Part shown: in pieces, positions 1 to 64,000 of the stretch
How the letters are laid out: the number at the start of each line of letters is the position of its first letter
Position numbering within the stretch: the first letter of the stretch is position 1
Assembly (NCBI RefSeq): GCF_947499295.1
Contig: NZ_CANMNP010000015.1
Span: 1-64,000 of the forward strand
Length of the DNA stretch: 64,000 bases
Direction of reading: 5' to 3'
From: an uncultured Roseibium sp.
GTDB taxonomy: Bacteria > Pseudomonadota > Alphaproteobacteria > Rhizobiales > Stappiaceae
Translations under genes and position numbers: made by a program
The notes under the pieces: model-generated
Database searches by the model: none
Seen by the model: the letters and a program-made list of their open reading frames with translations, nothing else
Told to the model about the DNA's origin: nothing

Positions 1-80
1 TCACTGAAGATGTCGTACTTCAGTACCTTGAGAAGCACATCGATAATCCTACCGGCATCAGCCGGTAGTGGTTTAGTCAT
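1..80 (-). CDS. N-terminal fragment of an unidentified protein, cut by window edge
   Basis: A reading frame opens on the minus strand with ATG at 80-78 and stays open to the window edge. It encodes about 26 residues beginning MTKPLPADAGRIIDVLL. An AAGGG-type ribosome binding site lies a few bases upstream of the ATG, which supports a real start. It is divergent from aapJ, with about 390 bp between them. Too little is visible to name a family. The call could be wrong, because only 80 bp are seen. Confidence 0.4.
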   Translation of the reverse strand, partial: MTKPLPADAGRIIDVLLKVLKYDIFS

Positions 81-471
81 TCGCCCTTCGCCTGCAACCG
101 GGTTTTCGCACTCCAGAGTAGTAGGTGCGACTGACAAAACTCAAACTAAAGTTAACGGTGACGCTACGGGAATTAAATGGATTGAACTCTTTTTGGGCAT
201 TGAATGATTTCGTTTTAGACATGTTCGTGTTTTGTGCAGCTGTTTCGGTGGCAATTGTTCCAAGGCACTAGAATTTTGAAGAGATAACTGCAGCAAGTAC
301 TTGACCCGAACGGCTAAATGCCATCGTATGGGGTCGTTGGGTTGGGACGGAAGACTTCTGGAGGAAACAGTCAGCAAGGCTGCATACTGTCCGGAAAGCG
401 AGACAGGGAAGACGTCTTCCGAATAAGCCCGACAAGACAAAGTATGGGTAACAAATAAAGGCTGCATATCC
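81..471. other. Intergenic leader upstream of aapJ
   Basis: No convincing gene is seen in this 390-bp gap between the divergent partial gene and aapJ. Short frames on both strands lack ribosome binding sites or run antisense into aapJ. The stretch probably carries the aap promoter and regulatory sites. The only clear structure is a perfect 14-bp palindrome at 407-420 with a partial copy at 349-360. Confidence 0.5.
407..420. repeat. Perfect 14-bp palindrome in the aapJ leader
   Basis: GGAAGACGTCTTCC is a perfect palindrome ending 51 bp before the aapJ start. A related GGAAGACTTCTG lies at 349-360, 58 bp further upstream. Two related sites in front of a strongly codon-biased transport operon suggest an operator. 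The regulator is unknown, and a chance palindrome cannot be excluded. Confidence 0.4.
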
Positions 472-1491
472 ATGTCCAATAAAATCCTTCCGCTCGTACT
501 CGGCGCTGCCATGGGAGTCGCCGCAACGACGGCTGCAGGTGCAACGACGCTGGAAGACGTCAAGGCAAAAGGTTTCATTCAGTGTGGCGTGAGCCAGGGC
601 CTGCCGGGTTTCTCTAACCCGGATTCACAGGGGAACTGGACCGGACTTGACGTTGACCTTTGCCGCGCAATGGCTGCTGCGGTATTCGGTGACGCATCCG
701 CTGTTAAATTCACTCCGCTGTCCGCTAAAGAGCGTTTCACCGCTCTGCAGTCCGGCGAAGTTGACGTTCTGTCCCGTAACACCACGTGGACCATGTCCCG
801 CGATACTCAGCTGGGCCTGAACTTCGCTGGTGTGAACTACTATGACGGTCAGGGCTTCATGGTTCGCAAGGACCTTGGCGTCACGTCCGCTCTGGAGCTC
901 TCCGGCGCTTCCGTGTGCACCAACACCGGTACGACGACTGAGCTGAACGTTGCAGACTACTTCCGTGCGAACAATATGCCGTACGAAATCGTCGCTTTCG
1001 AAAAAGCTGACGAAGTTGTTGCTGCATATGACGCTGGTCGTTGCGACGTTTACACCACGGATGCTTCCGGTCTGTACGCTCAGCGTCTTAAGCTGGCCAA
1101 CCCGGGCGACCATATGGTTCTGCCGGAGATCATCTCCAAAGAGCCTCTGGGTCCGGTTGTTCGTCAGGGCGACGATGAGTGGTTCAACATCGCGAAGTGG
1201 ACCCTCAACGCAATGCTGAATGCTGAAGAGCTCGGTGTTACGTCCGAAAATGTTGATGAAATGAAGGCCTCCGACAACCCGTCTATCAAGCGTATGCTTG
1301 GTGCAGAAGGCGCGTTCGGTGAAGCTATCGGCCTGTCCAATGACTGGGCTTACAACATCATCAAGAACGTCGGTAACTATGAAGAGTCCTTCAACGCAAA
1401 TGTTGGTCCGGACACTCCGCTCGGCATCTCCCGTGGTGTTAACGCACTGTGGAACGCCGGTGGCTTCATGTACGCTCCGCCGATCCGCTAA
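472..1491 (+). CDS. aapJ: General L-amino acid ABC transporter, periplasmic binding protein
   Basis: This 339-residue exported protein binds amino acids in the periplasm and delivers them to the AapQ/AapM permease. The N-terminus (MSNKILPLVLGAAMGVAATT) is a signal peptide with likely cleavage near residue 23. The mature part opens LEDVKAKGFIQCGVSQGLPG, typical of the AapJ/BztA family, and full length is normal for it. Codon choice is strongly biased to CTG, CGT, GGT, TCC and AAC, more than in the neighbours, which suggests very high expression. It is first in aapJQMP. A strong hairpin follows the stop codon and could set the binding protein above the permease level. Confidence 0.95.
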   Translation: MSNKILPLVLGAAMGVAATTAAGATTLEDVKAKGFIQCGVSQGLPGFSNPDSQGNWTGLDVDLCRAMAAAVFGDASAVKFTPLSAKERFTALQSGEVDVLSRNTTWTMSRDTQLGLNFAGVNYYDGQGFMVRKDLGVTSALELSGASVCTNTGTTTELNVADYFRANNMPYEIVAFEKADEVVAAYDAGRCDVYTTDASGLYAQRLKLANPGDHMVLPEIISKEPLGPVVRQGDDEWFNIAKWTLNAMLNAEELGVTSENVDEMKASDNPSIKRMLGAEGAFGEAIGLSNDWAYNIIKNVGNYEESFNANVGPDTPLGISRGVNALWNAGGFMYAPPIR

Positions 1492-1516
1492 TCCTCTTAT
1501 GATTTGAGGATTTTAG

Positions 1517-1544
1517 GGGTTCCGGCGGTTTGCTGCCGGAACCC
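1517..1544 (+). other. Intercistronic hairpin after aapJ
   Basis: GGGTTCCGGCGG and CTGCCGGAACCC pair around a TTTG loop, giving a stem of about 12 bp with one G-U pair, 25 nt after the aapJ stop. No U-run follows, so it is more likely an mRNA-stabilising or partial-termination element than a full terminator. Hairpins follow the binding-protein genes of all three transport operons in this window. Confidence 0.6.
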
Positions 1545-1710
1545 TCAATAAATTCCGCGCATCAAAACTGGAATAATCCAGTAACGCGTGGGGGAACAAT
1601 CTGCTTTCGCCGACTGGGGAGCGCAACAGCGCAAGACGTGAAGCAGATATGGACACGTTGGAGGTGAGGCTTCGAGCCGGGCTCTTTCGTGACAACTTGG
1701 GCGAGGTTCT

Positions 1711-2925
1711 ATGTCAGTAATGGAGCAGGACTCGGCGGGGGCGCCGGCGCGTGCTTCGCTGTTGAACGATCCCAAAGCCCGTGGCCTTTTTTACCAATTG
1801 GTATTGATCGTCGCGTTGGTGACTTTGGGATACGTCATCGTTACGAACACGATAGCCAACCTGGAACGGCAAAACATTGCCTCAGGTTGGGGATTTCTAG
1901 AAAACACTGCCGGTTTCGGCATTATTCAGTCTTTGTTTCCCTATTCGGAAACATCAAGTTACGGCACGGCCCTTCTGGTCGGTCTCTTCAACACTATTCT
2001 TGTCGCCGTTGTCGGCATCTTCTTCGCCACGATCTTTGGCTTTGTCATCGGGATTGCACGGCTCTCCAACAACTGGGTCATCAACCGGTTGGCATATTGC
2101 TATGTAGAGCTTGTCAGAAATGTCCCTCTGCTGCTGCAGATCTTTTTTTGGTACTTCGCGGTTTTGCGCGCTGTTCCAGGAAAGCGGGAAAAGTGGTCGC
2201 TGTTTGACACCTTTCACCTGAACATTGGTGGCATGAGATTGCCGAAGCCGATCTGGGAAACTGGTTCCCATATGATCGGTATTGCGCTGATCGTGGCCAT
2301 CATCGCATCAGTTGTCGTTTCCAACTGGGCCCGCAAGCGTCAGGAAGCCACTGGGCAGCAATTTCCGATGTTCTGGACTGCTGTTGGCCTCATCGTCGGT
2401 CTGCCGTTCATAGCATATCTGGTTATGGGCATGCCGATGTATTGGGAGCATCCCAACTTCGTTGAAACCGGGCCGATCCTGCGTCGCGGTTTTGAGTTGA
2501 ATGTCGGCATCAATGTCATTCCGGAGTTTCTGGCTCTGACGGCAGCTCTTGCGATCTACACCGCCGCCTTTATCGCTGAGATTGTGCGTGCAGGCATTCA
2601 GGCGGTCTCGCATGGCCAGACGGAAGCCGCTCATGCACTGGGGCTGCGCAATGGTCCGACCTTGCGTCTGGTCGTCATCCCGCAGGCAATGCGCGTGATC
2701 ATTCCGCCGCTGACCAGTCAGTATCTGAACCTGACCAAGAACTCTTCTCTGGCGGTTGCCATTGCCTTCCCGGACCTCGTGTCCGTCGGCGGCACGGTTC
2801 TGAACCAGACAGGTCAGGCAATCGAAATCATCGGTATCTGGATGGCAGTTTACCTATCGCTCAGCTTGCTCACATCCGCCTTCATGAACTGGTACAACCA
2901 GCGCATGGCGCTCGTGGAACGTTAA
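1711..2925 (+). CDS. aapQ: General L-amino acid ABC transporter, permease
   Basis: This 404-residue inner-membrane permease is one half of the Aap channel. Its length matches AapQ/BztB, which are longer than ordinary polar amino-acid permeases because of an insert between the first transmembrane helices. A hydrophobic helix begins near residue 30, and several more follow. The EAA loop that contacts the ATPase is visible near residue 310 (QTEAAHALGLRNGPTLRLVV). A GCGAGG ribosome binding site precedes the ATG at 1711. aapM follows after 13 nt. Confidence 0.93.
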   Translation: MSVMEQDSAGAPARASLLNDPKARGLFYQLVLIVALVTLGYVIVTNTIANLERQNIASGWGFLENTAGFGIIQSLFPYSETSSYGTALLVGLFNTILVAVVGIFFATIFGFVIGIARLSNNWVINRLAYCYVELVRNVPLLLQIFFWYFAVLRAVPGKREKWSLFDTFHLNIGGMRLPKPIWETGSHMIGIALIVAIIASVVVSNWARKRQEATGQQFPMFWTAVGLIVGLPFIAYLVMGMPMYWEHPNFVETGPILRRGFELNVGINVIPEFLALTAALAIYTAAFIAEIVRAGIQAVSHGQTEAAHALGLRNGPTLRLVVIPQAMRVIIPPLTSQYLNLTKNSSLAVAIAFPDLVSVGGTVLNQTGQAIEIIGIWMAVYLSLSLLTSAFMNWYNQRMALVER

Positions 2926-2938
2926 GGAGCGCTTGATC

Positions 2939-4090
2939 ATGTCAGACACAAAAATGTTCCATATAAGGACCGAGGAGGCGCCGCTGTTGCCGGCGCCGGT
3001 CTCGACCACCGGTGTTATCGGATGGATGCGGCAGAACCTGTTCTCATCCATAAGCAACACCATTTTGACGGTCATCGGCATTCTGATTGCCTATTCGATC
3101 GTGGCGCCCTTCATCCAGTTTGCGATTGTTGACGCAGTCTGGAACGGTGAAAACCGCGAGGCGTGCCTTCCGCAGGATGGTGCGCATGGCGGTGCCTGTT
3201 GGGCTTACGTTAAGGCCTATTTTCCGCAGTTTATCTACGGTCGGTATCCGACAGACGAAATCTGGCGGGTGAATGTCGTCTACGCGTTGTTCGTTCTGCT
3301 TCTGGTGCCGCTTGCCTGGCCGAGCGCTCCGTTCAAGCGTACCAATGCGATCCTGTTTCTGGTGGTCTTCCCGATCGTGGCCTACTTCCTGTTGACCGGT
3401 CTGGTCATTGGTGGTTCCGTGATCTTGCCGATCGTTGAAACAGCCCGTTGGGGAGGGTTGCTCGTTACGCTCGTCATCGCGGTGACGGGTATCGTTGCCT
3501 CGCTGCCCCTCGGGATTGCGCTCGCGCTCGGTCGTCGGTCAAAAATGCCGATCATCAAGATGGTCTCCATCATCTTCATCGAGTTCTGGCGCGGTGTCCC
3601 GCTCATCACGGTTTTGTTCATGTCTTCCGTGATGCTGCCACTGTTCCTGCCGGAAGGCGTAACCTTCGACAAGTTGCTGCGCGTTCTGATCGGCGTGACA
3701 CTGTTCTCTGCTGCTTACATGGCAGAAGTGGTTCGCGGTGGCCTACAGGCTATTCCCAAGGGGCAGTATGAAGGTGCGATGGCACTGGGACTGCGGTTCT
3801 GGCCGATGATGTATCTCATCGTTTTGCCACAGGCCTTGAAACTGGTGATCCCGGGCATCGTGAACACGTTTATCGGTCTGTTCAAAGACACCACGCTGGT
3901 CTTGATCGTCGGCATGTTCGATCTGCTTGGTCAGATCCAGTCGTCCTTCACGGATCCGACCTGGTCGACACCAAGCCAGGGCCATACCGGCTATCTCTTT
4001 GCAGCCATTGTGTTCTTCATATTCTGCTTCGGCATGTCGCGGTACTCCATCTTTATGGAGAACAAACTGCACACAGGACACAAACGCTAG
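2939..4090 (+). CDS. aapM: General L-amino acid ABC transporter, permease
   Basis: This 383-residue inner-membrane permease is the partner of AapQ. An AAGGAG ribosome binding site at 2924-2929 sits 9 nt before the ATG at 2939, so this start is preferred to the in-frame TTG at 2933. The first hydrophobic segment lies at about residues 30-60, and further helices occupy the C-terminal half. The EAA loop is visible as GQYEGAMALGLRFWPMMYLI. A GC-rich hairpin separates it from aapP. Confidence 0.93.
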   Translation: MSDTKMFHIRTEEAPLLPAPVSTTGVIGWMRQNLFSSISNTILTVIGILIAYSIVAPFIQFAIVDAVWNGENREACLPQDGAHGGACWAYVKAYFPQFIYGRYPTDEIWRVNVVYALFVLLLVPLAWPSAPFKRTNAILFLVVFPIVAYFLLTGLVIGGSVILPIVETARWGGLLVTLVIAVTGIVASLPLGIALALGRRSKMPIIKMVSIIFIEFWRGVPLITVLFMSSVMLPLFLPEGVTFDKLLRVLIGVTLFSAAYMAEVVRGGLQAIPKGQYEGAMALGLRFWPMMYLIVLPQALKLVIPGIVNTFIGLFKDTTLVLIVGMFDLLGQIQSSFTDPTWSTPSQGHTGYLFAAIVFFIFCFGMSRYSIFMENKLHTGHKR

Positions 4091-4100
4091 GACCGAGTTT

Positions 4101-4131
4101 CCGGGGCGCGCGCCAGACCGCAGCGCCCCGG
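4101..4131 (+). other. Intercistronic hairpin between aapM and aapP
   Basis: CCGGGGCGC and GCGCCCCGG form a 9-bp GC-only stem with a 13-nt loop in the 69-nt gap between aapM and aapP. No U-run follows, so full termination is unlikely. It may stabilise or process the mRNA. Confidence 0.45.
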
Positions 4132-4159
4132 CCAAAAGACACTCATGGAGTAAAGTCTC

Positions 4160-4963
4160 ATGACTGAGAATGCAGTAAACCCGGAAGAGATCGCCGCCGA
4201 TCGTTCCAAGATGCAGATTTCCGAAACGGATGTCGCAATCGAAATCAAGAACATGAACAAGTGGTATGGTGACTTCCACGTTCTGCGTGACATTCATCTG
4301 AAGGTGATGCGCGGCGAGCGGATTGTCATTTGCGGGCCTTCTGGCTCAGGCAAGTCGACCATGATCCGTTGCATCAACCGTTTGGAGGAGCACCAGGCCG
4401 GGCAAATCATTGTCGATGGCATTGAGCTGACGGACGATCTCAAGAAGATCGACGAAATTCGTCGGGAAGTCGGCATGTGTTTCCAGCACTTCAACCTGTT
4501 TCCTCACCTGACCATCCTTGAAAACTGCACGCTGGCTCCGATCTGGGTGCGCAAGATGCCGAAGAAGGAAGCTGAAGACATCGCGATGCACTACCTGGAA
4601 CGCGTCAAGATCCCTGAACAGGCCTTGAAGTATCCAGGGCAGTTGTCAGGTGGTCAGCAGCAGCGCGTGGCCATTGCGCGATCCTTGTGTATGAACCCGA
4701 AGATCATGCTCTTTGATGAGCCGACGTCTGCTCTCGATCCGGAAATGATCAAGGAAGTGTTGGACGTGATGGTCGGTCTTGCCGAAGAAGGTATGACGAT
4801 GCTTTGTGTGACCCACGAAATGGGCTTTGCACGGAAAGTCGCAAACCGCGTGATTTTCATGGACGCGGGCCAGATTGTTGAGCAGAACGAACCTGAAGAC
4901 TTCTTCACCAATCCGCAGCATGAGCGGACGAAACTGTTCCTGAGCCAGATCCTGCACCACTGA
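4160..4963 (+). CDS. aapP: General L-amino acid ABC transporter, ATP-binding protein
   Basis: This 267-residue cytoplasmic ATPase energises the AapQM channel. The Walker A motif (GPSGSGKST), signature (LSGGQQQR) and Walker B with catalytic Glu ([12 protein letters not shown]) are all intact, as is the switch His ([10 protein letters not shown]). An N-terminal extension of about 25 residues precedes the ABC core. GGAG lies 9 nt before the ATG. It is the last transporter gene; the operon terminator lies 90 nt past its stop, inside the next gene. Confidence 0.94.
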
Positions 4964-4984
4964 CATGGGCTGGAATTGGGAAGA

Positions 4985-5683
4985 ATGTTTTTACTGATCA
5001 GGCGTGCCATAGGAGGTCTATGCCTGGTTTGCATTCTACTGGTAATACTGATGGGTCTCGGAACGCTTGTTCCGAGACCCTTTTTTGAGTCAATCCAGAC
5101 AGAGGCCCGTGAACCGGATAAGAAACGGACAATTCTGGTGCTGTCCAATCCGATCCATACAGACATTGCTCTGCCTGCCGACCCGGATGTTCTTGAGGCC
5201 TTTTCATTCGTCTCCGACACTGGGTTGGCGCTCGATTTTCAGGGTGTTTTCTGGGTTGTCTTCGGTTGGGGAGGGCGATCTTTCTATGTTGAGACACCAA
5301 CCTGGGGGCATCTCAAGCCTGGCCCGGTGATCGATGCGCTGACCTGGGACAAGTCAGTCATGCATGTAAGGAGAACAGGGCCCATAGCGGTTGAGTTGGA
5401 AAGCGTCCGCGAGGTGCATCTTTCAGAAATCGAATTTGACCGGTTGCTGGACAGCATCAGGTTGAGTTTCGAGTTGGATAAAAACGGCGATCCGATACCC
5501 ATACCGAATGCTGCATATGATGCACACGATATTTTTTTCTCCGCCAAGAGCGGTTTTAACGCTTTGCTTGGCTGCAATACCTGGACCGCCAGGGTTCTTC
5601 GAACCGCGGGTCTGCAAACGGGAACCTGGACACCCCTTCCGATGACCCTGAATTGGTCACTGGACTTGCACAATCATTTTTAG
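4985..5683 (+). CDS. DUF2459 family membrane-anchored protein
   Basis: A protein of about 232 residues with one N-terminal membrane segment (FLLIRRAIGGLCLVCILLV), followed by a periplasmic domain of the DUF2459 type (conserved LSNPIHTDIALP and VFGWGGRSFYVETPTWG). The function of the family is not established. It starts 22 nt after aapP. Its ATG at 4985 follows a weak GGGAAG; an in-frame TTG at 4976 is the alternative. A textbook rho-independent terminator is embedded in its codons 23-34. The 3' end overlaps the convergent tetR gene by 4 nt. Confidence 0.75.
   Translation: MFLLIRRAIGGLCLVCILLVILMGLGTLVPRPFFESIQTEAREPDKKRTILVLSNPIHTDIALPADPDVLEAFSFVSDTGLALDFQGVFWVVFGWGGRSFYVETPTWGHLKPGPVIDALTWDKSVMHVRRTGPIAVELESVREVHLSEIEFDRLLDSIRLSFELDKNGDPIPIPNAAYDAHDIFFSAKSGFNALLGCNTWTARVLRTAGLQTGTWTPLPMTLNWSLDLHNHF
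5053..5086 (+). terminator. Intrinsic terminator of the aap operon, inside the DUF2459 gene
   Basis: GGGTCTCGGAAC and GTTCCGAGACCC form a perfect 12-bp stem with a GCTT loop, followed by six T. It is the strongest terminator seen in the window and lies 90 nt after the aapP stop. It falls within the N-terminal coding region of DUF2459, just after the predicted membrane segment. Ribosomes translating that gene could melt it, so it may work as an attenuator. Confidence 0.85.
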
Positions 5684-6327
5684 GGGTGGCGGTCGTCATC
5701 AGATAAAGCTGAGGCCTGGGCGGATATCAGCCTGTCGACGGCGCTGGAAGACAATCGCTTCAGTTTTTCAGGGTTCTCTCCAGCACGCGCGCGGATCGAC
5801 AGTCCGTGGAGTACCAGCGCCAGGTGTTGCGCAATTTCTTTCGCATGAGCTTCACGCACCGCGCCTTTGGATTCTCGCAAAATCAGGCGCGCAAAACCGG
5901 TGTCCATACGCAGAAGAACATTTCCAAGCGCCAACTGAAAATCCGAGTCCTGCAATGCTTCCGAAGGGAGCGTGGATATTGCAAGGCATCCATGGGCGGC
6001 ACCGGTAAGGTCACTCTTCCCGGTGTAAAGATCCACTGCAGCCGCCATGATGTCTTTCATGCGTGCATTGACGCCAGTCGCTCGAGAGCCTGCATCACGC
6101 AGATGGGCTTCCATACGATCTGCGAAGCGCTCAATCGATTTCAGAAACATGTCTTTCTTGGTGCCGAATGCAGCGTAGAGACTGGGTCTGTTAAGTCCCG
6201 TTGCCTCGGCGATCTGGTCAAGGCTGGTTGCCGAATATCCATGTTGCCAGAAGACCTGCATGATCAGATCAAGGGTTTGTTCTTCATCAAATTTTCGCGG
6301 ACGGCCGCGTTTGGTGAGTGTTTTCAT
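5680..6327 (-). CDS. TetR/AcrR family transcriptional repressor
   Basis: This 215-residue regulator has an N-terminal TetR helix-turn-helix (GYSATSLDQIAEATGLNRPS, about residues 30-50) preceded by a basic arm (KRGRPRKF). The rest is the ligand-binding and dimerisation domain. It is divergent from the HD-domain gene, with an inverted repeat in the shared promoter region, so it very likely represses that gene and itself. The ligand cannot be told from sequence. Confidence 0.9.
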   Translation of the reverse strand: MKTLTKRGRPRKFDEEQTLDLIMQVFWQHGYSATSLDQIAEATGLNRPSLYAAFGTKKDMFLKSIERFADRMEAHLRDAGSRATGVNARMKDIMAAAVDLYTGKSDLTGAAHGCLAISTLPSEALQDSDFQLALGNVLLRMDTGFARLILRESKGAVREAHAKEIAQHLALVLHGLSIRARAGENPEKLKRLSSSAVDRLISAQASALSDDDRHP

Positions 6328-6331
6328 TTTT

Positions 6332-6381
6332 TACCGTTTCGCACAAAAAGTTCGACATGTCTATTTATGTGCGATACGGTA
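6332..6381. promoter_or_regulatory. Inverted-repeat operator between tetR and the HD-domain gene
   Basis: ACCGTTTCGCACA (6333-6345) is repeated inverted as TGTGCGATACGGT (6368-6380), with one mismatch in 13 and 22 bp between the arms. Flanking T and A extend the symmetry. The repeat starts 5 bp from the tetR ATG and ends 18 bp before the HD gene ATG. It therefore covers both promoters and is the likely operator of this TetR protein. Confidence 0.8.
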
Positions 6382-6398
6382 CAAAAAAGGAGAGCCGC

Positions 6399-7211
6399 AT
6401 GAACATAAACTGTGAACCCGCAATATCGAACGACCATATGGGCACCGTTGCGTGGGGTAAACGCCTGGGTGATTTCAGTCATGGGCGTCTCACGCGCCTG
6501 GAAAAAATTAAGGTTTTGGGTAATCTCGGCCGGATGGCTTTGCTCGAGACCGTTGATGCTCTCAAGGAGCGGGCAGGGCTACTAAGTGCGTTTGGAACGG
6601 ATCTCGATGGTCTGCAGCCACCAGACACAGCACTCACCCGAGATGCATTTGATTTCGCAGATGATGTCCAGGGCATGGAACTAATGCGTCACAGCTGGCG
6701 CACTTACTATTGGGCGGTGTTGTTTGGAAAACGTGCGGGGTTGGATACGGACCTTGAGTTGCTGTTTTCGGCGGCCATTCTGCACGATGTTGGGCTTGCA
6801 AGAGACAGGGCATCGGAACCGGGTGATTGTTGTTTCGTGGTTTATGGAGCGGATCGCTGCAAAGAGCATTTGGTGGGCAAAGGACATGATCGGGCGAAAA
6901 TCAGGAAAATCGCCGATGCTATCGGTTTGCATTTGAATGGCTACGTCAGCAAACGGTTACACGGCGTCGAAGCGCATTTGCTTTCTCGTGGCGCCATGTG
7001 TGATGTTTTCGGCCTTGGGCGCCGGAGGCTGTCGAGTCTCACCCAAAAACAGATTTTTGCTGAGCAGCCAAAGGGAAACCTGATCGACGACCTTGAAATT
7101 TGGCCTGGTCATCATCTTGCGGGAACGCGAGCGGACTTTCTCATTCGGCTCAACCACAAAGACAAGAGCACGTCCCAGCACCGTAGAAAAATGCAACCAA
7201 AGGAAGTTTAG
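6399..7211 (+). CDS. HD-domain phosphohydrolase-like protein
   Basis: A protein of 270 residues. The ATG at 6399 follows AAAAGGAG at the right distance, so it is preferred to upstream in-frame starts. An HD motif is visible (FSAAILHDVGLARD) with a preceding His in MRHSWRTYYW and later His residues (IGLHLNGY, HGVEAHLLSRGAM). These suggest a metal-binding hydrolase fold like the small HD proteins related to cyanamide hydratase. The substrate is unknown. It stands alone under probable control of the divergent TetR regulator. Confidence 0.75.
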   Translation: MNINCEPAISNDHMGTVAWGKRLGDFSHGRLTRLEKIKVLGNLGRMALLETVDALKERAGLLSAFGTDLDGLQPPDTALTRDAFDFADDVQGMELMRHSWRTYYWAVLFGKRAGLDTDLELLFSAAILHDVGLARDRASEPGDCCFVVYGADRCKEHLVGKGHDRAKIRKIADAIGLHLNGYVSKRLHGVEAHLLSRGAMCDVFGLGRRRLSSLTQKQIFAEQPKGNLIDDLEIWPGHHLAGTRADFLIRLNHKDKSTSQHRRKMQPKEV

Positions 7212-7490
7212 GCAGCTGGTGGAAATTGCGAGCGCTAGCTATATGAAATCGGTTATTTGTTGTCTGGAAAGCTTCATCTAAAACGAATCGAAAGCGCAGA
7301 AAACTGCCAAAACGAGTGAGTAGAATCTGGTTGTGTCAAGGTAGTATCTAAATTCTTGATAACGAAAATTGACAGTCATCAATTGATGTTTTGCTGCGAA
7401 ACTATTGTGAAAAATATCCATTAAAAATACAATTTATGGTTTATTCAGTTTTGCACGGTGAAGTTGTGTTGGTTAGAGGGGTTATCCAAC

Positions 7491-8837
7491 ATGCAATCCG
7501 TGACAGACGAATTTGCGATCCGACTAGAATTTGCACAGATCGACCAAAGCACGATCAGAACTCTTCAAAAAATTTGGCCGGTGATAAGGCCGGCATTGGA
7601 TTCGATCCTGGATGATTTTTATGTGCATCTGAAGGGACAGTCAAAACTGGCTGAACTGGTAGGAGACATGCAACCGCGCCTGGTCTCGGCTCAAAAGAGC
7701 CATTGGGAAAAGCTTTTCTTGTCGGGCTTTGACCAGGACTACCAAGACAGCATCAACAAAATAGGCCATGTGCATTGTCGTATTGGATTGGAACCCAGGT
7801 GGTACATTGCTGGCTATAGATTTGTTCTGACGCGCCTTCACGCGGGGCTTATTAAAAAATATCGCCACGGGTTCAGCGATGTGAACCATTTGTTGGATGC
7901 AGTGACAACGGCCGTGATGCTCGATATGGAATTGGCGATCTCGACTTACGAGGAACGGTTGCTGCAAATTCGGGAAGCACAAACCGCTCGGTTGAACGAA
8001 GCGATTGAAAGCTTTCAAGGTAAAGTGCAAACGCCGCTGGAGGACGCTGACGAGGGTGCTCGGATCGTCGCCGGTCAAGCGGAAGAATTGACATCTGTGT
8101 CGGCGTCCGCATTGGACCAGGTTTCTGCAGCGGAAGCGGCGGCAAAGAACACCAGCTTAAGTGTCCAAACCGTCGCAAGTGCCACGGAAGAACTTTCCAG
8201 TTCGATACAGGAAATAGCCAAGCAAATAACGGGTGCATCTGAGATCGCCAGTCAAGCAGCAGGTGGAACCGAGCAATCCAGTCTCAAGGTATCAAGTCTC
8301 GCAGGTGCAGCTCAGAAAATTGGTGATGTCGTGGGTCTCATCCAGGCCATCGCCGAGCAGACAAACCTTCTCGCTCTCAATGCGACGATTGAAGCTGCTC
8401 GAGCTGGAGATGCAGGACGCGGATTTGCAGTTGTGGCAAGTGAGGTGAAGACGCTGGCAGAACAAACCGCCAAGGCGACTGAGGAGATCAGCCAACAAGT
8501 TGCGGAAATCCAGTCATCGACAGAAAGTTCCGTTGCTTCAATTCATTCGATTTCGGAAGTCGTCAGGCAGTTGGACGAAATGACCGCGTCAATCGCTGCT
8601 GCTGTCGAGGAGCAGGGGGCGGCAACCAGGGAGATATCCGAAAGCATACAGTCGGTGTCTTCGGGGGCTAAGGAACTCGACGAAAATATATCGGGCGTCG
8701 GCATGGCCATTGGAACGTCCGACAAGGCGGCCGCCCAGTTTTTGCAAGCAGCTGAAAAGGTCAACACCAGTGCCAGTTCAATTTCATTGGAAATCAGAGC
8801 CTTCTTCGAGGAGCTGAAAGCGGACACGGGAACTTGA
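7491..8837 (+). CDS. Globin-coupled chemoreceptor (soluble methyl-accepting chemotaxis protein)
   Basis: A 448-residue cytoplasmic receptor with no membrane segments. Residues 1-160 form a globin-sensor domain: a helical region with the likely proximal heme His in [13 protein letters not shown], then the [10 protein letters not shown] motif seen in HemAT-type sensors. The C-terminal half is a methyl-accepting signalling domain with the conserved hairpin tip ([20 protein letters not shown]). It probably binds O2 through heme and signals to CheA/CheW, giving aerotaxis. ATG 7491 is preferred because AGAGGGG lies upstream; an earlier in-frame start at 7458 adds 11 residues. No che genes are nearby. 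Confidence 0.9.
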
Positions 8838-8855
8838 GAAGCAAACTTGCCGCAA

Positions 8856-9701
8856 TCAGTCCGTATTGGTGGCAACGTCAACGTCTTCACGGCTTCCCCA
8901 TTCCGCCCAGGAGCCGTCATAGAGAGCTAGGTCCCGTGTTCCCAAAATAGAAAGTGCCAGGGTCAATATTGCAGCAGTTACACCTGAACCACACGTCGTC
9001 GTCACGGGTTTTTCCAGGTCTATGCCAGCATTTTGAAAGGTCGTTTCGAGGCTGGCTCGGTCATTGAAAGTACCATCTTCACTGATCAATTGGGTGAAAG
9101 GCAGATTGAATGCCCCTGGCATGTGGCCAGAACGCAGCCCAATACGGGGTTCCGGGGCCCTGCCATTGAAGCGGTCGAAAGACCGGGCATCGAGAACCTG
9201 CCTGGAACCTGTTTCAAGGGCAGCTTTGATGCCGGCAAGATCTGCCACCGCACCGTGGTTCAGACGCGATGTGAAATGGCTCTGAACCCGCCGTTGTTCC
9301 TTGTCTTCTTCGGCACGTCCTTCTGCCCGCCATTTTGGAAAACCGCCGTCCAGCACGAAGACCCGTTCTGCGCCCATTGTTCGCAAGGTCCACCAGACGC
9401 GAGGGGCAGAATAAAATCCGAAATCATCATAAACGACCAAGGTTTGGCCATCACCAATTCCCAGCTTCCGCATCGCGGATGAAAAGACATGCGGGGCGGG
9501 CAGCATGTGCGGAAGCTCGGAATTCTTGTCGCAGATTTCGTTGACATCGAAGAAGACCGATCCCGGAATATGGGCGTTCGGATAGACCGGTGGCGCATCA
9601 GGGTGGGTAACCGGAGGCATCCAGGCGTTGACCACTACCAAATCGGGTGAAGTAAGGTTGTCGGCAAGCCATTGGGTTGAAACAAGCGGGTGTTCGGTCA
9701 T
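8856..9701 (-). CDS. sseA: 3-mercaptopyruvate sulfurtransferase (tandem rhodanese)
   Basis: This 281-residue enzyme has two rhodanese domains. It transfers sulfur from 3-mercaptopyruvate to cyanide or thiol acceptors. The active-site loop CGSGVTA near residue 236 is the SseA type, with catalytic Cys in TTCGSGVTA; thiosulfate rhodaneses carry CRxGxx[R/T] instead. The inactive N-terminal domain carries VYDDFGFYSAPRVWW. It is last of a tight minus-strand run, 9 nt after the GFA gene. Confidence 0.9.
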   Translation of the reverse strand: MTEHPLVSTQWLADNLTSPDLVVVNAWMPPVTHPDAPPVYPNAHIPGSVFFDVNEICDKNSELPHMLPAPHVFSSAMRKLGIGDGQTLVVYDDFGFYSAPRVWWTLRTMGAERVFVLDGGFPKWRAEGRAEEDKEQRRVQSHFTSRLNHGAVADLAGIKAALETGSRQVLDARSFDRFNGRAPEPRIGLRSGHMPGAFNLPFTQLISEDGTFNDRASLETTFQNAGIDLEKPVTTTCGSGVTAAILTLALSILGTRDLALYDGSWAEWGSREDVDVATNTD

Positions 9702-9710
9702 GAGTGCATC

Positions 9711-10184
9711 TCAGTCTTCGTAAAGGCCGTGGGATTTGTGCCAGTCTTCAATCGAGAGGTCTGGATAACGCTGAAAGTGCACATGTCCGGGACCGTCTGG
9801 CACAACAATCCAGTCAGCTTTGAATTCAAGCATCATGTGCAAGGTTTCAGGCGGAGTTGGCAATGGTGTGTCTATGGCCCCAGCATGAGGGTGGATCAGA
9901 TCCGGCCAGCGTGGATCCCAAAGCCAAAGATGCGAGCCACAGGACTTGCAAAAATGTCGCTCTGCGGGGCTCGCCTTGCCATCGACAACAGCGCTGTAGA
10001 CACCCTTTGCATCAGCCCCAAGTATTTCCAGGCTGTTGGCCTCTGCCAAGAGGTTTATAGCATAGCCCCCACTGCCACCGACCTTCCGGCAGATGGAACA
10101 GTAACAGCGCATATAGGGGTAAGGCGTTTTGCTCTCCATCTCAAATCTGATGGAGCCGCATTGACAGCTGCCTGATAGTTTCAT
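9711..10184 (-). CDS. GFA family (glutathione-dependent formaldehyde-activating enzyme-like) zinc protein
   Basis: A protein of 157 residues with the zinc-binding cysteines of the GFA fold: CQCG near residue 7, CYCSIC near 30 and CKSCGSHLW near 85. An ATG at 10184 with GGA upstream is preferred to a TTG four codons earlier. Few members of this family have a proven activity, so the substrate is open. It lies between alaX and sseA in a compact operon linked to sulfur and thiol chemistry. Confidence 0.85.
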   Translation of the reverse strand: MKLSGSCQCGSIRFEMESKTPYPYMRCYCSICRKVGGSGGYAINLLAEANSLEILGADAKGVYSAVVDGKASPAERHFCKSCGSHLWLWDPRWPDLIHPHAGAIDTPLPTPPETLHMMLEFKADWIVVPDGPGHVHFQRYPDLSIEDWHKSHGLYED

Positions 10185-10205
10185 GTTGCTATCCAATCAG
10201 GGTGA

Positions 10206-10922
10206 TCAGTCCACCAGACGAATTCGTACACGTCTGTTCTGCTTGCCCTTGTTCTCAATCTTTCCGAGCGCCAGCTCACCAATCTCCGAAGTTCGGCTGA
10301 CATGCGTTCCCCCACAGGGTTGCAGGTCTATATCAGAACCGATCCTGACCAGACGCACTTTGCCCGAGCCCTTGGGAGGTTTCACAGACATCGTTTTGAC
10401 GAGGCCAGGATTGGCTTCGAGTTCAGCATCTGTGATCCATTCACTTGTCACCGTGTGATCACGTCCCGCCAGATTGTTCAGTGCTTCCAAGAGCGTGTCC
10501 TTGTCGATGGTTTCAGTGCCCATGTCGAAATCAAGCCGACCTTCAGTGTCGCCAATCTGCCCACCTGTAACAGGAAAAGGTAGAGCCACTGAAAGAAGAT
10601 GCAGCGCGGTGTGCATTCGCATGAGGCGATAGCGCCTGGGCCAGTCTATGTGTGCTGTCACGATCGATCCTTCAGGAGGGACAGCCTGACCTGCATTCGG
10701 CACGTGGACGATTGTCGTCCGGTCATCGTCAAAAACTGTTGTGGCAATGTCGATCCGGTTGCCATCGTCAAGCTCCAGGTATCCGCAATCGCCAGGCTGG
10801 CCTCCGCCTGTGGCATAAAATACGGAGCGGTCCAGCAAAATGCCGCCCCGCTCATTTATGCCGGTAACCTTGGCTTCGCATGTTCGTAGATAGGCGTCGT
10901 CACGAAACAAAGGTGTCGTCAT
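10206..10922 (-). CDS. alaX: Alanyl-tRNA editing protein, AlaX type
   Basis: A 238-residue free-standing homologue of the AlaRS editing domain, which hydrolyses Ser-tRNA(Ala) or Gly-tRNA(Ala). The zinc-binding motifs are intact: HTALH near residue 113 and CGGTH near residue 206. The N-terminal FYATGGGQPGDCG block is also typical. The length fits AlaX-M. The ATG follows GGGATACACAC. It is the first gene of the alaX-GFA-sseA run. Confidence 0.92.
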   Translation of the reverse strand: MTTPLFRDDAYLRTCEAKVTGINERGGILLDRSVFYATGGGQPGDCGYLELDDGNRIDIATTVFDDDRTTIVHVPNAGQAVPPEGSIVTAHIDWPRRYRLMRMHTALHLLSVALPFPVTGGQIGDTEGRLDFDMGTETIDKDTLLEALNNLAGRDHTVTSEWITDAELEANPGLVKTMSVKPPKGSGKVRLVRIGSDIDLQPCGGTHVSRTSEIGELALGKIENKGKQNRRVRIRLVD

Positions 10923-11031
10923 GTGTGTATCCCGATATTCCCGACTAGTAGATCATCAGATGCCGTATGGTGTGGCAATTGGATTCGGATAGAGTTGCCC
11001 GTCGCGCGAGCGTGGCTCAGGCTACTGCATG

Positions 11032-11949
11032 TCATTTTTTGAAACTTAGATCCATAACAATGGCCGCTGCTGCCATGTTTCCCATATGCAACGCTGTTGG
11101 CGTATTCTGGTGACCGGCATAAATCATGTCTCCGGCCGCATAGATGCCGGCCACGGAAGTTCTGTAACCCTCATCGACACCAGCATAGCCGTCAGGTGTG
11201 AGCTGCAGATCCAGCGCTTTGACCACATCCGTCTGTCTCTGAAAAGGATATACCAGCATGCAGTCGATAGCGATTTTGTGCCCATCGGAAAATACCGCTT
11301 CAACCAGCGATCCGTCTTTGCCTTTGACCGTATCTGGGAGCGTGTCACATATAATGATGCCGAGACCTTCAAACTGAGCACGACGCTCTGCCGTCAGATG
11401 CAGCGAAGGGTCTATAAAATATGTCAAATCAGTTGACCAATGCCGATAAACTTCGGCTGCATCGAGCACCTCCTGACGATCGGCGTATATGCCCCATCGC
11501 TTGTTTCTCCATTCATATCCATGGCAAAACGGGCAGTTGATTATGCTGGATCCCCAATAGTCGGCCAGGTTGGCAACTTCTGGAAAGATGTCGATCATCC
11601 CGGTCGCGAGCAGGACTTTTTCGGCAATAACAGAGGAACCGTCCACAAGGTTGAGTTTAAATCCGGTTTCGTGGATCTGAATTGCAGTTGCATCGCTATC
11701 TATAAAACGGGCGAACGGATAGGATAGAATGTCTTCACGTATTGAGGCGCGAACGTCTGCGGGAGAGTTGCGGTCCATGCCGGGCAGGGCAGCGACAAAA
11801 GGAGAGGCAGTGTTTCGAGGCGGTGTGCCTTCCGAAGAAATGACAGTCGTGTCCACCATTGACCGGGAGAGCGTTAGCGCACAGGCGAGCCCGGAAGGTC
11901 CGGAGCCCAGAATGGCAACTGTCGTTGTTTCTGTTTTGGAGGAAGGCAT
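11032..11949 (-). CDS. Thioredoxin-reductase-like FAD/NAD(P) oxidoreductase
   Basis: A 305-residue flavoprotein. It has an N-terminal FAD-binding GSGPSGLACA motif, a redox CPFCHGYEW motif near residue 140, and a C-terminal IYAAGDMIYAGHQN block that holds the flavin. CPFC replaces the CATC of classical TrxB, so it belongs to the CPxCHG-type branch whose partner is usually not plain thioredoxin. It starts at the last base of the lysE stop (TGATG overlap), so the two are translationally coupled. Confidence 0.85.
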   Translation of the reverse strand: MPSSKTETTTVAILGSGPSGLACALTLSRSMVDTTVISSEGTPPRNTASPFVAALPGMDRNSPADVRASIREDILSYPFARFIDSDATAIQIHETGFKLNLVDGSSVIAEKVLLATGMIDIFPEVANLADYWGSSIINCPFCHGYEWRNKRWGIYADRQEVLDAAEVYRHWSTDLTYFIDPSLHLTAERRAQFEGLGIIICDTLPDTVKGKDGSLVEAVFSDGHKIAIDCMLVYPFQRQTDVVKALDLQLTPDGYAGVDEGYRTSVAGIYAAGDMIYAGHQNTPTALHMGNMAAAAIVMDLSFKK

Positions 11950-12593
11950 CAGTTATTTGTCTTTGCAATCAGGAGTTTGATTGCAAAACTGCCCATGATT
12001 CCGGCGAACGCCCAGTCGAAAAAGCGCATCGCTTTTGGAGATGACTTCAAAAAGTCAGCGAATGTACCGGCACCGAGCACCATCAGTGTACAAATTGGCA
12101 TTCCGAGCAAAACAAAATAAGCGCCGAGAAACAGTAATTTTCCCACGGCATTCGGATCACTTGCGCTTATGAATTGGGGCAGGAAAGTCACAAAAAACAA
12201 TACGATCTTCGGATTGAGTATGTTGACGCCAAGACCTTGCAGCCAGATCTGCAAAAAAGGTTGCGTCTTTGCTCCGGCAGACTCGATTGCGAGCGATGAG
12301 CCATGGCGAAGTGTTCGGTAGGCAAGCCAGATGAGATAGGCGGCTCCCACAATCTTCAAAAGAGTAAACGCAAGCTGGGAAGCAGCTAGCAATGCCGAAA
12401 CGCCAACTGCGGCTAGAATAGTATGGATGACAAGGCCGACGGTAACACCGAAAACGGCGATTAGGCCCGCGCGGCGACTCTGTGTGAGCGTTTTGCTCAT
12501 GAACAGGGTCATGTCTGGTCCGGGCGTTATGGTCAAGATCAATGCCGCAGCCGTAAAGGCGAGCAAAGTGGTCGTGTCCGGTACAAAAGTCAT
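11949..12593 (-). CDS. LysE/RhtB family amino-acid exporter
   Basis: A 214-residue inner-membrane protein with about six hydrophobic helices. The family signature TPGPDMTLFMSKTLTQSRRA lies near residue 25. LysE/RhtB proteins export amino acids such as lysine, threonine or homoserine; the substrate here is unknown. It overlaps the downstream flavoprotein gene by 1 nt. Confidence 0.88.
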   Translation of the reverse strand: MTFVPDTTTLLAFTAAALILTITPGPDMTLFMSKTLTQSRRAGLIAVFGVTVGLVIHTILAAVGVSALLAASQLAFTLLKIVGAAYLIWLAYRTLRHGSSLAIESAGAKTQPFLQIWLQGLGVNILNPKIVLFFVTFLPQFISASDPNAVGKLLFLGAYFVLLGMPICTLMVLGAGTFADFLKSSPKAMRFFDWAFAGIMGSFAIKLLIAKTNN

Positions 12594-12720
12594 GGTTTTA
12601 CCTGCGGTGCAACGGTTGCAACCCCGCCAACGTATCAGACAATAGGGGACGCTTGCACCTGCTGACCCTCTTACCTTTGCATCAGCCAGTCACGAACACG
12701 GACGGTGTTGCTCCGAACTT

Positions 12721-13221
12721 TCATCGACGCTTTCCGAATTGGGTTCGACGGGCAGCATGTGTTGGTGGCGGCGCTGCTGAACGAACCTGGTAATCAGGGC
12801 TGGGCAGTGGCGGCACTGTTGTCCTTGATCGAGATTTTGTACCAACCAGACTTCTGATGAGCACAATCAGTGCGAAGAGCGGAAGAGCGACCGCCGTTGC
12901 GATGCGGTTAAAGAGGTAGTCTTGCCCGACGTCCGAGGTAATTCCGCCCGTCGAATCTCCGCGCATCAGTGTCACGGTCTCGGGTGCTCCAAACGAAAGA
13001 AAGAAATATTGCTGATCCAACTCTTCTTGCTGAAAGACATAGTTGTAGCTGCAATGATGAAAGATGAACATACTAGACCTGCATCGCCGATTTTCAGTCG
13101 GTATGTAAGCAGGAGAGAGTGTTTCCGTTTTTAATTTCAAATCCTTGACGATGGATCCGTCCGTGAAAAAGAAAAACGGCCCTGCAAGCATTAGGGCGAG
13201 GAAAGATAAAAATACTCTCAT
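12721..13221 (-). CDS. Hypothetical membrane protein
   Basis: A protein of 166 residues that I do not recognise. The ATG at 13221 follows GAGG with a 5-nt gap and starts MRVFLSFLALMLAGPFFFF, a signal anchor. An upstream in-frame start at 13293 lacks such support. A second hydrophobic helix lies near residues 110-125 (ATAVALPLFALIVLI), followed by a Pro/Arg-rich cytoplasmic tail. The loop between holds two Cys residues (RRCRSSM, HHCSYNY) and may form a small extracytoplasmic domain. It lies downstream of cls on the same strand. Confidence 0.6.
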   Translation of the reverse strand: MRVFLSFLALMLAGPFFFFTDGSIVKDLKLKTETLSPAYIPTENRRCRSSMFIFHHCSYNYVFQQEELDQQYFFLSFGAPETVTLMRGDSTGGITSDVGQDYLFNRIATAVALPLFALIVLIRSLVGTKSRSRTTVPPLPSPDYQVRSAAPPPTHAARRTQFGKRR

Positions 13222-13337
13222 GAAAACCTCAATCAAAAATGGATTGTGCAACCTGAATACAACCCATTTAAAATTGAATGAATCTGGTCTCACAGATTCC
13301 CTTAACGCATCAGTTTTTATGCCGGTCGGGGTGAAAA

Positions 13338-14852
13338 TTACAAAATTGGCGACAAAAGACGGGCGCCCTGAGCCAGCACCTGAAAAACGTAACTGCGAGA
13401 CTGAAAGGCGTCAGGCCAGGTCAGTCGGGCATTTTGAAAATCAGTTTCGAGCATGCTCTCTACGTTTCGAACTGTTCGTTCATGGGTGAACCAGAGCGTG
13501 AGTTCAAAATTGATCTGAAATGAACGATTGTCGAAATTTACTGTGCCAATTGAAACCAGGTCTTCGTCCATCAAAGTTACCTTCTGATGCAGGAAGCCCT
13601 CCGAATAGCGATACACCTTGACGCCGCGTTGCACGAGGATGTGCTCGTATGCATGGCTTGCCAACCACACCGTCCAGTGGTCACGCTTTTCAGGCAGCAA
13701 TATGCGAACATCAACGCCGCGCATGGCCGCGGAACATAGCGCTGTTTGGACATCAAGCGACGGCACGAGATAGGGTGTTGTGATCCAAAATCGTTGTTTC
13801 GCCTGCGCGGCAGCCTCGACAAATGCGATGGCGCACTCTTCCAGTTTGTCGGCCGGCCCGGTCGGCATGACAAGAACGGATTCGTCTCCAGGCATAGGTA
13901 TTTCGGTGACTTGGGGCAACTCGATGCGTTCACCGCTTGCCCAAAGCCAGTCTTCGACGAAGGACAGGGCGCAGGCAACCGCAGCAGGACCTTCAACGCT
14001 GACATGTGTGTCGCGCCAATGGCCAAACCATTTGCTTCGCCCGACATACTGGTCCGCAACATTGTGTCCGCCGACGAAGGCAACCCTGAAATCGGTAACA
14101 ACCAGTTTTCGGTGGTTGCGATAGTTCAGGCGCATCGGTCCAAGCAGGCGCAAAAAACGGTGATTTTCGTTGAACCCGCAAACCTTGACCCCAGCCTCTT
14201 GCAGGCGAACGATGAATTCGTTCGAAAGTGAATGGCTTCCAACATCGTCGTAAAGAAAACAGACTTTCAATCCGTCCTTCGCACGAGCAATCAAAGCGTC
14301 GGCCATCTCCCGGCCGAGCTCATCGTCATGAATGGCAAAAAATTGGAAAAAGATACTATGGTTGGCCTCTTCGATGGCCTGTTTGATCGCCGAAAACGTA
14401 GCTGTTCCATCAATCAGGAGCCTTGTCTTATTGCCCGCCAGGAATGGAACACCGGCAACACGAGAAAGAACGGGCCAGTCCCTTGTTTCTTCGTGGTCTG
14501 TCAATCCAAGTTCGTCGGCGCGACGCGCGCGTTCAGCACGACCAAGCGTTGCCTGGATCTTCGCGTAGTCTGCAAAGGAGCGCCAACCAAAAACGAAATA
14601 GAGCGGCACAGTAATATAGGGAATGAAAAACAGGGACAGAAGCCAGGCGACGGATCCTTGGGATGTCCTTGAGTTCATGACCTCTCGAACGGCGCAAATA
14701 CCTGCCGTTATATAGATCAACGCGACAAAAGCTGCGACCAGTCCAAGGTTGTTGGCAACCACATCCAGAATGCTGATATCCGTTACAGCATCCTGGATGA
14801 CAGTCTCGGCCGCAGCTCCATCCCTATCCAGCGCTTGGGGTTCCGGCTCCAT
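13338..14852 (-). CDS. cls: Cardiolipin synthase (phospholipase D family)
   Basis: A 504-residue inner-membrane enzyme that makes cardiolipin from phosphatidylglycerol. Two N-terminal membrane helices lie at about residues 35-60 and 70-95. Two complete HKD motifs follow, HRKLVVTD near residue 245 and HQKVTLMD near residue 425, each with its Gly/Asn context (AFVGG, GTVNFDNRSF). Length is normal for ClsA-type enzymes. It lies 29 nt after the cysteine synthase gene on the same strand. Confidence 0.92.
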   Translation of the reverse strand: MEPEPQALDRDGAAAETVIQDAVTDISILDVVANNLGLVAAFVALIYITAGICAVREVMNSRTSQGSVAWLLSLFFIPYITVPLYFVFGWRSFADYAKIQATLGRAERARRADELGLTDHEETRDWPVLSRVAGVPFLAGNKTRLLIDGTATFSAIKQAIEEANHSIFFQFFAIHDDELGREMADALIARAKDGLKVCFLYDDVGSHSLSNEFIVRLQEAGVKVCGFNENHRFLRLLGPMRLNYRNHRKLVVTDFRVAFVGGHNVADQYVGRSKWFGHWRDTHVSVEGPAAVACALSFVEDWLWASGERIELPQVTEIPMPGDESVLVMPTGPADKLEECAIAFVEAAAQAKQRFWITTPYLVPSLDVQTALCSAAMRGVDVRILLPEKRDHWTVWLASHAYEHILVQRGVKVYRYSEGFLHQKVTLMDEDLVSIGTVNFDNRSFQINFELTLWFTHERTVRNVESMLETDFQNARLTWPDAFQSRSYVFQVLAQGARLLSPIL

Positions 14853-14881
14853 TTGTCGTCAATCTCAAAAGTGCAAGCTCG

Positions 14882-15916
14882 TCATGCAAACGGTGGGGCG
14901 ATGTCAATGGTTCGCTCTAGCCAATCGGGGACAGGCAGTTTCTTCGATCTCAAGAACTCAGGGTTATAAAGTTTTGACTGATACCGTGTTCCGTGATCGC
15001 ACAAGATGGTCACAATGGTTTTCCCTGGTCCCATTTCCTTGGCCAGGCGCCGCGCACCGGCAAGATTGATAGCACTTGAGCCGCCAAGAAGTAGGCCTTC
15101 TTTCTCGGCGAGATCGAACACCAGGGGCATCGCTTCCTCGTCAGGAATTGTATAGGCGTGGTCGATCTTGAGATCGCCGACGATTACCGTCTTGCGGCCA
15201 AGACCAATTCCCTCAGAGATCGAACCTCCCTCGGAAGCAACGGCCTCACCGGTTGTGAAAAGAGATTGCATTGCCGCACCACGCGGATCTGCACAACCGA
15301 TGACGATGCCAGGCTTGTTTTCCTGAAGAAACTTCGAAACGCCGCCCAAGGTTCCGCCGGAACCAACGGCGCAAATGAACCCGTCTACCTTGCCGTCCGT
15401 TTGGGAAAGAATTTCAGGGCCGGTTGTCAAATAGTGGGCTTTGCGATTGTCCAGGTTGTTCCACTGGTCCGCGAAGATCACGCCATTTGGCTCGCTCTTT
15501 GCCATGTCCTCAGCAAGACGGCGGGCGACATGCTGATAGTTGTTAGGGTCCTTGAATGGCTTTGCAGGAACTTCGACGAGCTCTGCTCCGCAAAGGCGGA
15601 GCATGTCTTTCTTCTCCTGGCTCTGCGTTTCAGGAATAACGATGACCGTTCGGTATCCTCTCGCACTCGCAACGAGCGCAAGACCGATTCCGGTGTTGCC
15701 GGCAGTGCCCTCGACGATCACACCTCCCGGTTTAAGGTCTCCGCGAGCCTCTGCCTCCAAAATCATCTGACGCGCGGGGCGATCCTTGACCGACTGCCCG
15801 GGGTTCATAAATTCAGCTTTGCCAAGAATTTCGCAGCCCGTCTCATCTGAAAGGGCCTTGAGTCGGATAAGAGGCGTGTTGCCGATCGCATCAACAACTG
15901 AAACGGACACAGACAT
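14882..15916 (-). CDS. Cysteine synthase A (PLP-dependent)
   Basis: A 344-residue fold-type II PLP enzyme that forms cysteine from O-acetylserine and sulfide. The PLP lysine lies in NPGQSVKDRPARQMI near residue 42. The Asn loop TAGNTGIG and the phosphate-binding GSGGTLGG are present. It is somewhat longer than CysK of E. coli, with a C-terminal RTIDIAPPF tail. It resembles the cysteine-synthase branch of alphaproteobacteria, but cystathionine beta-synthase-like relatives cannot be fully excluded. Confidence 0.85.
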   Translation of the reverse strand: MSVSVSVVDAIGNTPLIRLKALSDETGCEILGKAEFMNPGQSVKDRPARQMILEAEARGDLKPGGVIVEGTAGNTGIGLALVASARGYRTVIVIPETQSQEKKDMLRLCGAELVEVPAKPFKDPNNYQHVARRLAEDMAKSEPNGVIFADQWNNLDNRKAHYLTTGPEILSQTDGKVDGFICAVGSGGTLGGVSKFLQENKPGIVIGCADPRGAAMQSLFTTGEAVASEGGSISEGIGLGRKTVIVGDLKIDHAYTIPDEEAMPLVFDLAEKEGLLLGGSSAINLAGARRLAKEMGPGKTIVTILCDHGTRYQSKLYNPEFLRSKKLPVPDWLERTIDIAPPFA

Positions 15917-16233
15917 TTAATACTATTCCTGGCTGAATTGGGCAGTTCGAATGAACCGGCCAATAGTCTTGCGGTGAGCTTCGGACGCTAAAGCTCCTGA
16001 GGAGCTTGTTCAAGATTCTATGTAAGACTTTGGGCGTGGAATGCCACAAATGGCGGGAAACTCTCAGTCAAAATTTTCCGGAATGATTGAAAGTCGCCGC
16101 CGAGTTGTTCTCATGCCCATCTAGATCAAGATTTTGAATCGGGTATTTATGGTGTAGACAATGATCTAGAAAAGGTTGTTGCGCGTATTGGACACAAAGC
16201 AACCTGGGCTCGCGGAAATATATGAGAGCGGTA
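15917..16233. other. Intergenic region upstream of the ChrR-like gene, no sigma factor
   Basis: This gap of about 317 bp, divergent between cysteine synthase and the ChrR-like gene, holds no gene. In Rhodobacter and many relatives the place directly upstream of chrR is taken by rpoE, so its absence is notable. The only recognised element is the ECF-type promoter at 16162-16189. Confidence 0.7.
16162..16189 (+). promoter_or_regulatory. ECF11 (RpoE-ChrR)-type promoter for the ChrR-like gene
   Basis: TGATCT (16162-16167) and CGTATT (16184-16189) are separated by exactly 16 bp. This matches the TGATCC/CGTA layout of RpoE-ChrR promoters with one change in the -35. The same 16-bp spacing occurs in the stronger site before the FAD oxidoreductase operon. 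A transcript would start about 40 nt before the ChrR-like ATG. Confidence 0.6.
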
Positions 16234-16890
16234 ATGGAAAAAAATGTGACTGGGATGGATGAGCTGCTAGCCGGATATGCGGCTGGAAGTCTGTCCTATC
16301 CAGCACAAGCCCTCGTCGGCGCGCACTTGGAATTGAGCGACCGCAATCGTGGCTATGTTTCATCCCTGGAAACCCTCGCTGGGGTCGGGCTTGACGATGC
16401 CGCGCCGATTGATCTTTCAAATCGCGACGCGGCTTTGTCCGCAATTTTCAGTGGTGATGACACGCTGCTGAATGACAACGCCCCACTTTCGGGCGTGCAT
16501 TCGGAAGACGCGAGTGATGTTCCCGAATCGCTCCTGTCTATTGTCGGAACTTCCATGGACAAGCTTCCTTGGAAAACGCTCCTTCCTGGCGTCAAGGAAT
16601 GCAAGTTTGGTGAAATCGACGGCTGTGTGAGCAGTCTTCTGTGGGTGCGTGCCGGACGCGCAATGCCCTCGCATACACACCATGGAACCGAATTGACCCT
16701 TGTGCTCAAAGGCGGGTTCAGGGACGAGGACGGCCATTATGTTTCTGGCGATGTTGCCTTTGCTGACGGCGATGTCGACCACAAGCCCATCGCCGATGAA
16801 GGCGAAGACTGCATTTGCTTTGCTGTGACCGCTGGTCGGCTGGAGCTTACCGGACCTGTGGGCCGCTGGTTCGCACCTTTCATGCGATAA
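16234..16890 (+). CDS. ChrR-like cupin regulator with degenerate anti-sigma zinc site
   Basis: A protein of 218 residues related to the anti-sigma factor ChrR. ATG 16234 is chosen because GAGAG lies 5 nt upstream and the N-terminus then aligns with Rhodobacter ChrR; ATG 16222 is the alternative. Of the N-terminal zinc ligands (His, His, Cys, Cys in ChrR) only one His remains: ChrR HLSLCDEC corresponds to HLELSDRN here. The C-terminal cupin keeps its metal ligands (SHTHHGTE and DHKP). No sigma gene is adjacent. It may sense through the cupin only, or bind its sigma factor without zinc. Confidence 0.8.
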   Translation: MEKNVTGMDELLAGYAAGSLSYPAQALVGAHLELSDRNRGYVSSLETLAGVGLDDAAPIDLSNRDAALSAIFSGDDTLLNDNAPLSGVHSEDASDVPESLLSIVGTSMDKLPWKTLLPGVKECKFGEIDGCVSSLLWVRAGRAMPSHTHHGTELTLVLKGGFRDEDGHYVSGDVAFADGDVDHKPIADEGEDCICFAVTAGRLELTGPVGRWFAPFMR

Positions 16891-16902
16891 TTTCACATAT
16901 TC

Positions 16903-16931
16903 AGATCCACTCGCCAGGCGTTTTGCGTAAA
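16903..16931 (+). promoter_or_regulatory. Weak ECF11-like promoter before the SDR gene
   Basis: AGATCC (16903-16908) and CGTAAA (16926-16931) are 17 bp apart. Compared with the two better sites in this locus the -35 has one mismatch and the spacer is one base longer, so this is a tentative call. Confidence 0.3.
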
Positions 16932-16957
16932 CAGTGTAAACGCTTGGAGAGTTCAAC

Positions 16958-17764
16958 TTGAGAAATCAAAACTACGTTGCGAAACCCGATGACGGCTGTG
17001 CGTGGGTTACGGGCGCAAGTTCGGGCATCGGTAAAGAGCTCGCGCTTGATCTGGCCCGGTCCGGATGGACAGTGGCGGTCACTGCCAGATCTTCGAAAGA
17101 ACTTGATGCACTTTCCGTCCAGGCGCAGAACCTGCCTGGTTCCATCCACCCTTATCCCGGTGATGTCTCTGATACGCAATCAATGTCCGAAATCTGTAAA
17201 TCGATCCTGGCCGGTTTCGGAAAAATAGCCTTGATGATTGCCAATGCCGGCGTCTATCTGCCCCAAGATGGTCTGAAGGCGGAAGCATCTGCTTTCAAGA
17301 AGAGTTTCGACATCAATCTGATGGGCACAGTCAATGTCCTGTTGCCTGTGATTGAAGCGATGAAGTCGGAGGGAAGGGGGCAGATCGCCGTCGTTTCGTC
17401 TGTTGCCGGGTATAACGGCCTACCGACCTCTGCGGCCTATGGGGCCACCAAAGCAGGACTGATAAACCTCGCGGAGTCCCTGAAATTCGATCTTGATCGG
17501 GCCGGTATTCGAATTCAAGTCGTCAACCCGGGTTTTGTCGACACTCCGGCAACACGTTCAAACCCTTTCCCGATGCCGCATCTCATTACGGTTGAACAGG
17601 CGGTACAGAAAATTAGGGAAGGTCTGCAAAACAGCAAACGCTTTGAAATAGCGTTTCCTTCGATCTTTGTATTTCAGCTCAAGTTTTTGAAACTTTTGCC
17701 TTATCGGTTCTATTTTGCCTTTATGTCGCGCGCGACGGGTTGGAACAAAAAAGAGGCCGGGTAA
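16958..17764 (+). CDS. Short-chain dehydrogenase/reductase
   Basis: A 268-residue NAD(P)-dependent oxidoreductase with a Rossmann TGASSGIG motif near residue 20, NAG (IANAGVY) near 95, catalytic Ser (VVSSVAGYNG) and Tyr-x-x-x-Lys (YGATKAG). The start is TTG at 16958: GGAGAG lies 7 nt upstream and no ATG fits. It sits next to the ChrR-like gene and convergent to the cyclopropane-synthase operon. An SDR gene also lies in the rpoE-chrR linked cluster of Rhodobacter, from memory. The substrate is probably a lipid or fatty aldehyde, by inference. Confidence 0.85.
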   Translation: MRNQNYVAKPDDGCAWVTGASSGIGKELALDLARSGWTVAVTARSSKELDALSVQAQNLPGSIHPYPGDVSDTQSMSEICKSILAGFGKIALMIANAGVYLPQDGLKAEASAFKKSFDINLMGTVNVLLPVIEAMKSEGRGQIAVVSSVAGYNGLPTSAAYGATKAGLINLAESLKFDLDRAGIRIQVVNPGFVDTPATRSNPFPMPHLITVEQAVQKIREGLQNSKRFEIAFPSIFVFQLKFLKLLPYRFYFAFMSRATGWNKKEAG

Positions 17765-17777
17765 GTCCCGGCCTTTT
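17755..17777 (+). terminator. Intrinsic terminator of the SDR gene
   Basis: GGCCGGG and CCCGGCC form a 7-bp GC stem with a TAAGT loop, followed by TTTT. The SDR stop codon lies within the loop. It separates the SDR gene from the convergent methyltransferase operon. Confidence 0.8.
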
Positions 17778-17799
17778 CATTTTTCCTGTGGGATATTGG

Positions 17800-19032
17800 T
17801 CAGGACGCTTTCACGTAAACCATCTGGCGTACATCGATGTTGCCTGACCTGAACCCGGCCTCACAATAGTGAAGATAGAACTCCCACAAACGCTTGAAAC
17901 GCTCGTCGAAGCCAAGAGGGCGGATTTTGGGCCAGGCCTGGCGGAAACTGTAGCGCCACTCGGCCAGTGTGCGTGCATAGTCCTGACCGAAAATCGTCTG
18001 GTCTTCGAGATCGAGCCCGAGTGACTTGCCGATTTCTCTCAGTCTGCCAGGGGGGGGCAACATTCCGCCAGGGAAAATGTAGCGCTGAATGAAGTCGGTT
18101 CCGCGCCTGTAATCCTCAAACATCTTGTCTTGAATGGTAATGATCTGCAGACCTGCTTTGCCACCGGGCTTCAGACACTTGGAAAGCTGTTCGAAATAGG
18201 TCGGCCAGTATTTTTCGCCAACGGCTTCAAACATTTCGATTGAAGCTATCCGGTCGTAGACGCCGCGTTCATCCCGGTAATCCTGGAATACGACATCGAC
18301 TTTCTCATTGAGGCCGGCCTTGTAGATACGTTCGCGCGCATAATCGAACTGTTCTTGCGAAATGGTCAGAGCCTTTACGTGGGCTCCAACTGTTTTTGCG
18401 ACGTGTTCCGCAAAACCTCCCCAGCCACACCCGATCTCCAGGACCTGGTGCTCCGGACGAATGCCCGTTTGCCGAACAAGCGAGGCATATTTTTCTGCCT
18501 GCGCTTGCTCCAGATTGTTGGTTTCATTGCTATAAATTGCCGAGGAATAGGTCATCGAAGGGTCGAGCCATTCCTTGTAGAACGCGTTTCCAAGATCGTA
18601 ATGCGCGGAAATATTCCGTTTCGATCCACGTTTCGTATTGGCGTTCAGCCAATGACGAAGAGAAAGCAGGAAGCGTGAGAACGGCCGACCTTGCAGGGCC
18701 TCCAGGGTGGATTCCTGATTGATGCAAAAAACCTCGAGAAAGGTCGTTACATCGGGTGACGACCAGTAACCGGCCATGAAGGCCTCACCGACCCCGACAT
18801 CGCCAGCTTGCACGACCATTCTGAAAAAACGCCAGTTATGGATCTTCAAGACGCCGTGCGGCCCGGTTTCACGGCCCTCAATCAGATAACGGCGACCATC
18901 GGGAAACTGAACTTCCAAAGAACCATAGCGGATCTTGACTGCAAGATTTGCTGCCATTCGAGCGAGGCGGGGAGTGCCCTTCAACTCGCTGCGAAGGTTT
19001 TCTTGTGTCAGGACAATAGGCTCACTACTCAT
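17800..19032 (-). CDS. Cyclopropane-fatty-acyl-phospholipid synthase family methyltransferase
   Basis: A 410-residue SAM-dependent enzyme acting on unsaturated acyl chains of membrane lipids. The SAM-binding loop (VLEIGCGWGGFAEH) lies near residue 175, and the CFA-family blocks SAHYDLGNAFY and FPGGMLPP are intact. ATG 19032 is chosen because AAGAGG lies 8 nt upstream; earlier in-frame starts would overlap DUF1365. It ends the FAD oxidoreductase-DUF1365-methyltransferase operon. Such trios make cyclopropane or modified (for example furan-type) fatty acids in relatives. Which product forms here is not decided by sequence. Confidence 0.87.
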   Translation of the reverse strand: MSSEPIVLTQENLRSELKGTPRLARMAANLAVKIRYGSLEVQFPDGRRYLIEGRETGPHGVLKIHNWRFFRMVVQAGDVGVGEAFMAGYWSSPDVTTFLEVFCINQESTLEALQGRPFSRFLLSLRHWLNANTKRGSKRNISAHYDLGNAFYKEWLDPSMTYSSAIYSNETNNLEQAQAEKYASLVRQTGIRPEHQVLEIGCGWGGFAEHVAKTVGAHVKALTISQEQFDYARERIYKAGLNEKVDVVFQDYRDERGVYDRIASIEMFEAVGEKYWPTYFEQLSKCLKPGGKAGLQIITIQDKMFEDYRRGTDFIQRYIFPGGMLPPPGRLREIGKSLGLDLEDQTIFGQDYARTLAEWRYSFRQAWPKIRPLGFDERFKRLWEFYLHYCEAGFRSGNIDVRQMVYVKAS

Positions 19033-19051
19033 CGCAGAACCTCTTGAAATG

Positions 19052-19903
19052 TTATTCATTTGATGCCAGCGAGGCGTGGCGGTTGTGCCGGTCCGGCCCC
19101 CCATCCAATGCATCTTGCGCGGGCCGAGAGTGAAATGGTACACGCTTCCGCCAAATTTTAAAGGCTTCCCAATGGATGGCGGCCATGATTTTGAACGTCA
19201 GAAATGGAACCCGCAGGCATTCTCCAAGTATGGAAGCTGTCGTGAACTTCTTTCTTTCTCCGGAAAATGTTGCCGAAAGAATTGGACCTTTGGTGTCCTT
19301 TTCCAGAATGCGAACGCGAACGCTCTCGCCCGGAGGAAGCATCCTGAAAAAATAGGACTGCTGCATGCTCAGGAAGGGAGACACATAAAATTCTTTACGC
19401 TGGGTCTGCCGAACGCCGGCGTCGGACATCTGGCCCGTTTCCACGGGCAGAGCATAAGTGTGCAGACCTCCAAACGTGTTGCGCACTTCATAGACCACAC
19501 CGGTCAGCGTCTCGTCTTCGTCGTAGGCGTAGTAGACACTCAAGGGGTTGAAGCCGTAACCAAACAGACGAGGATATGCCAGAAGCAATATCCTTTTGGG
19601 AGCGGCGATGCCCTGATCTGCCAAGAGGTTTTCTATGTGCCGTCTAAGACAGCTTCCATCACGCGGACCGTGGTCTTTCCGGTGAAACGACAGCAAGTTG
19701 AATTTGTCGACTGAAAAGAGCCAGCTGCGTCGCGACGCTTCCTCCAACCGGTCCAGGTCCAACAACATCGAGAAGACACGATAGTTGAACCTGTGCACCT
19801 TCGGTTTCATACGATGATGCATTACCGAACCAGGGTAGAGCGAGACGGCGCTCTCAGGCGCAGGCCCATTGTCGCGTAACCGATTGTTCCGCGATGAGGT
19901 CAT
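19052..19903 (-). CDS. DUF1365 family protein
   Basis: A 283-residue protein of the DUF1365 family, almost always found beside a cyclopropane-synthase-like methyltransferase and an FAD oxidoreductase. Conserved blocks visible are MHHRMKPKVHRFNYRVF near residue 28, LLAYPRLFGYGFNPLSVYY near 105, and EVRNTFGGLHTYAL. Its biochemical role is unproven; a part in lipid modification is inferred from context. Its ATG overlaps the stop of the FAD oxidoreductase by 4 nt. Confidence 0.87.
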   Translation of the reverse strand: MTSSRNNRLRDNGPAPESAVSLYPGSVMHHRMKPKVHRFNYRVFSMLLDLDRLEEASRRSWLFSVDKFNLLSFHRKDHGPRDGSCLRRHIENLLADQGIAAPKRILLLAYPRLFGYGFNPLSVYYAYDEDETLTGVVYEVRNTFGGLHTYALPVETGQMSDAGVRQTQRKEFYVSPFLSMQQSYFFRMLPPGESVRVRILEKDTKGPILSATFSGERKKFTTASILGECLRVPFLTFKIMAAIHWEAFKIWRKRVPFHSRPAQDALDGGPDRHNRHASLASNE

Positions 19904-21195
19904 TCGGCGGCTTCCAGAAACTTGTCACTGTCCTGACGTTCCCAGGGCAATTGTGCTCCAAGCGATCTGGCGACGCGCAGGCCGGACGAGAGCCCATCTT
20001 CATGGAAGCCATGGCCACCCCAGGCACCGCAATACCAAGTGTTCCTGACGCCTTGGATGTCCCCCAGACGTTTTTTTGCCGCCAACGCAGACGCATCGAA
20101 TTGTGGGTGATCATAAATGTACTTGGCAAACGTCTTGTCTTCGTCCGGAGCTTCGAACGGGTTGAGCGTCACAAACACCGGCTTGCTCCGGTCAATGTTC
20201 TGAAGTCGGTTCATCCAATAGCTCACCGTTACGTCGCGTGTTTCTCCCGCTTCACGGTCTGACATGTAGTTCCACGACGCCCACACGCGTTTGTTCTTGG
20301 GCATCAAGGCCTCATCGCGGTGCAGGTAGACTTCATTCGGACGATACCGGATTGATCCAAGTATTTCGCGTTCTTCCGGGCTTGGGTCGCCGAGCATTTC
20401 CAGGCTTTGATCCGTGTGGCTCGCAAGGATCACATGATCAAACACATCCGTATGGCCGGTGGTGTCTGTGACGACAACTTGCCCGTCTTTCCGAAGGATC
20501 TTGGTGACAGGAGTTCCCAACCGGATTTTTCCCGCCAGGGGCGCGATCAGGCGGCTGACATAATTCCGGCTGCCGCCGGAAATCGTGCGCCAGAGCGGCC
20601 TGTCGGTGGAAAGCAGCCGATGATTGTCGAAGAAGGCGACAAAGCTTTCTGCAGGATAGGCGCGCATTTCATTGATCGGCGTCGACCAGATAGCTGCCCC
20701 CATCGCGAGAAGATAGTCATTGATGAAGCCGCTCGAATATCGTTCTTCTTCCAGATAGCCGCCGAGGGTCTTTCCAGAAAGGCGTCCGGCTTTCAAGTCT
20801 TCAACCGAAGCCTTGTTGAAACGAAATATGTCACGCAACATGCTCAAAAAGCGAGGGGAGAAGAGGTTCTTGCGCTGCGCAAATATGGAATTGATAGAGT
20901 CGCCTGACCATTCCAGTTGGCCGTTGTCAGCGGACAGAGCAAAGCTCATATCACTGATTTCACTGGCTACACCAAGATGATCAAGTAAGGCTGTGAAATT
21001 GGGGTAGTTAAGCTCGTTGTAGACAATAAAACCTGTGTCGACGGACATCTTGGTCCCGTCATAGTCAATGTTTTCTGTCGCGCTGTGCCCCCCAGGGCGG
21101 GTCCGCTTCTCATACAAAACTACATCGTGCCTATCGCTTAGTGCCCAAGCTGCGCTGTTTCCGGAAATACCGGAGCCGATGACGGCAATCCGCAT
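19900..21195 (-). CDS. FAD-dependent amine-oxidase-like oxidoreductase
   Basis: A protein of 431 residues. The ATG at 21195 follows AAGGAAC and begins MRIAVIGSGISGNSAAW, the FAD-binding dinucleotide fold at the very N-terminus. GGHSATENIDYDG follows near residue 35. The C-terminus has the FAD-contact block NTWYCGAWGGHGFHEDGL. It is the first gene of the lipid-modification operon and carries the best ECF11-type promoter. A role in desaturating or oxidising acyl chains is inferred from context, not shown. Confidence 0.87.
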   Translation of the reverse strand: MRIAVIGSGISGNSAAWALSDRHDVVLYEKRTRPGGHSATENIDYDGTKMSVDTGFIVYNELNYPNFTALLDHLGVASEISDMSFALSADNGQLEWSGDSINSIFAQRKNLFSPRFLSMLRDIFRFNKASVEDLKAGRLSGKTLGGYLEEERYSSGFINDYLLAMGAAIWSTPINEMRAYPAESFVAFFDNHRLLSTDRPLWRTISGGSRNYVSRLIAPLAGKIRLGTPVTKILRKDGQVVVTDTTGHTDVFDHVILASHTDQSLEMLGDPSPEEREILGSIRYRPNEVYLHRDEALMPKNKRVWASWNYMSDREAGETRDVTVSYWMNRLQNIDRSKPVFVTLNPFEAPDEDKTFAKYIYDHPQFDASALAAKKRLGDIQGVRNTWYCGAWGGHGFHEDGLSSGLRVARSLGAQLPWERQDSDKFLEAAE

Positions 21196-21270
21196 GTTTG
21201 TTCCTTTTTGTGACTGGGCAGGCCTCTGAAGGTTCTCGCCATGGTGAAACTGTTTTTGTTTTCTTACCCA

Positions 21271-21298
21271 CTTACGGCTCTCAAAGAAGCGCGGATCA
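21271..21298 (-). promoter_or_regulatory. Strong ECF11 (RpoE-ChrR)-type promoter for the lipid-modification operon
   Basis: On the minus strand TGATCC is followed after exactly 16 bp by CGTAAG. This is a close match to the RpoE promoter recognised by ECF11 sigma factors. It lies about 75 bp upstream of the FAD oxidoreductase ATG. With the site at 16162-16189 it ties both halves of the locus to one sigma factor that is not encoded in this window. Confidence 0.7.
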
Positions 21299-21393
21299 CG
21301 CAGGCCAATGAATTTTAATATATTTTTGTGATTGAGTTTGAACAACAAGGTTGCATGGGGGATCGACGTAAGGGTCGGCCTGACAACAAAAAA

Positions 21394-21426
21394 CGCCCGA
21401 TCAAAATTTGATCGGGCGATCTTTTT
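21394..21426 (-). terminator. Bidirectional intrinsic terminator
   Basis: CGCCCGATCAAA and TTTGATCGGGCG form a perfect inverted repeat around one base. A T-run lies on both sides: six T when read on the minus strand, five on the plus strand. It follows the small secreted protein gene by about 60 nt and ends its minus-strand transcript. Confidence 0.85.
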
Positions 21427-21479
21427 ACCGGGTCAGCAAGCCAGACTTTCTCAGGCGGCTTGAGTAATGTGTTCGGCTA

Positions 21480-22079
21480 TCAAGCCTGGATCGTATCCAC
21501 AATCCAGTTCCAGGCAACCTCAACGCGGACCTTGGCGGCATCGAAGAATGCGACCACCTTGTTCCACACCATTTGTCCGAAGTCGGCAACATGAAGCATG
21601 GGGCCTGATTTCGGATCCGGCTCCTCGCCGGTCTCGATCAATTCGACCGTGGTGGCATCCAGCCCGTCACTGACGACACGGCGGGTCACGGTCAACGCCC
21701 CTTCGTTCACGAGCCTTGATTCATCTTTGCCGGCTACGACGGTATTCTGGTCCATCGCGCGAACAACAACAGCGCGTCCGTCAGGAAGCAGGTGTGTCTC
21801 GTTCGTGCTGACTTCTGAATCGTATATGACCTCGCCGTAAGAATCGATCAGTTCGACCCAAACCGCCTTACGGCCGTCAAGTTCGATTTCGCCAACCCAG
21901 ATCGTGAGCTCACTTTCAAGTGGGTCCATTTGATCCAGTGAGGCCGACGCTACTGTGACCGCCAGACGGTCTTCAGGCAAATTTATCGTTTCCTGAGGTA
22001 ACGGTGCCGCGGCTGCGCTTCCCGCCAATGCGAGGATGAGTCCAAGCGCAAATGTTCCTGCTCTGGTATTCCGTTGCAT
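21480..22079 (-). CDS. Secreted protein of unknown function
   Basis: A 199-residue exported protein. ATG 22079 is preceded by GGGAGG at 5 nt and begins MQRNTRAGTFALGLILALAG, a clean signal peptide cleaved near SAAAA. The mature domain is acidic with beta-rich patches (LTIWVGEIELDGRKAVWVEL) and a tryptophan-rich amphipathic C-terminus (VEVAWNWIVDTIQA). I do not recognise a family. It is monocistronic, between a terminator and a gene-poor gap. Confidence 0.75.
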   Translation of the reverse strand: MQRNTRAGTFALGLILALAGSAAAAPLPQETINLPEDRLAVTVASASLDQMDPLESELTIWVGEIELDGRKAVWVELIDSYGEVIYDSEVSTNETHLLPDGRAVVVRAMDQNTVVAGKDESRLVNEGALTVTRRVVSDGLDATTVELIETGEEPDPKSGPMLHVADFGQMVWNKVVAFFDAAKVRVEVAWNWIVDTIQA

Positions 22080-23146
22080 GTTCGCCTCCCAAGGCAAATA
22101 CAACTCTATTTCACCGCGCCTGAGGCTTTGTTTTGGTCCTTTTGGACTCTTCAGCCTTTTCGGCAATTCCGTCTGTTGCGGATGCGCCCCAATCGCACGG
22201 TCACGATTTAGCCATTATCGCACCACAATCTCGCAATTAAGTGTAATAAAGATCACAAAATCGGTCGATTCCAGTTACTTTCAGTTAATAAGTGTGGTCC
22301 GAAGGGGTCAATTCAAGATGCGTCACGGGTTTGTGAGCTAAATTGACCTGTAAAAAATGACAATATACGTAGCGTAATCTTCTTGACTGTGACCAATTTA
22401 CAATGGTCGATGACAGTAAGTTTTACGCAAATACGGGTCAGTTATCTTTACCTAATTTGCCATGGCTGTCTCAGTGCGGAGGCATTTCTTTGCCCGAGCA
22501 AAGGGCATGCTAGTGAGCACCATAGAAATCAAAAAGTCATCAAATGAAAACTCCGCCGGAAAGGGCCGGCGGAGCTGTCGCGGGAACACAAGATCGATGG
22601 GGAGACGTGTCATGATCCCGTTTGACCCTCTAAACCTGAGTTGCGGCGTTATTATTTCGGAGCCGCTTGAGTGTTCAGGCCGAAGGCGAAGTATCGATTT
22701 CGAAACGAATTTCTAGGTGTGTGGAGAAGAGAACCCACCTGCCAAATTTGTTCTACAAATTCAACAGAAATGAGTGCTCAGTCACATTCAACCCTGTCAG
22801 AACTAACAATGAAAAATCGGATGTGGATTTTTTGTGTCCATAATCTGGCAACTAAATCACGGAAAACAAAGAGGAATGAGATATTTGTTCAATGCTGTTG
22901 CATTTTTTTGCGGCCTTAATTAATTGCGCCGGAAAGTTAGGCGAAACTGAATTGTTTGCTGTTTTGTTGCATTTCAAGTCTTCAAAATCTAAGTCATTGC
23001 CCGTTTTCAAAACACCGGCCGGATTCCTTTGCAAGAATCTACACGGACAGATTGCAAAAGACATTTATCTCGTTCCTGAGAGCAAGGCGGCGCCTAAAGG
23101 AGTTTGAAGGTGCAGTCTCAGCGAATGCGCTCTTTGGTCGTCATAG
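22080..23146. other. Gene-poor, AT-rich gap of about 1.07 kb
   Basis: No convincing protein gene is found. Short frames of 60-85 codons occur on both strands but lack ribosome binding sites, and their products have no recognisable features. The base composition is more AT-rich than the flanks. Seen structures are an 8-bp inverted repeat (GGTCAATT at 22306, AATTGACC at 22341) and a strong orphan hairpin at 22551-22574. It could hold a small RNA or remains of lost genes. Confidence 0.55.
22551..22574 (-). terminator. Orphan terminator-like hairpin
   Basis: CTCCGCCGG and CCGGCGGAG form a perfect 9-bp stem with a 6-nt loop. Read on the minus strand it is followed by TTTTCATTTGATGACTTTTT, so it would end a minus-strand transcript. 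No protein gene lies upstream on that strand within several hundred bases, so a small RNA is possible. Confidence 0.5.
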
Positions 23147-23623
23147 CTAGTTACGAGCAATTTTTGCGCAGATTCGTATGACTTCTTGCGCTTCATCCGC
23201 GGACAAGCCGGTACGTTCAAATACGTCCAATGAAACGTCACAGCACTTGGCCCAGGCGCTATGGCCTTCGTTTGTCAGTGCAACGATTTTCTGGCGTTCG
23301 TTTCCTTCTTGAATCTCGCGGGTCAAGAGGCCTTTGACCTCCAGTCTACGAAGCATCGGTGTCATAGTAGCCTTTGATACTTCCAAGCGACTGGCAAGCG
23401 CAGAAATCGAGATTCCATCTTCTTCTGCCAATGCCATCAAAACCAGATATTGCGAGTAGGTAATGTCGTGGGCCTTGAGGAGTGTGTGGTAATGCTGTCC
23501 GACTGTGTTCGAGGCCGTGTAAAGGGCGAAGCACAATTGGTTGTCTAATCTAATCTTCGGTCTTTCATTCGATTTGGCTCGATTGGACAATGGGTTCAGG
23601 CCCTTGTTTTGGTGTGAAGCCAA
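23147..23623 (-). CDS. OhrR-like MarR family regulator
   Basis: This winged-helix repressor of up to 158 residues has the OhrR signature DNQLCFALYTASN near residue 28. The Cys there is the peroxide-reactive residue in OhrR proteins. TYSQYLVLMALAEEDG and the recognition region ALASRLEVSKATMTPMLRRL follow. No ATG fits: the frame opens with TTG at 23623, and a TTG at 23590 preceded by AAGGG gives a more typical length. An ohr peroxidase gene is expected nearby in most genomes but is not seen in this window. Confidence 0.82.
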   Translation of the reverse strand: MASHQNKGLNPLSNRAKSNERPKIRLDNQLCFALYTASNTVGQHYHTLLKAHDITYSQYLVLMALAEEDGISISALASRLEVSKATMTPMLRRLEVKGLLTREIQEGNERQKIVALTNEGHSAWAKCCDVSLDVFERTGLSADEAQEVIRICAKIARN

Positions 23624-23878
23624 ATTGGTAACACCGCGGGAGATTCTTGCAAAACATTTTTGTTGCTAAAAGTTAGGTAGCATATTATTAGAAGGCATAC
23701 AAATGCGAAGGTGCTTAGGTCAGTGAGAATGTTCCGGTCGCCGGCATGTTGCTGTTGCCGGACTTCCGGCCTTTCGTTGAAAGCTAATTTGATGCTGAAA
23801 AAGGGAAGCGCCTGACCTGAACCGCTATCGCATCGCCATTGAGCAACACAAATCAATCATGAACCGAGGGAGATATTC

Positions 23879-24106
23879 ATGAGCTGGCTTCCGAGTTTGA
23901 AAACGGCCACACCAGAAGAGGGCTACAGCCTTGCAATAAAGATGTCGCGAATGGCGGTCAAACTGACCCAACCGGATGACGAGATCAGAAAGAGGCTTCG
24001 CGCCGATTACGCCAACAGTGCTGACAGCTTGACTATGGTATCTCAGGTTGTTGCGACAAATTTTCAAACCGTCGCCCAGGCAAACAACTACTGGAGCCAG
24101 TCCTGA
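23879..24106 (+). CDS. Small protein of unknown function
   Basis: A 75-residue protein without a signal peptide or membrane segment. A good GAGGGAG ribosome binding site precedes the ATG, and a hairpin follows the stop, so it is likely expressed. Sequence blocks such as RMAVKLTQPDDEIRKRLRAD suggest a helical protein. It is divergent from the OhrR-like gene and may be its target. I do not recognise a family. Confidence 0.6.
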   Translation: MSWLPSLKTATPEEGYSLAIKMSRMAVKLTQPDDEIRKRLRADYANSADSLTMVSQVVATNFQTVAQANNYWSQS

Positions 24107-24127
24107 ACAAGGGCGTTGCAAAAGAGC

Positions 24128-24152
24128 GGACGGTTGTTCGATGACCGTCCGT
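24128..24152 (+). terminator. Hairpin terminator after the small protein gene
   Basis: CGGACGGT and ACCGTCCG form an 8-bp stem with a 9-nt loop, 21 nt after the stop. A weak T-rich tail (TTGAGTGTTTTGGTTT) follows, so termination may be partial. Confidence 0.55.
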
Positions 24153-24288
24153 TGAGTGTTTTGGTTTCAAGGCTTGAGCCCAAGCGCTGGTTTCAAAGAA
24201 CACTTTGCTGAAGTAAACGCTCTGCCGGTGTCAGCGCGAATAAGCGAAGGTCAGCGGACAAGATGACGAACCCAGCACGTTCGTGAGC

Positions 24289-25734
24289 TTACAGGGATTT
24301 GTGACAGGCCCTTGCTGACAGCCTCGCAGCCGGCAGCCAATCGAAGTCTTGTTGAAACGGAAAGGACGGTGGCCGACGCCATTCGTTTTGTAGGGCGCGA
24401 ATGTCTTGATTTACGGCTCCGTCAGTCAGGGCCATTCGTGGTGGACAGGCAATCGGCGCCAACTCGGGTGAAAGATATCCCGATTTGACGATCAGGAATT
24501 TGGCGCTGGCGGGGTCGATGCCGAAAGCCTTGAAATCATCCAGCTTATGGAATGGGCGGCGGTACTCGGACAGGATGACGAGGTTGTTGGCAACCTCAAG
24601 CAGCACTTCTCGCGTCTTTTTGTCAGGATCGCCGCGCTTCAGTTGCACCTTCGCTTGGCATTCCACAGTTGGGCAAGAACTTCCGTGAGCTCCTCCAATT
24701 GTTATCTCAAGCTTGGCACCAGTTTCGGACTGCCAAGCTGCATCAACCGCTGCTGGGTCAGCAATACCGGCGAACACGCCACCTTCCATTCCCTTTTCAA
24801 GCCAGAGGTGAAGGATGTCGGTCCTGTCACCGACACCACCACCTGTCGGGTTGTCGCCGCTGTCAGCGAGTATGAAGGGATGGGTTTTGCAGGCCGCGGC
24901 GTCCATCAGGCAGTCCTCAAGCGGTTTCGTTGGGACGCCGAATTGGCAATTCTCCCGATTGTTCCAGTAACCGGCCGCAATGAGCTCGGCAGCTTGCTTG
25001 GCAGCTGTTGGATCTGTACCCGTCACAACGGCGGAAGCTGTAGATCTTTCCGTATCTGCCCAAACGTATCCCACCATCAAATTGGAGTCGTCGACACCAT
25101 CTGATGCGTCGAACAACGGCAAGCCTGTGTAAAGAGACTTCATTGGCTCGTCTTCGGTGCTCGTTCGTTCCCCAGGATGGAGAACAGGCACAGGAACCCA
25201 GGCAACACACCGCTTGGAGCCACCAGAGAGTTGGTCTATCAACAGATCCGCTGCGCGCTGGTGGGTTTCCTGAACGTCAATATGGGGCGCTGTCCGGTAA
25301 GCGCAGAAAATATCGATCTGGTCGACGATATTTTGGGTAACGTTGCCATGAAGGTCATAGCTGACTGCGATCGGTAGCTTTGGCCCGATGACTTTCCGAA
25401 CAGCTGCAATCCAGTCGCCTTCGGCGTCGCCCAGGCCAACCACATGCATTGCGCCGTGCATGATCAGGAGCACACCGTCGACAGGAAGACTGTCCTCAAG
25501 CTGTTTCAGGAAGTCACCTTTGAAGGATTGATAGCAAGTCTCTTCAACAGGTCCGCCAGGGACAGAACGCGCATGAAAAAGAGGCTGAAAGGCGATCTCG
25601 GCATACCGGCTGTCCGCCAGGCCTGCCTCTCTGACAAGGTCTTCACCGCGAACAATCGTAAAGTCATCAGCGGTCTGGATCAGGGGAGAATAAGTGCTGC
25701 ATTCCGTGTGGATACCGCCAACCGCTATTTTCAT
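24289..25734 (-). CDS. M81 family metallopeptidase (MlrC-like)
   Basis: A 481-residue protein of the microcystinase-C family, zinc peptidases best known for cleaving linear microcystin peptides. Family blocks are VGGIHTECSTYSP at the N-terminus, LIMHGAMHV with the acidic GDAEGDW, SYDLHGNVTQ near residue 150, and ADSGDNPTGGGVGDRT in the C-terminal domain. ATG 25734 is chosen because the family starts there; an in-frame ATG at 25758 overlaps the GH20 stop by 4 nt. It ends the RidA-RpiR-SDR-GH20 operon. A natural role on wall-derived or D-amino-acid peptides is inferred. Confidence 0.85.
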   Translation of the reverse strand: MKIAVGGIHTECSTYSPLIQTADDFTIVRGEDLVREAGLADSRYAEIAFQPLFHARSVPGGPVEETCYQSFKGDFLKQLEDSLPVDGVLLIMHGAMHVVGLGDAEGDWIAAVRKVIGPKLPIAVSYDLHGNVTQNIVDQIDIFCAYRTAPHIDVQETHQRAADLLIDQLSGGSKRCVAWVPVPVLHPGERTSTEDEPMKSLYTGLPLFDASDGVDDSNLMVGYVWADTERSTASAVVTGTDPTAAKQAAELIAAGYWNNRENCQFGVPTKPLEDCLMDAAACKTHPFILADSGDNPTGGGVGDRTDILHLWLEKGMEGGVFAGIADPAAVDAAWQSETGAKLEITIGGAHGSSCPTVECQAKVQLKRGDPDKKTREVLLEVANNLVILSEYRRPFHKLDDFKAFGIDPASAKFLIVKSGYLSPELAPIACPPRMALTDGAVNQDIRALQNEWRRPPSFPFQQDFDWLPAARLSARACHKSL

Positions 25735-25754
25735 TGTTCGCCTGTCGTCTCGTT

Positions 25755-27665
25755 TCATAGGGATGGGAAGTACATGCTTGATGCAGCAAAGCGCTGCCAG
25801 TTTTTCTGTGCTGGTGACGTCCAGCCTGCCTCCGCAACAACGTAAATTCTCGGGAAGACCATGTGATTGAAAAGCGCTTTGTCGGTAAGGTGCTCGCTCC
25901 AGATGCAGGCTTGAACACCTTTCAACTGGTCCAGTTTGGCCTCATGCAGGCCTTCCGAGGGTTCATAGGCGTAAGATGCTTCGGGCGTTGAAACACCCGC
26001 CCAGCTTGCGCCAGGTTCCTTCCAGCCGGAGGCCTGAACCATGTCGAGGTAATAGTGCTGCCCGGGCGTACTGACGACGTCGTAGCCTTGGTCAATCAAC
26101 TCCTTTGTAACCTCGCGCTTTTGCCACGCCATCAGGAGGACACCGTCCGGATCGATGCCGCCGCCGTGCGATACTTCATCCCATCCGGCAAGTTTCTTGC
26201 CGTGTTTCGCGAGGATCTTGCGCACTCTTCCCATGAAATGAGCTTGCAATTCCAGTGTTCCGGAGAGGTTCTTCTCACTCATTAATCGCTGAGCTTTGGG
26301 TGATTCCAGCCAGGAGTGAACATCAACCTCGTCCCCGCCGATGTGAATGTATTTGCTTGGAAACAGGCTTGCGACTTCCGCAAATACCTTCTCAAGAAAG
26401 TCATATGTTTCGTCCATCGCTGGGTTGAGCGCGTTGTTGGGATAACCCTGGATGGAGTGATAACTGTTGTCGGGCTCGGCCTGATCGGCGAATTTGGGAT
26501 AGGTTTTCAGGACTGCAGTTGAATGACCCGGCACATCTATTTCCGGGACGATATCTATGTTGAGGTCAAGGGCGTGGGAAACGATGTCACTGATATCGTC
26601 CTGAGAATAAAAACCCTCGTAAATTTGGGACGAAAACCCGAGTTGCCCAACCTGTTGGCAACCAGGGCCGCGTTTGGCTCCGCTGCTTGTGAGTTCGGGG
26701 TAAGCCTTGATCTCAAGGCGCCAGCCTTCGTCGTCTGTCAGATGCCATTGCAGAACATTCATACGGCCCCAGGCCAGAATGTCGAGCAGGCGCAGCACTT
26801 CATGCTTCTGCCTGAAGTGACGTGAAACATCCAGATGCGTTCCTCTCCAGCCAAAGCGTGGGGAGTCAGCGATTGAGCCCCGGACAGGAAAGCGGTAGGT
26901 GTCTGGCGCGACATAAGCGCCGTAGGCAATTTGCGCCAACACAGTCAAGCCATAGTCGCGGCCCTGTTGGCCCCCATACCTGAGCAGTGCATGTTCATTC
27001 GCGAACTCGATACCATAGGCTTCGTCTGCCAGGGTTTCGTCATGCCTCAAGGCAAGACCGCAAGTTGTCGACGAAGCTGAAAATCGGAACGGATAGGGGG
27101 CCTCGGGAAAGAGGCGTTTTGAAAGGCCGTTTATTTTTCCGGCTGCCGCTTTTTCGTCAGGAGTTCCTTCAGACAAGTGGATTGCAGAAATTCTGTCCGT
27201 CCACGCCGAGACATTGATCGTTTGGGGCCAGGGCACAATATGGATCGGTAGGTCGACCACGCCGGGAGACACACTTCTGCGCTCACCGGTATCTGCGTCA
27301 TCCGGGGCATCAAGATCATTGCACAGGACCTCAACAATTTGGCCGTATATGGTGATGTAGGCCGACTTTGGTCCGTCAAGCCGGTGACGGGCCGGATTGA
27401 CGAGGCCTTGAACAGCGAATGTCCAGCTCTCTCCTGGCTCAAACTTCAGGTCAGGAGGTGGAGAGAGTTCATGAAAATTGGCAATGCGTGTTAGGTTTTG
27501 CGCATTTTCCAAAGATGCATTTCCAGCTGCACGGGTCATTGCGGAATAAGCGAGCGTGAAGGACTGTAGCGTCTTCTTGCCGGTATTGGTCAGGGCAAAT
27601 TCGAGGCGCGCGTCTGCAAGATTTTCTGAGGGACGATAGAAACAGTCGAGGACAACATCGGTCAT
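25755..27665 (-). CDS. Beta-N-acetylhexosaminidase, GH20
   Basis: A 636-residue glycoside hydrolase family 20 enzyme that removes terminal GlcNAc or GalNAc. The catalytic Asp-Glu pair is in YIHIGGDEVDVHSW near residue 350, the substrate loop in WHLTDDEGWRLEIKAYP. An N-terminal beta domain of about 140 residues (DVVLDCFYRPSEN on) precedes the GH20b and catalytic barrel domains. No signal peptide is seen from the chosen start (27665, 4 nt after the SDR stop), so it may act in the cytoplasm on imported oligosaccharides. It is co-transcribed with RpiR and an M81 peptidase. Confidence 0.9.
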   Translation of the reverse strand: MTDVVLDCFYRPSENLADARLEFALTNTGKKTLQSFTLAYSAMTRAAGNASLENAQNLTRIANFHELSPPPDLKFEPGESWTFAVQGLVNPARHRLDGPKSAYITIYGQIVEVLCNDLDAPDDADTGERRSVSPGVVDLPIHIVPWPQTINVSAWTDRISAIHLSEGTPDEKAAAGKINGLSKRLFPEAPYPFRFSASSTTCGLALRHDETLADEAYGIEFANEHALLRYGGQQGRDYGLTVLAQIAYGAYVAPDTYRFPVRGSIADSPRFGWRGTHLDVSRHFRQKHEVLRLLDILAWGRMNVLQWHLTDDEGWRLEIKAYPELTSSGAKRGPGCQQVGQLGFSSQIYEGFYSQDDISDIVSHALDLNIDIVPEIDVPGHSTAVLKTYPKFADQAEPDNSYHSIQGYPNNALNPAMDETYDFLEKVFAEVASLFPSKYIHIGGDEVDVHSWLESPKAQRLMSEKNLSGTLELQAHFMGRVRKILAKHGKKLAGWDEVSHGGGIDPDGVLLMAWQKREVTKELIDQGYDVVSTPGQHYYLDMVQASGWKEPGASWAGVSTPEASYAYEPSEGLHEAKLDQLKGVQACIWSEHLTDKALFNHMVFPRIYVVAEAGWTSPAQKNWQRFAASSMYFPSL

Positions 27666-27669
27666 GAAT

Positions 27670-28470
27670 TCAGGTTCCGTCAAAGTCGGGCGATTGTGTA
27701 AATGTTCTGGGCAGGGCGGGGGAACCAGCTGACAGGCCGCTGTCGACCGGAAGGCAGACACCGGTGATGCATCTGGCTGCCGGGCTCAACAAAAAGGCAA
27801 CAGCCTGGGCGATATCGGCCGGTTCTGGAAGAGCCTTGAATGGGTACCAGCGAAGGGCTTCTTCAAATACTTGCGGATTTTCCGACTGCCTTAATTTCCA
27901 AGCTTGCGTCTTGACCGTTCCGGGAGCAACAGCATTCGCCCTTAATCCATATTTGCCGTATTCGACGGCAAGAGCCTTTGTCGCGTGTATCAACCCTGCC
28001 TTGGCTGCGCTGTAAGCGGGGTGGCCGTAGGTTCCGAGACCATTTACCGAGGCGATGTTGACGACGCTGGCGTGCCCACAGGCAATCAGATCATCTTCAA
28101 ACATCTTGAAACAGTTGAGCGCAGCTTCCAGGTTTAGCCCTACGTCCTTTGCAAGATTTTCTCGGGTCATTTGATGGAGTGAGAGCGCGCTTGCTGCTCC
28201 AGCGTTGTTGATCAATACCTCAATGGGGCCAAGAGACCGGGCGGAAGCAGCCAATTCGCAAAGACTGTCGGCATTAGTCAGATCAAACTGAAGTGCCGTC
28301 GCCTTCAAACCTTTTTCTTGAAGAGATCCAACAACCTTCTCAAGGCTGTCCTGGTCCATGTCGACAGCAGCTATGGTGTAGGTCTCTGCCAGTTGTTCCC
28401 CAATGGCGGCACCTATGTCACCTGCGGCACCTGTTACGACGGCGACCGGTTTTGAAGTCTGTTCAGTCAC
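27670..28470 (-). CDS. Short-chain dehydrogenase/reductase
   Basis: A 266-residue Rossmann oxidoreductase with TGAAGDIGAAIG near residue 15, NNAGAAS near 90, and the YSAAKAG catalytic block near 155. The start is GTG at 28470: AAGGAGG sits 7 nt upstream, and it overlaps the rpiR stop by 8 nt. The C-terminus ITGVCLPVDSGLSAG is typical of sugar or polyol dehydrogenases. In an operon with hexosaminidase a sugar substrate is likely, but not shown. Confidence 0.85.
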   Translation of the reverse strand: MTEQTSKPVAVVTGAAGDIGAAIGEQLAETYTIAAVDMDQDSLEKVVGSLQEKGLKATALQFDLTNADSLCELAASARSLGPIEVLINNAGAASALSLHQMTRENLAKDVGLNLEAALNCFKMFEDDLIACGHASVVNIASVNGLGTYGHPAYSAAKAGLIHATKALAVEYGKYGLRANAVAPGTVKTQAWKLRQSENPQVFEEALRWYPFKALPEPADIAQAVAFLLSPAARCITGVCLPVDSGLSAGSPALPRTFTQSPDFDGT

Positions 28471-29329
28471 CCAGTGCCTCCTTGTCGTCCTGATCGCGGG
28501 TATTGGTAAGCTGATGTTTGACCCGGCGCAGGGTTTCGCGAGCTTCATCTCCGCGTCTCACTGCTATCAAAGTTGAAAGCAAATCGACGACAAACAGAAA
28601 CGCGTAACGGCTGCAACTTGGTCTTAGGATGTTTTCCCCTTCCGGCAGATCGATCCCGATTGTGATATCGGCGAGGGCTGCCACAGGACGCTCGGGCCGG
28701 GTGAGCGCAATTATCGTCGCGCCATACGTTCTGGCAGCCTCGAGCGCGCGCGCCATCTGGACATTGCGTCCCGAGACGGAAGAGGCCACGACAACATCTC
28801 CTGGCCGCAATGTTGCCGCGTGCATAAGCTGCATGGCGTGATCGGTTATGCTGACAGTGCGCAAACCAAGACGGAAAAAGCGGTTCTGTATCTCGTCCGC
28901 AACCATCGACGAAGTGCCACCAGCGCCATAGGCAGCAACGAGACCAGCGTTGCTGAGCAGGTCTGCAGCATGCTGGACCGTGTCCATGTCTAACGCAGAC
29001 CTGGTATTTGCGGCCGTTTCCTGCAGCTGAACCATAAGACTGTCGGCAATGTCTTGCGGAGCCTCGGAAGCAGCATTGGTCGCTAGATAGCGGGTGCCTG
29101 CAAAGGTGACCTGAGCAACCTGCACCTTGAAGGCCGTAAAGCTTTCACATCCAAGTCTTCGACAGAAACGGGTCACCGTTGGTGGCGACACGCCAGCGCG
29201 TTCAGCAACCTCGGTAATGCCCGCGTTGACAATGAAGTCTGCATCTTTGCGCAAGATCGCCGCCAGAACGCGTTCCGACTTTGATAAATCAGGTTCAACA
29301 CCCTGCAACACCGACAGAATGTCTCGCAT
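28463..29329 (-). CDS. RpiR/MurR family regulator (HTH plus SIS domain)
   Basis: A 288-residue regulator. The N-terminal HTH_6 domain (VAERAGVSPPTVTRFCRRLG, residues 41-60) binds DNA. The C-terminal SIS domain (AAYGAGGTSSMVADEIQNRF, VASSVSGRN) senses a phosphosugar. It lies within the RidA-GH20-M81 operon and most likely controls that operon and the divergent one. The effector is probably an amino-sugar phosphate, by analogy with MurR. Direct and inverted copies of TGAAA(A)TG in the divergent region may be its sites. Confidence 0.9.
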   Translation of the reverse strand: MRDILSVLQGVEPDLSKSERVLAAILRKDADFIVNAGITEVAERAGVSPPTVTRFCRRLGCESFTAFKVQVAQVTFAGTRYLATNAASEAPQDIADSLMVQLQETAANTRSALDMDTVQHAADLLSNAGLVAAYGAGGTSSMVADEIQNRFFRLGLRTVSITDHAMQLMHAATLRPGDVVVASSVSGRNVQMARALEAARTYGATIIALTRPERPVAALADITIGIDLPEGENILRPSCSRYAFLFVVDLLSTLIAVRRGDEARETLRRVKHQLTNTRDQDDKEALGD

Positions 29330-29335
29330 AACCGA

Positions 29336-29722
29336 TCAATCCGGTTTCTTGTAGGCGATACAGTCGATTTCAACCTTGCAGTCGACCATCATGGTCGCCT
29401 GGACGCAAGCGCGCGCAGGAGGGTGTTCGCCAAAATAGGATTTATAGACCCCGTTGAAAGACCAGAAGTCTCGAGGGTCATCTAGCCAAACGCCAACACG
29501 AACCACGTGTTCAAGTCCGTATCCAGCTTCTTCCAGAATAGCGATGACGTTCTTGATGGTCAGGTGCGTTTGTTCAACGATGCCACCGTTCACTATCTCT
29601 CCATCTTTCATTGGGACCTGTCCGGAAACATGAAGCCATCCGTCAGCTTCTACAGCGCGTGCAAAGGGAAGATTTTGACCGCCGGCTCCTGATTTGTCGG
29701 CTCCATATCGTGTGATGCTCAT
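29336..29722 (-). CDS. RidA family protein (reactive enamine/imine deaminase-like)
   Basis: A 128-residue protein of the YjgF/RidA family, with the conserved Arg in PPARACVQ near residue 105. RidA proteins hydrolyse enamine/imine intermediates released by PLP enzymes acting on serine or threonine. ATG 29722 is used because GGAG lies 6 nt upstream. First gene of the operon with RpiR and GH20, it faces a divergent operon encoding a D-threonine-aldolase-like PLP enzyme, which could make imines. Confidence 0.88.
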   Translation of the reverse strand: MSITRYGADKSGAGGQNLPFARAVEADGWLHVSGQVPMKDGEIVNGGIVEQTHLTIKNVIAILEEAGYGLEHVVRVGVWLDDPRDFWSFNGVYKSYFGEHPPARACVQATMMVDCKVEIDCIAYKKPD

Positions 29723-29733
29723 TTCAAGCTCCA

Positions 29734-29820
29734 AAATGAAAATGATTTACATAGTGGTTTGACATTGGTTTCATTTCACTCCTATATTTTTTAAAAATCA
29801 ACCGTACAAATGAAAATGGT
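29734..29820. promoter_or_regulatory. Divergent control region of the RidA and M81 operons
   Basis: A strong sigma-70-like promoter is seen on the plus strand: TTGACA (29759-29764), 18 bp, TATATT (29783-29788). Related motifs overlap and flank it: TGAAAATGATTT near 29737, TTTCATTTCA (inverted) near 29770, and TGAAAATGG at 29811. Repeats of this type fit the TGAAAT...ATTTCA-like operators of RpiR regulators. One regulator could shut both directions. Confidence 0.55.
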
Positions 29821-30331
29821 TTCCGAAATGCGGGATAAGTCTGAAAATCAAATCAATCCATTCTCGGGTCAGGATCCCGATCGTGCGGAAATCTGGGATA
29901 TGCTCGTTGATAGGGACATAACGGCATTTCTCGCCGCTGACTGGGGCCTTGTATCAAACGATTTTGAAGAAGATGCGTTTTTCGGGGTCGACGGCGGGAA
30001 GGTGGCCAACCCGGACGAATGGCAACTCGGCTTTCCCGATCTGGCGACTTACAAGAACGAATGGCTGCGTCAGGCAGAAGAGTTTTCCAAGACCGATTTT
30101 GCGGAAGACGCAAGAGCCGCGATCTTCAATGCGACTCGTCTGACAGATATCGAAATCAATGGCTCCCGGGCTATCGCTCGGAAGAAATTCGACGGTCGGA
30201 TCAAAAAGGCTGATGGCAGCGAGGATCGTTTGCTTTGGCAGACGCTTTATTATTGCGTCAAGAAGAGCGGGCGCTGGAAGATCTGCAGTTTCACCGGTTA
30301 CTTGCCAAATCCACTCGGCGCTGCAAACTGA
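29810..30331 (+). CDS. NTF2/SnoaL-like protein
   Basis: A 173-residue protein whose core looks like the NTF2/SnoaL cone fold (AADWGLVSNDFEEDAFFG near residue 45, then beta-rich RAIARKKFDGRI and GRWKICSFTGYLP). Such domains bind or isomerise small molecules; the function here is unknown. Three ATG codons (29810, 29816, 29828) compete and none has a clear ribosome binding site. The transcript start predicted from the TTGACA/TATATT promoter leaves a very short leader. The M81 gene starts 2 nt after its stop. Confidence 0.7.
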   Translation: MKMVSEMRDKSENQINPFSGQDPDRAEIWDMLVDRDITAFLAADWGLVSNDFEEDAFFGVDGGKVANPDEWQLGFPDLATYKNEWLRQAEEFSKTDFAEDARAAIFNATRLTDIEINGSRAIARKKFDGRIKKADGSEDRLLWQTLYYCVKKSGRWKICSFTGYLPNPLGAAN

Positions 30332-30333
30332 AG

Positions 30334-31857
30334 ATGACCCAGCGACGTGCTTTCACAGCTGTATTGGCAACAGAAACCAACACCTTTTCACCAATTCGCA
30401 TAGACATCGATGCATTTGAGGCGTCCTTGTTGGCGCGGCCAGGCGAGCATCCCGGCACACCAACACTGTGTTCTGCCGTAGTGACCGTGGGACGGCAATT
30501 TGCCAAGGACAATGATTGGCAACTCGTCGAGGGTACATCCGCATGGGCAGATCCGGCTGGACTGGTCTCGCGTCAGTGTTATGAGCTGCTTCGGGACGAA
30601 ATTCTTGGGCAACTGAAAAAGAGCGGTCCTTTTGATGTCATTGTCCTTGGCCTGCACGGTGCGATGGTTGCAGCAGGGTATGATGATCCGGAGGGCGATT
30701 TTCTGACAAGAGCCCGGGAGATTGTTGGGTCCACCGTGCCCATTGTTGCGACCATGGATCCGCATAGTCATCTGACGCGCAAGCGGATCACGGCGGCCGA
30801 TGCGTTGATTGCCTTCAAGGAGTTTCCTCACACCGACTTTGTTGAGAGAGCTGAAGATGCCTGGCACCTTGCCGGGGAGACAGTTGCCGGTCGCGCGCGG
30901 CCAGTCATCAGTGTCTTCGATCCCAAGATGATCGATGTGTTTCCGACAAGCAAAGAACCAATGCGCGGTTTCGTCGATGACATGATTGAGCTCGAAAGAG
31001 GAACGCCCAACATTCTTTCGCTTTCTGTTATTCATGGGTTCATGGCGGGCGACGTACCGGAAATGGGTACGAAGATCCTTGCCGTCACCAATGATGATCA
31101 CCCGTTGGGTGAACGGGTTGCAAAGGAGCTCGGAGAAAAGCTCTATGGCTTGCGTGGCAATGTCCGCAGCCCTGAACTGACCCCAAGCGAAGCATTCGAC
31201 AAAGCGGTTGGCTCTTCTGGAGGTCCGGTCACAATTGCCGATATGTGGGACAATCCGGGCGGGGGGACCGCAGGCGACTCGACGATACTTCTGACCGAGG
31301 CCCTGAAGCGCCAGCTCACCAAGACCGCATTCGGCAGCATCTGGGACCCGATTGCTGTCAAACTCTGTCATGCTGCGGGCGAGGGTGCTTCGTTGAAGCT
31401 TCGTTTCGGTGCCAAATCTGCTCCGGAAACCGGATTGCCCATAGACGCCGAAGTGGACGTCATCCGCAACGTGAAGAATGCGACGCAGGTTTTTGGTGAC
31501 AGCATTGTCCCGATCGGCGATGCCACGTGGATCAAGGTGGGTGAAATCGACGTTATCTTGAACTCAACGCGGGCCCAGTGTTTCGATACAAGTCTTTTCA
31601 CCAATTTTGGCATAGACCTTGCTGACCTCAAGATTGTGGTCGTCAAATCGACCAATCACTTTTACCGGTCCTTTGCCGAAATCAGTCAGCTCATTCTGTA
31701 CTGCTCAGCCGGGCGGCCCTATCCGAACGATCCAAGAAAGACGCCTTACAAAAAGGCACCAAGCGATATCTGGCCGATCTCGGACTATGCGTTGACGTTA
31801 GATGAAGAAGCGCAGGAAACCTTGAAAGCAACCGGCCGTTCAGGAGGCAAATCATGA
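30334..31857 (+). CDS. M81 family metallopeptidase (MlrC-like), second copy
   Basis: A 507-residue MlrC-type peptidase, distinct from the copy at 24289-25734. It has TAVLATETNTFSPI at the N-terminus, GLHGAMVAAGYDDPEGDF near residue 105, ATMDPHSHLTRK near 145, and IADMWDNPGGGTAGDSTILL near 300. The start at 30334 follows the previous stop by 2 nt. It overlaps the next gene by 4 nt. Two divergent operons each with one M81 peptidase suggests a pair of related peptide substrates. Confidence 0.85.
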   Translation: MTQRRAFTAVLATETNTFSPIRIDIDAFEASLLARPGEHPGTPTLCSAVVTVGRQFAKDNDWQLVEGTSAWADPAGLVSRQCYELLRDEILGQLKKSGPFDVIVLGLHGAMVAAGYDDPEGDFLTRAREIVGSTVPIVATMDPHSHLTRKRITAADALIAFKEFPHTDFVERAEDAWHLAGETVAGRARPVISVFDPKMIDVFPTSKEPMRGFVDDMIELERGTPNILSLSVIHGFMAGDVPEMGTKILAVTNDDHPLGERVAKELGEKLYGLRGNVRSPELTPSEAFDKAVGSSGGPVTIADMWDNPGGGTAGDSTILLTEALKRQLTKTAFGSIWDPIAVKLCHAAGEGASLKLRFGAKSAPETGLPIDAEVDVIRNVKNATQVFGDSIVPIGDATWIKVGEIDVILNSTRAQCFDTSLFTNFGIDLADLKIVVVKSTNHFYRSFAEISQLILYCSAGRPYPNDPRKTPYKKAPSDIWPISDYALTLDEEAQETLKATGRSGGKS

Positions 31858-32921
31858 GTGTCGGATACTCCATAAACGACTTGCTTACGCCAGTTGTCGT
31901 GATCGACGAGGCGGTCATGGAATCCAACATCAACGTCGCGCAACAGTATTTCAATCGGATCGGTCGAAACTTCAGGCCTCACATCAAGACCCACAAAATT
32001 CCCGCGCTTGCCTCGTTGCAGGTCGCAGCTGGAGCAAAGGGTATCAACTGCCAAAAAATCAGTGAGGCAGAGGTATTTGCTGACGCAGGTTTCACCGACA
32101 TCCTAGTCACCTTCAACATGCTCGGTGATGCGCGCCTGGATCGGCTTAAGGAGCTGAATGCCAGGGTGGACCTGCAGGTGGTTGCGGACAACGATTTTGT
32201 GGTTGATGGCCTTGCAACCCGCTTTGGCGAAAGTACCCCTTTGAAGGTTTTGGTCGAGTGCGATACCGGCTCGGGTCGAAATGGTGTCCAGACACCGGAA
32301 GAGGCAGTAGTCCTCGCCAGGCAGATTGACCAAAAAACCGGCCTTACGTTCCATGGATTGCTGACTTATCCCAAGCCGTCGAGCGAGGCTGACGTTGAAA
32401 CGTTCTTTGCAAAGACCATTGATCTCTTGAAACGTGAAGGACTTGATTGTCCCGTAGTGTCTCACGGTGGATCGCCCAGTCTTTTTGATTCAGATCTGGT
32501 CAAGTGCGCGACAGAACACAGGGCAGGCACATATATCTTCAATGATCGCTCGATGGTGCGTGCCGGTATGTGCGACTATGAGGATTGCGCCATGCATGTG
32601 ATTGCCACCGTAGTGTCCAGACCCACCGAAAACAGGGCTGTGCTCGACGCCGGTTCCAAGGCACTTACCTCCGATTTACTCGGTTTTGCCGATCATGGCC
32701 GGATGATCGGTTATCCAGAAGCTTCGATTGCGAATTTGAGCGAAGAACATGCCGTTGTCGATCTGAGCAGGTCGGAAAACAAACCGCAAGTTGGTGAGCG
32801 TGTGCGGATCATACCCAATCACACCTGTGTGGTTTCCAACCTGTTCGACAAACTGGTCTTTCACAGAGACGGAGTGGTGACGCGCATTGAGCCCGTCTCT
32901 GCTCGTGGGCAAGTCGTCTAG
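31854..32921 (+). CDS. D-threonine aldolase-like PLP enzyme (alanine racemase N-terminal fold)
   Basis: A 355-residue enzyme with an alanine-racemase-type barrel. The PLP lysine is in RPHIKTHKIPAL near residue 47. A C-terminal domain carries the metal-binding PNHTCVVSN motif near residue 320. This is the layout of D-threonine aldolase, D-serine dehydratase and D-threo-3-hydroxyaspartate dehydratase; the exact substrate cannot be told. It lies behind an M81 peptidase and opposite RidA, which suggests handling of D-amino acids released from peptides. ATGA overlap with the upstream gene indicates coupled translation. Confidence 0.85.
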   Translation: MSVGYSINDLLTPVVVIDEAVMESNINVAQQYFNRIGRNFRPHIKTHKIPALASLQVAAGAKGINCQKISEAEVFADAGFTDILVTFNMLGDARLDRLKELNARVDLQVVADNDFVVDGLATRFGESTPLKVLVECDTGSGRNGVQTPEEAVVLARQIDQKTGLTFHGLLTYPKPSSEADVETFFAKTIDLLKREGLDCPVVSHGGSPSLFDSDLVKCATEHRAGTYIFNDRSMVRAGMCDYEDCAMHVIATVVSRPTENRAVLDAGSKALTSDLLGFADHGRMIGYPEASIANLSEEHAVVDLSRSENKPQVGERVRIIPNHTCVVSNLFDKLVFHRDGVVTRIEPVSARGQVV

Positions 32922-33014
32922 GGCATTTTTCGGGAGAAAAGTTGCTCTGTCCTCCAGACGGCTTGCCCGGCAAATCCACCTAGAAAAGGGTGCAATTTGC
33001 CGGCCTTCATTGCG

Positions 33015-34142
33015 TCATATTTGCATTTTGGCAGGGTCGAGGTCGGACAAGGCGACCCTGCGTTCAAACGCAGCGCCATTTTCTTCAAATAGATGGCAGT
33101 CAGCACCGTTTAGCCCCATTGCGACGGACACGCCGACCCTGGCAGGTGCAGAGCCAGGCAATAAAGAGCAAAACGTATCTGTCGCACCGTCCACCACACT
33201 ATAAGTCACTGTGTGGATGCCGAGATGTTCGACCACATTCGGGACAACTTCGATAGTAGCGTCTGCTGCGTCCAAGGTGAGGTCTTCCGGTCTGATGCCA
33301 AGAGTGAGTGACCTTCCTGCAATGTCGCCGTTGGTCGATACGCCGGCCACTATCTCTTGCCCATTGGGCAGGGTCACTCTGGCGCCTTTTTCGTCGGCAT
33401 CTATCCCGGTCACTTTCAAGAAGTTCATTTTCGGGTTGCCGATGAAACCGGCCACGAAAAGGTTTTGCGGTTTGTGATAGAGATCAAGTGGTGTGCCGAC
33501 CTGTGAAATTACGCCATGTTCCAGAACGACGATCCGATCAGCCATTGTCATGGCTTCGACCTGATCATGCGTCACATATATCATGGTGGCATCGAGCTCA
33601 TTGTGGAGCTTTGCCAATTCCACACGCATTTCCGCCCGCAACGCTGCGTCCAGGTTGGAAAGAGGTTCGTCGAACAGGAACACCGATGGTTCCCGAACAA
33701 TAGCACGGCCGATCGCAACCCTCTGTCGCTGGCCGCCCGAGAGTTGGCCAGGACGGTGCTTTAGCCGCTCTTCCAGTTTGAGAATACGTGCGGCCTGGTG
33801 AACCTTCTGCTCGACCAGATCATTGGAAAGCTTTTCAACCCTGAGCGGAAACGCAATGTTTTCATAAACGGACATATGCGGATAAAGCGCATAGGACTGA
33901 AAAACCATGGCGATGCCGCGTTCGACCGGAGGCAGGTTGTTGACTGTCTTGCCACTAATCTCTGCGGTGCCGCCGCTGATTTCCTCCAGCCCGGCGATCA
34001 TGCGAAGCAACGTGGATTTGCCACATCCCGAAGGTCCGACGAACACAACAAATTCGCCATGACTGATGTCCAGTGAAACGCCCTTGATCACTTCCAGATT
34101 GCCGAAGGATTTGCGGACGTCATCGAGGCGTAGTTCGCCCAT
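33015..34142 (-). CDS. Sugar ABC transporter ATP-binding protein (UgpC/MsmK type)
   Basis: A 375-residue ATPase. The Walker [10 protein letters not shown], signature LSGGQRQR, Walker [12 protein letters not shown] and switch His VTHDQ are intact. A C-terminal TOBE regulatory domain from about residue 240 ([10 protein letters not shown]) marks the sugar-importing CUT1 group. It is the last gene of the operon ROK kinase-CutC-oxidoreductase-permeases-binding protein-ATPase. GAGGA precedes the ATG. Confidence 0.93.
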
Positions 34143-34167
34143 CGGAATTCCTCATATGTCTGAAAAG

Positions 34168-34197
34168 GTCCGGGCCCTCATGAAAGAGGGTCCGGAC
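34168..34197 (-). other. Intercistronic hairpin after the sugar-binding protein gene
   Basis: GTCCGGGCCCTC and GAGGGTCCGGAC pair over 12 bp (one G-U) with an ATGAAA loop, 15 nt past the binding-protein stop. No U-run follows. As after aapJ and dctP, it may protect the upstream mRNA so that the binding protein exceeds the ATPase. Confidence 0.6.
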
Positions 34198-34212
34198 GAG
34201 TTTGCGGGAGGT

Positions 34213-35427
34213 TTATTTGAATTCTTCCAGTTCCTCGGCGGCGAATTCCACCGCTTCGGACGGATCGACATCGCCGGAAACGACGCCTTGAACAGCTTCG
34301 TTGATCGTGTCCTGAAAGCCGACATAATCGGTGAGGAACGGCTCCGGTCCGCCCGTCGGGATGGCATCAAGGAACGCAGCCCAGGTCGGGTCTTTTTCAA
34401 CGAGGCCTTTAACTTCAGGCAAATCGCGCAGCGGTGTGAAGCCTTCAGCCAATTCGAAAGCAATCTGGTTTTCCGGATTGGTCAGCAGTTTTGCAAGTGA
34501 CAGCGCCTGTTCTTCGACACCGCTTCCTTTAAAGACAGCAAGCGAATCCGTGATCAACAGCGTACTGGGCTTCCCACTCGGTCCTACCGGGATCGGGGCA
34601 ACACCCCAGTTGACGGAGTCGCCAACCTGTGAGCGTTCCCACGGGCCGGAAATGAACATGCCGATTTTTCCTTCGGAAAAAAGCGGACGCAATTTGGCCC
34701 GGTCATAGGCGATGGGACCAGGTTGTGAGACGCCGGCCATCTTGCCATAAAAGGCGAGCGCTTCAACGTTGTTCGGTGAATTGAAGACAATTTCACCATC
34801 GCTGTTAATGACTTCACCACCGTTCGTATAAACGTAGTTCATGAACTGGTGCATGGTGTTGTCAAAGGACGCGGCAGCCAGACCGAACCCGTCAGCGTCT
34901 GTTTTTTCCTTGATAGCCGCAGCGGCGTCATACATTTCGTCCCAGGTTTTGGGCGCTGCTTCCGGATCAAGTCCAGCTTCTTTGAAAAGGTCTTTGTTCC
35001 AGTAAAGGGCCTTTGTTGAAAACGCGCGCGGCAACCCCCACTGCTGACCATTGGCGGTTATCGTACCGAGGATCGGCGGTGCGTAGGTCGCCTTCTCATC
35101 TTCGGTCATGTCCACAGGAATGATCAGATCGTTGGCGGCGAGCTGCTTAAGCGTGCGGGAGCCCATATAGGCGATTGCAGGCGGGTTGCCCGCGCTTGCA
35201 AGCGTTGTGGATTTTTCCTGACACTGACCCCAGGGAACGAATTCCACTGTGACATCATATCCAGGATTGGCAGACTTCCATTCTTCGATCAGCTGCGCCT
35301 GGAGCGGGATGCCCGCACCTGTGTCGTCGCCGCAGTTGATCATGTTGATCATCTTGTCTTCCGCAGCGGCTGCGCCGGTCAGACCGACTGCAAACACGCT
35401 TGCCATCAAAATGGACTTCATAGTCAT
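34213..35427 (-). CDS. Sugar ABC transporter, periplasmic binding protein
   Basis: A 404-residue solute-binding protein of the MalE type. A signal peptide (MKSILMASVFAVGLTGAAAA) is followed by the mature sequence. GGAGG lies 6 nt before the ATG at 35427. It probably brings an amino sugar such as GlcNAc, a chito-oligosaccharide or MurNAc, judging from the ROK kinase, MurQ, NagA and hexosaminidase around it. The ligand itself is not readable from sequence. Confidence 0.92.
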   Translation of the reverse strand: MTMKSILMASVFAVGLTGAAAAEDKMINMINCGDDTGAGIPLQAQLIEEWKSANPGYDVTVEFVPWGQCQEKSTTLASAGNPPAIAYMGSRTLKQLAANDLIIPVDMTEDEKATYAPPILGTITANGQQWGLPRAFSTKALYWNKDLFKEAGLDPEAAPKTWDEMYDAAAAIKEKTDADGFGLAAASFDNTMHQFMNYVYTNGGEVINSDGEIVFNSPNNVEALAFYGKMAGVSQPGPIAYDRAKLRPLFSEGKIGMFISGPWERSQVGDSVNWGVAPIPVGPSGKPSTLLITDSLAVFKGSGVEEQALSLAKLLTNPENQIAFELAEGFTPLRDLPEVKGLVEKDPTWAAFLDAIPTGGPEPFLTDYVGFQDTINEAVQGVVSGDVDPSEAVEFAAEELEEFK

Positions 35428-35468
35428 TTTCCACCTCCGGTTATTGTGTGTGGGTTGCTATGCGGGAC

Positions 35469-36311
35469 TTACTCCTTCACGGCACCGGCGGTCAGGCCCG
35501 CGACGATGTAGCGTTGGAGGAAGACGTAGAGGAGCAGCACTGGAAGGATGCCGACCAAACTTGCAGCCATCAGTTCGTTCCACACAACCGTTTGACGGCC
35601 GAAGAACTGGAACAGTCCGACTGGGAGAGGGTTGAACTCGTTCACCGAGTTGAAGGTGAGTGCAAAGATGAATTGTTGAGCGTATGCCGCAATGAATGTT
35701 GCGATGGCGACGACCATGATGCCGGGCAGGGCGATCGGCAGGATGACCCGTATCATGGTGTAGAGTTTGCCGGCTCCATCCACCCAGGCAGCTTCCTCGA
35801 GCTCACGTGGTATCTTCATAAGGTAGGAGCGCAGCAACCAGATGCCTGTCGGGATCACGAATGCAGTGCCTGGAACAATCATCGCGAAATAAGTGTTCAG
35901 AACACCAAGTTGCTGCATCACCTTGTAAAGCGGGATGATCAGGACCGCGCCGGAGACCATGTTCACGGCAAGAAAACCTGCGAGGAGCCCTGTGCGCCCG
36001 GAAAACTCAAATCGCGCAAATGCATAGGCGGCCGGAACGATGGCCAACAACCCGCAAATGGTGATCGCACTGGAGATAAAAATCGAGTTGATCATGTAGC
36101 GCGCCAGCAAGGGAACGCTGCTCCACATTTCCCAATAGGCCTCGAACGTCATGTTGTCCGACAGAAACCGGTATGGGATTGAAAACAGCGACTGCATGGG
36201 CCGCAACGACACCGTGAAAGCGGTGATGAACGGTGCGAGAATGAAGGTCAAAAACAGGGCAAGCCCGGCATAGATCAATACAAACTCGTACCAGCGATAC
36301 TTGTTGATCAT
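35469..36311 (-). CDS. Sugar ABC transporter permease (MalG type)
   Basis: A 280-residue inner-membrane permease with about six helices. The EAA loop (ELEEAAWVDGAGKLYTMIRV) lies near residue 190 and contacts the ATPase. The ATG overlaps the stop of the partner permease by 4 nt, so the two are made in equal amounts. Confidence 0.93.
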   Translation of the reverse strand: MINKYRWYEFVLIYAGLALFLTFILAPFITAFTVSLRPMQSLFSIPYRFLSDNMTFEAYWEMWSSVPLLARYMINSIFISSAITICGLLAIVPAAYAFARFEFSGRTGLLAGFLAVNMVSGAVLIIPLYKVMQQLGVLNTYFAMIVPGTAFVIPTGIWLLRSYLMKIPRELEEAAWVDGAGKLYTMIRVILPIALPGIMVVAIATFIAAYAQQFIFALTFNSVNEFNPLPVGLFQFFGRQTVVWNELMAASLVGILPVLLLYVFLQRYIVAGLTAGAVKE

Positions 36312-37198
36312 ACCTCTTTGTCCTTCTTTGATAGCCTGGAAATCATCAGGAAGTAGAAGGTGGAGAACAGCGACAGGAAGATCACGATCATGACGGCACG
36401 CGCTGCACCTTCGCCGTATTTGAAGCGGCTGATCGCAGTCTTGTAGGTGTCGATAATCATCGTTGTGGTCGCGTTGCGGGGACCGCCTTCTGTCAGAATC
36501 CAGATGATGTCGAAGGAGTTGAAAGTCCAGATGGCGGACAACAGCGACATCGTCGCGATGGCCGGCATGATGAGCGGCAGGGTTATCCGGCGAAAACGAT
36601 AGAACCTGGAAGCACCGTCGACCCAGGCCGCCTCATGCAGGTCAGGCGAAATGGCCTGCATTGCCGCCAGCAGATAGACTGTTACAAGAGGAGTTCCGAT
36701 CCAGACATCCGTGACAATGGTCGAAAAGAAGGCAGAAGACTTGAAGGCCAGGAATTCGAACGGCCCTTCAAGCAGTCCAATGGATTGACCAATGCCGGAA
36801 ATCATTCCGAACTGCCCATTGTACATCCAACCCCAGATGAAGACGCCAATTGGGATCGGGATGATCCAGGGCGGCATCACCAATACGCGCATAAGAGTTT
36901 TGCCGGGAATAGCTGCGTTTAGCAGCACCGCACCGAGCGTTCCGACGACAATTTTGAAAATGACTGACAGCGCCATCCAATAGAATGTTCGTGCTATTAC
37001 TTCCGGAAATCGCCGGGAGAACATCTTTTCGTAATTGGCAAAGCCAACATAGTTTTCGACGGGGCGCAGCGAGGCATCTGTGAAGGATAGACGGATAGTC
37101 TCCACCAGAGGCCATGCGACTACGATCAACGTCACAACTGTTGCCGGTATCAGCAATAGGTACGGGAAATAGTCAGTTTTTCGAGTGTTGAACGCCAT
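36308..37198 (-). CDS. Sugar ABC transporter permease (MalF type)
   Basis: A 296-residue inner-membrane permease with about six helices, the first at residues 12-32. The EAA loop is LHEAAWVDGASRFYRFRRIT near residue 190. A GAGGGG ribosome binding site precedes the ATG. It is 8 nt behind the Gfo/Idh/MocA gene in the amino-sugar operon. Confidence 0.92.
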   Translation of the reverse strand: MAFNTRKTDYFPYLLLIPATVVTLIVVAWPLVETIRLSFTDASLRPVENYVGFANYEKMFSRRFPEVIARTFYWMALSVIFKIVVGTLGAVLLNAAIPGKTLMRVLVMPPWIIPIPIGVFIWGWMYNGQFGMISGIGQSIGLLEGPFEFLAFKSSAFFSTIVTDVWIGTPLVTVYLLAAMQAISPDLHEAAWVDGASRFYRFRRITLPLIMPAIATMSLLSAIWTFNSFDIIWILTEGGPRNATTTMIIDTYKTAISRFKYGEGAARAVMIVIFLSLFSTFYFLMISRLSKKDKEV

Positions 37199-37206
37199 TG
37201 TCCCCT

Positions 37207-38373
37207 CTAAGCCAACCCATAGCTGTCAAATTGGTCCCAGGTATCTTTCAAGTCGATAACGGAGCGGGCATGACGCGCTTCATCGAGTTTGATTGCAGTC
37301 AGCCCTGCTTCAAGCGCATCGAGAACACCGACCGGCAACCCGCCGCCGTTTTTGAAGTAGTGAACGAGATCCTTGGCCATCGCTTCGTCAGCGCCGTAGT
37401 GACCGTCACGCGCTTCAGCGAGCTGTGGTTTGTCGACAAGTCGCTTCGAAGTCAGTGCATCGTGCACACGGAAATAGTTCCGGATGAAGTCACCTTCGGC
37501 CATGCCCTTTGTGCCCATGATCGCAAAACGCCGGAATTCATCGGGCACATAAATGTTCGTGTGAAAACAAAGGTTCGCGCCGTCCTCATATTCAATCAGC
37601 GCGGTCTGGTAGTCGATGATGTCACCATCTGAATCGAAATCTGCGTTTCCGCCACCCCATCGCGGCGTGAATGGGTCGACACGCCCCGAGATTTCAGGGG
37701 CCGGGAAGCTATGATCCTGTTCGGGACGGTTCTCCGGAACGAAGCTTTTCCGGCCACCGAAACTGGAAACATATCTTGGACGGCAACCGACAACGCCCTG
37801 ATAGAGGTCGAGATCATGGCAGCATTTCTCAAGCATGAAGCCACCGGAATTTTTCTCGTAGCGGCGCCAGTCCCGCATAAAGAAGGAGCCATGATAGGGA
37901 CCGATATGCTCTGCAGCCTCGATTGAAACGACTTTGCCGATCTGCCCGTTGTCCAGGCTGCGCCTTAACTCGGTGTAGAGCGGCGAATAACGCAAGACCA
38001 ATCCGACGAGTACTCTTTTCGCTCCGTCATTTGCTTTCATCAAAGACAGCAGCTCAAAGGTTTCCTCTTCGCTGACGACAACAGGTTTCTCGCAGAAAAT
38101 ATAAGGAACGTCGGATTGGAGAGCGGCCCGGAGGTGATCAAGATGCATGAAGTTTGGAGAACCGATCATCAGGAGATCAAGGTTTTCCTTTGCCAGCATA
38201 TCAATTGGATCTGAATAGCTTCTCAGGCGTTGCCCGGATTTCTGTTCAACATGTTTCAGACCGGCAGGTGTCGAGTCCACATAGACTGCAGGTTCCAGGT
38301 CCGTTGAAACACCCTGAAGGCAATTGCTGACATTTGCAATTCGGGCGCCGAGGCCGAGGTAACCGGTCTTCAT
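37207..38373 (-). CDS. Gfo/Idh/MocA family oxidoreductase
   Basis: A 388-residue NAD(P)-dependent enzyme. The N-terminal Rossmann fold starts YLGLGARIANVSN, and the EKP motif (IFCEKPVVVSEEE) lies near residue 95, as in the family. These enzymes oxidise or epimerise sugars; the substrate here is unknown. It sits between CutC and the permeases, so it probably acts on the imported sugar. Its ATG overlaps the cutC stop by 4 nt. Confidence 0.88.
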   Translation of the reverse strand: MKTGYLGLGARIANVSNCLQGVSTDLEPAVYVDSTPAGLKHVEQKSGQRLRSYSDPIDMLAKENLDLLMIGSPNFMHLDHLRAALQSDVPYIFCEKPVVVSEEETFELLSLMKANDGAKRVLVGLVLRYSPLYTELRRSLDNGQIGKVVSIEAAEHIGPYHGSFFMRDWRRYEKNSGGFMLEKCCHDLDLYQGVVGCRPRYVSSFGGRKSFVPENRPEQDHSFPAPEISGRVDPFTPRWGGGNADFDSDGDIIDYQTALIEYEDGANLCFHTNIYVPDEFRRFAIMGTKGMAEGDFIRNYFRVHDALTSKRLVDKPQLAEARDGHYGADEAMAKDLVHYFKNGGGLPVGVLDALEAGLTAIKLDEARHARSVIDLKDTWDQFDSYGLA

Positions 38374-39134
38374 GCTGCGGCCTCCAAATATTTGTCCATA
38401 GCATCCCTCAATGCTCGCACGAGCTTTGCATCTGTTGATCTGACGCCGGTTTCACCAATAAAGCCGAGTTTGCTTTCAAGGGCATCGGGCGAAGGGGCAT
38501 CAACATAGGAGCCACAGGATGCGTGGAGTTCATGGACGCCTGCGTGCGCCAGAAGGCTCTGAGCATTCGCGGCTGAAACGCCTGAACCTGCCATGATCGA
38601 AATTCGGCCTGCTGCTTGTTTTACGGCACTTGCGAGTGCTTCCCGGCCTAGATCTGCTGTCGTAGCCTGGCCGGAAGACAGAATGCGTTCAAACCCAAGT
38701 TCGATCGCGGTTTCCACCGCAGATGCATAGTCTTTCACTGTATCGAAGGCGCGATGCAGGGTCACAGAAAGCGATGTGTTCTCGATGGCCGCAGCCAGAA
38801 AGTCTCGATCCAATTCGCGCTGTTCGGTTACTGCACCAATGACAACTCCTTCCAGACCCGCATTTTCGGCCATCTGGATGTCGCGTAGCATCACTGCTTT
38901 TTCTGCGTCCGAATAGTAGAAGTCGCCCGCACGCGGCCGGATCATTGCATAAACGTCAACAGGCAATTTTGAAGCGGCAGACATCATCCCGGCCGATGGT
39001 GTCAGTCCACCGACGTCAAGTGCAGCACAAAGCTCAATGCGACCTGCTCCGCATTCAGCAGCTGTCCAGGCACCCTCCAGGGTGTCGACACAAATCTCGA
39101 GGATGAGGGTGTCGCTTGAGGGGGGTAATCTCAT
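38370..39134 (-). CDS. cutC: CutC family TIM-barrel protein
   Basis: A 254-residue protein of the CutC family. Typical blocks are LEICVDTLEGAWTAAECGAG at the N-terminus, GGLTPSAGMM near residue 45, MIRPRAGDFYYSD near 65, and ERILSSGQA near 150. The name comes from copper tolerance in E. coli, an assignment that has been questioned. Here it is embedded in an amino-sugar transport operon, which hints at a sugar-related role. ATG 39134 is chosen: GGGAG is 8 nt upstream and it overlaps the ROK stop by 4 nt. Confidence 0.88.
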   Translation of the reverse strand: MRLPPSSDTLILEICVDTLEGAWTAAECGAGRIELCAALDVGGLTPSAGMMSAASKLPVDVYAMIRPRAGDFYYSDAEKAVMLRDIQMAENAGLEGVVIGAVTEQRELDRDFLAAAIENTSLSVTLHRAFDTVKDYASAVETAIELGFERILSSGQATTADLGREALASAVKQAAGRISIMAGSGVSAANAQSLLAHAGVHELHASCGSYVDAPSPDALESKLGFIGETGVRSTDAKLVRALRDAMDKYLEAAA

Positions 39135-40042
39135 GCAGCCCACTCCCTGAACGACATTCGGGCTACGATACCTGCACCTTGGAGGCCACCATTTTCCGCA
39201 AAATGGCCTTTCAAAACCAATGCCTGCTCATATTTGGCCAACACGATCTCACGCGTTTTACGATCAATCAGATCAAGCAATGCAATGTCGTTGGAAAGTC
39301 CTCCGCTAACCGGAATAACGTCGGGCCCAAGCGTATTGACCAGGCCTGAAAGAGCACGGGACAGGAGGGTTGAATAAGCCCCTATGGTTGAAGAAGCTTT
39401 CACATCTTCCTGGTGCCAGGCCTGGGTGATTTCCTCGCTGGAAGAAGTAATGCCGTGAAGTGACTGGTGGATCCGTTCCAGCCCGCGGGCAGAACAGATT
39501 GCGTCAATGCACCCGATTTGTCCGCAGCCGCAAGCATAGTGACCGATACCCGACAATTGGCCACCGGCGCTGGGGTCAAGCACCGGTCCATGCCCCCATT
39601 CACCGGCGATGCCGTCAAAACCCGTCACCAGCTTGCCATCTATGACGAGACCGCCGCCAACGCCTGAGCCGAGAATAATACCGAACACAACGGATTTGCC
39701 CTTGCCGGTGCCGTCAACGGCTTCCGCAAGCGCGAAAGCATTGGCGTCATTTGTTATAACAACGGGGCGTCCCAGAGCTTTTTCCAGATCGGACAACACG
39801 GGACGTTTGTGAAGGCAGGGTATGTTGGCAACGTCAGCTACTCCGGACCGGTCATCAAATGCGCCTGCAAGCGAGATCGAAATGGGAGTGCCTGAACTTC
39901 CGGCACACGAATTAATGGCGCCTACAAACGCGTCCCAGTCGGCGCCGGGCGTCGCGACGCGGCCGTTTTCTGTGACGGATCCATCTTCACGCAGCGTTCC
40001 GTGCCGGATGAAGGAACCCCCAATATCGAAACAGGTGATCAT
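39131..40042 (-). CDS. ROK family sugar kinase
   Basis: A 303-residue kinase of the ROK family. The phosphate-binding FDIGGSFIRHG at the N-terminus, ILGSGVGGGLV near 125, catalytic AGEWGHGPV near 150, and zinc motif CGCGQIGCIDAICS are complete. ROK kinases act on GlcNAc, ManNAc or glucose. With MurQ, NagA and hexosaminidase around, N-acetylglucosamine or N-acetylmuramate kinase activity is the best guess. It is first of the seven-gene transport operon, behind the 23-bp shared motif. Confidence 0.9.
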   Translation of the reverse strand: MITCFDIGGSFIRHGTLREDGSVTENGRVATPGADWDAFVGAINSCAGSSGTPISISLAGAFDDRSGVADVANIPCLHKRPVLSDLEKALGRPVVITNDANAFALAEAVDGTGKGKSVVFGIILGSGVGGGLVIDGKLVTGFDGIAGEWGHGPVLDPSAGGQLSGIGHYACGCGQIGCIDAICSARGLERIHQSLHGITSSSEEITQAWHQEDVKASSTIGAYSTLLSRALSGLVNTLGPDVIPVSGGLSNDIALLDLIDRKTREIVLAKYEQALVLKGHFAENGGLQGAGIVARMSFREWAA

Positions 40043-40085
40043 CGCCTGTGATTACGCCTCTGGATCTATTTGTTTGCGTCCATTT

Positions 40086-40108
40086 ATAATACCAATATGC
40101 AACCAATT
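40086..40108 (-). promoter_or_regulatory. Shared 23-bp amino-sugar regulon motif, upstream of the ROK operon
   Basis: Read on the minus strand: AATTGGT, 8 bp, GGTATTAT, about 44 bp before the ROK start codon. The same architecture with identical spacing stands at 41316-41338 in front of the GntR regulator. It is the likely binding site of that regulator and would link transport with catabolism. Confidence 0.7.
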
Positions 40109-40285
40109 GCGGAGTTAGTAAACCAAAAAAATAATTGGCCTGATTTTTTTAACGATTATGGCAGTTTGGCTGAGCCGGTATGAATCGCGGCAATTTGTCA
40201 AAGAATAGCTGAAACGTGACTGTACGCACATGCGGAACAGACAGCCTGAAAGGTAAAGAGCTAACTATAGTCTTGCTGAATTGGA

Positions 40286-41167
40286 TCAGAGTAGCGGGCG
40301 CAGATTGCCGTCGTATTTTTTCAGGATGTCTTCCGCTTTGTTGGCGTTGACGCCCTCGCGAATCATGACAGTTGCTACTTTTACGCGTCCGTTCGCTTGA
40401 ATTAGCGCGTTTGCTGCGGTTTCTTCAGCGCAGCCGGTCAGGTCCTGAAGCATTCTTTGGGCACGGGACCGCAGCTTTTCATTGTCGGCGACCAGGTTGA
40501 CCATATGACCGCGTACAGCGTGGCCTAGCCTGAGAGCAACCAGAGTTGAAATCATGTTGAGCGCGGCCTTTTGCGCGCTTGCTGCTCCCATGCGTGTGGA
40601 GCCTGCAATGATTTCCACGGGTGTGTTCAAGAATACCGGGAAGTTTGAATGCTCTTGGAGTGGTGTGCCGGGATTGTTTACAATTGCGATTGTCACGGTG
40701 CCTGCTTTTGCGGCGGCTTTGAAGGTGCCGAGCGTATAAGGCGTTGTTCCGCTCGCAGAAACGCCGATCAGAACGTCACCTTCGCCCAGGCCGCTTTGGT
40801 CAAAATCACGAATGCCCAGTGCAATATCATCTTCGTGCGTGCCTGCAAGGTGAAGAAGATTTTCGACACCTCCGGCGTATAGCATGCACATCCGATCGGC
40901 AGGAAAGCCGAAAGTTCCTGGCAGTTCCAGGCAATCTGAAAGCGCGGTCAGACCTGCACTTCCGGCTCCTGAATATCCGATCTTGTTTCCGGCCTGCGCT
41001 GCCTTTTGAAGAGCCGTTGCTGCGTTGACAAGCTGCGGTAACGCGGGGCCAACAGCTCTCAACGCTTCCATCTGCCGCTCAAGCAGCAATGATAGAACTT
41101 CTTCGTCAGATCTGTTTGAAAGACCGATGGAGAGTGGGTCTCGATCTTCTGTGGTCGGCAGCGTCAT
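40286..41167 (-). CDS. murQ: N-acetylmuramic acid 6-phosphate etherase
   Basis: A 293-residue enzyme that removes the D-lactyl group from MurNAc-6-phosphate, giving GlcNAc-6-phosphate. The SIS domain (IGVSASGTTPYTLGTFKAA near residue 145) and catalytic-loop region STRMGAASAQKAALNMIST are present. A C-terminal helical domain RAQRMLQDLTGCAEETAANA follows. Length is normal. It is divergent from the GntR-SIS-NagA operon, shares its intergenic region, and could read through into the ROK operon 243 nt downstream. Confidence 0.92.
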   Translation of the reverse strand: MTLPTTEDRDPLSIGLSNRSDEEVLSLLLERQMEALRAVGPALPQLVNAATALQKAAQAGNKIGYSGAGSAGLTALSDCLELPGTFGFPADRMCMLYAGGVENLLHLAGTHEDDIALGIRDFDQSGLGEGDVLIGVSASGTTPYTLGTFKAAAKAGTVTIAIVNNPGTPLQEHSNFPVFLNTPVEIIAGSTRMGAASAQKAALNMISTLVALRLGHAVRGHMVNLVADNEKLRSRAQRMLQDLTGCAEETAANALIQANGRVKVATVMIREGVNANKAEDILKKYDGNLRPLL

Positions 41168-41315
41168 GTTCCGGGCTCAGGTCGTTTAAGCGGACGTTTG
41201 GCGATCAATTCCGGGCTATCGGCGTGATCTTGCTCGCATATCTCCGTTCAAAGGGCAGTCCCAAAGGTTAATGAAGAACCTTTTAGCACTTGATTTTCGG
41301 TTTCGATAGAGTTTA

Positions 41316-41338
41316 AATTGGTATCTGAAAGGTATTAT
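41316..41338 (+). promoter_or_regulatory. Shared 23-bp amino-sugar regulon motif, upstream of gntR and murQ
   Basis: AATTGGT, 8 bp, GGTATTAT lies 27 bp before the gntR start, in the intergenic region shared with murQ. The copy at 40086-40108 has the same spacing and 15 identical core bases. The GntR-family regulator encoded next to it is the obvious candidate protein, as a self-controlled regulon. Confidence 0.7.
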
Positions 41339-41364
41339 TATTCTCGCCCAAGGCATCTCGTTTC

Positions 41365-42126
41365 ATGACAGACTTCATCTCCATGCTGGAAAACGATGAC
41401 TGGATGGCCAGTTCAAGTGGGCCACGCTATCTCCAGCTGCGTCGCCGCATTCAACAGGCGATTGATGATGGTGTGCTGAAGGAGAACGAGCCGTTGCCTT
41501 CGGAGCGTGAAATCGCTTCCATTACCGAATTGTCGCGCGTGACAGTGCGCAAGGCGGTTGCCGGTCTTGTGGAAGACCAGATCGTTGTTCAAAAGCGCGG
41601 TAGCGGTTCCTTTGTCGCGCCCAAGGTTCACAAGGTCGAGCAACGTCTTTCAAGTTTGACTTCCTTCAGTGAAGACATGGCGCGGCGCGGTCTTACAGCC
41701 AGCAGCGAGTGGCTGCGCCGCGGGGTCTTTCCTGCTTCGCCGGAGGAAATTTTTACGCTTGGTCTGACTTCTGGCCAGCGTGTCGCGCGCGTCGACCGTT
41801 TGCGCAAGGCTGACGGAACTCCAATGGCAATCGAACGGGCCTCACTGTCGGAAAAGGTTCTGCCCAATCCAGAACGCGTTTCAACGTCTCTTTACGCAGT
41901 GTTGCGATCGACAGGGCTGCAGCCTGTGCGCGCCATTCAACGTATTTCGGCGCGCAATCTTGAATCGATGGATGCCGAAATTCTCAACGTTCCTGTCGGT
42001 TCAGCCGGACTTAAGATCGAGCGTGTATCCTACCTTGCTTCCGGACATGTTGTTGAGTTTACCCGCTCTGTCTATCGCGGCGATGCCTACGATTTCATTG
42101 CCGAACTGCAAATGTCGGATGACTGA
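41365..42126 (+). CDS. GntR family regulator with UTRA domain (NagR-like)
   Basis: A 253-residue regulator. The N-terminal winged helix (LPSEREIASITELSRVTVRK, about residues 48-67) binds DNA, and the C-terminal UTRA domain senses a sugar phosphate, in NagR-type proteins GlcN-6-P or GlcNAc-6-P. It is first in an operon with an SIS deaminase and nagA and divergent from murQ. It probably controls these and the transporter operon through the 23-bp motif. Confidence 0.9.
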   Translation: MTDFISMLENDDWMASSSGPRYLQLRRRIQQAIDDGVLKENEPLPSEREIASITELSRVTVRKAVAGLVEDQIVVQKRGSGSFVAPKVHKVEQRLSSLTSFSEDMARRGLTASSEWLRRGVFPASPEEIFTLGLTSGQRVARVDRLRKADGTPMAIERASLSEKVLPNPERVSTSLYAVLRSTGLQPVRAIQRISARNLESMDAEILNVPVGSAGLKIERVSYLASGHVVEFTRSVYRGDAYDFIAELQMSDD

Positions 42127-42130
42127 CTTC

Positions 42131-43171
42131 ATGAGTAAACCAATGAACCCTTTTGCCCAGACACACATGAGGCAGGAGATCGAAGAGATCCCGGTAGTCG
42201 CGAACAGGCTGTTGACCGACGGTCGCGCTCACATTCGTGCTGTTGCGGCACGCGCTGGCGCTCCCGTTTTTCTGGCGAGTGTGGCACGCGGGTCTTCAGA
42301 CCATGCCGCGACGTTTTTGAAATACGCTTCGGAGATATATCTCGGTCTTGCTATGGCTTCACTCGGACCGTCAGTGTCTTCAATTTACGGTGGCAAGGTA
42401 CGGCTTGATCAGGCCCTGGTGATCGCTATCTCTCAGTCCGGTGCAAGTCCGGACATTCTGTCGGTGGTGCAAAGCGCGAAAGAGCAGGGGGCCTTCACAG
42501 TTGGTCTGACCAATACAGCCGACAGCAAACTGGCGGAACTTTCCAGCGCGGCACTGGACATTGGAGCTGGTCCTGAGCGCAGTGTTGCTGCAACGAAAAC
42601 CTTCGTGAATTCCGTTGTTGCCGGATTGGTGCTGCTTGCTGAAATAGGAGGCGATGAAAAGCTCCTGGACGCGCTTGCAAAGTTGCCTGGTGCATTTGAG
42701 GATGCAATTGGTATCGATTGGCAGGAACTTGCAGAACCGATTGAAAAACGAGGCTCGCTTTATGTAATCGGCCGTGGCCCTGGGCTCGCGATCGCCAACG
42801 AAGCGGCCTTGAAATTCAAGGAAACATGCCAGGTGCATGCAGAAGCCTATTCGTCGGCGGAAGTGATGCACGGACCTGTTTCGATTGTCGAAGGCGGGTA
42901 TCCGATACTGGCGCTCGGGGTTAGGGATGCCGCCGAGGCCGGGCTTGCGGAGGCTGCTGATCTCATGTCCGCCCAGGGCGGAAGTGTCTACGCAACCACG
43001 AAGCTGGTCGAGCGCGCTCACAGGCTGCCCTTTGTCTCGACCGACCATCCGATCACTGACGCACTTACTCAGATTGTCTCCTTTTATGCATTTATCGAGT
43101 GGTTTTCGCGGCAACGCGGGTTCAACCCGGATGTGCCAAAACATCTGAAAAAGGTGACGCAGACAGTATGA
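42131..43171 (+). CDS. SIS-domain glucosamine-6-phosphate deaminase (NagB-II type)
   Basis: A 346-residue protein of two SIS domains, like the isomerase half of GlmS (ISQSGASPDILSVVQSAK near residue 95, then GRGPGLAIANEAALKFKETC near 215). Next to nagA and with no canonical nagB in sight, it is the likely deaminase making fructose-6-phosphate from glucosamine-6-phosphate. ATG 42131 gives a 4-nt gap to the upstream stop; ATG 42119, which overlaps it by 8 nt, is equally possible. A related role as an AgaS-type aldose-ketose isomerase cannot be excluded. Confidence 0.87.
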   Translation: MSKPMNPFAQTHMRQEIEEIPVVANRLLTDGRAHIRAVAARAGAPVFLASVARGSSDHAATFLKYASEIYLGLAMASLGPSVSSIYGGKVRLDQALVIAISQSGASPDILSVVQSAKEQGAFTVGLTNTADSKLAELSSAALDIGAGPERSVAATKTFVNSVVAGLVLLAEIGGDEKLLDALAKLPGAFEDAIGIDWQELAEPIEKRGSLYVIGRGPGLAIANEAALKFKETCQVHAEAYSSAEVMHGPVSIVEGGYPILALGVRDAAEAGLAEAADLMSAQGGSVYATTKLVERAHRLPFVSTDHPITDALTQIVSFYAFIEWFSRQRGFNPDVPKHLKKVTQTV

Positions 43172-44319
43172 CCGGCCTATCTGCCTACACCTGCAGCAGA
43201 ATTTTTGACGGCGACAACTTTCATAAAGATGCTGCGCTTCTTGTGGAAGGTGGACGCGTCAAGGCCATTGTGCCCCTTGGAGCGCTTCCGGCAGACCAGG
43301 TGAGAACCGACCTTGGCAACAGCACGCTGGTGCCGGGGTTTGTGGACCTTCAGGTCAATGGTGGCGGCGGGCTGATGCTGGGTGACGTGGACTGTGTGGA
43401 GGATATTGCGCGCATCTGTCACGCTCATCTGCAACTCGGAACAACCTCGCTGACCCCAACCTTGATCACTGACAGTCCTGAGGTCACACGCAGAGTTCTC
43501 AAGCTTGGAATAGAGGCGTGGGCGGAAGGTGTTCGTGGCTTCCATGGGCTGCATTTGGAAGGCCCTCATCTTTGTGCGGGCAGAAAAGGGGCACATGACG
43601 CCTCCCTGATCAGGCCGATAGAAGATGAGGACATGGATCTCTATCTTTATGCGGCCAGCCAATTGCCCTCTCTGATGATCACTGTCGCGCCGGAAACCGT
43701 AAGCCCCGAACAGATTAGCCGATTGGCCGGTGCTGGCATTCACGTCAGTCTGGGACATAGCGGCGCTTCTTATAAAGAGTGCTCAACAGCAGCAGAGGCT
43801 GGTGCAGCCTGTGTGACGCATCTGTTTAATGCCATGAGTCCGCTTCAACATCGTGAACCTGGGCTCGTCGGTGCCGCGCTTGATCTCGGCAGCTTGAGCG
43901 CGGGGCTGATAGCCGACGGTGTTCACGTTGATCCGGCAGCGATCAGAATAGCGCTTGAAGCCAAATCCGGACCGGGCCGCATATTCCTTGTAACAGATGC
44001 CATGTCTCAAACAGGCACCGACGTGACCTCGTTTCATCTCGGAGGGCGTGAAATCTTCAGGCAAGACGGCAGACTAACGCTCTCCGACGGAACGTTGGCA
44101 GGTGCCGATATCGATCTCCCAACTTCGGTTGCTTATCTCGTGGAAAGCGTTGGCGTAGATATTGAGACAGCGCTTTCCATGGCAACCAGCTTCCCGGCTG
44201 ACATTGTTGGCCGCCCCCTCGGACGGCTCAAGGTTGGGTGTCAGGCAGATTTTGTATGCCTCGACGACGACTTCAAGATTGTCGGTGTCTGGCTTTCCGG
44301 TCATGCTCTAGGCGAGTGA
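43168..44319 (+). CDS. nagA: N-acetylglucosamine-6-phosphate deacetylase
   Basis: A 383-residue amidohydrolase that deacetylates GlcNAc-6-phosphate. The metal ligand Glu is in LHLEGPHLCAGRKGAHD near residue 130, and the His ligands in VSLGHSGASY and VTHLFNAMSPL. The catalytic Asp lies in FLVTDAMSQTGTD. ATG overlaps the stop of the SIS gene by 4 nt. It completes the amino-sugar route after MurQ and the ROK kinase. Confidence 0.93.
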   Translation: MTGLSAYTCSRIFDGDNFHKDAALLVEGGRVKAIVPLGALPADQVRTDLGNSTLVPGFVDLQVNGGGGLMLGDVDCVEDIARICHAHLQLGTTSLTPTLITDSPEVTRRVLKLGIEAWAEGVRGFHGLHLEGPHLCAGRKGAHDASLIRPIEDEDMDLYLYAASQLPSLMITVAPETVSPEQISRLAGAGIHVSLGHSGASYKECSTAAEAGAACVTHLFNAMSPLQHREPGLVGAALDLGSLSAGLIADGVHVDPAAIRIALEAKSGPGRIFLVTDAMSQTGTDVTSFHLGGREIFRQDGRLTLSDGTLAGADIDLPTSVAYLVESVGVDIETALSMATSFPADIVGRPLGRLKVGCQADFVCLDDDFKIVGVWLSGHALGE

Positions 44320-44539
44320 CCGCCGCAGGCGTCCCAAGGCAGGCGACTGTGACAAAAGATCGTTCGTCTGTCTTCCAACCCACCACGTTTCAGCAAACCA
44401 CGATTCAATTCTGGGTTTCAGGCGACAGCCTTTGAAACGATTGAGACATGTCAATGTTGACAGTCGCTCGCCTTTGTACCCTCCCAATCGTTGCCTGCCG
44501 GCCGGTGGTCGCCAGTGTGTTCCAATCGGGGGAGAGGTC

Positions 44540-45097
44540 TTGTTCCAGGTACGATTTCATGGCCGGGGCGGCCAGGGCGTGGTTACCGCCGCCGAACTCC
44601 TGTCCATCGCGGCATTCAATGAGGGTAAGCACGCGCAGGCGTTTCCGAGCTTCGGATCGGAGCGAATGGGTGCGCCTGTCGTTTCCTACTGCCGAATTGC
44701 AAACACGGAAATACGGTCACGCGAACCCGTATCCCAACCTGATGCTCTCGTTATACAGGACCCGACACTTATTCACTCAGTTGACTTGTTCGCGGGTCTC
44801 AATGGTCAAGGCTATGTCTTGATTAACTCCCAGCAATCCTTCGAAGAGTTGGGAATTGACGATTTTGCCTCCGGGTTTCCGCACAACCACTTTCGGGATG
44901 TTGGAGCCAGCGAGATTGCCCGGAAACATATCGGACGACCACTTCCCAACGCAGCGCTGCTAGGCAGCCTCGCAGCGATGAGCGGTGAGGTGTCTATTGA
45001 AGCCGTCGAACAGGCAATTTCCCAAAAGTTTCCAGGGCAGGTTGGTGCCGCCAATATCGCGGCCGCACGCGAGGCCTACGACGTCGCCGTTGGATAG
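44540..45097 (+). CDS. 2-oxoacid:acceptor oxidoreductase, gamma subunit
   Basis: A protein of about 185 residues, gamma subunit of the PFOR/KGOR family (FQVRFHGRGGQGVVTAAELL at the start, FPSFGSERMGAPV near residue 40). No ATG fits the family start. TTG at 44540 behind GGGGAGAGG is the best candidate. It is the first gene of gamma-alpha-beta-flavoprotein. The substrate (pyruvate, 2-oxoglutarate, oxalate or an indole/branched-chain oxoacid) is not decided by sequence. Confidence 0.88.
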   Translation: MFQVRFHGRGGQGVVTAAELLSIAAFNEGKHAQAFPSFGSERMGAPVVSYCRIANTEIRSREPVSQPDALVIQDPTLIHSVDLFAGLNGQGYVLINSQQSFEELGIDDFASGFPHNHFRDVGASEIARKHIGRPLPNAALLGSLAAMSGEVSIEAVEQAISQKFPGQVGAANIAAAREAYDVAVG

Positions 45098-45108
45098 GAG
45101 AGGGTGAT

Positions 45109-46374
45109 ATGCTCAAACAGATTGAAGGATCCGCCGCTGTTGCACAGGCCGTTGCGCTTTGTCGCCCGGAGGTTGTATGCGCCTATCCGATTACGCCACA
45201 GACCCACATAGTTGAAAGTGTCGGAGAGCTTGTTAAATCCGGGGAACTGAAAAACTGTGAATACATAAATGTTGAATCTGAATTCGCCGCGCTCTCCGTC
45301 GCAATAGGCGCATCAGCAGCTGGTGCGCGGGCCTATACCGCGACCGCCAGCCAGGGACTATTGTTCATGGCAGAAGCTGTCTACAACGCTTCTGGTCTTG
45401 GTTTGCCAATCGTTATGACACTCGGCAACCGCGCCATCGGTGCACCGATAAACATCTGGAACGATCACACAGACGCGATGTCAATGAAGGATGCAGGCTG
45501 GATCCAGCTTTTCGCGGAAACCAACCAGGAAGCGGCTGACCTGCACATTCAGGCTTTCAGGCTGGCGGAAGAACTCAGCTGTCCGGTCATGGTCTGCATG
45601 GACGGATTTATCCTGACCCATGCCTATGAGCGCGTTGATATTCCGACCCAGAAAGAGGTCGACGCTTTCCTTCCGCCCTACGAACCCGTGCAAGTTCTTG
45701 ACCCCGCAGATCCTTATTCGATCGGTGCCATGGTTGGGCCGGAGGCTTTTACGGAAGTTCGCTACCTGGCACATCGCAAGCAAATGCAGGCGCTCGATCT
45801 CATTCCGCAGATTGGAACCATTTTCAAGGAAGTGTTTGGCCGGGCGTCCGGCGGCCTGTTGCATTCCTATAGGGCGGAGGACGCGGAGACCATTTTTGTG
45901 GCAATGGGGTCGGTCAATGGAACCATCAAGGAGGTCGTCGATGCCGAACGGGAGACCGGTTCGAGCGTCGGATCGGTGTCAATCTGTTCGTTCCGCCCGT
46001 TCCCGCTTGAGGAGCTGAAGAATGCGCTGCAAAGCGCTAAGCGGGTCGTCGTGATCGAAAAGAGCCTGGCTCCCGGCCTTGGTGGCGTACTCGCATCAAA
46101 CGTCCGCATGGCGCTCAGAGAAGTTCCACTTCCGGTGCAAACTGTCATTGCCGGGCTCGGAGGCAGGGCGATCACCATGATAGGCATTTCTGAAGTGTTA
46201 CGGGCTGCCGAGAGCGGATCTCTGCCAGATGTGACTTTCCTGGGCCTGGAGCAAGCTGTCATTGACCGGGAAATTGCACGGTCCGCGGAGATGAGACATG
46301 CCGGGCCGACGGCTGAAGGAATACTGAAAGCCATTCAAAATCGCCCGGCTGCAGAGCGGAGTAGAGCGTCATGA
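45109..46374 (+). CDS. 2-oxoacid:acceptor oxidoreductase, alpha subunit
   Basis: A 421-residue subunit that carries the pyrimidine-side thiamine diphosphate and CoA domains. CAYPITPQTHIVE near residue 25 is the family hallmark, YINVESEFAALSVAIGASAA follows near 47, and TASQGLLFMAEAVYNASGL near 82. It starts 11 nt after the gamma gene and overlaps the beta gene by 4 nt. Confidence 0.92.
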   Translation: MLKQIEGSAAVAQAVALCRPEVVCAYPITPQTHIVESVGELVKSGELKNCEYINVESEFAALSVAIGASAAGARAYTATASQGLLFMAEAVYNASGLGLPIVMTLGNRAIGAPINIWNDHTDAMSMKDAGWIQLFAETNQEAADLHIQAFRLAEELSCPVMVCMDGFILTHAYERVDIPTQKEVDAFLPPYEPVQVLDPADPYSIGAMVGPEAFTEVRYLAHRKQMQALDLIPQIGTIFKEVFGRASGGLLHSYRAEDAETIFVAMGSVNGTIKEVVDAERETGSSVGSVSICSFRPFPLEELKNALQSAKRVVVIEKSLAPGLGGVLASNVRMALREVPLPVQTVIAGLGGRAITMIGISEVLRAAESGSLPDVTFLGLEQAVIDREIARSAEMRHAGPTAEGILKAIQNRPAAERSRAS

Positions 46375-47390
46375 GCGAAGAAACAGCCCTGCAAAGGGTG
46401 AAATTCTACCAGACCGGGACACATACCGTCGGCAATCGCTTGATGGATGAGGACAAGCGAAGCGTACAATCCTCAATCGACCGCTCGAACGCGATAACGT
46501 CCGGACACCGGGCCTGCCAGGGATGCGGCGAAGCTCTGGGCGCACGTTTTGCCCTGGATGCAGCCATGCGTTCCTGCGACGGCAATATGGTAGCGGTAAA
46601 TGCCACCGGATGCCTGGAAGTGTTCACGACACCTTATCCCGAAACCTCGTGGCAGATCCCCTGGATCCACTCCCTGTTTGGCAATGCACCTGCGGTCGCA
46701 ACAGGTGTTTCAGCTGCCATGCGGCGGAAGGGCAGAGCCAAGACCAAAGTGATTGCGCAAGGCGGAGACGGTGGAACGACGGATATCGGCTTTGGCTGCC
46801 TGTCGGGAATGTTCGAGCGAAATGATGATGTGCTCTACATTTGTTACGACAATCAGGCCTACATGAACACCGGAGTACAGCGATCGTCGGCGACGCCGCC
46901 AACGGCACGAACGGCAACGACGCCCGCCGTCGGGGATGCTCCGGGCAATGTGTTCGGCACAGGCAAGAATTTGCCCTTGATCGCGATGGCACACAACATT
47001 CCCTATGTGGCGACCGCTACAGTTGCAGATCTGCACGACCTTGAAACCAAGGTGACACGTGCCATGAATATGTCCGGGTCGCGATACATCCATGTGCTTG
47101 TGACATGCCCGCTCGGTTGGGGATCTGCGACGAACCATACGATATTGCTTGCGAGACTTGCCGTTGAGAGCGGTTTGTTTCCGCTTATCGAGGCAGAAAA
47201 CGGGGCTGTCGTTAGAACGCAAAAGATCCGCAAAAAGGTCCCGGTCGAAGACTACCTGAAACTTCAGAAACGGTTCGCGCATCTGTTTAAGAAAGACCAT
47301 GAAGATGTTGACCGAATAGCCGCAATACAGCGAATGGCTGACGCAAACATCGACCGTTTCAATCTGTTGGGGGAAAGGACGGCGCCATGA
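46371..47390 (+). CDS. 2-oxoacid:acceptor oxidoreductase, beta subunit
   Basis: A 339-residue thiamine diphosphate subunit. The GDG...NN-type cofactor motif is seen as GGDGGTTDIGFGCL followed by YDNQAYMNTGVQRS near residues 130-170. Cys residues at the N-terminus (HRACQGCGEA) and later (NATGCLE, LVTCPLGWG) fit the [4Fe-4S] ligands of PorB. It overlaps the flavoprotein gene by 4 nt. Confidence 0.92.
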   Translation: MSEETALQRVKFYQTGTHTVGNRLMDEDKRSVQSSIDRSNAITSGHRACQGCGEALGARFALDAAMRSCDGNMVAVNATGCLEVFTTPYPETSWQIPWIHSLFGNAPAVATGVSAAMRRKGRAKTKVIAQGGDGGTTDIGFGCLSGMFERNDDVLYICYDNQAYMNTGVQRSSATPPTARTATTPAVGDAPGNVFGTGKNLPLIAMAHNIPYVATATVADLHDLETKVTRAMNMSGSRYIHVLVTCPLGWGSATNHTILLARLAVESGLFPLIEAENGAVVRTQKIRKKVPVEDYLKLQKRFAHLFKKDHEDVDRIAAIQRMADANIDRFNLLGERTAP

Positions 47391-49024
47391 CACACGATTT
47401 GCCATTTGCCATAACACTTGATCCGAGCACCAGCCTGGCCAACAAGACAGGCTCCTGGCGAACCGAACGCCCCGTCTATCTGGATCGGCTTCCGCCGTGC
47501 AATCACACATGCCCGGCAGGCGAGAATATTCAAAAGTGGTTGTTTCATGCCGAAGAAGGCGATTATGAGCGAGCCTTTCAGGTGATCATGGAAGACAACC
47601 CCATGCCTGGTGTTATGGGACGGGTCTGCTACCACACCTGCGAAACGGCCTGTAACCGCGGGCAGCTGGACGAACCCGTTGCAATTCACGCCATAGAGAG
47701 ATTTCTCGGTCGCATGGCCTTTGAAAAGGGGTGGATGCCCAGGTTTTCGGCGCCGGATACAGGAAAGAAGGTTCTTGTCGTTGGCGCGGGACCGAGCGGG
47801 TTGAGTGCAGCTTATCATCTGCGTCGTTTCGGCCATGACGTGACGATCCGTGAGGCTGGTCCGATGGCGGGTGGCATGATGCGGTTCGGAATTCCCAAAT
47901 ATCGCTTGCCACGAGATGATTTGGATTATGAGATCCAGCGAATTCTGAATACCGGCGTCCAATTGGAGCTCAACAAAAAGGTGGAAGACATCGAAGCGGC
48001 CTTCGAGAACGAGGGCTTTGATGCGGTATTCGTGGCCGTCGGTGCGCATCTGGCAAAACGAATTGATATTCCCGCACACGCAGCCGGAAAGATCCTGGAT
48101 GCGGTCAGCGTTTTGAAGGAAATGGAGACGGGTGGCGAGCCCCCGAAACTTGGGCGACGCGTGATCGTCTATGGTGGCGGTAACACTGCGATGGATGTCG
48201 CTCGAACTGCCAAGCGACTTGGTGTTGACGAAAGCATGATTGTTTACAGGCGTTCTCGCAAGGAAATGCCCGCGCATGACTTTGAGGCCACGGAGGCCGA
48301 GGACGAAGGCGTTCTGATGCACTGGTTGCGAACGATCAAAGAGGTTGATGGCACCAGCGTTACTGTCGAAAAGATGGAGATTGACGAAAACGGCCGTCCC
48401 CAACCGACAGGTGAATTTGAAACCATCGAAGCCGACACTCTCATTTTGGCGCTCGGCCAGGATGTCGATACTAGCTTTCTGGAGAGAGTTGAGGGTGTTG
48501 AGATCGCCAGAGATGGCGTTGTAACGGTCAATGCCCAGATGATGACGGGTCGAGCAGGTCTCTTTGCAGGCGGTGACATGGTGCCGGCCGAACGGACCGT
48601 AACGGTTGGTGTGGGACACGGAAAAAAAGCTGCCCGCAATATCGATGCCTGGCTTGGCGGAAAGACCTACCAACCCCCTTTGAAGGCTGAGCTCGCCGGA
48701 TTTGAGAACATCAATCCCTGGTATTATGACGATGCGCCGCAAAGCAAGCAGGAGCAGCTTGATCCTGTACGCAGGCAAACCGGCTTTGAGGAAGTACTGA
48801 AAGGTCTGACCGAAGACAATGCGCTTTACGAGGCGCGGCGGTGTCTGTCTTGTGGCAATTGTTTCGAGTGTGACAATTGCTACGGCATCTGTCCCGACAA
48901 CGCGGTCGTGAAACTCGGGCCAGGCAATCGGTTCGAATTTAACTACGACTATTGCAAGGGTTGCGGTATGTGCGCCTTTGAATGCCCATGCGGGGCCATC
49001 AAAATGGTGCAAGAAGGCAGTTAG
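47387..49024 (+). CDS. GltD-like FAD/NAD(P) oxidoreductase with C-terminal 2[4Fe-4S] domain
   Basis: A 545-residue flavo-iron-sulfur protein, probably the electron acceptor of the adjacent oxoacid oxidoreductase. An N-terminal Cys cluster (CNHTCPAGENIQKW, VCYHTCETACNRGQL) precedes an FAD fold (VVGAGPSGLSAAYHLRRFG near residue 130) and an NAD(P) fold (VIYGGGNTAMDVARTA near 262). The C-terminus has two ferredoxin motifs, CLSCGNCFECDNCYGICP and CKGCGMCAFECPCG. It likely passes electrons to NAD(P)+, replacing PorD ferredoxin. Confidence 0.9.
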   Translation: MTHDLPFAITLDPSTSLANKTGSWRTERPVYLDRLPPCNHTCPAGENIQKWLFHAEEGDYERAFQVIMEDNPMPGVMGRVCYHTCETACNRGQLDEPVAIHAIERFLGRMAFEKGWMPRFSAPDTGKKVLVVGAGPSGLSAAYHLRRFGHDVTIREAGPMAGGMMRFGIPKYRLPRDDLDYEIQRILNTGVQLELNKKVEDIEAAFENEGFDAVFVAVGAHLAKRIDIPAHAAGKILDAVSVLKEMETGGEPPKLGRRVIVYGGGNTAMDVARTAKRLGVDESMIVYRRSRKEMPAHDFEATEAEDEGVLMHWLRTIKEVDGTSVTVEKMEIDENGRPQPTGEFETIEADTLILALGQDVDTSFLERVEGVEIARDGVVTVNAQMMTGRAGLFAGGDMVPAERTVTVGVGHGKKAARNIDAWLGGKTYQPPLKAELAGFENINPWYYDDAPQSKQEQLDPVRRQTGFEEVLKGLTEDNALYEARRCLSCGNCFECDNCYGICPDNAVVKLGPGNRFEFNYDYCKGCGMCAFECPCGAIKMVQEGS

Positions 49025-49188
49025 ATAGGGACAATCGCGACCGGCAGGCGCACGGCTTGAAAGGCATATAGCTATATTGGATTGCACGTGTCGCGACGGA
49101 TTGGGTCTTGCGCACAAGGTGCTAAGGTTGTTCCCTCGCAATCGTGCGGGGTATTTCCGCCACGCAGACACTGCTCCGGAGCATGCTG

Positions 49189-51240
49189 ATGCCACGCTGT
49201 CTTTCTCATGCTGTTTACATTTTGGTTCTGTGCTTTGCCGGCCTCATTGCCGGGCAGGTGAAGGCATCACCTGACAAAGCGCTCGAACATGTTGTCTCGG
49301 TGTTGCCCGTGTGGCCTGGACACGACCAGGGCGGGCAGGGTGCACGACCTGGCCAAGCGCCTGAAGGCAGTGGGGTGGTTCTGCGTGAGGGTGTGATTGC
49401 AACGGCCTGGCATGTCGTGGAACCGGCCCGGCGCATCGATGTCCGATTGCACGACGGTCGCATAATCCCTGCACGGCTTATGGCGCATGATGCTTCCACT
49501 GACATTGCGCTTTTGAAAGTTGAAGAGAAGCTGCAGCCAATTGCAACCGCGCCGCCACCTAACTTGGTTCAACCGGTTTGCGCGATTGGTAACGCCTTCG
49601 GTCTGGGACTGTCGTTCACATGCGGCGTTGTCTCCGCCAAGGGTATCAGCAATGCTGGTTTCAACGAAATCGAAGACTTTGTGCAAACGGACGCGACTGC
49701 AAATCCAGGCTCTTCTGGTGGCGCGCTTGTTGACACCGACGGCAGGTTGGTCGGAATGATGTCAGCGATTTTCGCTTCAGGTTCCGACACGAACATCGGT
49801 ATGAACTTTGCCATTTCGACAGAGCTTTTGTTGCGTGTTGCAGAAGCTTTGATTGATACGGGTCAGGTTGGGTTTCAGGATGCTGGCTGGCAGCTTGCAA
49901 GAACGGACCGCACCGCTGCTGCGTTGGTTGCCGCACCTGTCGTTCGTATTGTTCGATCGGATGGAGCTGCCAAACTGGCCGGGATAGAGGTCGGCGATTT
50001 AATCCTGGAAATTGGCAATCGCAGGGTCCGGACACCTCACGATGCGAAGACAGCTGTTGCTTTAATTCCCAAAGTGCAACGAAAGGTCCAGGTACGGTAT
50101 CGCCGGGGCGACGATGACCATGTCGCGACACTTTCGTTTGAGACCCCAGACCCGCCTAAGGTTTCCAACGTTGATACAGAGCCTTCACACGACGTTGACT
50201 GTCCGCATCCTTCGGATGTTTGCAAGTTGAGACAAGCAGTATTTCCGATCTCAAGCTTTGACCCGGTCGGCAGCGCCACACGCATCGCTGAAGATCTGCT
50301 GGTGACCAACCGGCACGTGGTAGGAGATCAAACCGAGGCAATCGTTCACACGCCAAATGGCCCACTGAATGCCCAGCTTGTACCTTCTGCATATGAAGGT
50401 GATCTCGTTCTTCTTGAAGTGGAGAACCTTCCGGATACGGGTGTCATTCCAAATCTCGACGTTCAAGCCGAAACCACAAGCCAGTACTTGGTGGTCGGTG
50501 CCGATATTGCCCGAAAGGAAGTGCGGGTTTTCGAACCTGGTGATCTCATCGCGAGGCCTGAGGAAAACGCGAAACTGGGCCGGCTTCATGTTCGCGCTCA
50601 TATGCAGCCAGGTGTAAGCGGCGGTGCTCTCGTCACCGCAACCGGTGCTTTGGCTGGTATCGCCGTGGGCGGAGGAGACGGACGCTTTGAAGCCATACCA
50701 CTGGCAGATGTTCATAAACTCTTGGCTCTCAGGGACGACAGAGACGCGATCCGATTGACAGAAAGCCTTGGTGCCGACTTTGTAGCGTGCGAAGAAGCGA
50801 TGGAAAATGCAGTCGCTCAAACTGTCCAAGACGTTGTTCTGACGGCCGTAGCAGACACCTGTTCAAACTCCACCAACCACGGACAAATGTTGAAAGCCGG
50901 CCGGATCCTCGCGCAATCCGGCGCTTTTGAGCAAGCAATACGCCTTCATGGCGAAGCCGCCGAACAAGTGCCGAATTCGATAAATTCCAGAATGTCACTC
51001 CTGGTATCGCTGCAATTGGCAGGACGTTTTGAAGACATGACTGAACATGCGCGGCGTTTGATGGAATTGGCCCCCGATGATCCTCAGGCTCTAAGGTTTT
51101 CCATTCAGTCAGGGGTCTGGGGCAATGAACCGGAACTGGCCGAGGAAGGCTATCAGGCGTTGTTGAAGGCTGACCCTAGGCAGGCACAGGCTGCGCGGCG
51201 GTTTATTGACAATGCTCCGCCGGCGCCGCAGCGCCGCTGA
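49189..51240 (+). CDS. Exported tandem trypsin-like protease with PDZ and TPR
   Basis: A 683-residue exported protein. ATG 49189 follows GGAGC by 8 nt and gives a signal peptide (YILVLCFAGLIAGQ). The first protease domain has His-75 (ATAWHVV), Asp-105 (DASTDIALLKV) and Ser-176 (NPGSSGGALV). A PDZ domain follows near residues 260-325 (KLAGIEVGDLILEIGNRRV). A second protease domain has His (VTNRHVV), Asp (YEGDLVLLEV) and Ser (PGVSGGALV). The C-terminus holds TPR-like helices (ARRLMELAPDDPQALRFS). Quality control or processing at the cell envelope is inferred. It is convergent with a subtilase, stops 2 nt apart. Confidence 0.85.
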   Translation: MPRCLSHAVYILVLCFAGLIAGQVKASPDKALEHVVSVLPVWPGHDQGGQGARPGQAPEGSGVVLREGVIATAWHVVEPARRIDVRLHDGRIIPARLMAHDASTDIALLKVEEKLQPIATAPPPNLVQPVCAIGNAFGLGLSFTCGVVSAKGISNAGFNEIEDFVQTDATANPGSSGGALVDTDGRLVGMMSAIFASGSDTNIGMNFAISTELLLRVAEALIDTGQVGFQDAGWQLARTDRTAAALVAAPVVRIVRSDGAAKLAGIEVGDLILEIGNRRVRTPHDAKTAVALIPKVQRKVQVRYRRGDDDHVATLSFETPDPPKVSNVDTEPSHDVDCPHPSDVCKLRQAVFPISSFDPVGSATRIAEDLLVTNRHVVGDQTEAIVHTPNGPLNAQLVPSAYEGDLVLLEVENLPDTGVIPNLDVQAETTSQYLVVGADIARKEVRVFEPGDLIARPEENAKLGRLHVRAHMQPGVSGGALVTATGALAGIAVGGGDGRFEAIPLADVHKLLALRDDRDAIRLTESLGADFVACEEAMENAVAQTVQDVVLTAVADTCSNSTNHGQMLKAGRILAQSGAFEQAIRLHGEAAEQVPNSINSRMSLLVSLQLAGRFEDMTEHARRLMELAPDDPQALRFSIQSGVWGNEPELAEEGYQALLKADPRQAQAARRFIDNAPPAPQRR

Positions 51241-51242
51241 CT

Positions 51243-52562
51243 TTAATCAAGGGTGGGGTCAGGTATCCACCCGGCGGAGACAGCGTCGCGGGTTTCGAAG
51301 GGCGAAGGCGTTGCAAGTGCCATTATGCGGGCCTTTAGGTCTTTGGCCGATAATTCTGGATCTTTTCGAAGCAGTCTTGCGGCCAGAGCAGCAAGTCTTG
51401 GAACGGCATAGCTCGACCCGGATGAAACACCGGAAGCACCGCGAAAGTCTGTTACCGTCAGGTTCTCGGCGGGAAGCATTATATCGACAGTGTTGCGGCC
51501 CCAGTTTGAACCTGACGCCAACCTACCAAAGTTGTCAGCTGACGTGACGGTTATGATGTTCTCAAGCGGAAGTGCTGCTGGATAGACCGGCGCTTGATCG
51601 ATGTTTCTCCCATTGTTTCCAGCCGATACGATGGCGAGAATGTTCTGGTCTTTCAACGCGTTGGCAAAGCCGTTCCAGTCGTCCGGATTGTTGCTCCCGA
51701 GGGGCATGGCCAGAATTCTGATTTGGTCATTTGCAGCTCTTTGCACGATATCAGCCATACGGTTCATATCCGGCCTTGGATACCGATAAGGCACGAGCGC
51801 TGCAAAAGGTGCTTCTTGCGCCAGGATCGAGGCAACGGCTGTTCCGTGGCGGATGGGCAAGAATGCACCCCTGGAGGTGTCCCCGTCGTAAGGCCAGGGG
51901 TCCAGGTCCCAAAAGTCGTAACCAATGGGAACACCGTTCAAATCGCGCGCAAGTCGGTCGCGAAACAGGGGCAGGTCATAGGCCAGTCCTGAATCGACAA
52001 GGGCAACCCGAACTCCGCCTGGATCAGACCCTGAAGGCCAGGGAGCCTGGAGCGTTTCACTCCATCTCAGTGTTTCCAGATCGCCGTCCAGCTGATCGAG
52101 AAAGATCCATGGGTTAGCACCGTGACGAATTGCGCGTCCTGATTGAATGACGCAATTGCCGTCAGCAATTGCCAGTAGGCGCGGCTGTAACTTAACACCA
52201 TCTGCTTTGGAGTAGCTGGCGCGAAACTGTCGGGTCAGACCGTTTATCAGGCGAGACTCCAGTTTAAGCTCATCGCCTTCTGGTAAAGCCAAACGGATCG
52301 TTATTCGCACTGGGGAATGGCTGTTCGGCTGTCGTTTTTCGTTCAACAGCCAGCTTTGCGGTACAATTTCCTGAATTTCCAACCCGCTCAGCTGCGGTTT
52401 GCCGCAGACTTTCGCAACAGCTTGTCGAACCCAGTCGACGGGCCTGAGCTGTTCTCGTTCTGTAGTTTGTGCAGAGACGGACGAGCAAACACTCATATAA
52501 ACGGCAATCAGGAACCCAACGCCTGTAGTGCCAACTCCATTCATGTGTTGCCCGTGTTTCAC
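51243..52562 (-). CDS. Exported subtilisin-like serine protease (S8)
   Basis: A 439-residue protease. GTG 52562 with AAGG upstream is the chosen start; ATG 52544 is also possible. A signal peptide (TTGVGFLIAVYMSVCSSVSA) leads to an unusual N-terminal region of about 150 residues before the S8 domain. The triad is complete: Asp in VALVDSGLA near residue 185, His in RHGTAVASIL near 235, Ser in SGSSYAVPRLAAL near 380, with the oxyanion Asn in SAGNNGRN. Its substrate is unknown; pairing with the tandem protease suggests joint action. Confidence 0.85.
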   Translation of the reverse strand: MKHGQHMNGVGTTGVGFLIAVYMSVCSSVSAQTTEREQLRPVDWVRQAVAKVCGKPQLSGLEIQEIVPQSWLLNEKRQPNSHSPVRITIRLALPEGDELKLESRLINGLTRQFRASYSKADGVKLQPRLLAIADGNCVIQSGRAIRHGANPWIFLDQLDGDLETLRWSETLQAPWPSGSDPGGVRVALVDSGLAYDLPLFRDRLARDLNGVPIGYDFWDLDPWPYDGDTSRGAFLPIRHGTAVASILAQEAPFAALVPYRYPRPDMNRMADIVQRAANDQIRILAMPLGSNNPDDWNGFANALKDQNILAIVSAGNNGRNIDQAPVYPAALPLENIITVTSADNFGRLASGSNWGRNTVDIMLPAENLTVTDFRGASGVSSGSSYAVPRLAALAARLLRKDPELSAKDLKARIMALATPSPFETRDAVSAGWIPDPTLD

Positions 52563-52646
52563 GCTGGACCTTTGGAAACTGAAAGCCTCGCTCCATAAAT
52601 AGATCAGCTGGCTCTGCTATCAAAACCAGACTTCGTTGGTGCACTT

Positions 52647-53954
52647 CTAGAGGCCGGGAAGCCAAAGTGCGAGCTCGGGAAACGCGACGAGAAGAACCAC
52701 GAGCAAAAGTGAGCAACCGATAAACGGGAAGGCGGATGTATAAATCGTGCGCATGGTCGTTCCAGGCGGCGCAACACCTTTCATGACAAACAGCAATAGC
52801 CCGAAGGGAGGTGTCGTAAAGCTGATCTCAAGCGCCAGCAACATGATCAGGCCAAACCATATCGGATCAAAGCCAAGGTTCATGGCCAGAGGAAAGAAGA
52901 TCGGGACAGTCAAAAGCATGATGGAAATCTGTTCCATGAACATGCCCAGTAGCAGCAACACAGCAAACATGACCATCAGCATGGCAATCGGTGCCAACTC
53001 AAAGGAAATTGCCCAATTCACCAGACCGCGCGATGCTCCGGAAAAAGCAAGAAGCTGGCTGAATGTCGCAGACCCGAAAACGATAAGGTAAGCCATCAGC
53101 GTGACCTTCAAGGCACCCGTAACGGACTTACGCATCGCGTCCCATGTGAGGCACCTGAACACTGCGGCAAGGATGATCACACCGAGAGCGCCGAAGGCAG
53201 CCGCTTCGGAAGGGGTCACGAACCCGTTGATCATCAAGATGATGATGATGACCATAACGCCCACCATCGGGACGACTTCGCGCAGCAGCAGGGTGACCTT
53301 GCTTATGAAAGACAAGGGTTCAACGTCGTACGCGGGGGCTGCATTCGGATCCAGTCGCGTTTGAAGCCAGATCGTCCCGATATAGAAAACCGCCAGAATC
53401 AAACCAGGAATGACCCCGGCGATCAGCAATGCCCCGACATCAATTTGCGCCAGCGTGGCCAGCAGGACAGCGAGTGCGGAGGGCGGGATGATAATTGCAA
53501 GTCCACCGGTGCCAAGGATCGGACCGATGCTCATGTGAGGCTTGTATCCGCGCCTGTTCATCTCCGGCACCATGAGTGAGCCGAGCAGAGCAGTGGAGCC
53601 CATCGATGATCCCGACAATGTCGAGAAAGCTGTCCCTCCCAGGACTGTGACATAGCTTAGCCGGCCGGACAGGCGGCCCAGCAACCTGTCGATCGCATTG
53701 AACATCCGCCCGCCAAGACCTGTATGAAAAAAGATCTCTCCCATCAGCAGAAACAAAGGAATTGGAACGAGGGCAAACTTCGTCAGCGAGCCGAGGCCAT
53801 TGTTGAGCAGCTGTCCAATACCGCGTTCACCACCCATGAATACCCACGCGCCAATGATGTTCGCAGCAAGAAACGCCAACGCTACTGGCATACCCATGGC
53901 CATGAGAAATACGATTACCCCAATCAACAGGGCCAGTGCTTCGTACCATTCCAT
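52647..53954 (-). CDS. TRAP transporter, large permease (DctM)
   Basis: A 435-residue membrane protein with about twelve helices, the main translocation subunit of a TRAP uptake system. Blocks such as VALAFLAANIIGAWVF near residue 25 and GSSMGSTALLGSLMVPEM near 115 are typical of DctM. It is last in the dctP-dctQ-dctM unit and starts 1 nt into the dctQ stop (TAATG). Confidence 0.92.
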   Translation of the reverse strand: MEWYEALALLIGVIVFLMAMGMPVALAFLAANIIGAWVFMGGERGIGQLLNNGLGSLTKFALVPIPLFLLMGEIFFHTGLGGRMFNAIDRLLGRLSGRLSYVTVLGGTAFSTLSGSSMGSTALLGSLMVPEMNRRGYKPHMSIGPILGTGGLAIIIPPSALAVLLATLAQIDVGALLIAGVIPGLILAVFYIGTIWLQTRLDPNAAPAYDVEPLSFISKVTLLLREVVPMVGVMVIIIILMINGFVTPSEAAAFGALGVIILAAVFRCLTWDAMRKSVTGALKVTLMAYLIVFGSATFSQLLAFSGASRGLVNWAISFELAPIAMLMVMFAVLLLLGMFMEQISIMLLTVPIFFPLAMNLGFDPIWFGLIMLLALEISFTTPPFGLLLFVMKGVAPPGTTMRTIYTSAFPFIGCSLLLVVLLVAFPELALWLPGL

Positions 53955-54460
53955 TATTCGTGGATCCCCGCTTCGCCGGTGTGCATGAGATCAGAGCCTG
54001 TGACAAAGCGGGAAAATTCAATTGCCATAAGTCCGAAGCTTACTGGGAATGCGACTGTCAGCAGCCAGCGTGGATAGTAGTAGGCACGGGTGTCGTAGTC
54101 GCCGCGTTCAATGTTTTTCAAAAACAGTTCCAGCCCTTTCCAGGCAAGAATAACGCAAACAACCACACAGGCGAACGCGACCAGACGGCTGACGATACGA
54201 CGGGCATTCTCAGGCAAGATGGAAGTCACGAGTTCAATGTGAACATGCCCCTTTTCACGCACCAGCCAGGGTGCACCGAGCATGGTCATATAGAGCAGCC
54301 CATATTCGGAAGACGTGAAAAGCCAGGCGAATGGTTGAAGGCCAAGGTTGCGCATGAGAACCGAAATCACGACCGATACCATCAGCCAAACAAGCGTCGC
54401 TCCGGCGACAAATGCCATGGCATCGATCAACAACCTGTAGGACCTGAAAAAACCGCTCAT
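53954..54460 (-). CDS. TRAP transporter, small permease (DctQ)
   Basis: A 168-residue membrane protein with four helices, the small TRAP subunit. ATG 54460 is used, as AGG lies upstream; a TTG at 54466 would add two residues. Length and topology are normal. It couples the binding protein to DctM. Confidence 0.9.
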   Translation of the reverse strand: MSGFFRSYRLLIDAMAFVAGATLVWLMVSVVISVLMRNLGLQPFAWLFTSSEYGLLYMTMLGAPWLVREKGHVHIELVTSILPENARRIVSRLVAFACVVVCVILAWKGLELFLKNIERGDYDTRAYYYPRWLLTVAFPVSFGLMAIEFSRFVTGSDLMHTGEAGIHE

Positions 54461-54485
54461 AAACAATACCTGGATGCCAGATGAT

Positions 54486-54509
54486 CAGGCCCGCTGGGAA
54501 GCGGGCCTG
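54486..54509 (-). other. Intercistronic hairpin between dctP and dctQ
   Basis: CAGGCCCGCT and AGCGGGCCTG form a perfect 10-bp stem with a GGGA loop, 8 nt past the dctP stop. No U-run follows, so it is more likely an mRNA-protecting or attenuating element than a full terminator, as in the aap and sugar operons. Confidence 0.65.
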
Positions 54510-54517
54510 TGGTTCAC

Positions 54518-55531
54518 TTATTTGGCTGAATTCAGATCGTAGAATAGTTCGATCAGCCGGTCATAGTTTCCGGTGCCACCAGGCTGTTCAGCCATGAGAC
54601 CCTTCATCCGCTCCCAGGTCTTTTCGCGCGCGGCGGCGAGATAGTTGGCTTTGGCTTCTCCTTCCAGGGAGATGGCTGTCATGCCCGCAGCGTCGAGCGC
54701 AGCAAAGTCTTCGTCGCGTTTGGCACGAAGGGCTTCAACGCTATCCTTTTCGTGCTGGATGGCGACGTCCTGAAGGATCTTCTTTGACTCGTCGGAAAGG
54801 GAGTTCCACTTCTCAAGATTGACGATGACGCCAAGGTCTGTGGAGAAGAAGCAAGGCTCGATGCGATAGTTCAAGAATTCATTCCATTTCAGATCGATGA
54901 GACCGATCTGGGTCCACCCGGTCGCATCGACAACGCCGCGTTGAAGGGCGGAATAGACTTCACCAGTTGGCAGATCGATAACCTGAGCGCCAAGGTAGTT
55001 GGTAAAGAACGCATTGTAGACGTTGTTGCCGCGAAGCTTCAGGCCTTCAACCTCAAGGTTGCCGTCCTTGTCAAAGGTTGGTTCGTCGCGTGTCCAAAGA
55101 TTGTAGCAGACCCCGCTGTCGAACCAGCCCAGATACTTGAGTCCCATCTTTTCCTGGTGGATCTGATCGATAAGCTCAATACCGCCGTTTTCACGGGTCT
55201 CGACTGCGGTCAGGTTGGACGCGACCATGGCATCTTTTTCGGGAAGTGCGCCGCCATAAAACGAACCAGGCGTATAGACCATGTCGACAATGCCGTCGCG
55301 AACCGCGTCAGGCTGCTGGAACATACCGATGGCCTCTGGGCCCCCACGGACTTCAATTTGCACCACACCCTTTCCGGCTTCGTTCACTTTGTCGACGAAG
55401 GACAGGAAGCTTTTGGTGTAGATCAACGTTTCTGGAAATGCGTGTACTGCCGTGATTTTGTCTTCCGCCAGTGCTGAGGCAGAGAACAGAGCCGAGCCGG
55501 CGACAAGACCGGCAAGTATTAGTCTTTTCAT
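54518..55531 (-). CDS. TRAP transporter substrate-binding protein (DctP)
   Basis: A 337-residue exported binding protein. The signal peptide ends near SASALA (residue 22). The mature part begins ITAVHAFPETLIYTKSF and has the DctP block LPTGEVYSALQRGVVDATGW near residue 200. TRAP ligands are mostly carboxylates. Behind a LeuCD-like hydratase, a di- or tricarboxylate, or an imide-derived acid, is likely. A hairpin follows the stop. Confidence 0.92.
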   Translation of the reverse strand: MKRLILAGLVAGSALFSASALAEDKITAVHAFPETLIYTKSFLSFVDKVNEAGKGVVQIEVRGGPEAIGMFQQPDAVRDGIVDMVYTPGSFYGGALPEKDAMVASNLTAVETRENGGIELIDQIHQEKMGLKYLGWFDSGVCYNLWTRDEPTFDKDGNLEVEGLKLRGNNVYNAFFTNYLGAQVIDLPTGEVYSALQRGVVDATGWTQIGLIDLKWNEFLNYRIEPCFFSTDLGVIVNLEKWNSLSDESKKILQDVAIQHEKDSVEALRAKRDEDFAALDAAGMTAISLEGEAKANYLAAAREKTWERMKGLMAEQPGGTGNYDRLIELFYDLNSAK

Positions 55532-55615
55532 AGTCTCACTCCACTTTAGGGGCGGCTTTATGCCTTATCCCTCTGGTTCTCGGGCAATGCCCTGATGCTT
55601 AAGATTCTGGTTGGA

Positions 55616-56239
55616 TCAAGATCGTTGTCGATTTGCCGCGGGAAGGGCCCATGGCGCCGATTGCTCCAGATTTTTCTTGTGGTTTTTGATGTCTTCACCG
55701 TGCTGCATGGTCAGATCGATGTCATCCCAGCCATTGATCAGTTTTGTCCGCCATGTCGGGTCGAGTTCAAAAGCTATTGAGCAATCACCAATGCTGATGT
55801 GATTTTTCTCCAGACAAATCTGTGCGAGCATTGAAGTATCATCCAGTAAGCTGAGTAAGGTGATGTGGTCTTCTGGAGATATTTGCGCGGGAAGCATCCC
55901 GTTGTTGATTGCATTGCTGGAGAATATGTCACCAAAACTCGGGGCTAGTACCGCCCTGATGCCGGCATCAACCAAGGCGTAAACCGCAGCCTCGCGGGAG
56001 GATCCGCTGCCAAAATTGCGTCCGGTGACAAGTATGCTGGCGTTTCGAAAACGGTTCAGCGGGAAGTGCTTGTGTTCGTTCCCATCGGCATCCCGGCGAA
56101 GATCATGCAGCAGGAACTTTCCATAGCCCTCATCGCGAGGCGTTGACATGAACCTGGATGGGATCAACTGGTCCGTATCCACATTGTGAGCTGGCAAAGC
56201 AATCGCGTGGCCTTCATGTTGTGTCCACCCAAAAGTCAT
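55616..56239 (-). CDS. leuD: LeuD-family hydratase small subunit
   Basis: A 207-residue swivel-domain subunit of the aconitase superfamily. ATG 56239 overlaps the LeuC stop by 4 nt. Blocks visible are HNVDTDQLIPSRFM near residue 20 and ILVTGRNFGSGSSREAAVYAL near 75. Families of this kind include isopropylmalate isomerase and dimethylmaleate or maleate hydratase. Catabolic context (TRAP, GntR, hydantoinase, PEP-mutase family) and the lack of leuA or leuB nearby argue against leucine synthesis. The symbol marks homology only. Confidence 0.85.
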   Translation of the reverse strand: MTFGWTQHEGHAIALPAHNVDTDQLIPSRFMSTPRDEGYGKFLLHDLRRDADGNEHKHFPLNRFRNASILVTGRNFGSGSSREAAVYALVDAGIRAVLAPSFGDIFSSNAINNGMLPAQISPEDHITLLSLLDDTSMLAQICLEKNHISIGDCSIAFELDPTWRTKLINGWDDIDLTMQHGEDIKNHKKNLEQSAPWALPAANRQRS

Positions 56240-57642
56240 GCCAACCGCCCTTTCAAAAGTGGTCGAACGTCGGTGATTTCTCCTGTTACCGCTGCGGCGG
56301 CCACCATTGCAGGCGACATCAGGTGTGTCAGTGAACCTGGTCCCTGACGGCCTCGAAAATTGCGATTGGTGGACGAGGCACACCTTTTGCCAGGTTGGAC
56401 AAGGTCTCCGTTCATACCGACACACATCGAACATCCAGGTGAAGCCCATTCAAGCCCGGCGTCGATGAAAACCTTGTCCAGGCCTTCCTGTTCCGCTTGT
56501 GTTTTGACCTGTGCTGATCCTGGAGAAACGAGCCCCGGGACCTTGGCTTTTCGACCTGCGAGGACAGCAGCGGCAACGCGCAGATCCTCAATTCGTCCAT
56601 TGGTGCAAGAGCCAACAAATACCTGATCAATCGGCGTGCCTTCGATCGGGCGGCCTGCGGGCAGTTTCATGTATTCAAGCGCATCCTCGACCGACCTTGC
56701 CTTGCCGTTAACAAGTAACTTCGGATCCGGTATTGCCGCGGTCACCGGAATAGCCTGCTCGGGGCTGGTGCCCCAGGTGACCGTTGGTGCTATGTCACTG
56801 CCGTTCAACCGAACTTCTTGGTCAAAACGGGCGTCGTCATCGGTGCGGAGCCCGGTCCAGGCTTCCACGGCAGCTTCCCATTGTGAACCTGTCGGGGCGA
56901 AAGGCCGTCCTTTCAAGTAGTCGAATGTTGTCCGGTCTGGTGCGATCAAACCAAAGCGCGCGCCCCCTTCAATGGAGAGGTTGCACAAGGTCATGCGGCC
57001 TTCCATCGTCAGATTTCGGATGGCGCTGCCGCCATATTCGATCGCGTGACCACGTGCTCCGTCGGCACCAAGAGCAGCAATCCAGTTCAGAGCTATGTCT
57101 TTTGCGCTGACACCTGGACCGAGCTGACCATCAATCCATATGCGCATGACAGCCGGTTTCTTTTGCCAGATCGTTTGCGTTGCAAGCACGTGGGCGACTT
57201 CGGTGGCGCCGATGCCGAAGGCAAGTGCACCGAATGCTCCATGCGTGGACGTATGGCTATCTCCGCAATTGATCAGAAGGCCAGGCAGTGTCAGACCCTG
57301 TTCAGGCCCAACAACGTGCACGATGCCTTGACGCGGATCATCAAGGTCGAACAGTTTCAAATGGTGTTTGCTTGCGTTTTTCCTCAGAGTCTCAATCATG
57401 TAGCGGATCTGAGGGTTCGAAATCCGTTCGCGATGACGTGTAGGCGCATAGTGATCTACAACAGCAAATGTCAGATCCGGTTCGGCGACGGCAATCTCGC
57501 GATCCGCAAGCTTGCCAAAGGCATGATGAGATCCTTCGTGAACCAGGTGACGGTCGACCCACAGGAGCGAAGCACCGTCATCTCGCAGCACGATTTCATG
57601 CGCGGCCCAAAGCTTGTCGAGAAGCGTGCGCCCAGATGTCAT
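56236..57642 (-). CDS. leuC: LeuC-family hydratase large subunit ([4Fe-4S])
   Basis: A 468-residue iron-sulfur subunit. The three cluster Cys are in VFVGSCTNGRIEDLR near residue 340 and SPGCSMCVGMNGDL near 405. NCGDSHTSTHGAFGALAFG near residue 127 is typical of the superfamily. It overlaps the GntR stop and the LeuD start by 4 nt each. With LeuD it should catalyse hydration or isomerisation of a maleate-like substrate. The exact substrate is open, and a second isopropylmalate isomerase remains possible. Confidence 0.87.
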   Translation of the reverse strand: MTSGRTLLDKLWAAHEIVLRDDGASLLWVDRHLVHEGSHHAFGKLADREIAVAEPDLTFAVVDHYAPTRHRERISNPQIRYMIETLRKNASKHHLKLFDLDDPRQGIVHVVGPEQGLTLPGLLINCGDSHTSTHGAFGALAFGIGATEVAHVLATQTIWQKKPAVMRIWIDGQLGPGVSAKDIALNWIAALGADGARGHAIEYGGSAIRNLTMEGRMTLCNLSIEGGARFGLIAPDRTTFDYLKGRPFAPTGSQWEAAVEAWTGLRTDDDARFDQEVRLNGSDIAPTVTWGTSPEQAIPVTAAIPDPKLLVNGKARSVEDALEYMKLPAGRPIEGTPIDQVFVGSCTNGRIEDLRVAAAVLAGRKAKVPGLVSPGSAQVKTQAEQEGLDKVFIDAGLEWASPGCSMCVGMNGDLVQPGKRCASSTNRNFRGRQGPGSLTHLMSPAMVAAAAVTGEITDVRPLLKGRLA

Positions 57643-58442
57643 GGCTGCTCACCGGAAGGTTTGCCGATTGCCGGCTCCCAATGGCGCGCACTTTCCTCTC
57701 CGACACGCGTGAGAGGCATTTCAAGCCGAAACATATCAGGGCGATAAAGACCTGAAAGAAATTCAACTCCATTGTCATTTACATCGCGCACGACGCGTCG
57801 AAGCGAAAGCAAAGCAGACCCAACTGCTATGCCCAGCGCTTCGGCGACTTCAGGCCCGGCCAAAGTTGCGGAAACAGATTGGTGTGCATCCTTGATATGG
57901 ACACCGCTTAGCTCAAGAAGTTTGAAGAGGGGCGTTGTTGCGAGATCGTTTTCAGAATAGTTGCTTGCAATTGCGGCCGGTACATAGGTAGTCAGGTGTG
58001 AGAAGGGTATTTCATCAGCGCTCCGCACACGAGTTGCAATTTGAACCTGTTCCTTCGGATCCAGTCTGAGAGCAGTGGCAACGAATTCTGGTGCGGCGCC
58101 ATACGAAAAAGACAACAAACGCGCCGTTGTAGATTGTCCCATTTCGACGAGCTGGGGCATCAACGTTGCCAGGTTCATGGCCATCGGTTTTCCCGATTTG
58201 CCGGATGTGCTGACCGTCGTTCCGCTACCAGCGCGCCGGACGATCAGTTCGGCTGCGGCCAATGCATCAAGTGCTCTTCGAATTGTTACCCGTGAAACGG
58301 CATAAATCTGGGCTAGCTTTTGCTCAGGGGGCAGGTTTTCGCCATCTTCAAGGCGGCCGTCCGCGATTTGATCGCGCAGCGACAAATAGACCTGACGCGC
58401 TTTGGCTCCGTCGGGAAGCAGCGATTTTTCAGGTTTGTTCAC
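57639..58442 (-). CDS. GntR family regulator with UTRA domain
   Basis: A 267-residue HutC-type regulator. The winged helix (LPPEQKLAQIYAVSRVTIRR, about residues 41-60) is followed by a UTRA ligand domain. It is divergent from the tautomerase-hydantoinase operon and first of the LeuCD-TRAP operon. It probably controls both through repeats at 58503-58568. The ligand may be the pathway substrate. Confidence 0.88.
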   Translation of the reverse strand: MNKPEKSLLPDGAKARQVYLSLRDQIADGRLEDGENLPPEQKLAQIYAVSRVTIRRALDALAAAELIVRRAGSGTTVSTSGKSGKPMAMNLATLMPQLVEMGQSTTARLLSFSYGAAPEFVATALRLDPKEQVQIATRVRSADEIPFSHLTTYVPAAIASNYSENDLATTPLFKLLELSGVHIKDAHQSVSATLAGPEVAEALGIAVGSALLSLRRVVRDVNDNGVEFLSGLYRPDMFRLEMPLTRVGEESARHWEPAIGKPSGEQP

Positions 58443-58502
58443 GCCCTAAAGTCCTCCTTGCAACGCATTTAATGTGACAGCTGGTTTTAAAAAGATCAAG
58501 CT

Positions 58503-58568
58503 TCTGTACGTTCGGAGAGAAATTTTCTGTATTAACAAGAGAAAAAAATCTGTATTATAGATAGTACA
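58503..58568. promoter_or_regulatory. Operator region with TCTGTA repeats at 23-bp period
   Basis: TCTGTA occurs at 58503, 58526 and 58549, exactly 23 bp apart, about two helical turns. The last copy runs into an imperfect 18-bp palindrome TGTATTATAGATAGTACA (58551-58568), the kind bound by HutC-type GntR dimers. A possible promoter for the plus-strand operon is TTAACA (58532), 18 bp, TATAGA (58556), overlapping the palindrome. Same-face repeats would suit cooperative binding. Confidence 0.65.
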
Positions 58569-58587
58569 AATTAGTTGCGGAGGCAGT

Positions 58588-59154
58588 ATGCCAATTGTCG
58601 AGCTGCATGTCCTGGAAGGTTACGGTCCTGACGAAAAGCGTCGGTTGCACGAGGCATTGACCGACGCTGTTCGGCTCGTTGTTCCAGCCAATCCCGATGC
58701 CATCACCGTTATGATCCACGAATTGACCCCTGCGAACTATTCACGTGGCGGCAAACATCGAAAGGGTGCGCCTGCACTTGGTGATGCGGGGGAGATAGTG
58801 AGAGCGTTCCTTCAAGCAATGGAAGCCCGTGAAATTGAAACCGCCAGGGCGTTTCTGGCAGAACAATTTGCCATGTATTTCCCTGGTGCTCAGCCGATGT
58901 TTGACCTTGAAGCGCTGATAGAGTGGGCAAAGCAACGCTACCGTTTTGTCAAAAAAACTTATCTGGGCTTCGATGTAATGCAGAGTTCCGGACCTGAAGT
59001 CCTGGTCTATTGCCACGGGACGCTCTCTGGGGAATGGCTCGGCGGAACGTCGTTTGAAAGCATTCGTTTTATTGATCGGTTCGAGCTGGTGGATGGCAAA
59101 ATCTACCGCCAGGACGTTTGGAATGACATTGCTGAAGTGAAGGCAGGTTTATGA
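58588..59154 (+). CDS. Tautomerase-NTF2/SnoaL fusion protein
   Basis: A 188-residue two-domain protein. Residues 1-60 match the 4-oxalocrotonate tautomerase fold, with the catalytic Pro directly after Met (MPIVELHVLEG). Residues 70-185 resemble the NTF2/SnoaL cone fold (VRAFLQAMEAREIETARAFL, then GTSFESIRFIDRFELVDGK). GGAGG lies 5 nt before the ATG. The fusion hints at two consecutive steps on one unsaturated oxo-acid intermediate. It is first of the hydantoinase operon. Confidence 0.8.
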   Translation: MPIVELHVLEGYGPDEKRRLHEALTDAVRLVVPANPDAITVMIHELTPANYSRGGKHRKGAPALGDAGEIVRAFLQAMEAREIETARAFLAEQFAMYFPGAQPMFDLEALIEWAKQRYRFVKKTYLGFDVMQSSGPEVLVYCHGTLSGEWLGGTSFESIRFIDRFELVDGKIYRQDVWNDIAEVKAGL

Positions 59155-60845
59155 GTGAGATTGACCCCATCACCTTGTCGGTTCTGGCTGGGCGCATGGA
59201 ACAGATTGCTGACGAAATGGACGCAACGCTGTTCAGAGCGGCTTTCAACCCGATTATTGCCGAGGCACATGATGCAAGTCATGGCCTCTACCATTCCGTC
59301 ACTGGCGACACATTGGTTCAAGGAAAGTCGGGTTTGCCGATTTTTGTTGGTGTGATGTCCTTCGCAGTCAAGGCGGTCATCGAAAAAGCGGCCGATGAGG
59401 GGGACTTGCAGGACGGGGACATTTTCATCTTCAATGATGCGCATATCGGTGGAACACATCTGTCTGATATGCGTCTCGTCCGGCCGTATTTCCGGGACGG
59501 TGAGTTGTTTTGTTATCTAGCTTCGGTCGGCCACTGGCATGACGTCGGAGGTGCCGTGCCAGGCAACTACAACCCTGCGGCCACCGAGGTATTTCAAGAA
59601 GCCTTCGTGCTTCCTCCGGTTCGGTTTGCTCGTGCTGGTGTCGTCAACCAGGACATCATAGACATCCTTCTTCGCAATACCCGCCTACCTCAATCCGCAA
59701 TGGGCGATTTGAACGGCCAGCTCAGTGCGCTTGATCTCGGCATTAAACGCATGGATGAACTGATGGAAGAATATGGTGCCGAGACAGTTGGTTCGGCGCT
59801 TGATGCCCTGGGTCATCGCGCAGAAGCGCTCATGCGGTCTGAATTGAAGGAGTTACCAAACGGGTGCTGGGAAGCTGAAGACTATCTCGACAATGATGGC
59901 ATTACGGATGAGCCGCTGGCTATTCGTGTTGCGCTTCAGATCAGCGACGACAGAATGACGCTCGATTTCACTGGTTCAGCGGACAAGTGCGCGGGACCGG
60001 TGAACATTGCGTTGCCAACCACTGTTGCGACTGCCTATGTCGCGATCAAGCATATTTTTCCAGAACTGCCGGCAAACGCAGGGGTGATGCGGCCCATCGA
60101 CGTGATCGTTCCAGAAGGGTCGCTGCTTTCAGCCGAGTTCCCCAGCCCGACGGGTGGATATACCGAAACAATTCTGAGAATGATTGATGTCATTTTCTCG
60201 GCCTTTGCAAAGGCTGCGCCGGACCGTGTTGTCGCTAATGCCTATGGCACTATCAATGCCCTGTCGATCGCCGGAAAGAGAAGCAATGGACAGCCTTGGG
60301 TCATGTTCAGCTTTTACGGAGGGGGACATGGCGGGTCGCCGGAGGGTGATGGTCTCAATCATGGCAATGCACCAATTTCGACCGCGACCATCCCACCGAT
60401 GGAAATCCTTGAAGCCGCTTACCCGGTGATGTTTCGAAAGTGGGCACTGCGACCGGACAGCTCCGGGGCTGGCAAACACAGAGGTGGTATGGGGGCTGTC
60501 TATGAGATCGAAGTCCTGGAAGAAAACGGCGCAGAGGCTTTCCTGTTTGGCGAAAGGGGACGTTTTGCACCCAAAGGAATAGCCGATGGCCAAGACGCAG
60601 CATTGAATAGGTTTTCCTTCGAGCAGGATAAGGTTTGGGACACACCGCCTTTGGCATCCAAGATGCGTGGCATCAAATTGCGCCAGGGCCAGGGCGTTCG
60701 CCTGGAAACCCCGGGCGGTGGGGGTTACGGAAATGCCTCGGAGCGCGCTGCGGAAAATGTCGCCCGCGATGTTGCCCGTGGCCTTGTAAATGCAGAAGCA
60801 GCCGACCGCGTCTACGGAGTTGCCTGGCGGGAGATCTCCCTATGA
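59151..60845 (+). CDS. Hydantoinase B/oxoprolinase family subunit
   Basis: A 564-residue subunit of the ATP-dependent hydantoinase/oxoprolinase family. Family blocks are FRAAFNPIIAEAHDASHGLY near residue 30, FNDAHIGGTHLSDMRLV near 95, and SSGAGKHRGGMGAVYEIEVL near 440. It overlaps its neighbours by 4 nt on both sides, pointing to equal production with the A subunit. The enzyme opens cyclic amides such as hydantoins, oxoproline or imides. Confidence 0.92.
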   Translation: MSEIDPITLSVLAGRMEQIADEMDATLFRAAFNPIIAEAHDASHGLYHSVTGDTLVQGKSGLPIFVGVMSFAVKAVIEKAADEGDLQDGDIFIFNDAHIGGTHLSDMRLVRPYFRDGELFCYLASVGHWHDVGGAVPGNYNPAATEVFQEAFVLPPVRFARAGVVNQDIIDILLRNTRLPQSAMGDLNGQLSALDLGIKRMDELMEEYGAETVGSALDALGHRAEALMRSELKELPNGCWEAEDYLDNDGITDEPLAIRVALQISDDRMTLDFTGSADKCAGPVNIALPTTVATAYVAIKHIFPELPANAGVMRPIDVIVPEGSLLSAEFPSPTGGYTETILRMIDVIFSAFAKAAPDRVVANAYGTINALSIAGKRSNGQPWVMFSFYGGGHGGSPEGDGLNHGNAPISTATIPPMEILEAAYPVMFRKWALRPDSSGAGKHRGGMGAVYEIEVLEENGAEAFLFGERGRFAPKGIADGQDAALNRFSFEQDKVWDTPPLASKMRGIKLRQGQGVRLETPGGGGYGNASERAAENVARDVARGLVNAEAADRVYGVAWREISL

Positions 60846-62905
60846 GTGCACGCATGATAGGCGTCGATGTTGGCGGGACCTTTACAGACGTTTTCGTCTT
60901 GAACGAAACGGATGGCAGTGCATCTGTCGCCAAGGTGCCGACAACGCGTCCGGATCAGTCTGGTGGTTTTCTTGACGGTATCGCCCGTCAGGTTACAGAC
61001 CTTGCCGGGATATCTGTCGTGGTTCACGGTACAACGGCAGGGACAAATGCCTTGCTCGAGCGCAAGGGCGCAACGACTGGGGTCATATGTACCGAAGGTC
61101 TCCGGGATGTTCTGGAAATGCGTCGCCGAGACCGACCCCGTACCTGGGGTTTGCGTGGAGATTTCGAACCTGTTGTGGATCGGCGCAACCGATTGGAAGT
61201 GCCGGAAAGGACGCTGGCCGACGGTTCAATTCGCACATCGGTTGATCTTGATGCGGTCAGAGCCGCTGCGAAGCAACTGAAGGAACAGGGGTGTGAAGCG
61301 GTTGCCATCCTGTTTGCCAATGCATATGCAAATCCGCAAAATGAAACCGCCGCAGTCAACGCCGTTCGCGAAATCTGGCCGAACCCGCATGTCTCGGCAT
61401 CTTCGGAAATTCTACCCGAGATCCGCGAGTTCGAGCGGTTTTCAACGACTGCCTTGAATGCCTATCTTCAGCCCGAAGTTTCCGGGTATCTGGATCGCCT
61501 GGAGAGTGCGCTCAAGTCCGGTGGTTTCGACGGCGAATTCATGATTGTGCAATCCAATGGCGGGGTCATGGCGGTGGATACAGCTTGCCGTCTGCCGGTG
61601 CGCACCGCTCTGTCGGGTCCTGCTGCAGGAGTGATCGCGGCTGGCTACATTGCGTCTTCAGCCGGGTTTGACAATGTGATCACGGGAGATATGGGCGGAA
61701 CCAGTTTCGATGTGTCCCTGATCTCACAAGGCCAATCAATGCTGTCACCGCAAACCGCCATTGATTTCGGGATGGTGGTCCGCACTCCGATGATCGAAAT
61801 TACGACCATCGGCGCAGGTGGGGGGTCGATTGCCTGGGTCGATAAGGGAGGGTTGCTCAATATCGGGCCGGAAAGCGCAGGCTCTGACCCTGGACCGGTC
61901 GCCTATGGCTTGGGAAACACGCGGCCAACGGTAACGGATGCTAACGTCGTTCTTGGGCGGATCGACCCTCAAAATCCAATTGGCGGCAAGCTTGCCAGGC
62001 TTGATGTAGACGCGGCGGAAAAGGCCATCGACAAACATGTCGGAAAGCCGCTTGGCCTTGACCCACTCGCGGCTGCCGAAGCCATTCTTCGCGTCGCCAA
62101 TTCGCGCATGGCGGGCGCCATCCGGTTGGTGAGCATCGAACGGGGTTTTGATCCGAAACACTTCGCATTTATGCCATTTGGCGGTGGCGGGGCGTTGCAT
62201 GCAGGAGCAATGCTCGCCGATGTCGGGATCGCCAAAGCCATTGTGCCCCGGTATCCGGGGGTGACGTCGGCCATGGGGTGCGTCATTGCGGATATGCGCC
62301 AGGACTTTGTTCAGACAATTAACTCCCTGGTTTCAGCGCTGGACAAGGATGCGCTCGGCCAGTTCATGCAGGCGCATTCCGATCGCGGACTGGCAATGCT
62401 TGAAGCAGCACGCACCAAATTCGAGGCCCGAGAATTCAACTTTGAGCTGGATATGGCTTATGTCGGCCAAACACACACGGTCTCTGTGCCGCTGGACGTT
62501 CAAGTCAAAAACGGGGTAATCACGCCGCCAACGCGGCTTGAAATTGAGTCAGCTTTCGATCGCGCTTATGCAGCCACTTTCGGAAGATTGTTGAAGAACG
62601 GTATTCGCCGGATTCTCAACCTGCGCAGCTCAATCACAGGCAAGCGCCCCAAGTTCGACCTGAAAACGCTTGCTCCGCCAGCTGAAGGGACCGTTTCTCC
62701 CAAAAGCAGCCGGCAAGTTCACTTTGACGACGCGTGGCATGATACGCAGATTTACGACCGACTTGCGCTTCCCGTTGGTGCCGTGGTCCATGGACCAGCC
62801 ATTTTGGAGCAGCCCGACACAACAGTTTTGGTTGAGCCAAACCTTCAGGCCCGCGTCGATGCATTTGGAAACACCATTATCGAACCTACGGAGTCCCAAT
62901 CGTGA
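60842..62905 (+). CDS. Hydantoinase A/oxoprolinase family subunit
   Basis: A 687-residue ATP-binding subunit. The start at 60842 (ATGA overlap with HyuB) gives MSARMIGVDVGGTFTDVFVL, the actin-like ATPase motif. VHGTTAGTNALLERKG lies near residue 62 and GDMGGTSFDVSLI near 285. Length is normal. With HyuB it would use ATP to hydrolyse a cyclic amide. Confidence 0.92.
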   Translation: MSARMIGVDVGGTFTDVFVLNETDGSASVAKVPTTRPDQSGGFLDGIARQVTDLAGISVVVHGTTAGTNALLERKGATTGVICTEGLRDVLEMRRRDRPRTWGLRGDFEPVVDRRNRLEVPERTLADGSIRTSVDLDAVRAAAKQLKEQGCEAVAILFANAYANPQNETAAVNAVREIWPNPHVSASSEILPEIREFERFSTTALNAYLQPEVSGYLDRLESALKSGGFDGEFMIVQSNGGVMAVDTACRLPVRTALSGPAAGVIAAGYIASSAGFDNVITGDMGGTSFDVSLISQGQSMLSPQTAIDFGMVVRTPMIEITTIGAGGGSIAWVDKGGLLNIGPESAGSDPGPVAYGLGNTRPTVTDANVVLGRIDPQNPIGGKLARLDVDAAEKAIDKHVGKPLGLDPLAAAEAILRVANSRMAGAIRLVSIERGFDPKHFAFMPFGGGGALHAGAMLADVGIAKAIVPRYPGVTSAMGCVIADMRQDFVQTINSLVSALDKDALGQFMQAHSDRGLAMLEAARTKFEAREFNFELDMAYVGQTHTVSVPLDVQVKNGVITPPTRLEIESAFDRAYAATFGRLLKNGIRRILNLRSSITGKRPKFDLKTLAPPAEGTVSPKSSRQVHFDDAWHDTQIYDRLALPVGAVVHGPAILEQPDTTVLVEPNLQARVDAFGNTIIEPTESQS

Positions 62906-63522
62906 ATGAGCCGACAAACTGGGATCCGGTCAGAACGGCAATCCTGACGATTGATCTGCAGAACGACTTTCTTCATCCGGAAGGCGCTTATGGTCGTGCC
63001 GGTCAACGAGCGGACGCCATCGCCGCGCTTCCGGCGCGTATTGCCCCACTGGTCAAAGCATTGCGCGCGCGTGGAGGGCACTATATCTCGGCGCAGTTCA
63101 CTCTTGTGCCTGATGCGCACGGCGAACCGCTCATCGCGCCTCACTTGAAGAAACTGCGTCCTTTCCTCGGCAAAGCAGATTTTGCGCCGGGCAGTTTTGG
63201 CAACACCTTAGTAGACGAGCTCTTCCCAGCGGATTTCGTCGTGGAGAAGGTGGCTTACTCGGCATTTTATCAAACCAGGCTTGAGTACATCATGCGAGCT
63301 GTCGGTATCGATAACCTTATTGTCGGCGGTATTGTTACCAACGGAGGCGTTGCTTCGACTTTGCGAGATGCGCATTTGCGCAATATCGACACGGTTCTTC
63401 TGACCGATGGAAGTGCGGCATTCAAGGATGACGTACACCAGGCAACGCTCTTGTCGCTTGAAACTGTCACGAGTCAGATGAGCTGCAAAGATGCGTTGGC
63501 TTGGTTGGAGGCATTGTCATGA
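62902..63522 (+). CDS. Isochorismatase-fold hydrolase lacking the catalytic Cys
   Basis: A 206-residue protein with the family Asp (ILTIDLQNDFLH near residue 18) and the Lys in VEKVAYSAF. At the place of the usual nucleophile Cys (consensus TNxCVxxT) it has TNGGVAST, so Gly stands there as in true isochorismatases. The cysteine-based amidase mechanism known for N-carbamoyl or maleamate hydrolases should therefore not work. GTG 62902 with GGAG upstream is the start, overlapping the HyuA stop. Confidence 0.82.
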   Translation: MNEPTNWDPVRTAILTIDLQNDFLHPEGAYGRAGQRADAIAALPARIAPLVKALRARGGHYISAQFTLVPDAHGEPLIAPHLKKLRPFLGKADFAPGSFGNTLVDELFPADFVVEKVAYSAFYQTRLEYIMRAVGIDNLIVGGIVTNGGVASTLRDAHLRNIDTVLLTDGSAAFKDDVHQATLLSLETVTSQMSCKDALAWLEALS

Positions 63523-64000
63523 GCCTCAAAACCCGACTGCAGCAAAGCAATATCCTCGTCGCTCCCGGCGTCTATGACGGTCTCACGGCTTCCCTGGCGG
63601 CCGCCGCAGGCTTTGAAGCGCTTTATTTGAGCGGTGCTGCTGTTTCCTATACCCGTCTCGGTCGACCGGACATCGGTCTGACGGCAGTCACTGAAATGGC
63701 TGACACCATGGCGTTGATCGCCGACCGGACGGAATTGCCGGTGATCATCGATGCGGACACCGGGTTTGGGAATGCGTTGAATGCGCAACGCACCATGCGC
63801 CTTTATGAGCGTGCCGGGGCGTCCGCGCTGCAGGTAGAGGACCAGACATACCCGAAACGGTGTGGCCACTTGGCAGACAAATCCCTGATACCGGCGGATG
63901 AGATGGCGGGTAAGGTGAGGGCGATGGCGGATGCCCGCAGCTCTCAAGAGACGCTCATAATTGCGCGTACCGATGCAATTGCAGTTGAGGGTTTCCAGGC
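63519..64000 (+). CDS. PEP mutase/isocitrate lyase family lyase, cut by window edge
   Basis: The first 160 residues of a TIM-barrel enzyme. The Mg-binding IIDADTGFGNALNAQR lies near residue 75 and the catalytic loop YPKRCGHLADK near 113. The Cys in KRCGH marks a C-C lyase, like methylisocitrate or 2,3-dimethylmalate lyase or oxaloacetate decarboxylase, rather than a PEP mutase. It overlaps the previous stop by 4 nt. The gene continues beyond 64000. Confidence 0.88.
   Translation, partial: MSLKTRLQQSNILVAPGVYDGLTASLAAAAGFEALYLSGAAVSYTRLGRPDIGLTAVTEMADTMALIADRTELPVIIDADTGFGNALNAQRTMRLYERAGASALQVEDQTYPKRCGHLADKSLIPADEMAGKVRAMADARSSQETLIIARTDAIAVEGFQ

Follow-up and report, generated by a model that had tools for sequence, protein, structure and literature searches.

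A ChrR-like anti-sigma gene without an adjacent sigma factor suggests a rewired damage-response circuit in an uncultured Roseibium

We characterized a ChrR-like locus in a 64-kb stretch of the genome of an uncultured Roseibium sp. (hereafter the window, that is, the whole stretch of DNA analysed; Table 1). The ChrR-like gene is flanked by a cysK-like gene upstream and a short-chain dehydrogenase (SDR) gene downstream, and no sigma factor gene lies beside it, as the original prediction had pointed out. Its product matches the family model TIGR02451 with 153.3 bits (cut-off, 124.5) and the structure 2z2s_B with E = 1.9e-34. On the other side of the SDR gene is an operon whose first gene encodes an FAD-dependent oxidoreductase (PF01593, E = 1.6e-22; PF13450, E = 1e-15). 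The Pfam domains of the operon fit, as a likeness of domains alone, the description of UfaM, UfaO and UfaD in those passages of PMC7380195 that deal with these proteins, in which UfaO contains DUF1365, UfaD has a predicted NAD/FAD-binding domain and the R. palustris genes ufaM, ufaO and ufaD carry consecutive gene numbers (RPA2569–2571).

Table 1 Genes and promoter-like sites of the ChrR-like locus (positions in the window).
Feature	Position	Strand	Evidence
cysK-like gene, constant neighbour of the ChrR gene; marker of the site, outside the circuit	14882–15916	−	Beside ChrR in 56/57 genomes
ECF11-type promoter, ChrR-like gene, TGATCT-N16-CGTA(TT)	16162–16187	+	Exact pattern; 55/57 genomes
ChrR-like anti-sigma factor	16234–16890 (alternative start, ATG 16222)	+	TIGR02451, structure match, ligands, predicted fold
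Degenerate promoter-like site AGATCC-N17-CGTA, before SDR gene	16903–16929	+	Degenerate form in 35/56 gaps
Short-chain dehydrogenase (SDR), directly after chrR	16958–17764	+	PF00106, E = 3e-48; follows chrR in 56/57 genomes
CMAS/cyclopropane-synthase-like methyltransferase, likely UfaM-type (name inferred)	17800–19032	−	PF02353, E = 2.9e-80
Protein with DUF1365; a furan-forming oxygenase of UfaO type is likely	19052–19903	−	PF07103, E = 1.1e-80
FAD-dependent oxidoreductase of the flavin amine oxidase family; a desaturase of UfaD type is likely	19900–21195	−	PF01593, PF13450
ECF11-type promoter, ufaD–ufaO–ufaM-like operon, TGATCC-N16-CGTA(AG)	21273–21298	−	Exact pattern; 38/47 genomes

The ChrR-like gene and the operon are each preceded by a TGATC-type pattern, which we take to be the ECF11/RpoE promoter; the same pattern was found before classic rpoE–chrR pairs. 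The two sites, predicted to share a 16-bp spacing, are both exact and lie where they had been placed: TGATCT-N16-CGTATT (16162–16189, plus strand) and TGATCC-N16-CGTAAG (21298–21271, minus strand). The exact pattern TGATCY-N16-CGTA has 2 matches in the window compared with 0.11 expected from 100 dinucleotide shuffles, none of which reached 2, and a looser pattern (one mismatch, W after CGTA) has 5 compared with 2.56 expected, a number reached by 13 of the 100 shuffles. The genome-wide search that had been proposed for such sites did return matches (41 to TGATC-N17-CGTA in 6.4 Mb; reversed-pattern control, 3), although by rough arithmetic nine fixed bases should occur ~49 times by chance, and enrichment of the pattern across the genome was rejected. 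Because the count is close to chance, no regulon list was derived from it, and the weight for the sites is carried by placement and conservation. The exact site stands before the ChrR gene in 55 of the 57 genomes with the same arrangement (this genome included), compared with 0.05 genomes expected from mononucleotide shuffles; these 55 sites contain 52 distinct spacers, and alternative spacer lengths upstream of chrR (N12–N22) were found in 0–3 genomes. The two genomes without it are G089 and G094, and two further orphan ChrR genes (in G118 and G429) also lack the exact site. Before the operon, the site is present in 38 of the 47 genomes with enough upstream sequence (this genome included), and the nine genomes without it all fall outside the window's genus. 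A third, weaker site had been proposed before the SDR gene and is conserved in degenerate but not in exact form: the exact pattern occurs in 2 of 56 chrR–SDR gaps, and degenerate NNATCC-N16/17-CGTA in 35 (0.1 expected), the window's own copy among the inexact ones. Among the 39 genome-wide matches outside the two window promoters, the one compared across genomes was that before rpoHII, which sigma-E controls directly in R. sphaeroides; this site was found in all 30 fetched genomes, including this one. Other candidate targets are folE, fasciclin, DUF2177 and YHS genes, which start 54–106 bp after a site.

The locus had been predicted to answer to a sigma factor encoded elsewhere, and a genome search for ECF11-type sigma genes indeed revealed one RpoE-like gene, located on another contig with rlmN and ialB as neighbours. 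Among solved structures, its product is closest to RpoE of R. sphaeroides (2q1z_A, E = 1.3e-48; the runner-up reaches 8.4e-24), and the ECF11 assignment follows from this closest solved sigma structure rather than from the published ECF11 group profile. The genome has 12 Sigma70_r2 matches, of which this one is RpoE-like, and appeared once in a sigma search across 101 genomes whose list reached E = 6.8e-17. It also encodes a single ChrR-family protein that has an anti-sigma domain; the one remaining TIGR02451 match, scoring below the cut-off, is a cupin part. A different sigma factor might read the sites, the ialB-linked gene being unrelated, as could be argued from the dozen Sigma70_r2 matches and from a pattern without genome-wide enrichment; we consider this very improbable, given the single RpoE-like protein among those matches, the identical pattern before rpoE in 37 of the 55 classic pairs with adjacent genes and the coincidence of sigma and ChrR presence in 101 genomes at the thresholds used.

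Across these 101 genomes (this one included), the sigma and ChrR genes are separated in 57, adjacent in 26 and both missing in 18, where missing means that no ChrR scored above ~120 bits and that sigma matches, if any, had E-values no better than 1e-22; of the 83 genomes with both genes, 57 show the separated state. The 181 contigs of the present assembly could raise the suspicion of an assembly break, or the split could be an accident such as a recent strain-level deletion of rpoE, but the arrangement is common to 57 genomes, ialB adjoins the sigma gene in all of them, and artefact is already refuted by single-contig relatives (G034, G041 and G044 are listed with one contig). Both separated genes are absent from 12 of 61 family genomes, and in none is one absent alone. 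These 12 genomes all keep rlmN–ialB and cysK (12/12 each), with no sigma within 1.5 kb and no ChrR (0/12 each), and on a tree built from two flanking genes alone the joint absence corresponds to 8 changes, at least 4 of them forced. Counting against the pairing, a sigma match was commoner in a wider class sample (149 of 337 genomes) than a ChrR match (122 of 337) at E ≤ 1e-25, counts obtained with unequal sensitivity. The class-level loci were not sampled at random: they are those scoring best against profiles of the separated proteins, together with 20 selected regions, and the 80 named loci include some genomes already counted under G handles. Gene trees of sigma (108 of 124 sequences) and ChrR (92 of 126), made on thinned sets, were weakly resolved. 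Evolutionary distances of the sigma and the anti-sigma domain are modestly linked (partial r = 0.39, 48 genomes), a correlation too weak to count as evidence of pairing.

No sigma-type promoter precedes the separated sigma gene in any of the 57 genomes (0/69 in an enlarged set). The exact promoter is found before 37 of 55 adjacent sigma genes and is absent before the other 18, which shows that adjacent sigmas can lack it too. A substitute anti-sigma factor downstream of the sigma gene was sought as the longest open reading frame in 13 genomes, a weak test in which several frames were spurious; the three checked in Pfam were an M15 peptidase, a SpoU methylase and a DUF1232 protein, none of them an anti-sigma factor. 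The pattern TTAA-N7-TTAA, which we take to be the CtrA motif, occurs within 500 bp before the sigma gene in 45 of 57 genomes (0.28 expected). Replacement of sigma autoactivation by CtrA was nevertheless dropped as an explanation: the motif lies nearer the ialB match (median, 63 bp) than the sigma match (212 bp) and is present before ialB in 7 of the 12 genomes without sigma, so that a role in the control of ialB is more likely.

The ChrR-like protein consists of an anti-sigma domain, a variable linker and a cupin domain. In the separated ChrRs, the anti-sigma domain departs from the ZAS signature (H6, H31, C35 and C38; Hx3Cx2C) by the loss of three of the four ligands (H6, 0/57; H31, 56/57; C35, 0/57; C38, 0/57), whereas C35 and C38 are each present in 24 of 25 adjacent ChrRs (25 of the 26 adjacent pairs; G069, adjacent by coordinates, was left out). 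The missing zinc ligands of the window's ChrR had escaped the earlier reader. The cupin ligands H141, H143, E147 and H177 are each present in 57/57, and metal binding is predicted for this domain. In R. sphaeroides, inhibition depends on zinc in the anti-sigma domain (Newman 2001, as related in part of PMC6852236), so a zinc-less ChrR could have lost its anti-sigma activity. The protein would then be a sigma target only, for example a cupin sensor or a lipid-damage enzyme, with the sigma controlled by its own transcription, proteolysis or another regulator; the ligand loss in all 57 genomes fits such a role, a separated sigma without a sigma-type promoter would suit control by other transcription, and four genomes have a protein of this kind in addition to a ChrR that adjoins the sigma. 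We regard this as unlikely, because conservation of the anti-sigma domain is close to that of the cupin (mean majority frequency over 48 sequences, 0.82 and 0.84, compared with 0.29 for the linker), the predicted fold is kept and best matches ChrR of the RpoE–ChrR complex (Foldseek, 191 columns, 2q1z), and sigma and ChrR are never absent singly in the 61 family genomes. Class I anti-sigma factors without zinc, RseA and RskA, are moreover functional according to the portion of PMC7406223 that treats them.

Loss of rpoE from this locus, implied by the original prediction, is unsupported, and excision of the gene from the window was dropped as an origin: 23 other genomes in the class sample have a chrR right next to the sigma gene at this ialB-linked position. 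For the same reason, the sigma gene probably stayed in place, and the window's ChrR is probably an old paralogue or a relocated copy. The four genomes with two ChrRs, which belong to other orders and have both a sigma-adjacent ChrR and an orphan zinc-less one, indicate that the orphan ChrR may first have had another role.

Given the presence and conservation of the sites, the unlinked sigma gene, joint presence and absence, ligand loss, the missing sigma promoter and the predicted fold, all read from sequence, we consider it probable that the sigma and ChrR form an unlinked pair with a zinc-less anti-sigma domain, that the window locus belongs to its core regulon and that feedback is negative only. 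The idea of a split or rewired regulon is thereby upheld: 57 of 101 genomes keep the two genes in different places, and the damage-response circuit appears to be rewired, because ChrR has a sigma-type promoter and the sigma gene has none. From these features we infer physical pairing, zinc-independent inhibition, the signal and the dynamics as follows. The sigma gene, beside ialB and rlmN, would be transcribed from a promoter not of its own type. The zinc-less domain of ChrR would bind the sigma as other class I anti-sigmas do (helix I to region 4, helix IV to region 2), and ChrR may sense stress through its predicted zinc-binding cupin and furan fatty acids from the neighbouring operon. Once ChrR is inactivated, the sigma would transcribe chrR–SDR, the ufaDOM-like operon, rpoHII and probably a small number of further genes, until newly made ChrR shuts it off; with the sigma's promoter on chrR and not on the sigma gene, this feedback would be purely negative. 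By analogy, the inducing signal may be singlet oxygen.

The ChrR of R. sphaeroides is inactivated by tert-butyl hydroperoxide even in cells whose cupin domain is not intact, whereas the singlet oxygen response needs that domain (PMC6852236). If the hydroperoxide acts by way of the anti-sigma zinc site, as we suppose, a zinc-less ChrR would be blind to hydroperoxides and answer singlet oxygen or lipid signals alone. We offer only tentatively the fuller picture of a constant sigma level, feedback through the anti-sigma alone and a sensor narrowed by way of an unlinked, zinc-free ChrR. Since anti-sigma zinc and autoactivation are both missing and the core targets are kept, these genomes provide a natural experiment on whether anti-sigma zinc serves inhibition or sensing, and on the role of sigma autoactivation. 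In the part that addresses this point, an extensive survey that drew its class I anti-sigmas from the surroundings of ECF genes did not settle whether sigmas without neighbours are controlled by 'orphan' anti-sigmas (PMC7406223). The present locus is a concrete and widespread orphan case among marine bacteria, its partnership supported by the fact that two unlinked genes are repeatedly absent together.

The system resembles the singlet-oxygen-responsive ECF11 pair RpoE (sigma-E)–ChrR of R. sphaeroides (PMC6852236) in sigma sequence, two-domain ChrR layout, cupin ligands, a putative furan-fatty-acid-type target operon and rpoHII as a target, and differs in that the genes are unlinked, H6, C35 and C38 are absent and the sigma gene has no sigma-type promoter; in the classic operon, sigma and anti-sigma are induced together, whereas here the anti-sigma would be induced alone. 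Classic rpoE–chrR–SDR loci (G028, G038, G048, G053 and G099) share the chrR–SDR order, the convergent CMAS–DUF1365–FAD operon and the promoter pattern, with 39–48% identity in the four other proteins, but there rpoE precedes chrR, and here the neighbour is cysK and the sigma lies elsewhere. The operon is like the methylated furan fatty acid pathway UfaM–UfaD–UfaO of R. sphaeroides and R. palustris, as outlined in the relevant sections of PMC7380195, in the domains of its genes (17800–21195); the likeness is at the domain level, and pathway activity here is predicted. E. coli RseA and M. tuberculosis RskA likewise have zinc-free anti-sigma helical bundles, as far as the pertinent passages of PMC7406223 and PMC6852236 describe them, but they belong to other families and are known in complex with their cognate sigmas, whereas here a ChrR/cupin protein is encoded away from its putative sigma.

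Two exact matches to the sigma-type promoter TGATC[C/T]-N16-CGTA occur in the whole window, one before the ChrR-like gene and one before the FAD oxidoreductase operon (0.11 expected), in agreement with the original prediction that such sites frame this locus. With one mismatch permitted, the window showed no enrichment (5 matches versus 2.56 expected), and the proposed genome-wide search did return the pattern, although its 41 matches are at chance level; the case for the sites therefore depends on their placement and conservation. The chrR site was kept in 55 of the 57 genomes (including our own) in which the sigma and ChrR genes are separated, with 52 distinct spacers, where shuffles expect 0.05 genomes. 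The operon site was kept in 38 of the 47 genomes with sufficient sequence, and all nine genomes that lack it fall outside the genus of the window. The weaker third site before the SDR gene is inexact in the window (AGATCC and a 17-base spacer); chrR–SDR gaps carry the exact site in 2/56 cases but a degenerate form in 35/56 (0.1 expected).

Features of the ChrR locus, the sigma gene region and other promoter sites (C, contigs of the same genome; L, loci)
Feature	Position	Strand	Remarks
cysK		-	leftmost gene of the locus, before the ChrR-like gene
Promoter site before ChrR-like gene	16162-16187	+	exact
ChrR-like gene	16234-16890	+	right of cysK
SDR gene		+	right of the ChrR-like gene
FAD oxidoreductase, DUF1365 and CMAS-type methyltransferase genes	17800-21195	-	operon convergent with chrR-SDR, transcribed from the right in this order
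Promoter site before operon	21298-21273	-	exact
RpoE-like sigma gene	C12:72205-72768		divergent from ialB, adjoining rlmN
M15 D-Ala-D-Ala dipeptidase gene	L213:9759-10484		overlaps the end of the sigma gene
TTAA-N7-TTAA box	C12, about L213:8986-9006		ialB-sigma gap
Further exact sites	C22:23551, C20:124729, C9:118931, C8:61636 (L207, L206, L091, L087)		54-106 bp before gene starts

The window derives from Roseibium/Labrenzia, and its nearest named ChrR is that of Labrenzia sp. THAF82 (97% identity). Compared by domains, the operon matches UfaM, UfaO and UfaD of the furan fatty acid pathway (part of PMC7380195), the products of which are required for ChrR turnover in R. sphaeroides (part of PMC6852236). 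In four genomes of the same genus with a classic rpoE–chrR pair (loci L416, L417, L418 and L421), a CMAS-type gene 72–90% identical to that of the window lies beside cysK, with no ChrR or SDR match at that site.

Only one ChrR-family protein of the genome has an anti-sigma domain; the other TIGR02451 match spans the cupin alone and scores under the cut-off. The ECF11 sigma search placed the sigma factor elsewhere in the genome, as anticipated: one of 12 Sigma70_r2 matches is RpoE-like, and its top solved-structure match is RpoE of the RpoE–ChrR complex (E = 1.3e-48). Within 1.5 kb of the separated sigma gene, ialB was found in 57/57 genomes and rlmN in 53/57. The genes at the position of the dipeptidase differ in at least some other genomes. 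The TTAA-N7-TTAA box, of CtrA type, precedes the sigma gene in 45/57 genomes and ialB in 7/12 genomes without the sigma gene, and is probably a control site of ialB.

On comparative grounds, we take the separated sigma factor and ChrR to work together, the strongest evidence being the joint absence of two unlinked genes. Across 101 genomes (including our own), the two were separated in 57, adjacent in 26 (G069 by coordinates) and absent in 18 (no ChrR scoring above roughly 120 bits, and no match to the sigma factor with an E value below 1e-22). The separated pair occurs in 39 genomes of the window's genus, 10 of other genera of the family and 8 of other families. The 61 family genomes divide into 49 with the separated pair, 11 with the classic adjacent pair in its stead and 1 with neither; none carries just one of the separated genes. 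In the 12 without the separated pair, both sites are recognisable (rlmN–ialB, 12/12; cysK, 12/12), but the sigma gene (at rlmN–ialB) and ChrR (at cysK) are both absent from the surrounding 1.5 kb (0/12 each). On a tree of the flanking CysK and IalB, joint presence and absence needs 8 changes, at least 4 of them forced by well-supported branches (mean of 11.2 changes with shuffled labels).

The sigma-type promoter precedes 67/71 orphan ChrRs (missing in G089, G094, G118 and G429) and 37/55 adjacent sigmas but was never found upstream of a separated sigma gene (0/57 within 500 bp; 0/69 in the enlarged set); thus, the sigma factor appears to induce its own putative inhibitor, ChrR, but not its own gene. 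The direct targets of sigma-E in R. sphaeroides include rpoHII, which itself drives the greater part of the singlet-oxygen response there (part of PMC6852236). The rpoHII site was present in 30/30 genomes, our own included (the best 30 of 46 matching among 61 searched; four have the classic pair). The further exact sites precede genes for GTP cyclohydrolase I, fasciclin, DUF2177 and YHS-like proteins, which are candidate targets.

In 23 other genomes, chrR lies alongside an ialB-linked sigma gene, 11 of them with the sigma-type promoter. Four genomes (G221, G223, G325 and G411) have both a sigma-adjacent ChrR and an additional orphan zinc-less ChrR with the promoter. Given these arrangements, it is plausible that a second ChrR arose under sigma control, that the sigma gene then lost its own sigma-type promoter and that the sigma-adjacent ChrR was finally lost. 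The orphan ChrRs of G221, G325 and G411 (not G223) share a clade with that of the window (SH-aLRT 95). The sigma tree needs 7 adjacency changes, of which supported branches force only 1, so separation may have occurred once or several times. In genomes of other orders (G411, G221, G325, G223 and G327; L354–L358, L298, L299, L302 and L322), zinc ligands are degraded in the ChrR adjoining the ialB-linked sigma gene.

The zinc ligands of R. sphaeroides ChrR are H6, H31, C35 and C38 for the anti-sigma domain and, for the cupin, H141, H143, E147 and H177 (part of PMC6852236). The 57 separated ChrRs keep all four cupin ligands (57/57) and H31 (56/57), and none keeps H6, C35 or C38 (0/57 each); adjacent ChrRs keep C35 in 24/25 and C38 in 24/25. 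At 110 more loci, which overlap the first set (many are the same genomes under their own names, our own too), C35/C38 were lost in 89/91 with no sigma gene found within 1.5 kb (three, L277, L278 and L290, having <600 bp of upstream sequence) and kept in 18/19 beside one. In the enlarged set, G193, G199, G303, G395 and G167 have separated ChrRs that keep the zinc site, and 8/55 adjacent ChrRs lack it (G079, G128, G207, G221, G223, G325, G327 and G411); separation and zinc-ligand loss are therefore not absolutely linked and are two distinct events. In the five genomes with separation but no zinc loss (loci L365–L369, L372, L373, L309, L313 and L338), ChrR keeps all four ligands.

The zinc-less domain is nevertheless conserved about as well as the cupin (0.82 and 0.84 over 48 sequences; linker, 0.29). 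Residues 11–50 are predicted to be helical (mean pLDDT ≥90), and in Foldseek the full-length ChrR model is matched best by the ChrR chains of 2q1z and 2z2s. We found no report of an unlinked or zinc-less ChrR in open PubMed Central papers, a search of limited scope that does not establish priority; the literature basis was parts of PMC6852236, PMC8999054, PMC7406223, PMC7380195 and PMC3427169. Inhibition by R. sphaeroides ChrR requires the zinc of its anti-sigma domain (part of PMC6852236); the anti-sigma factors RseA and RskA have no need of a zinc motif (part of PMC7406223; for RseA, also part of PMC6852236).
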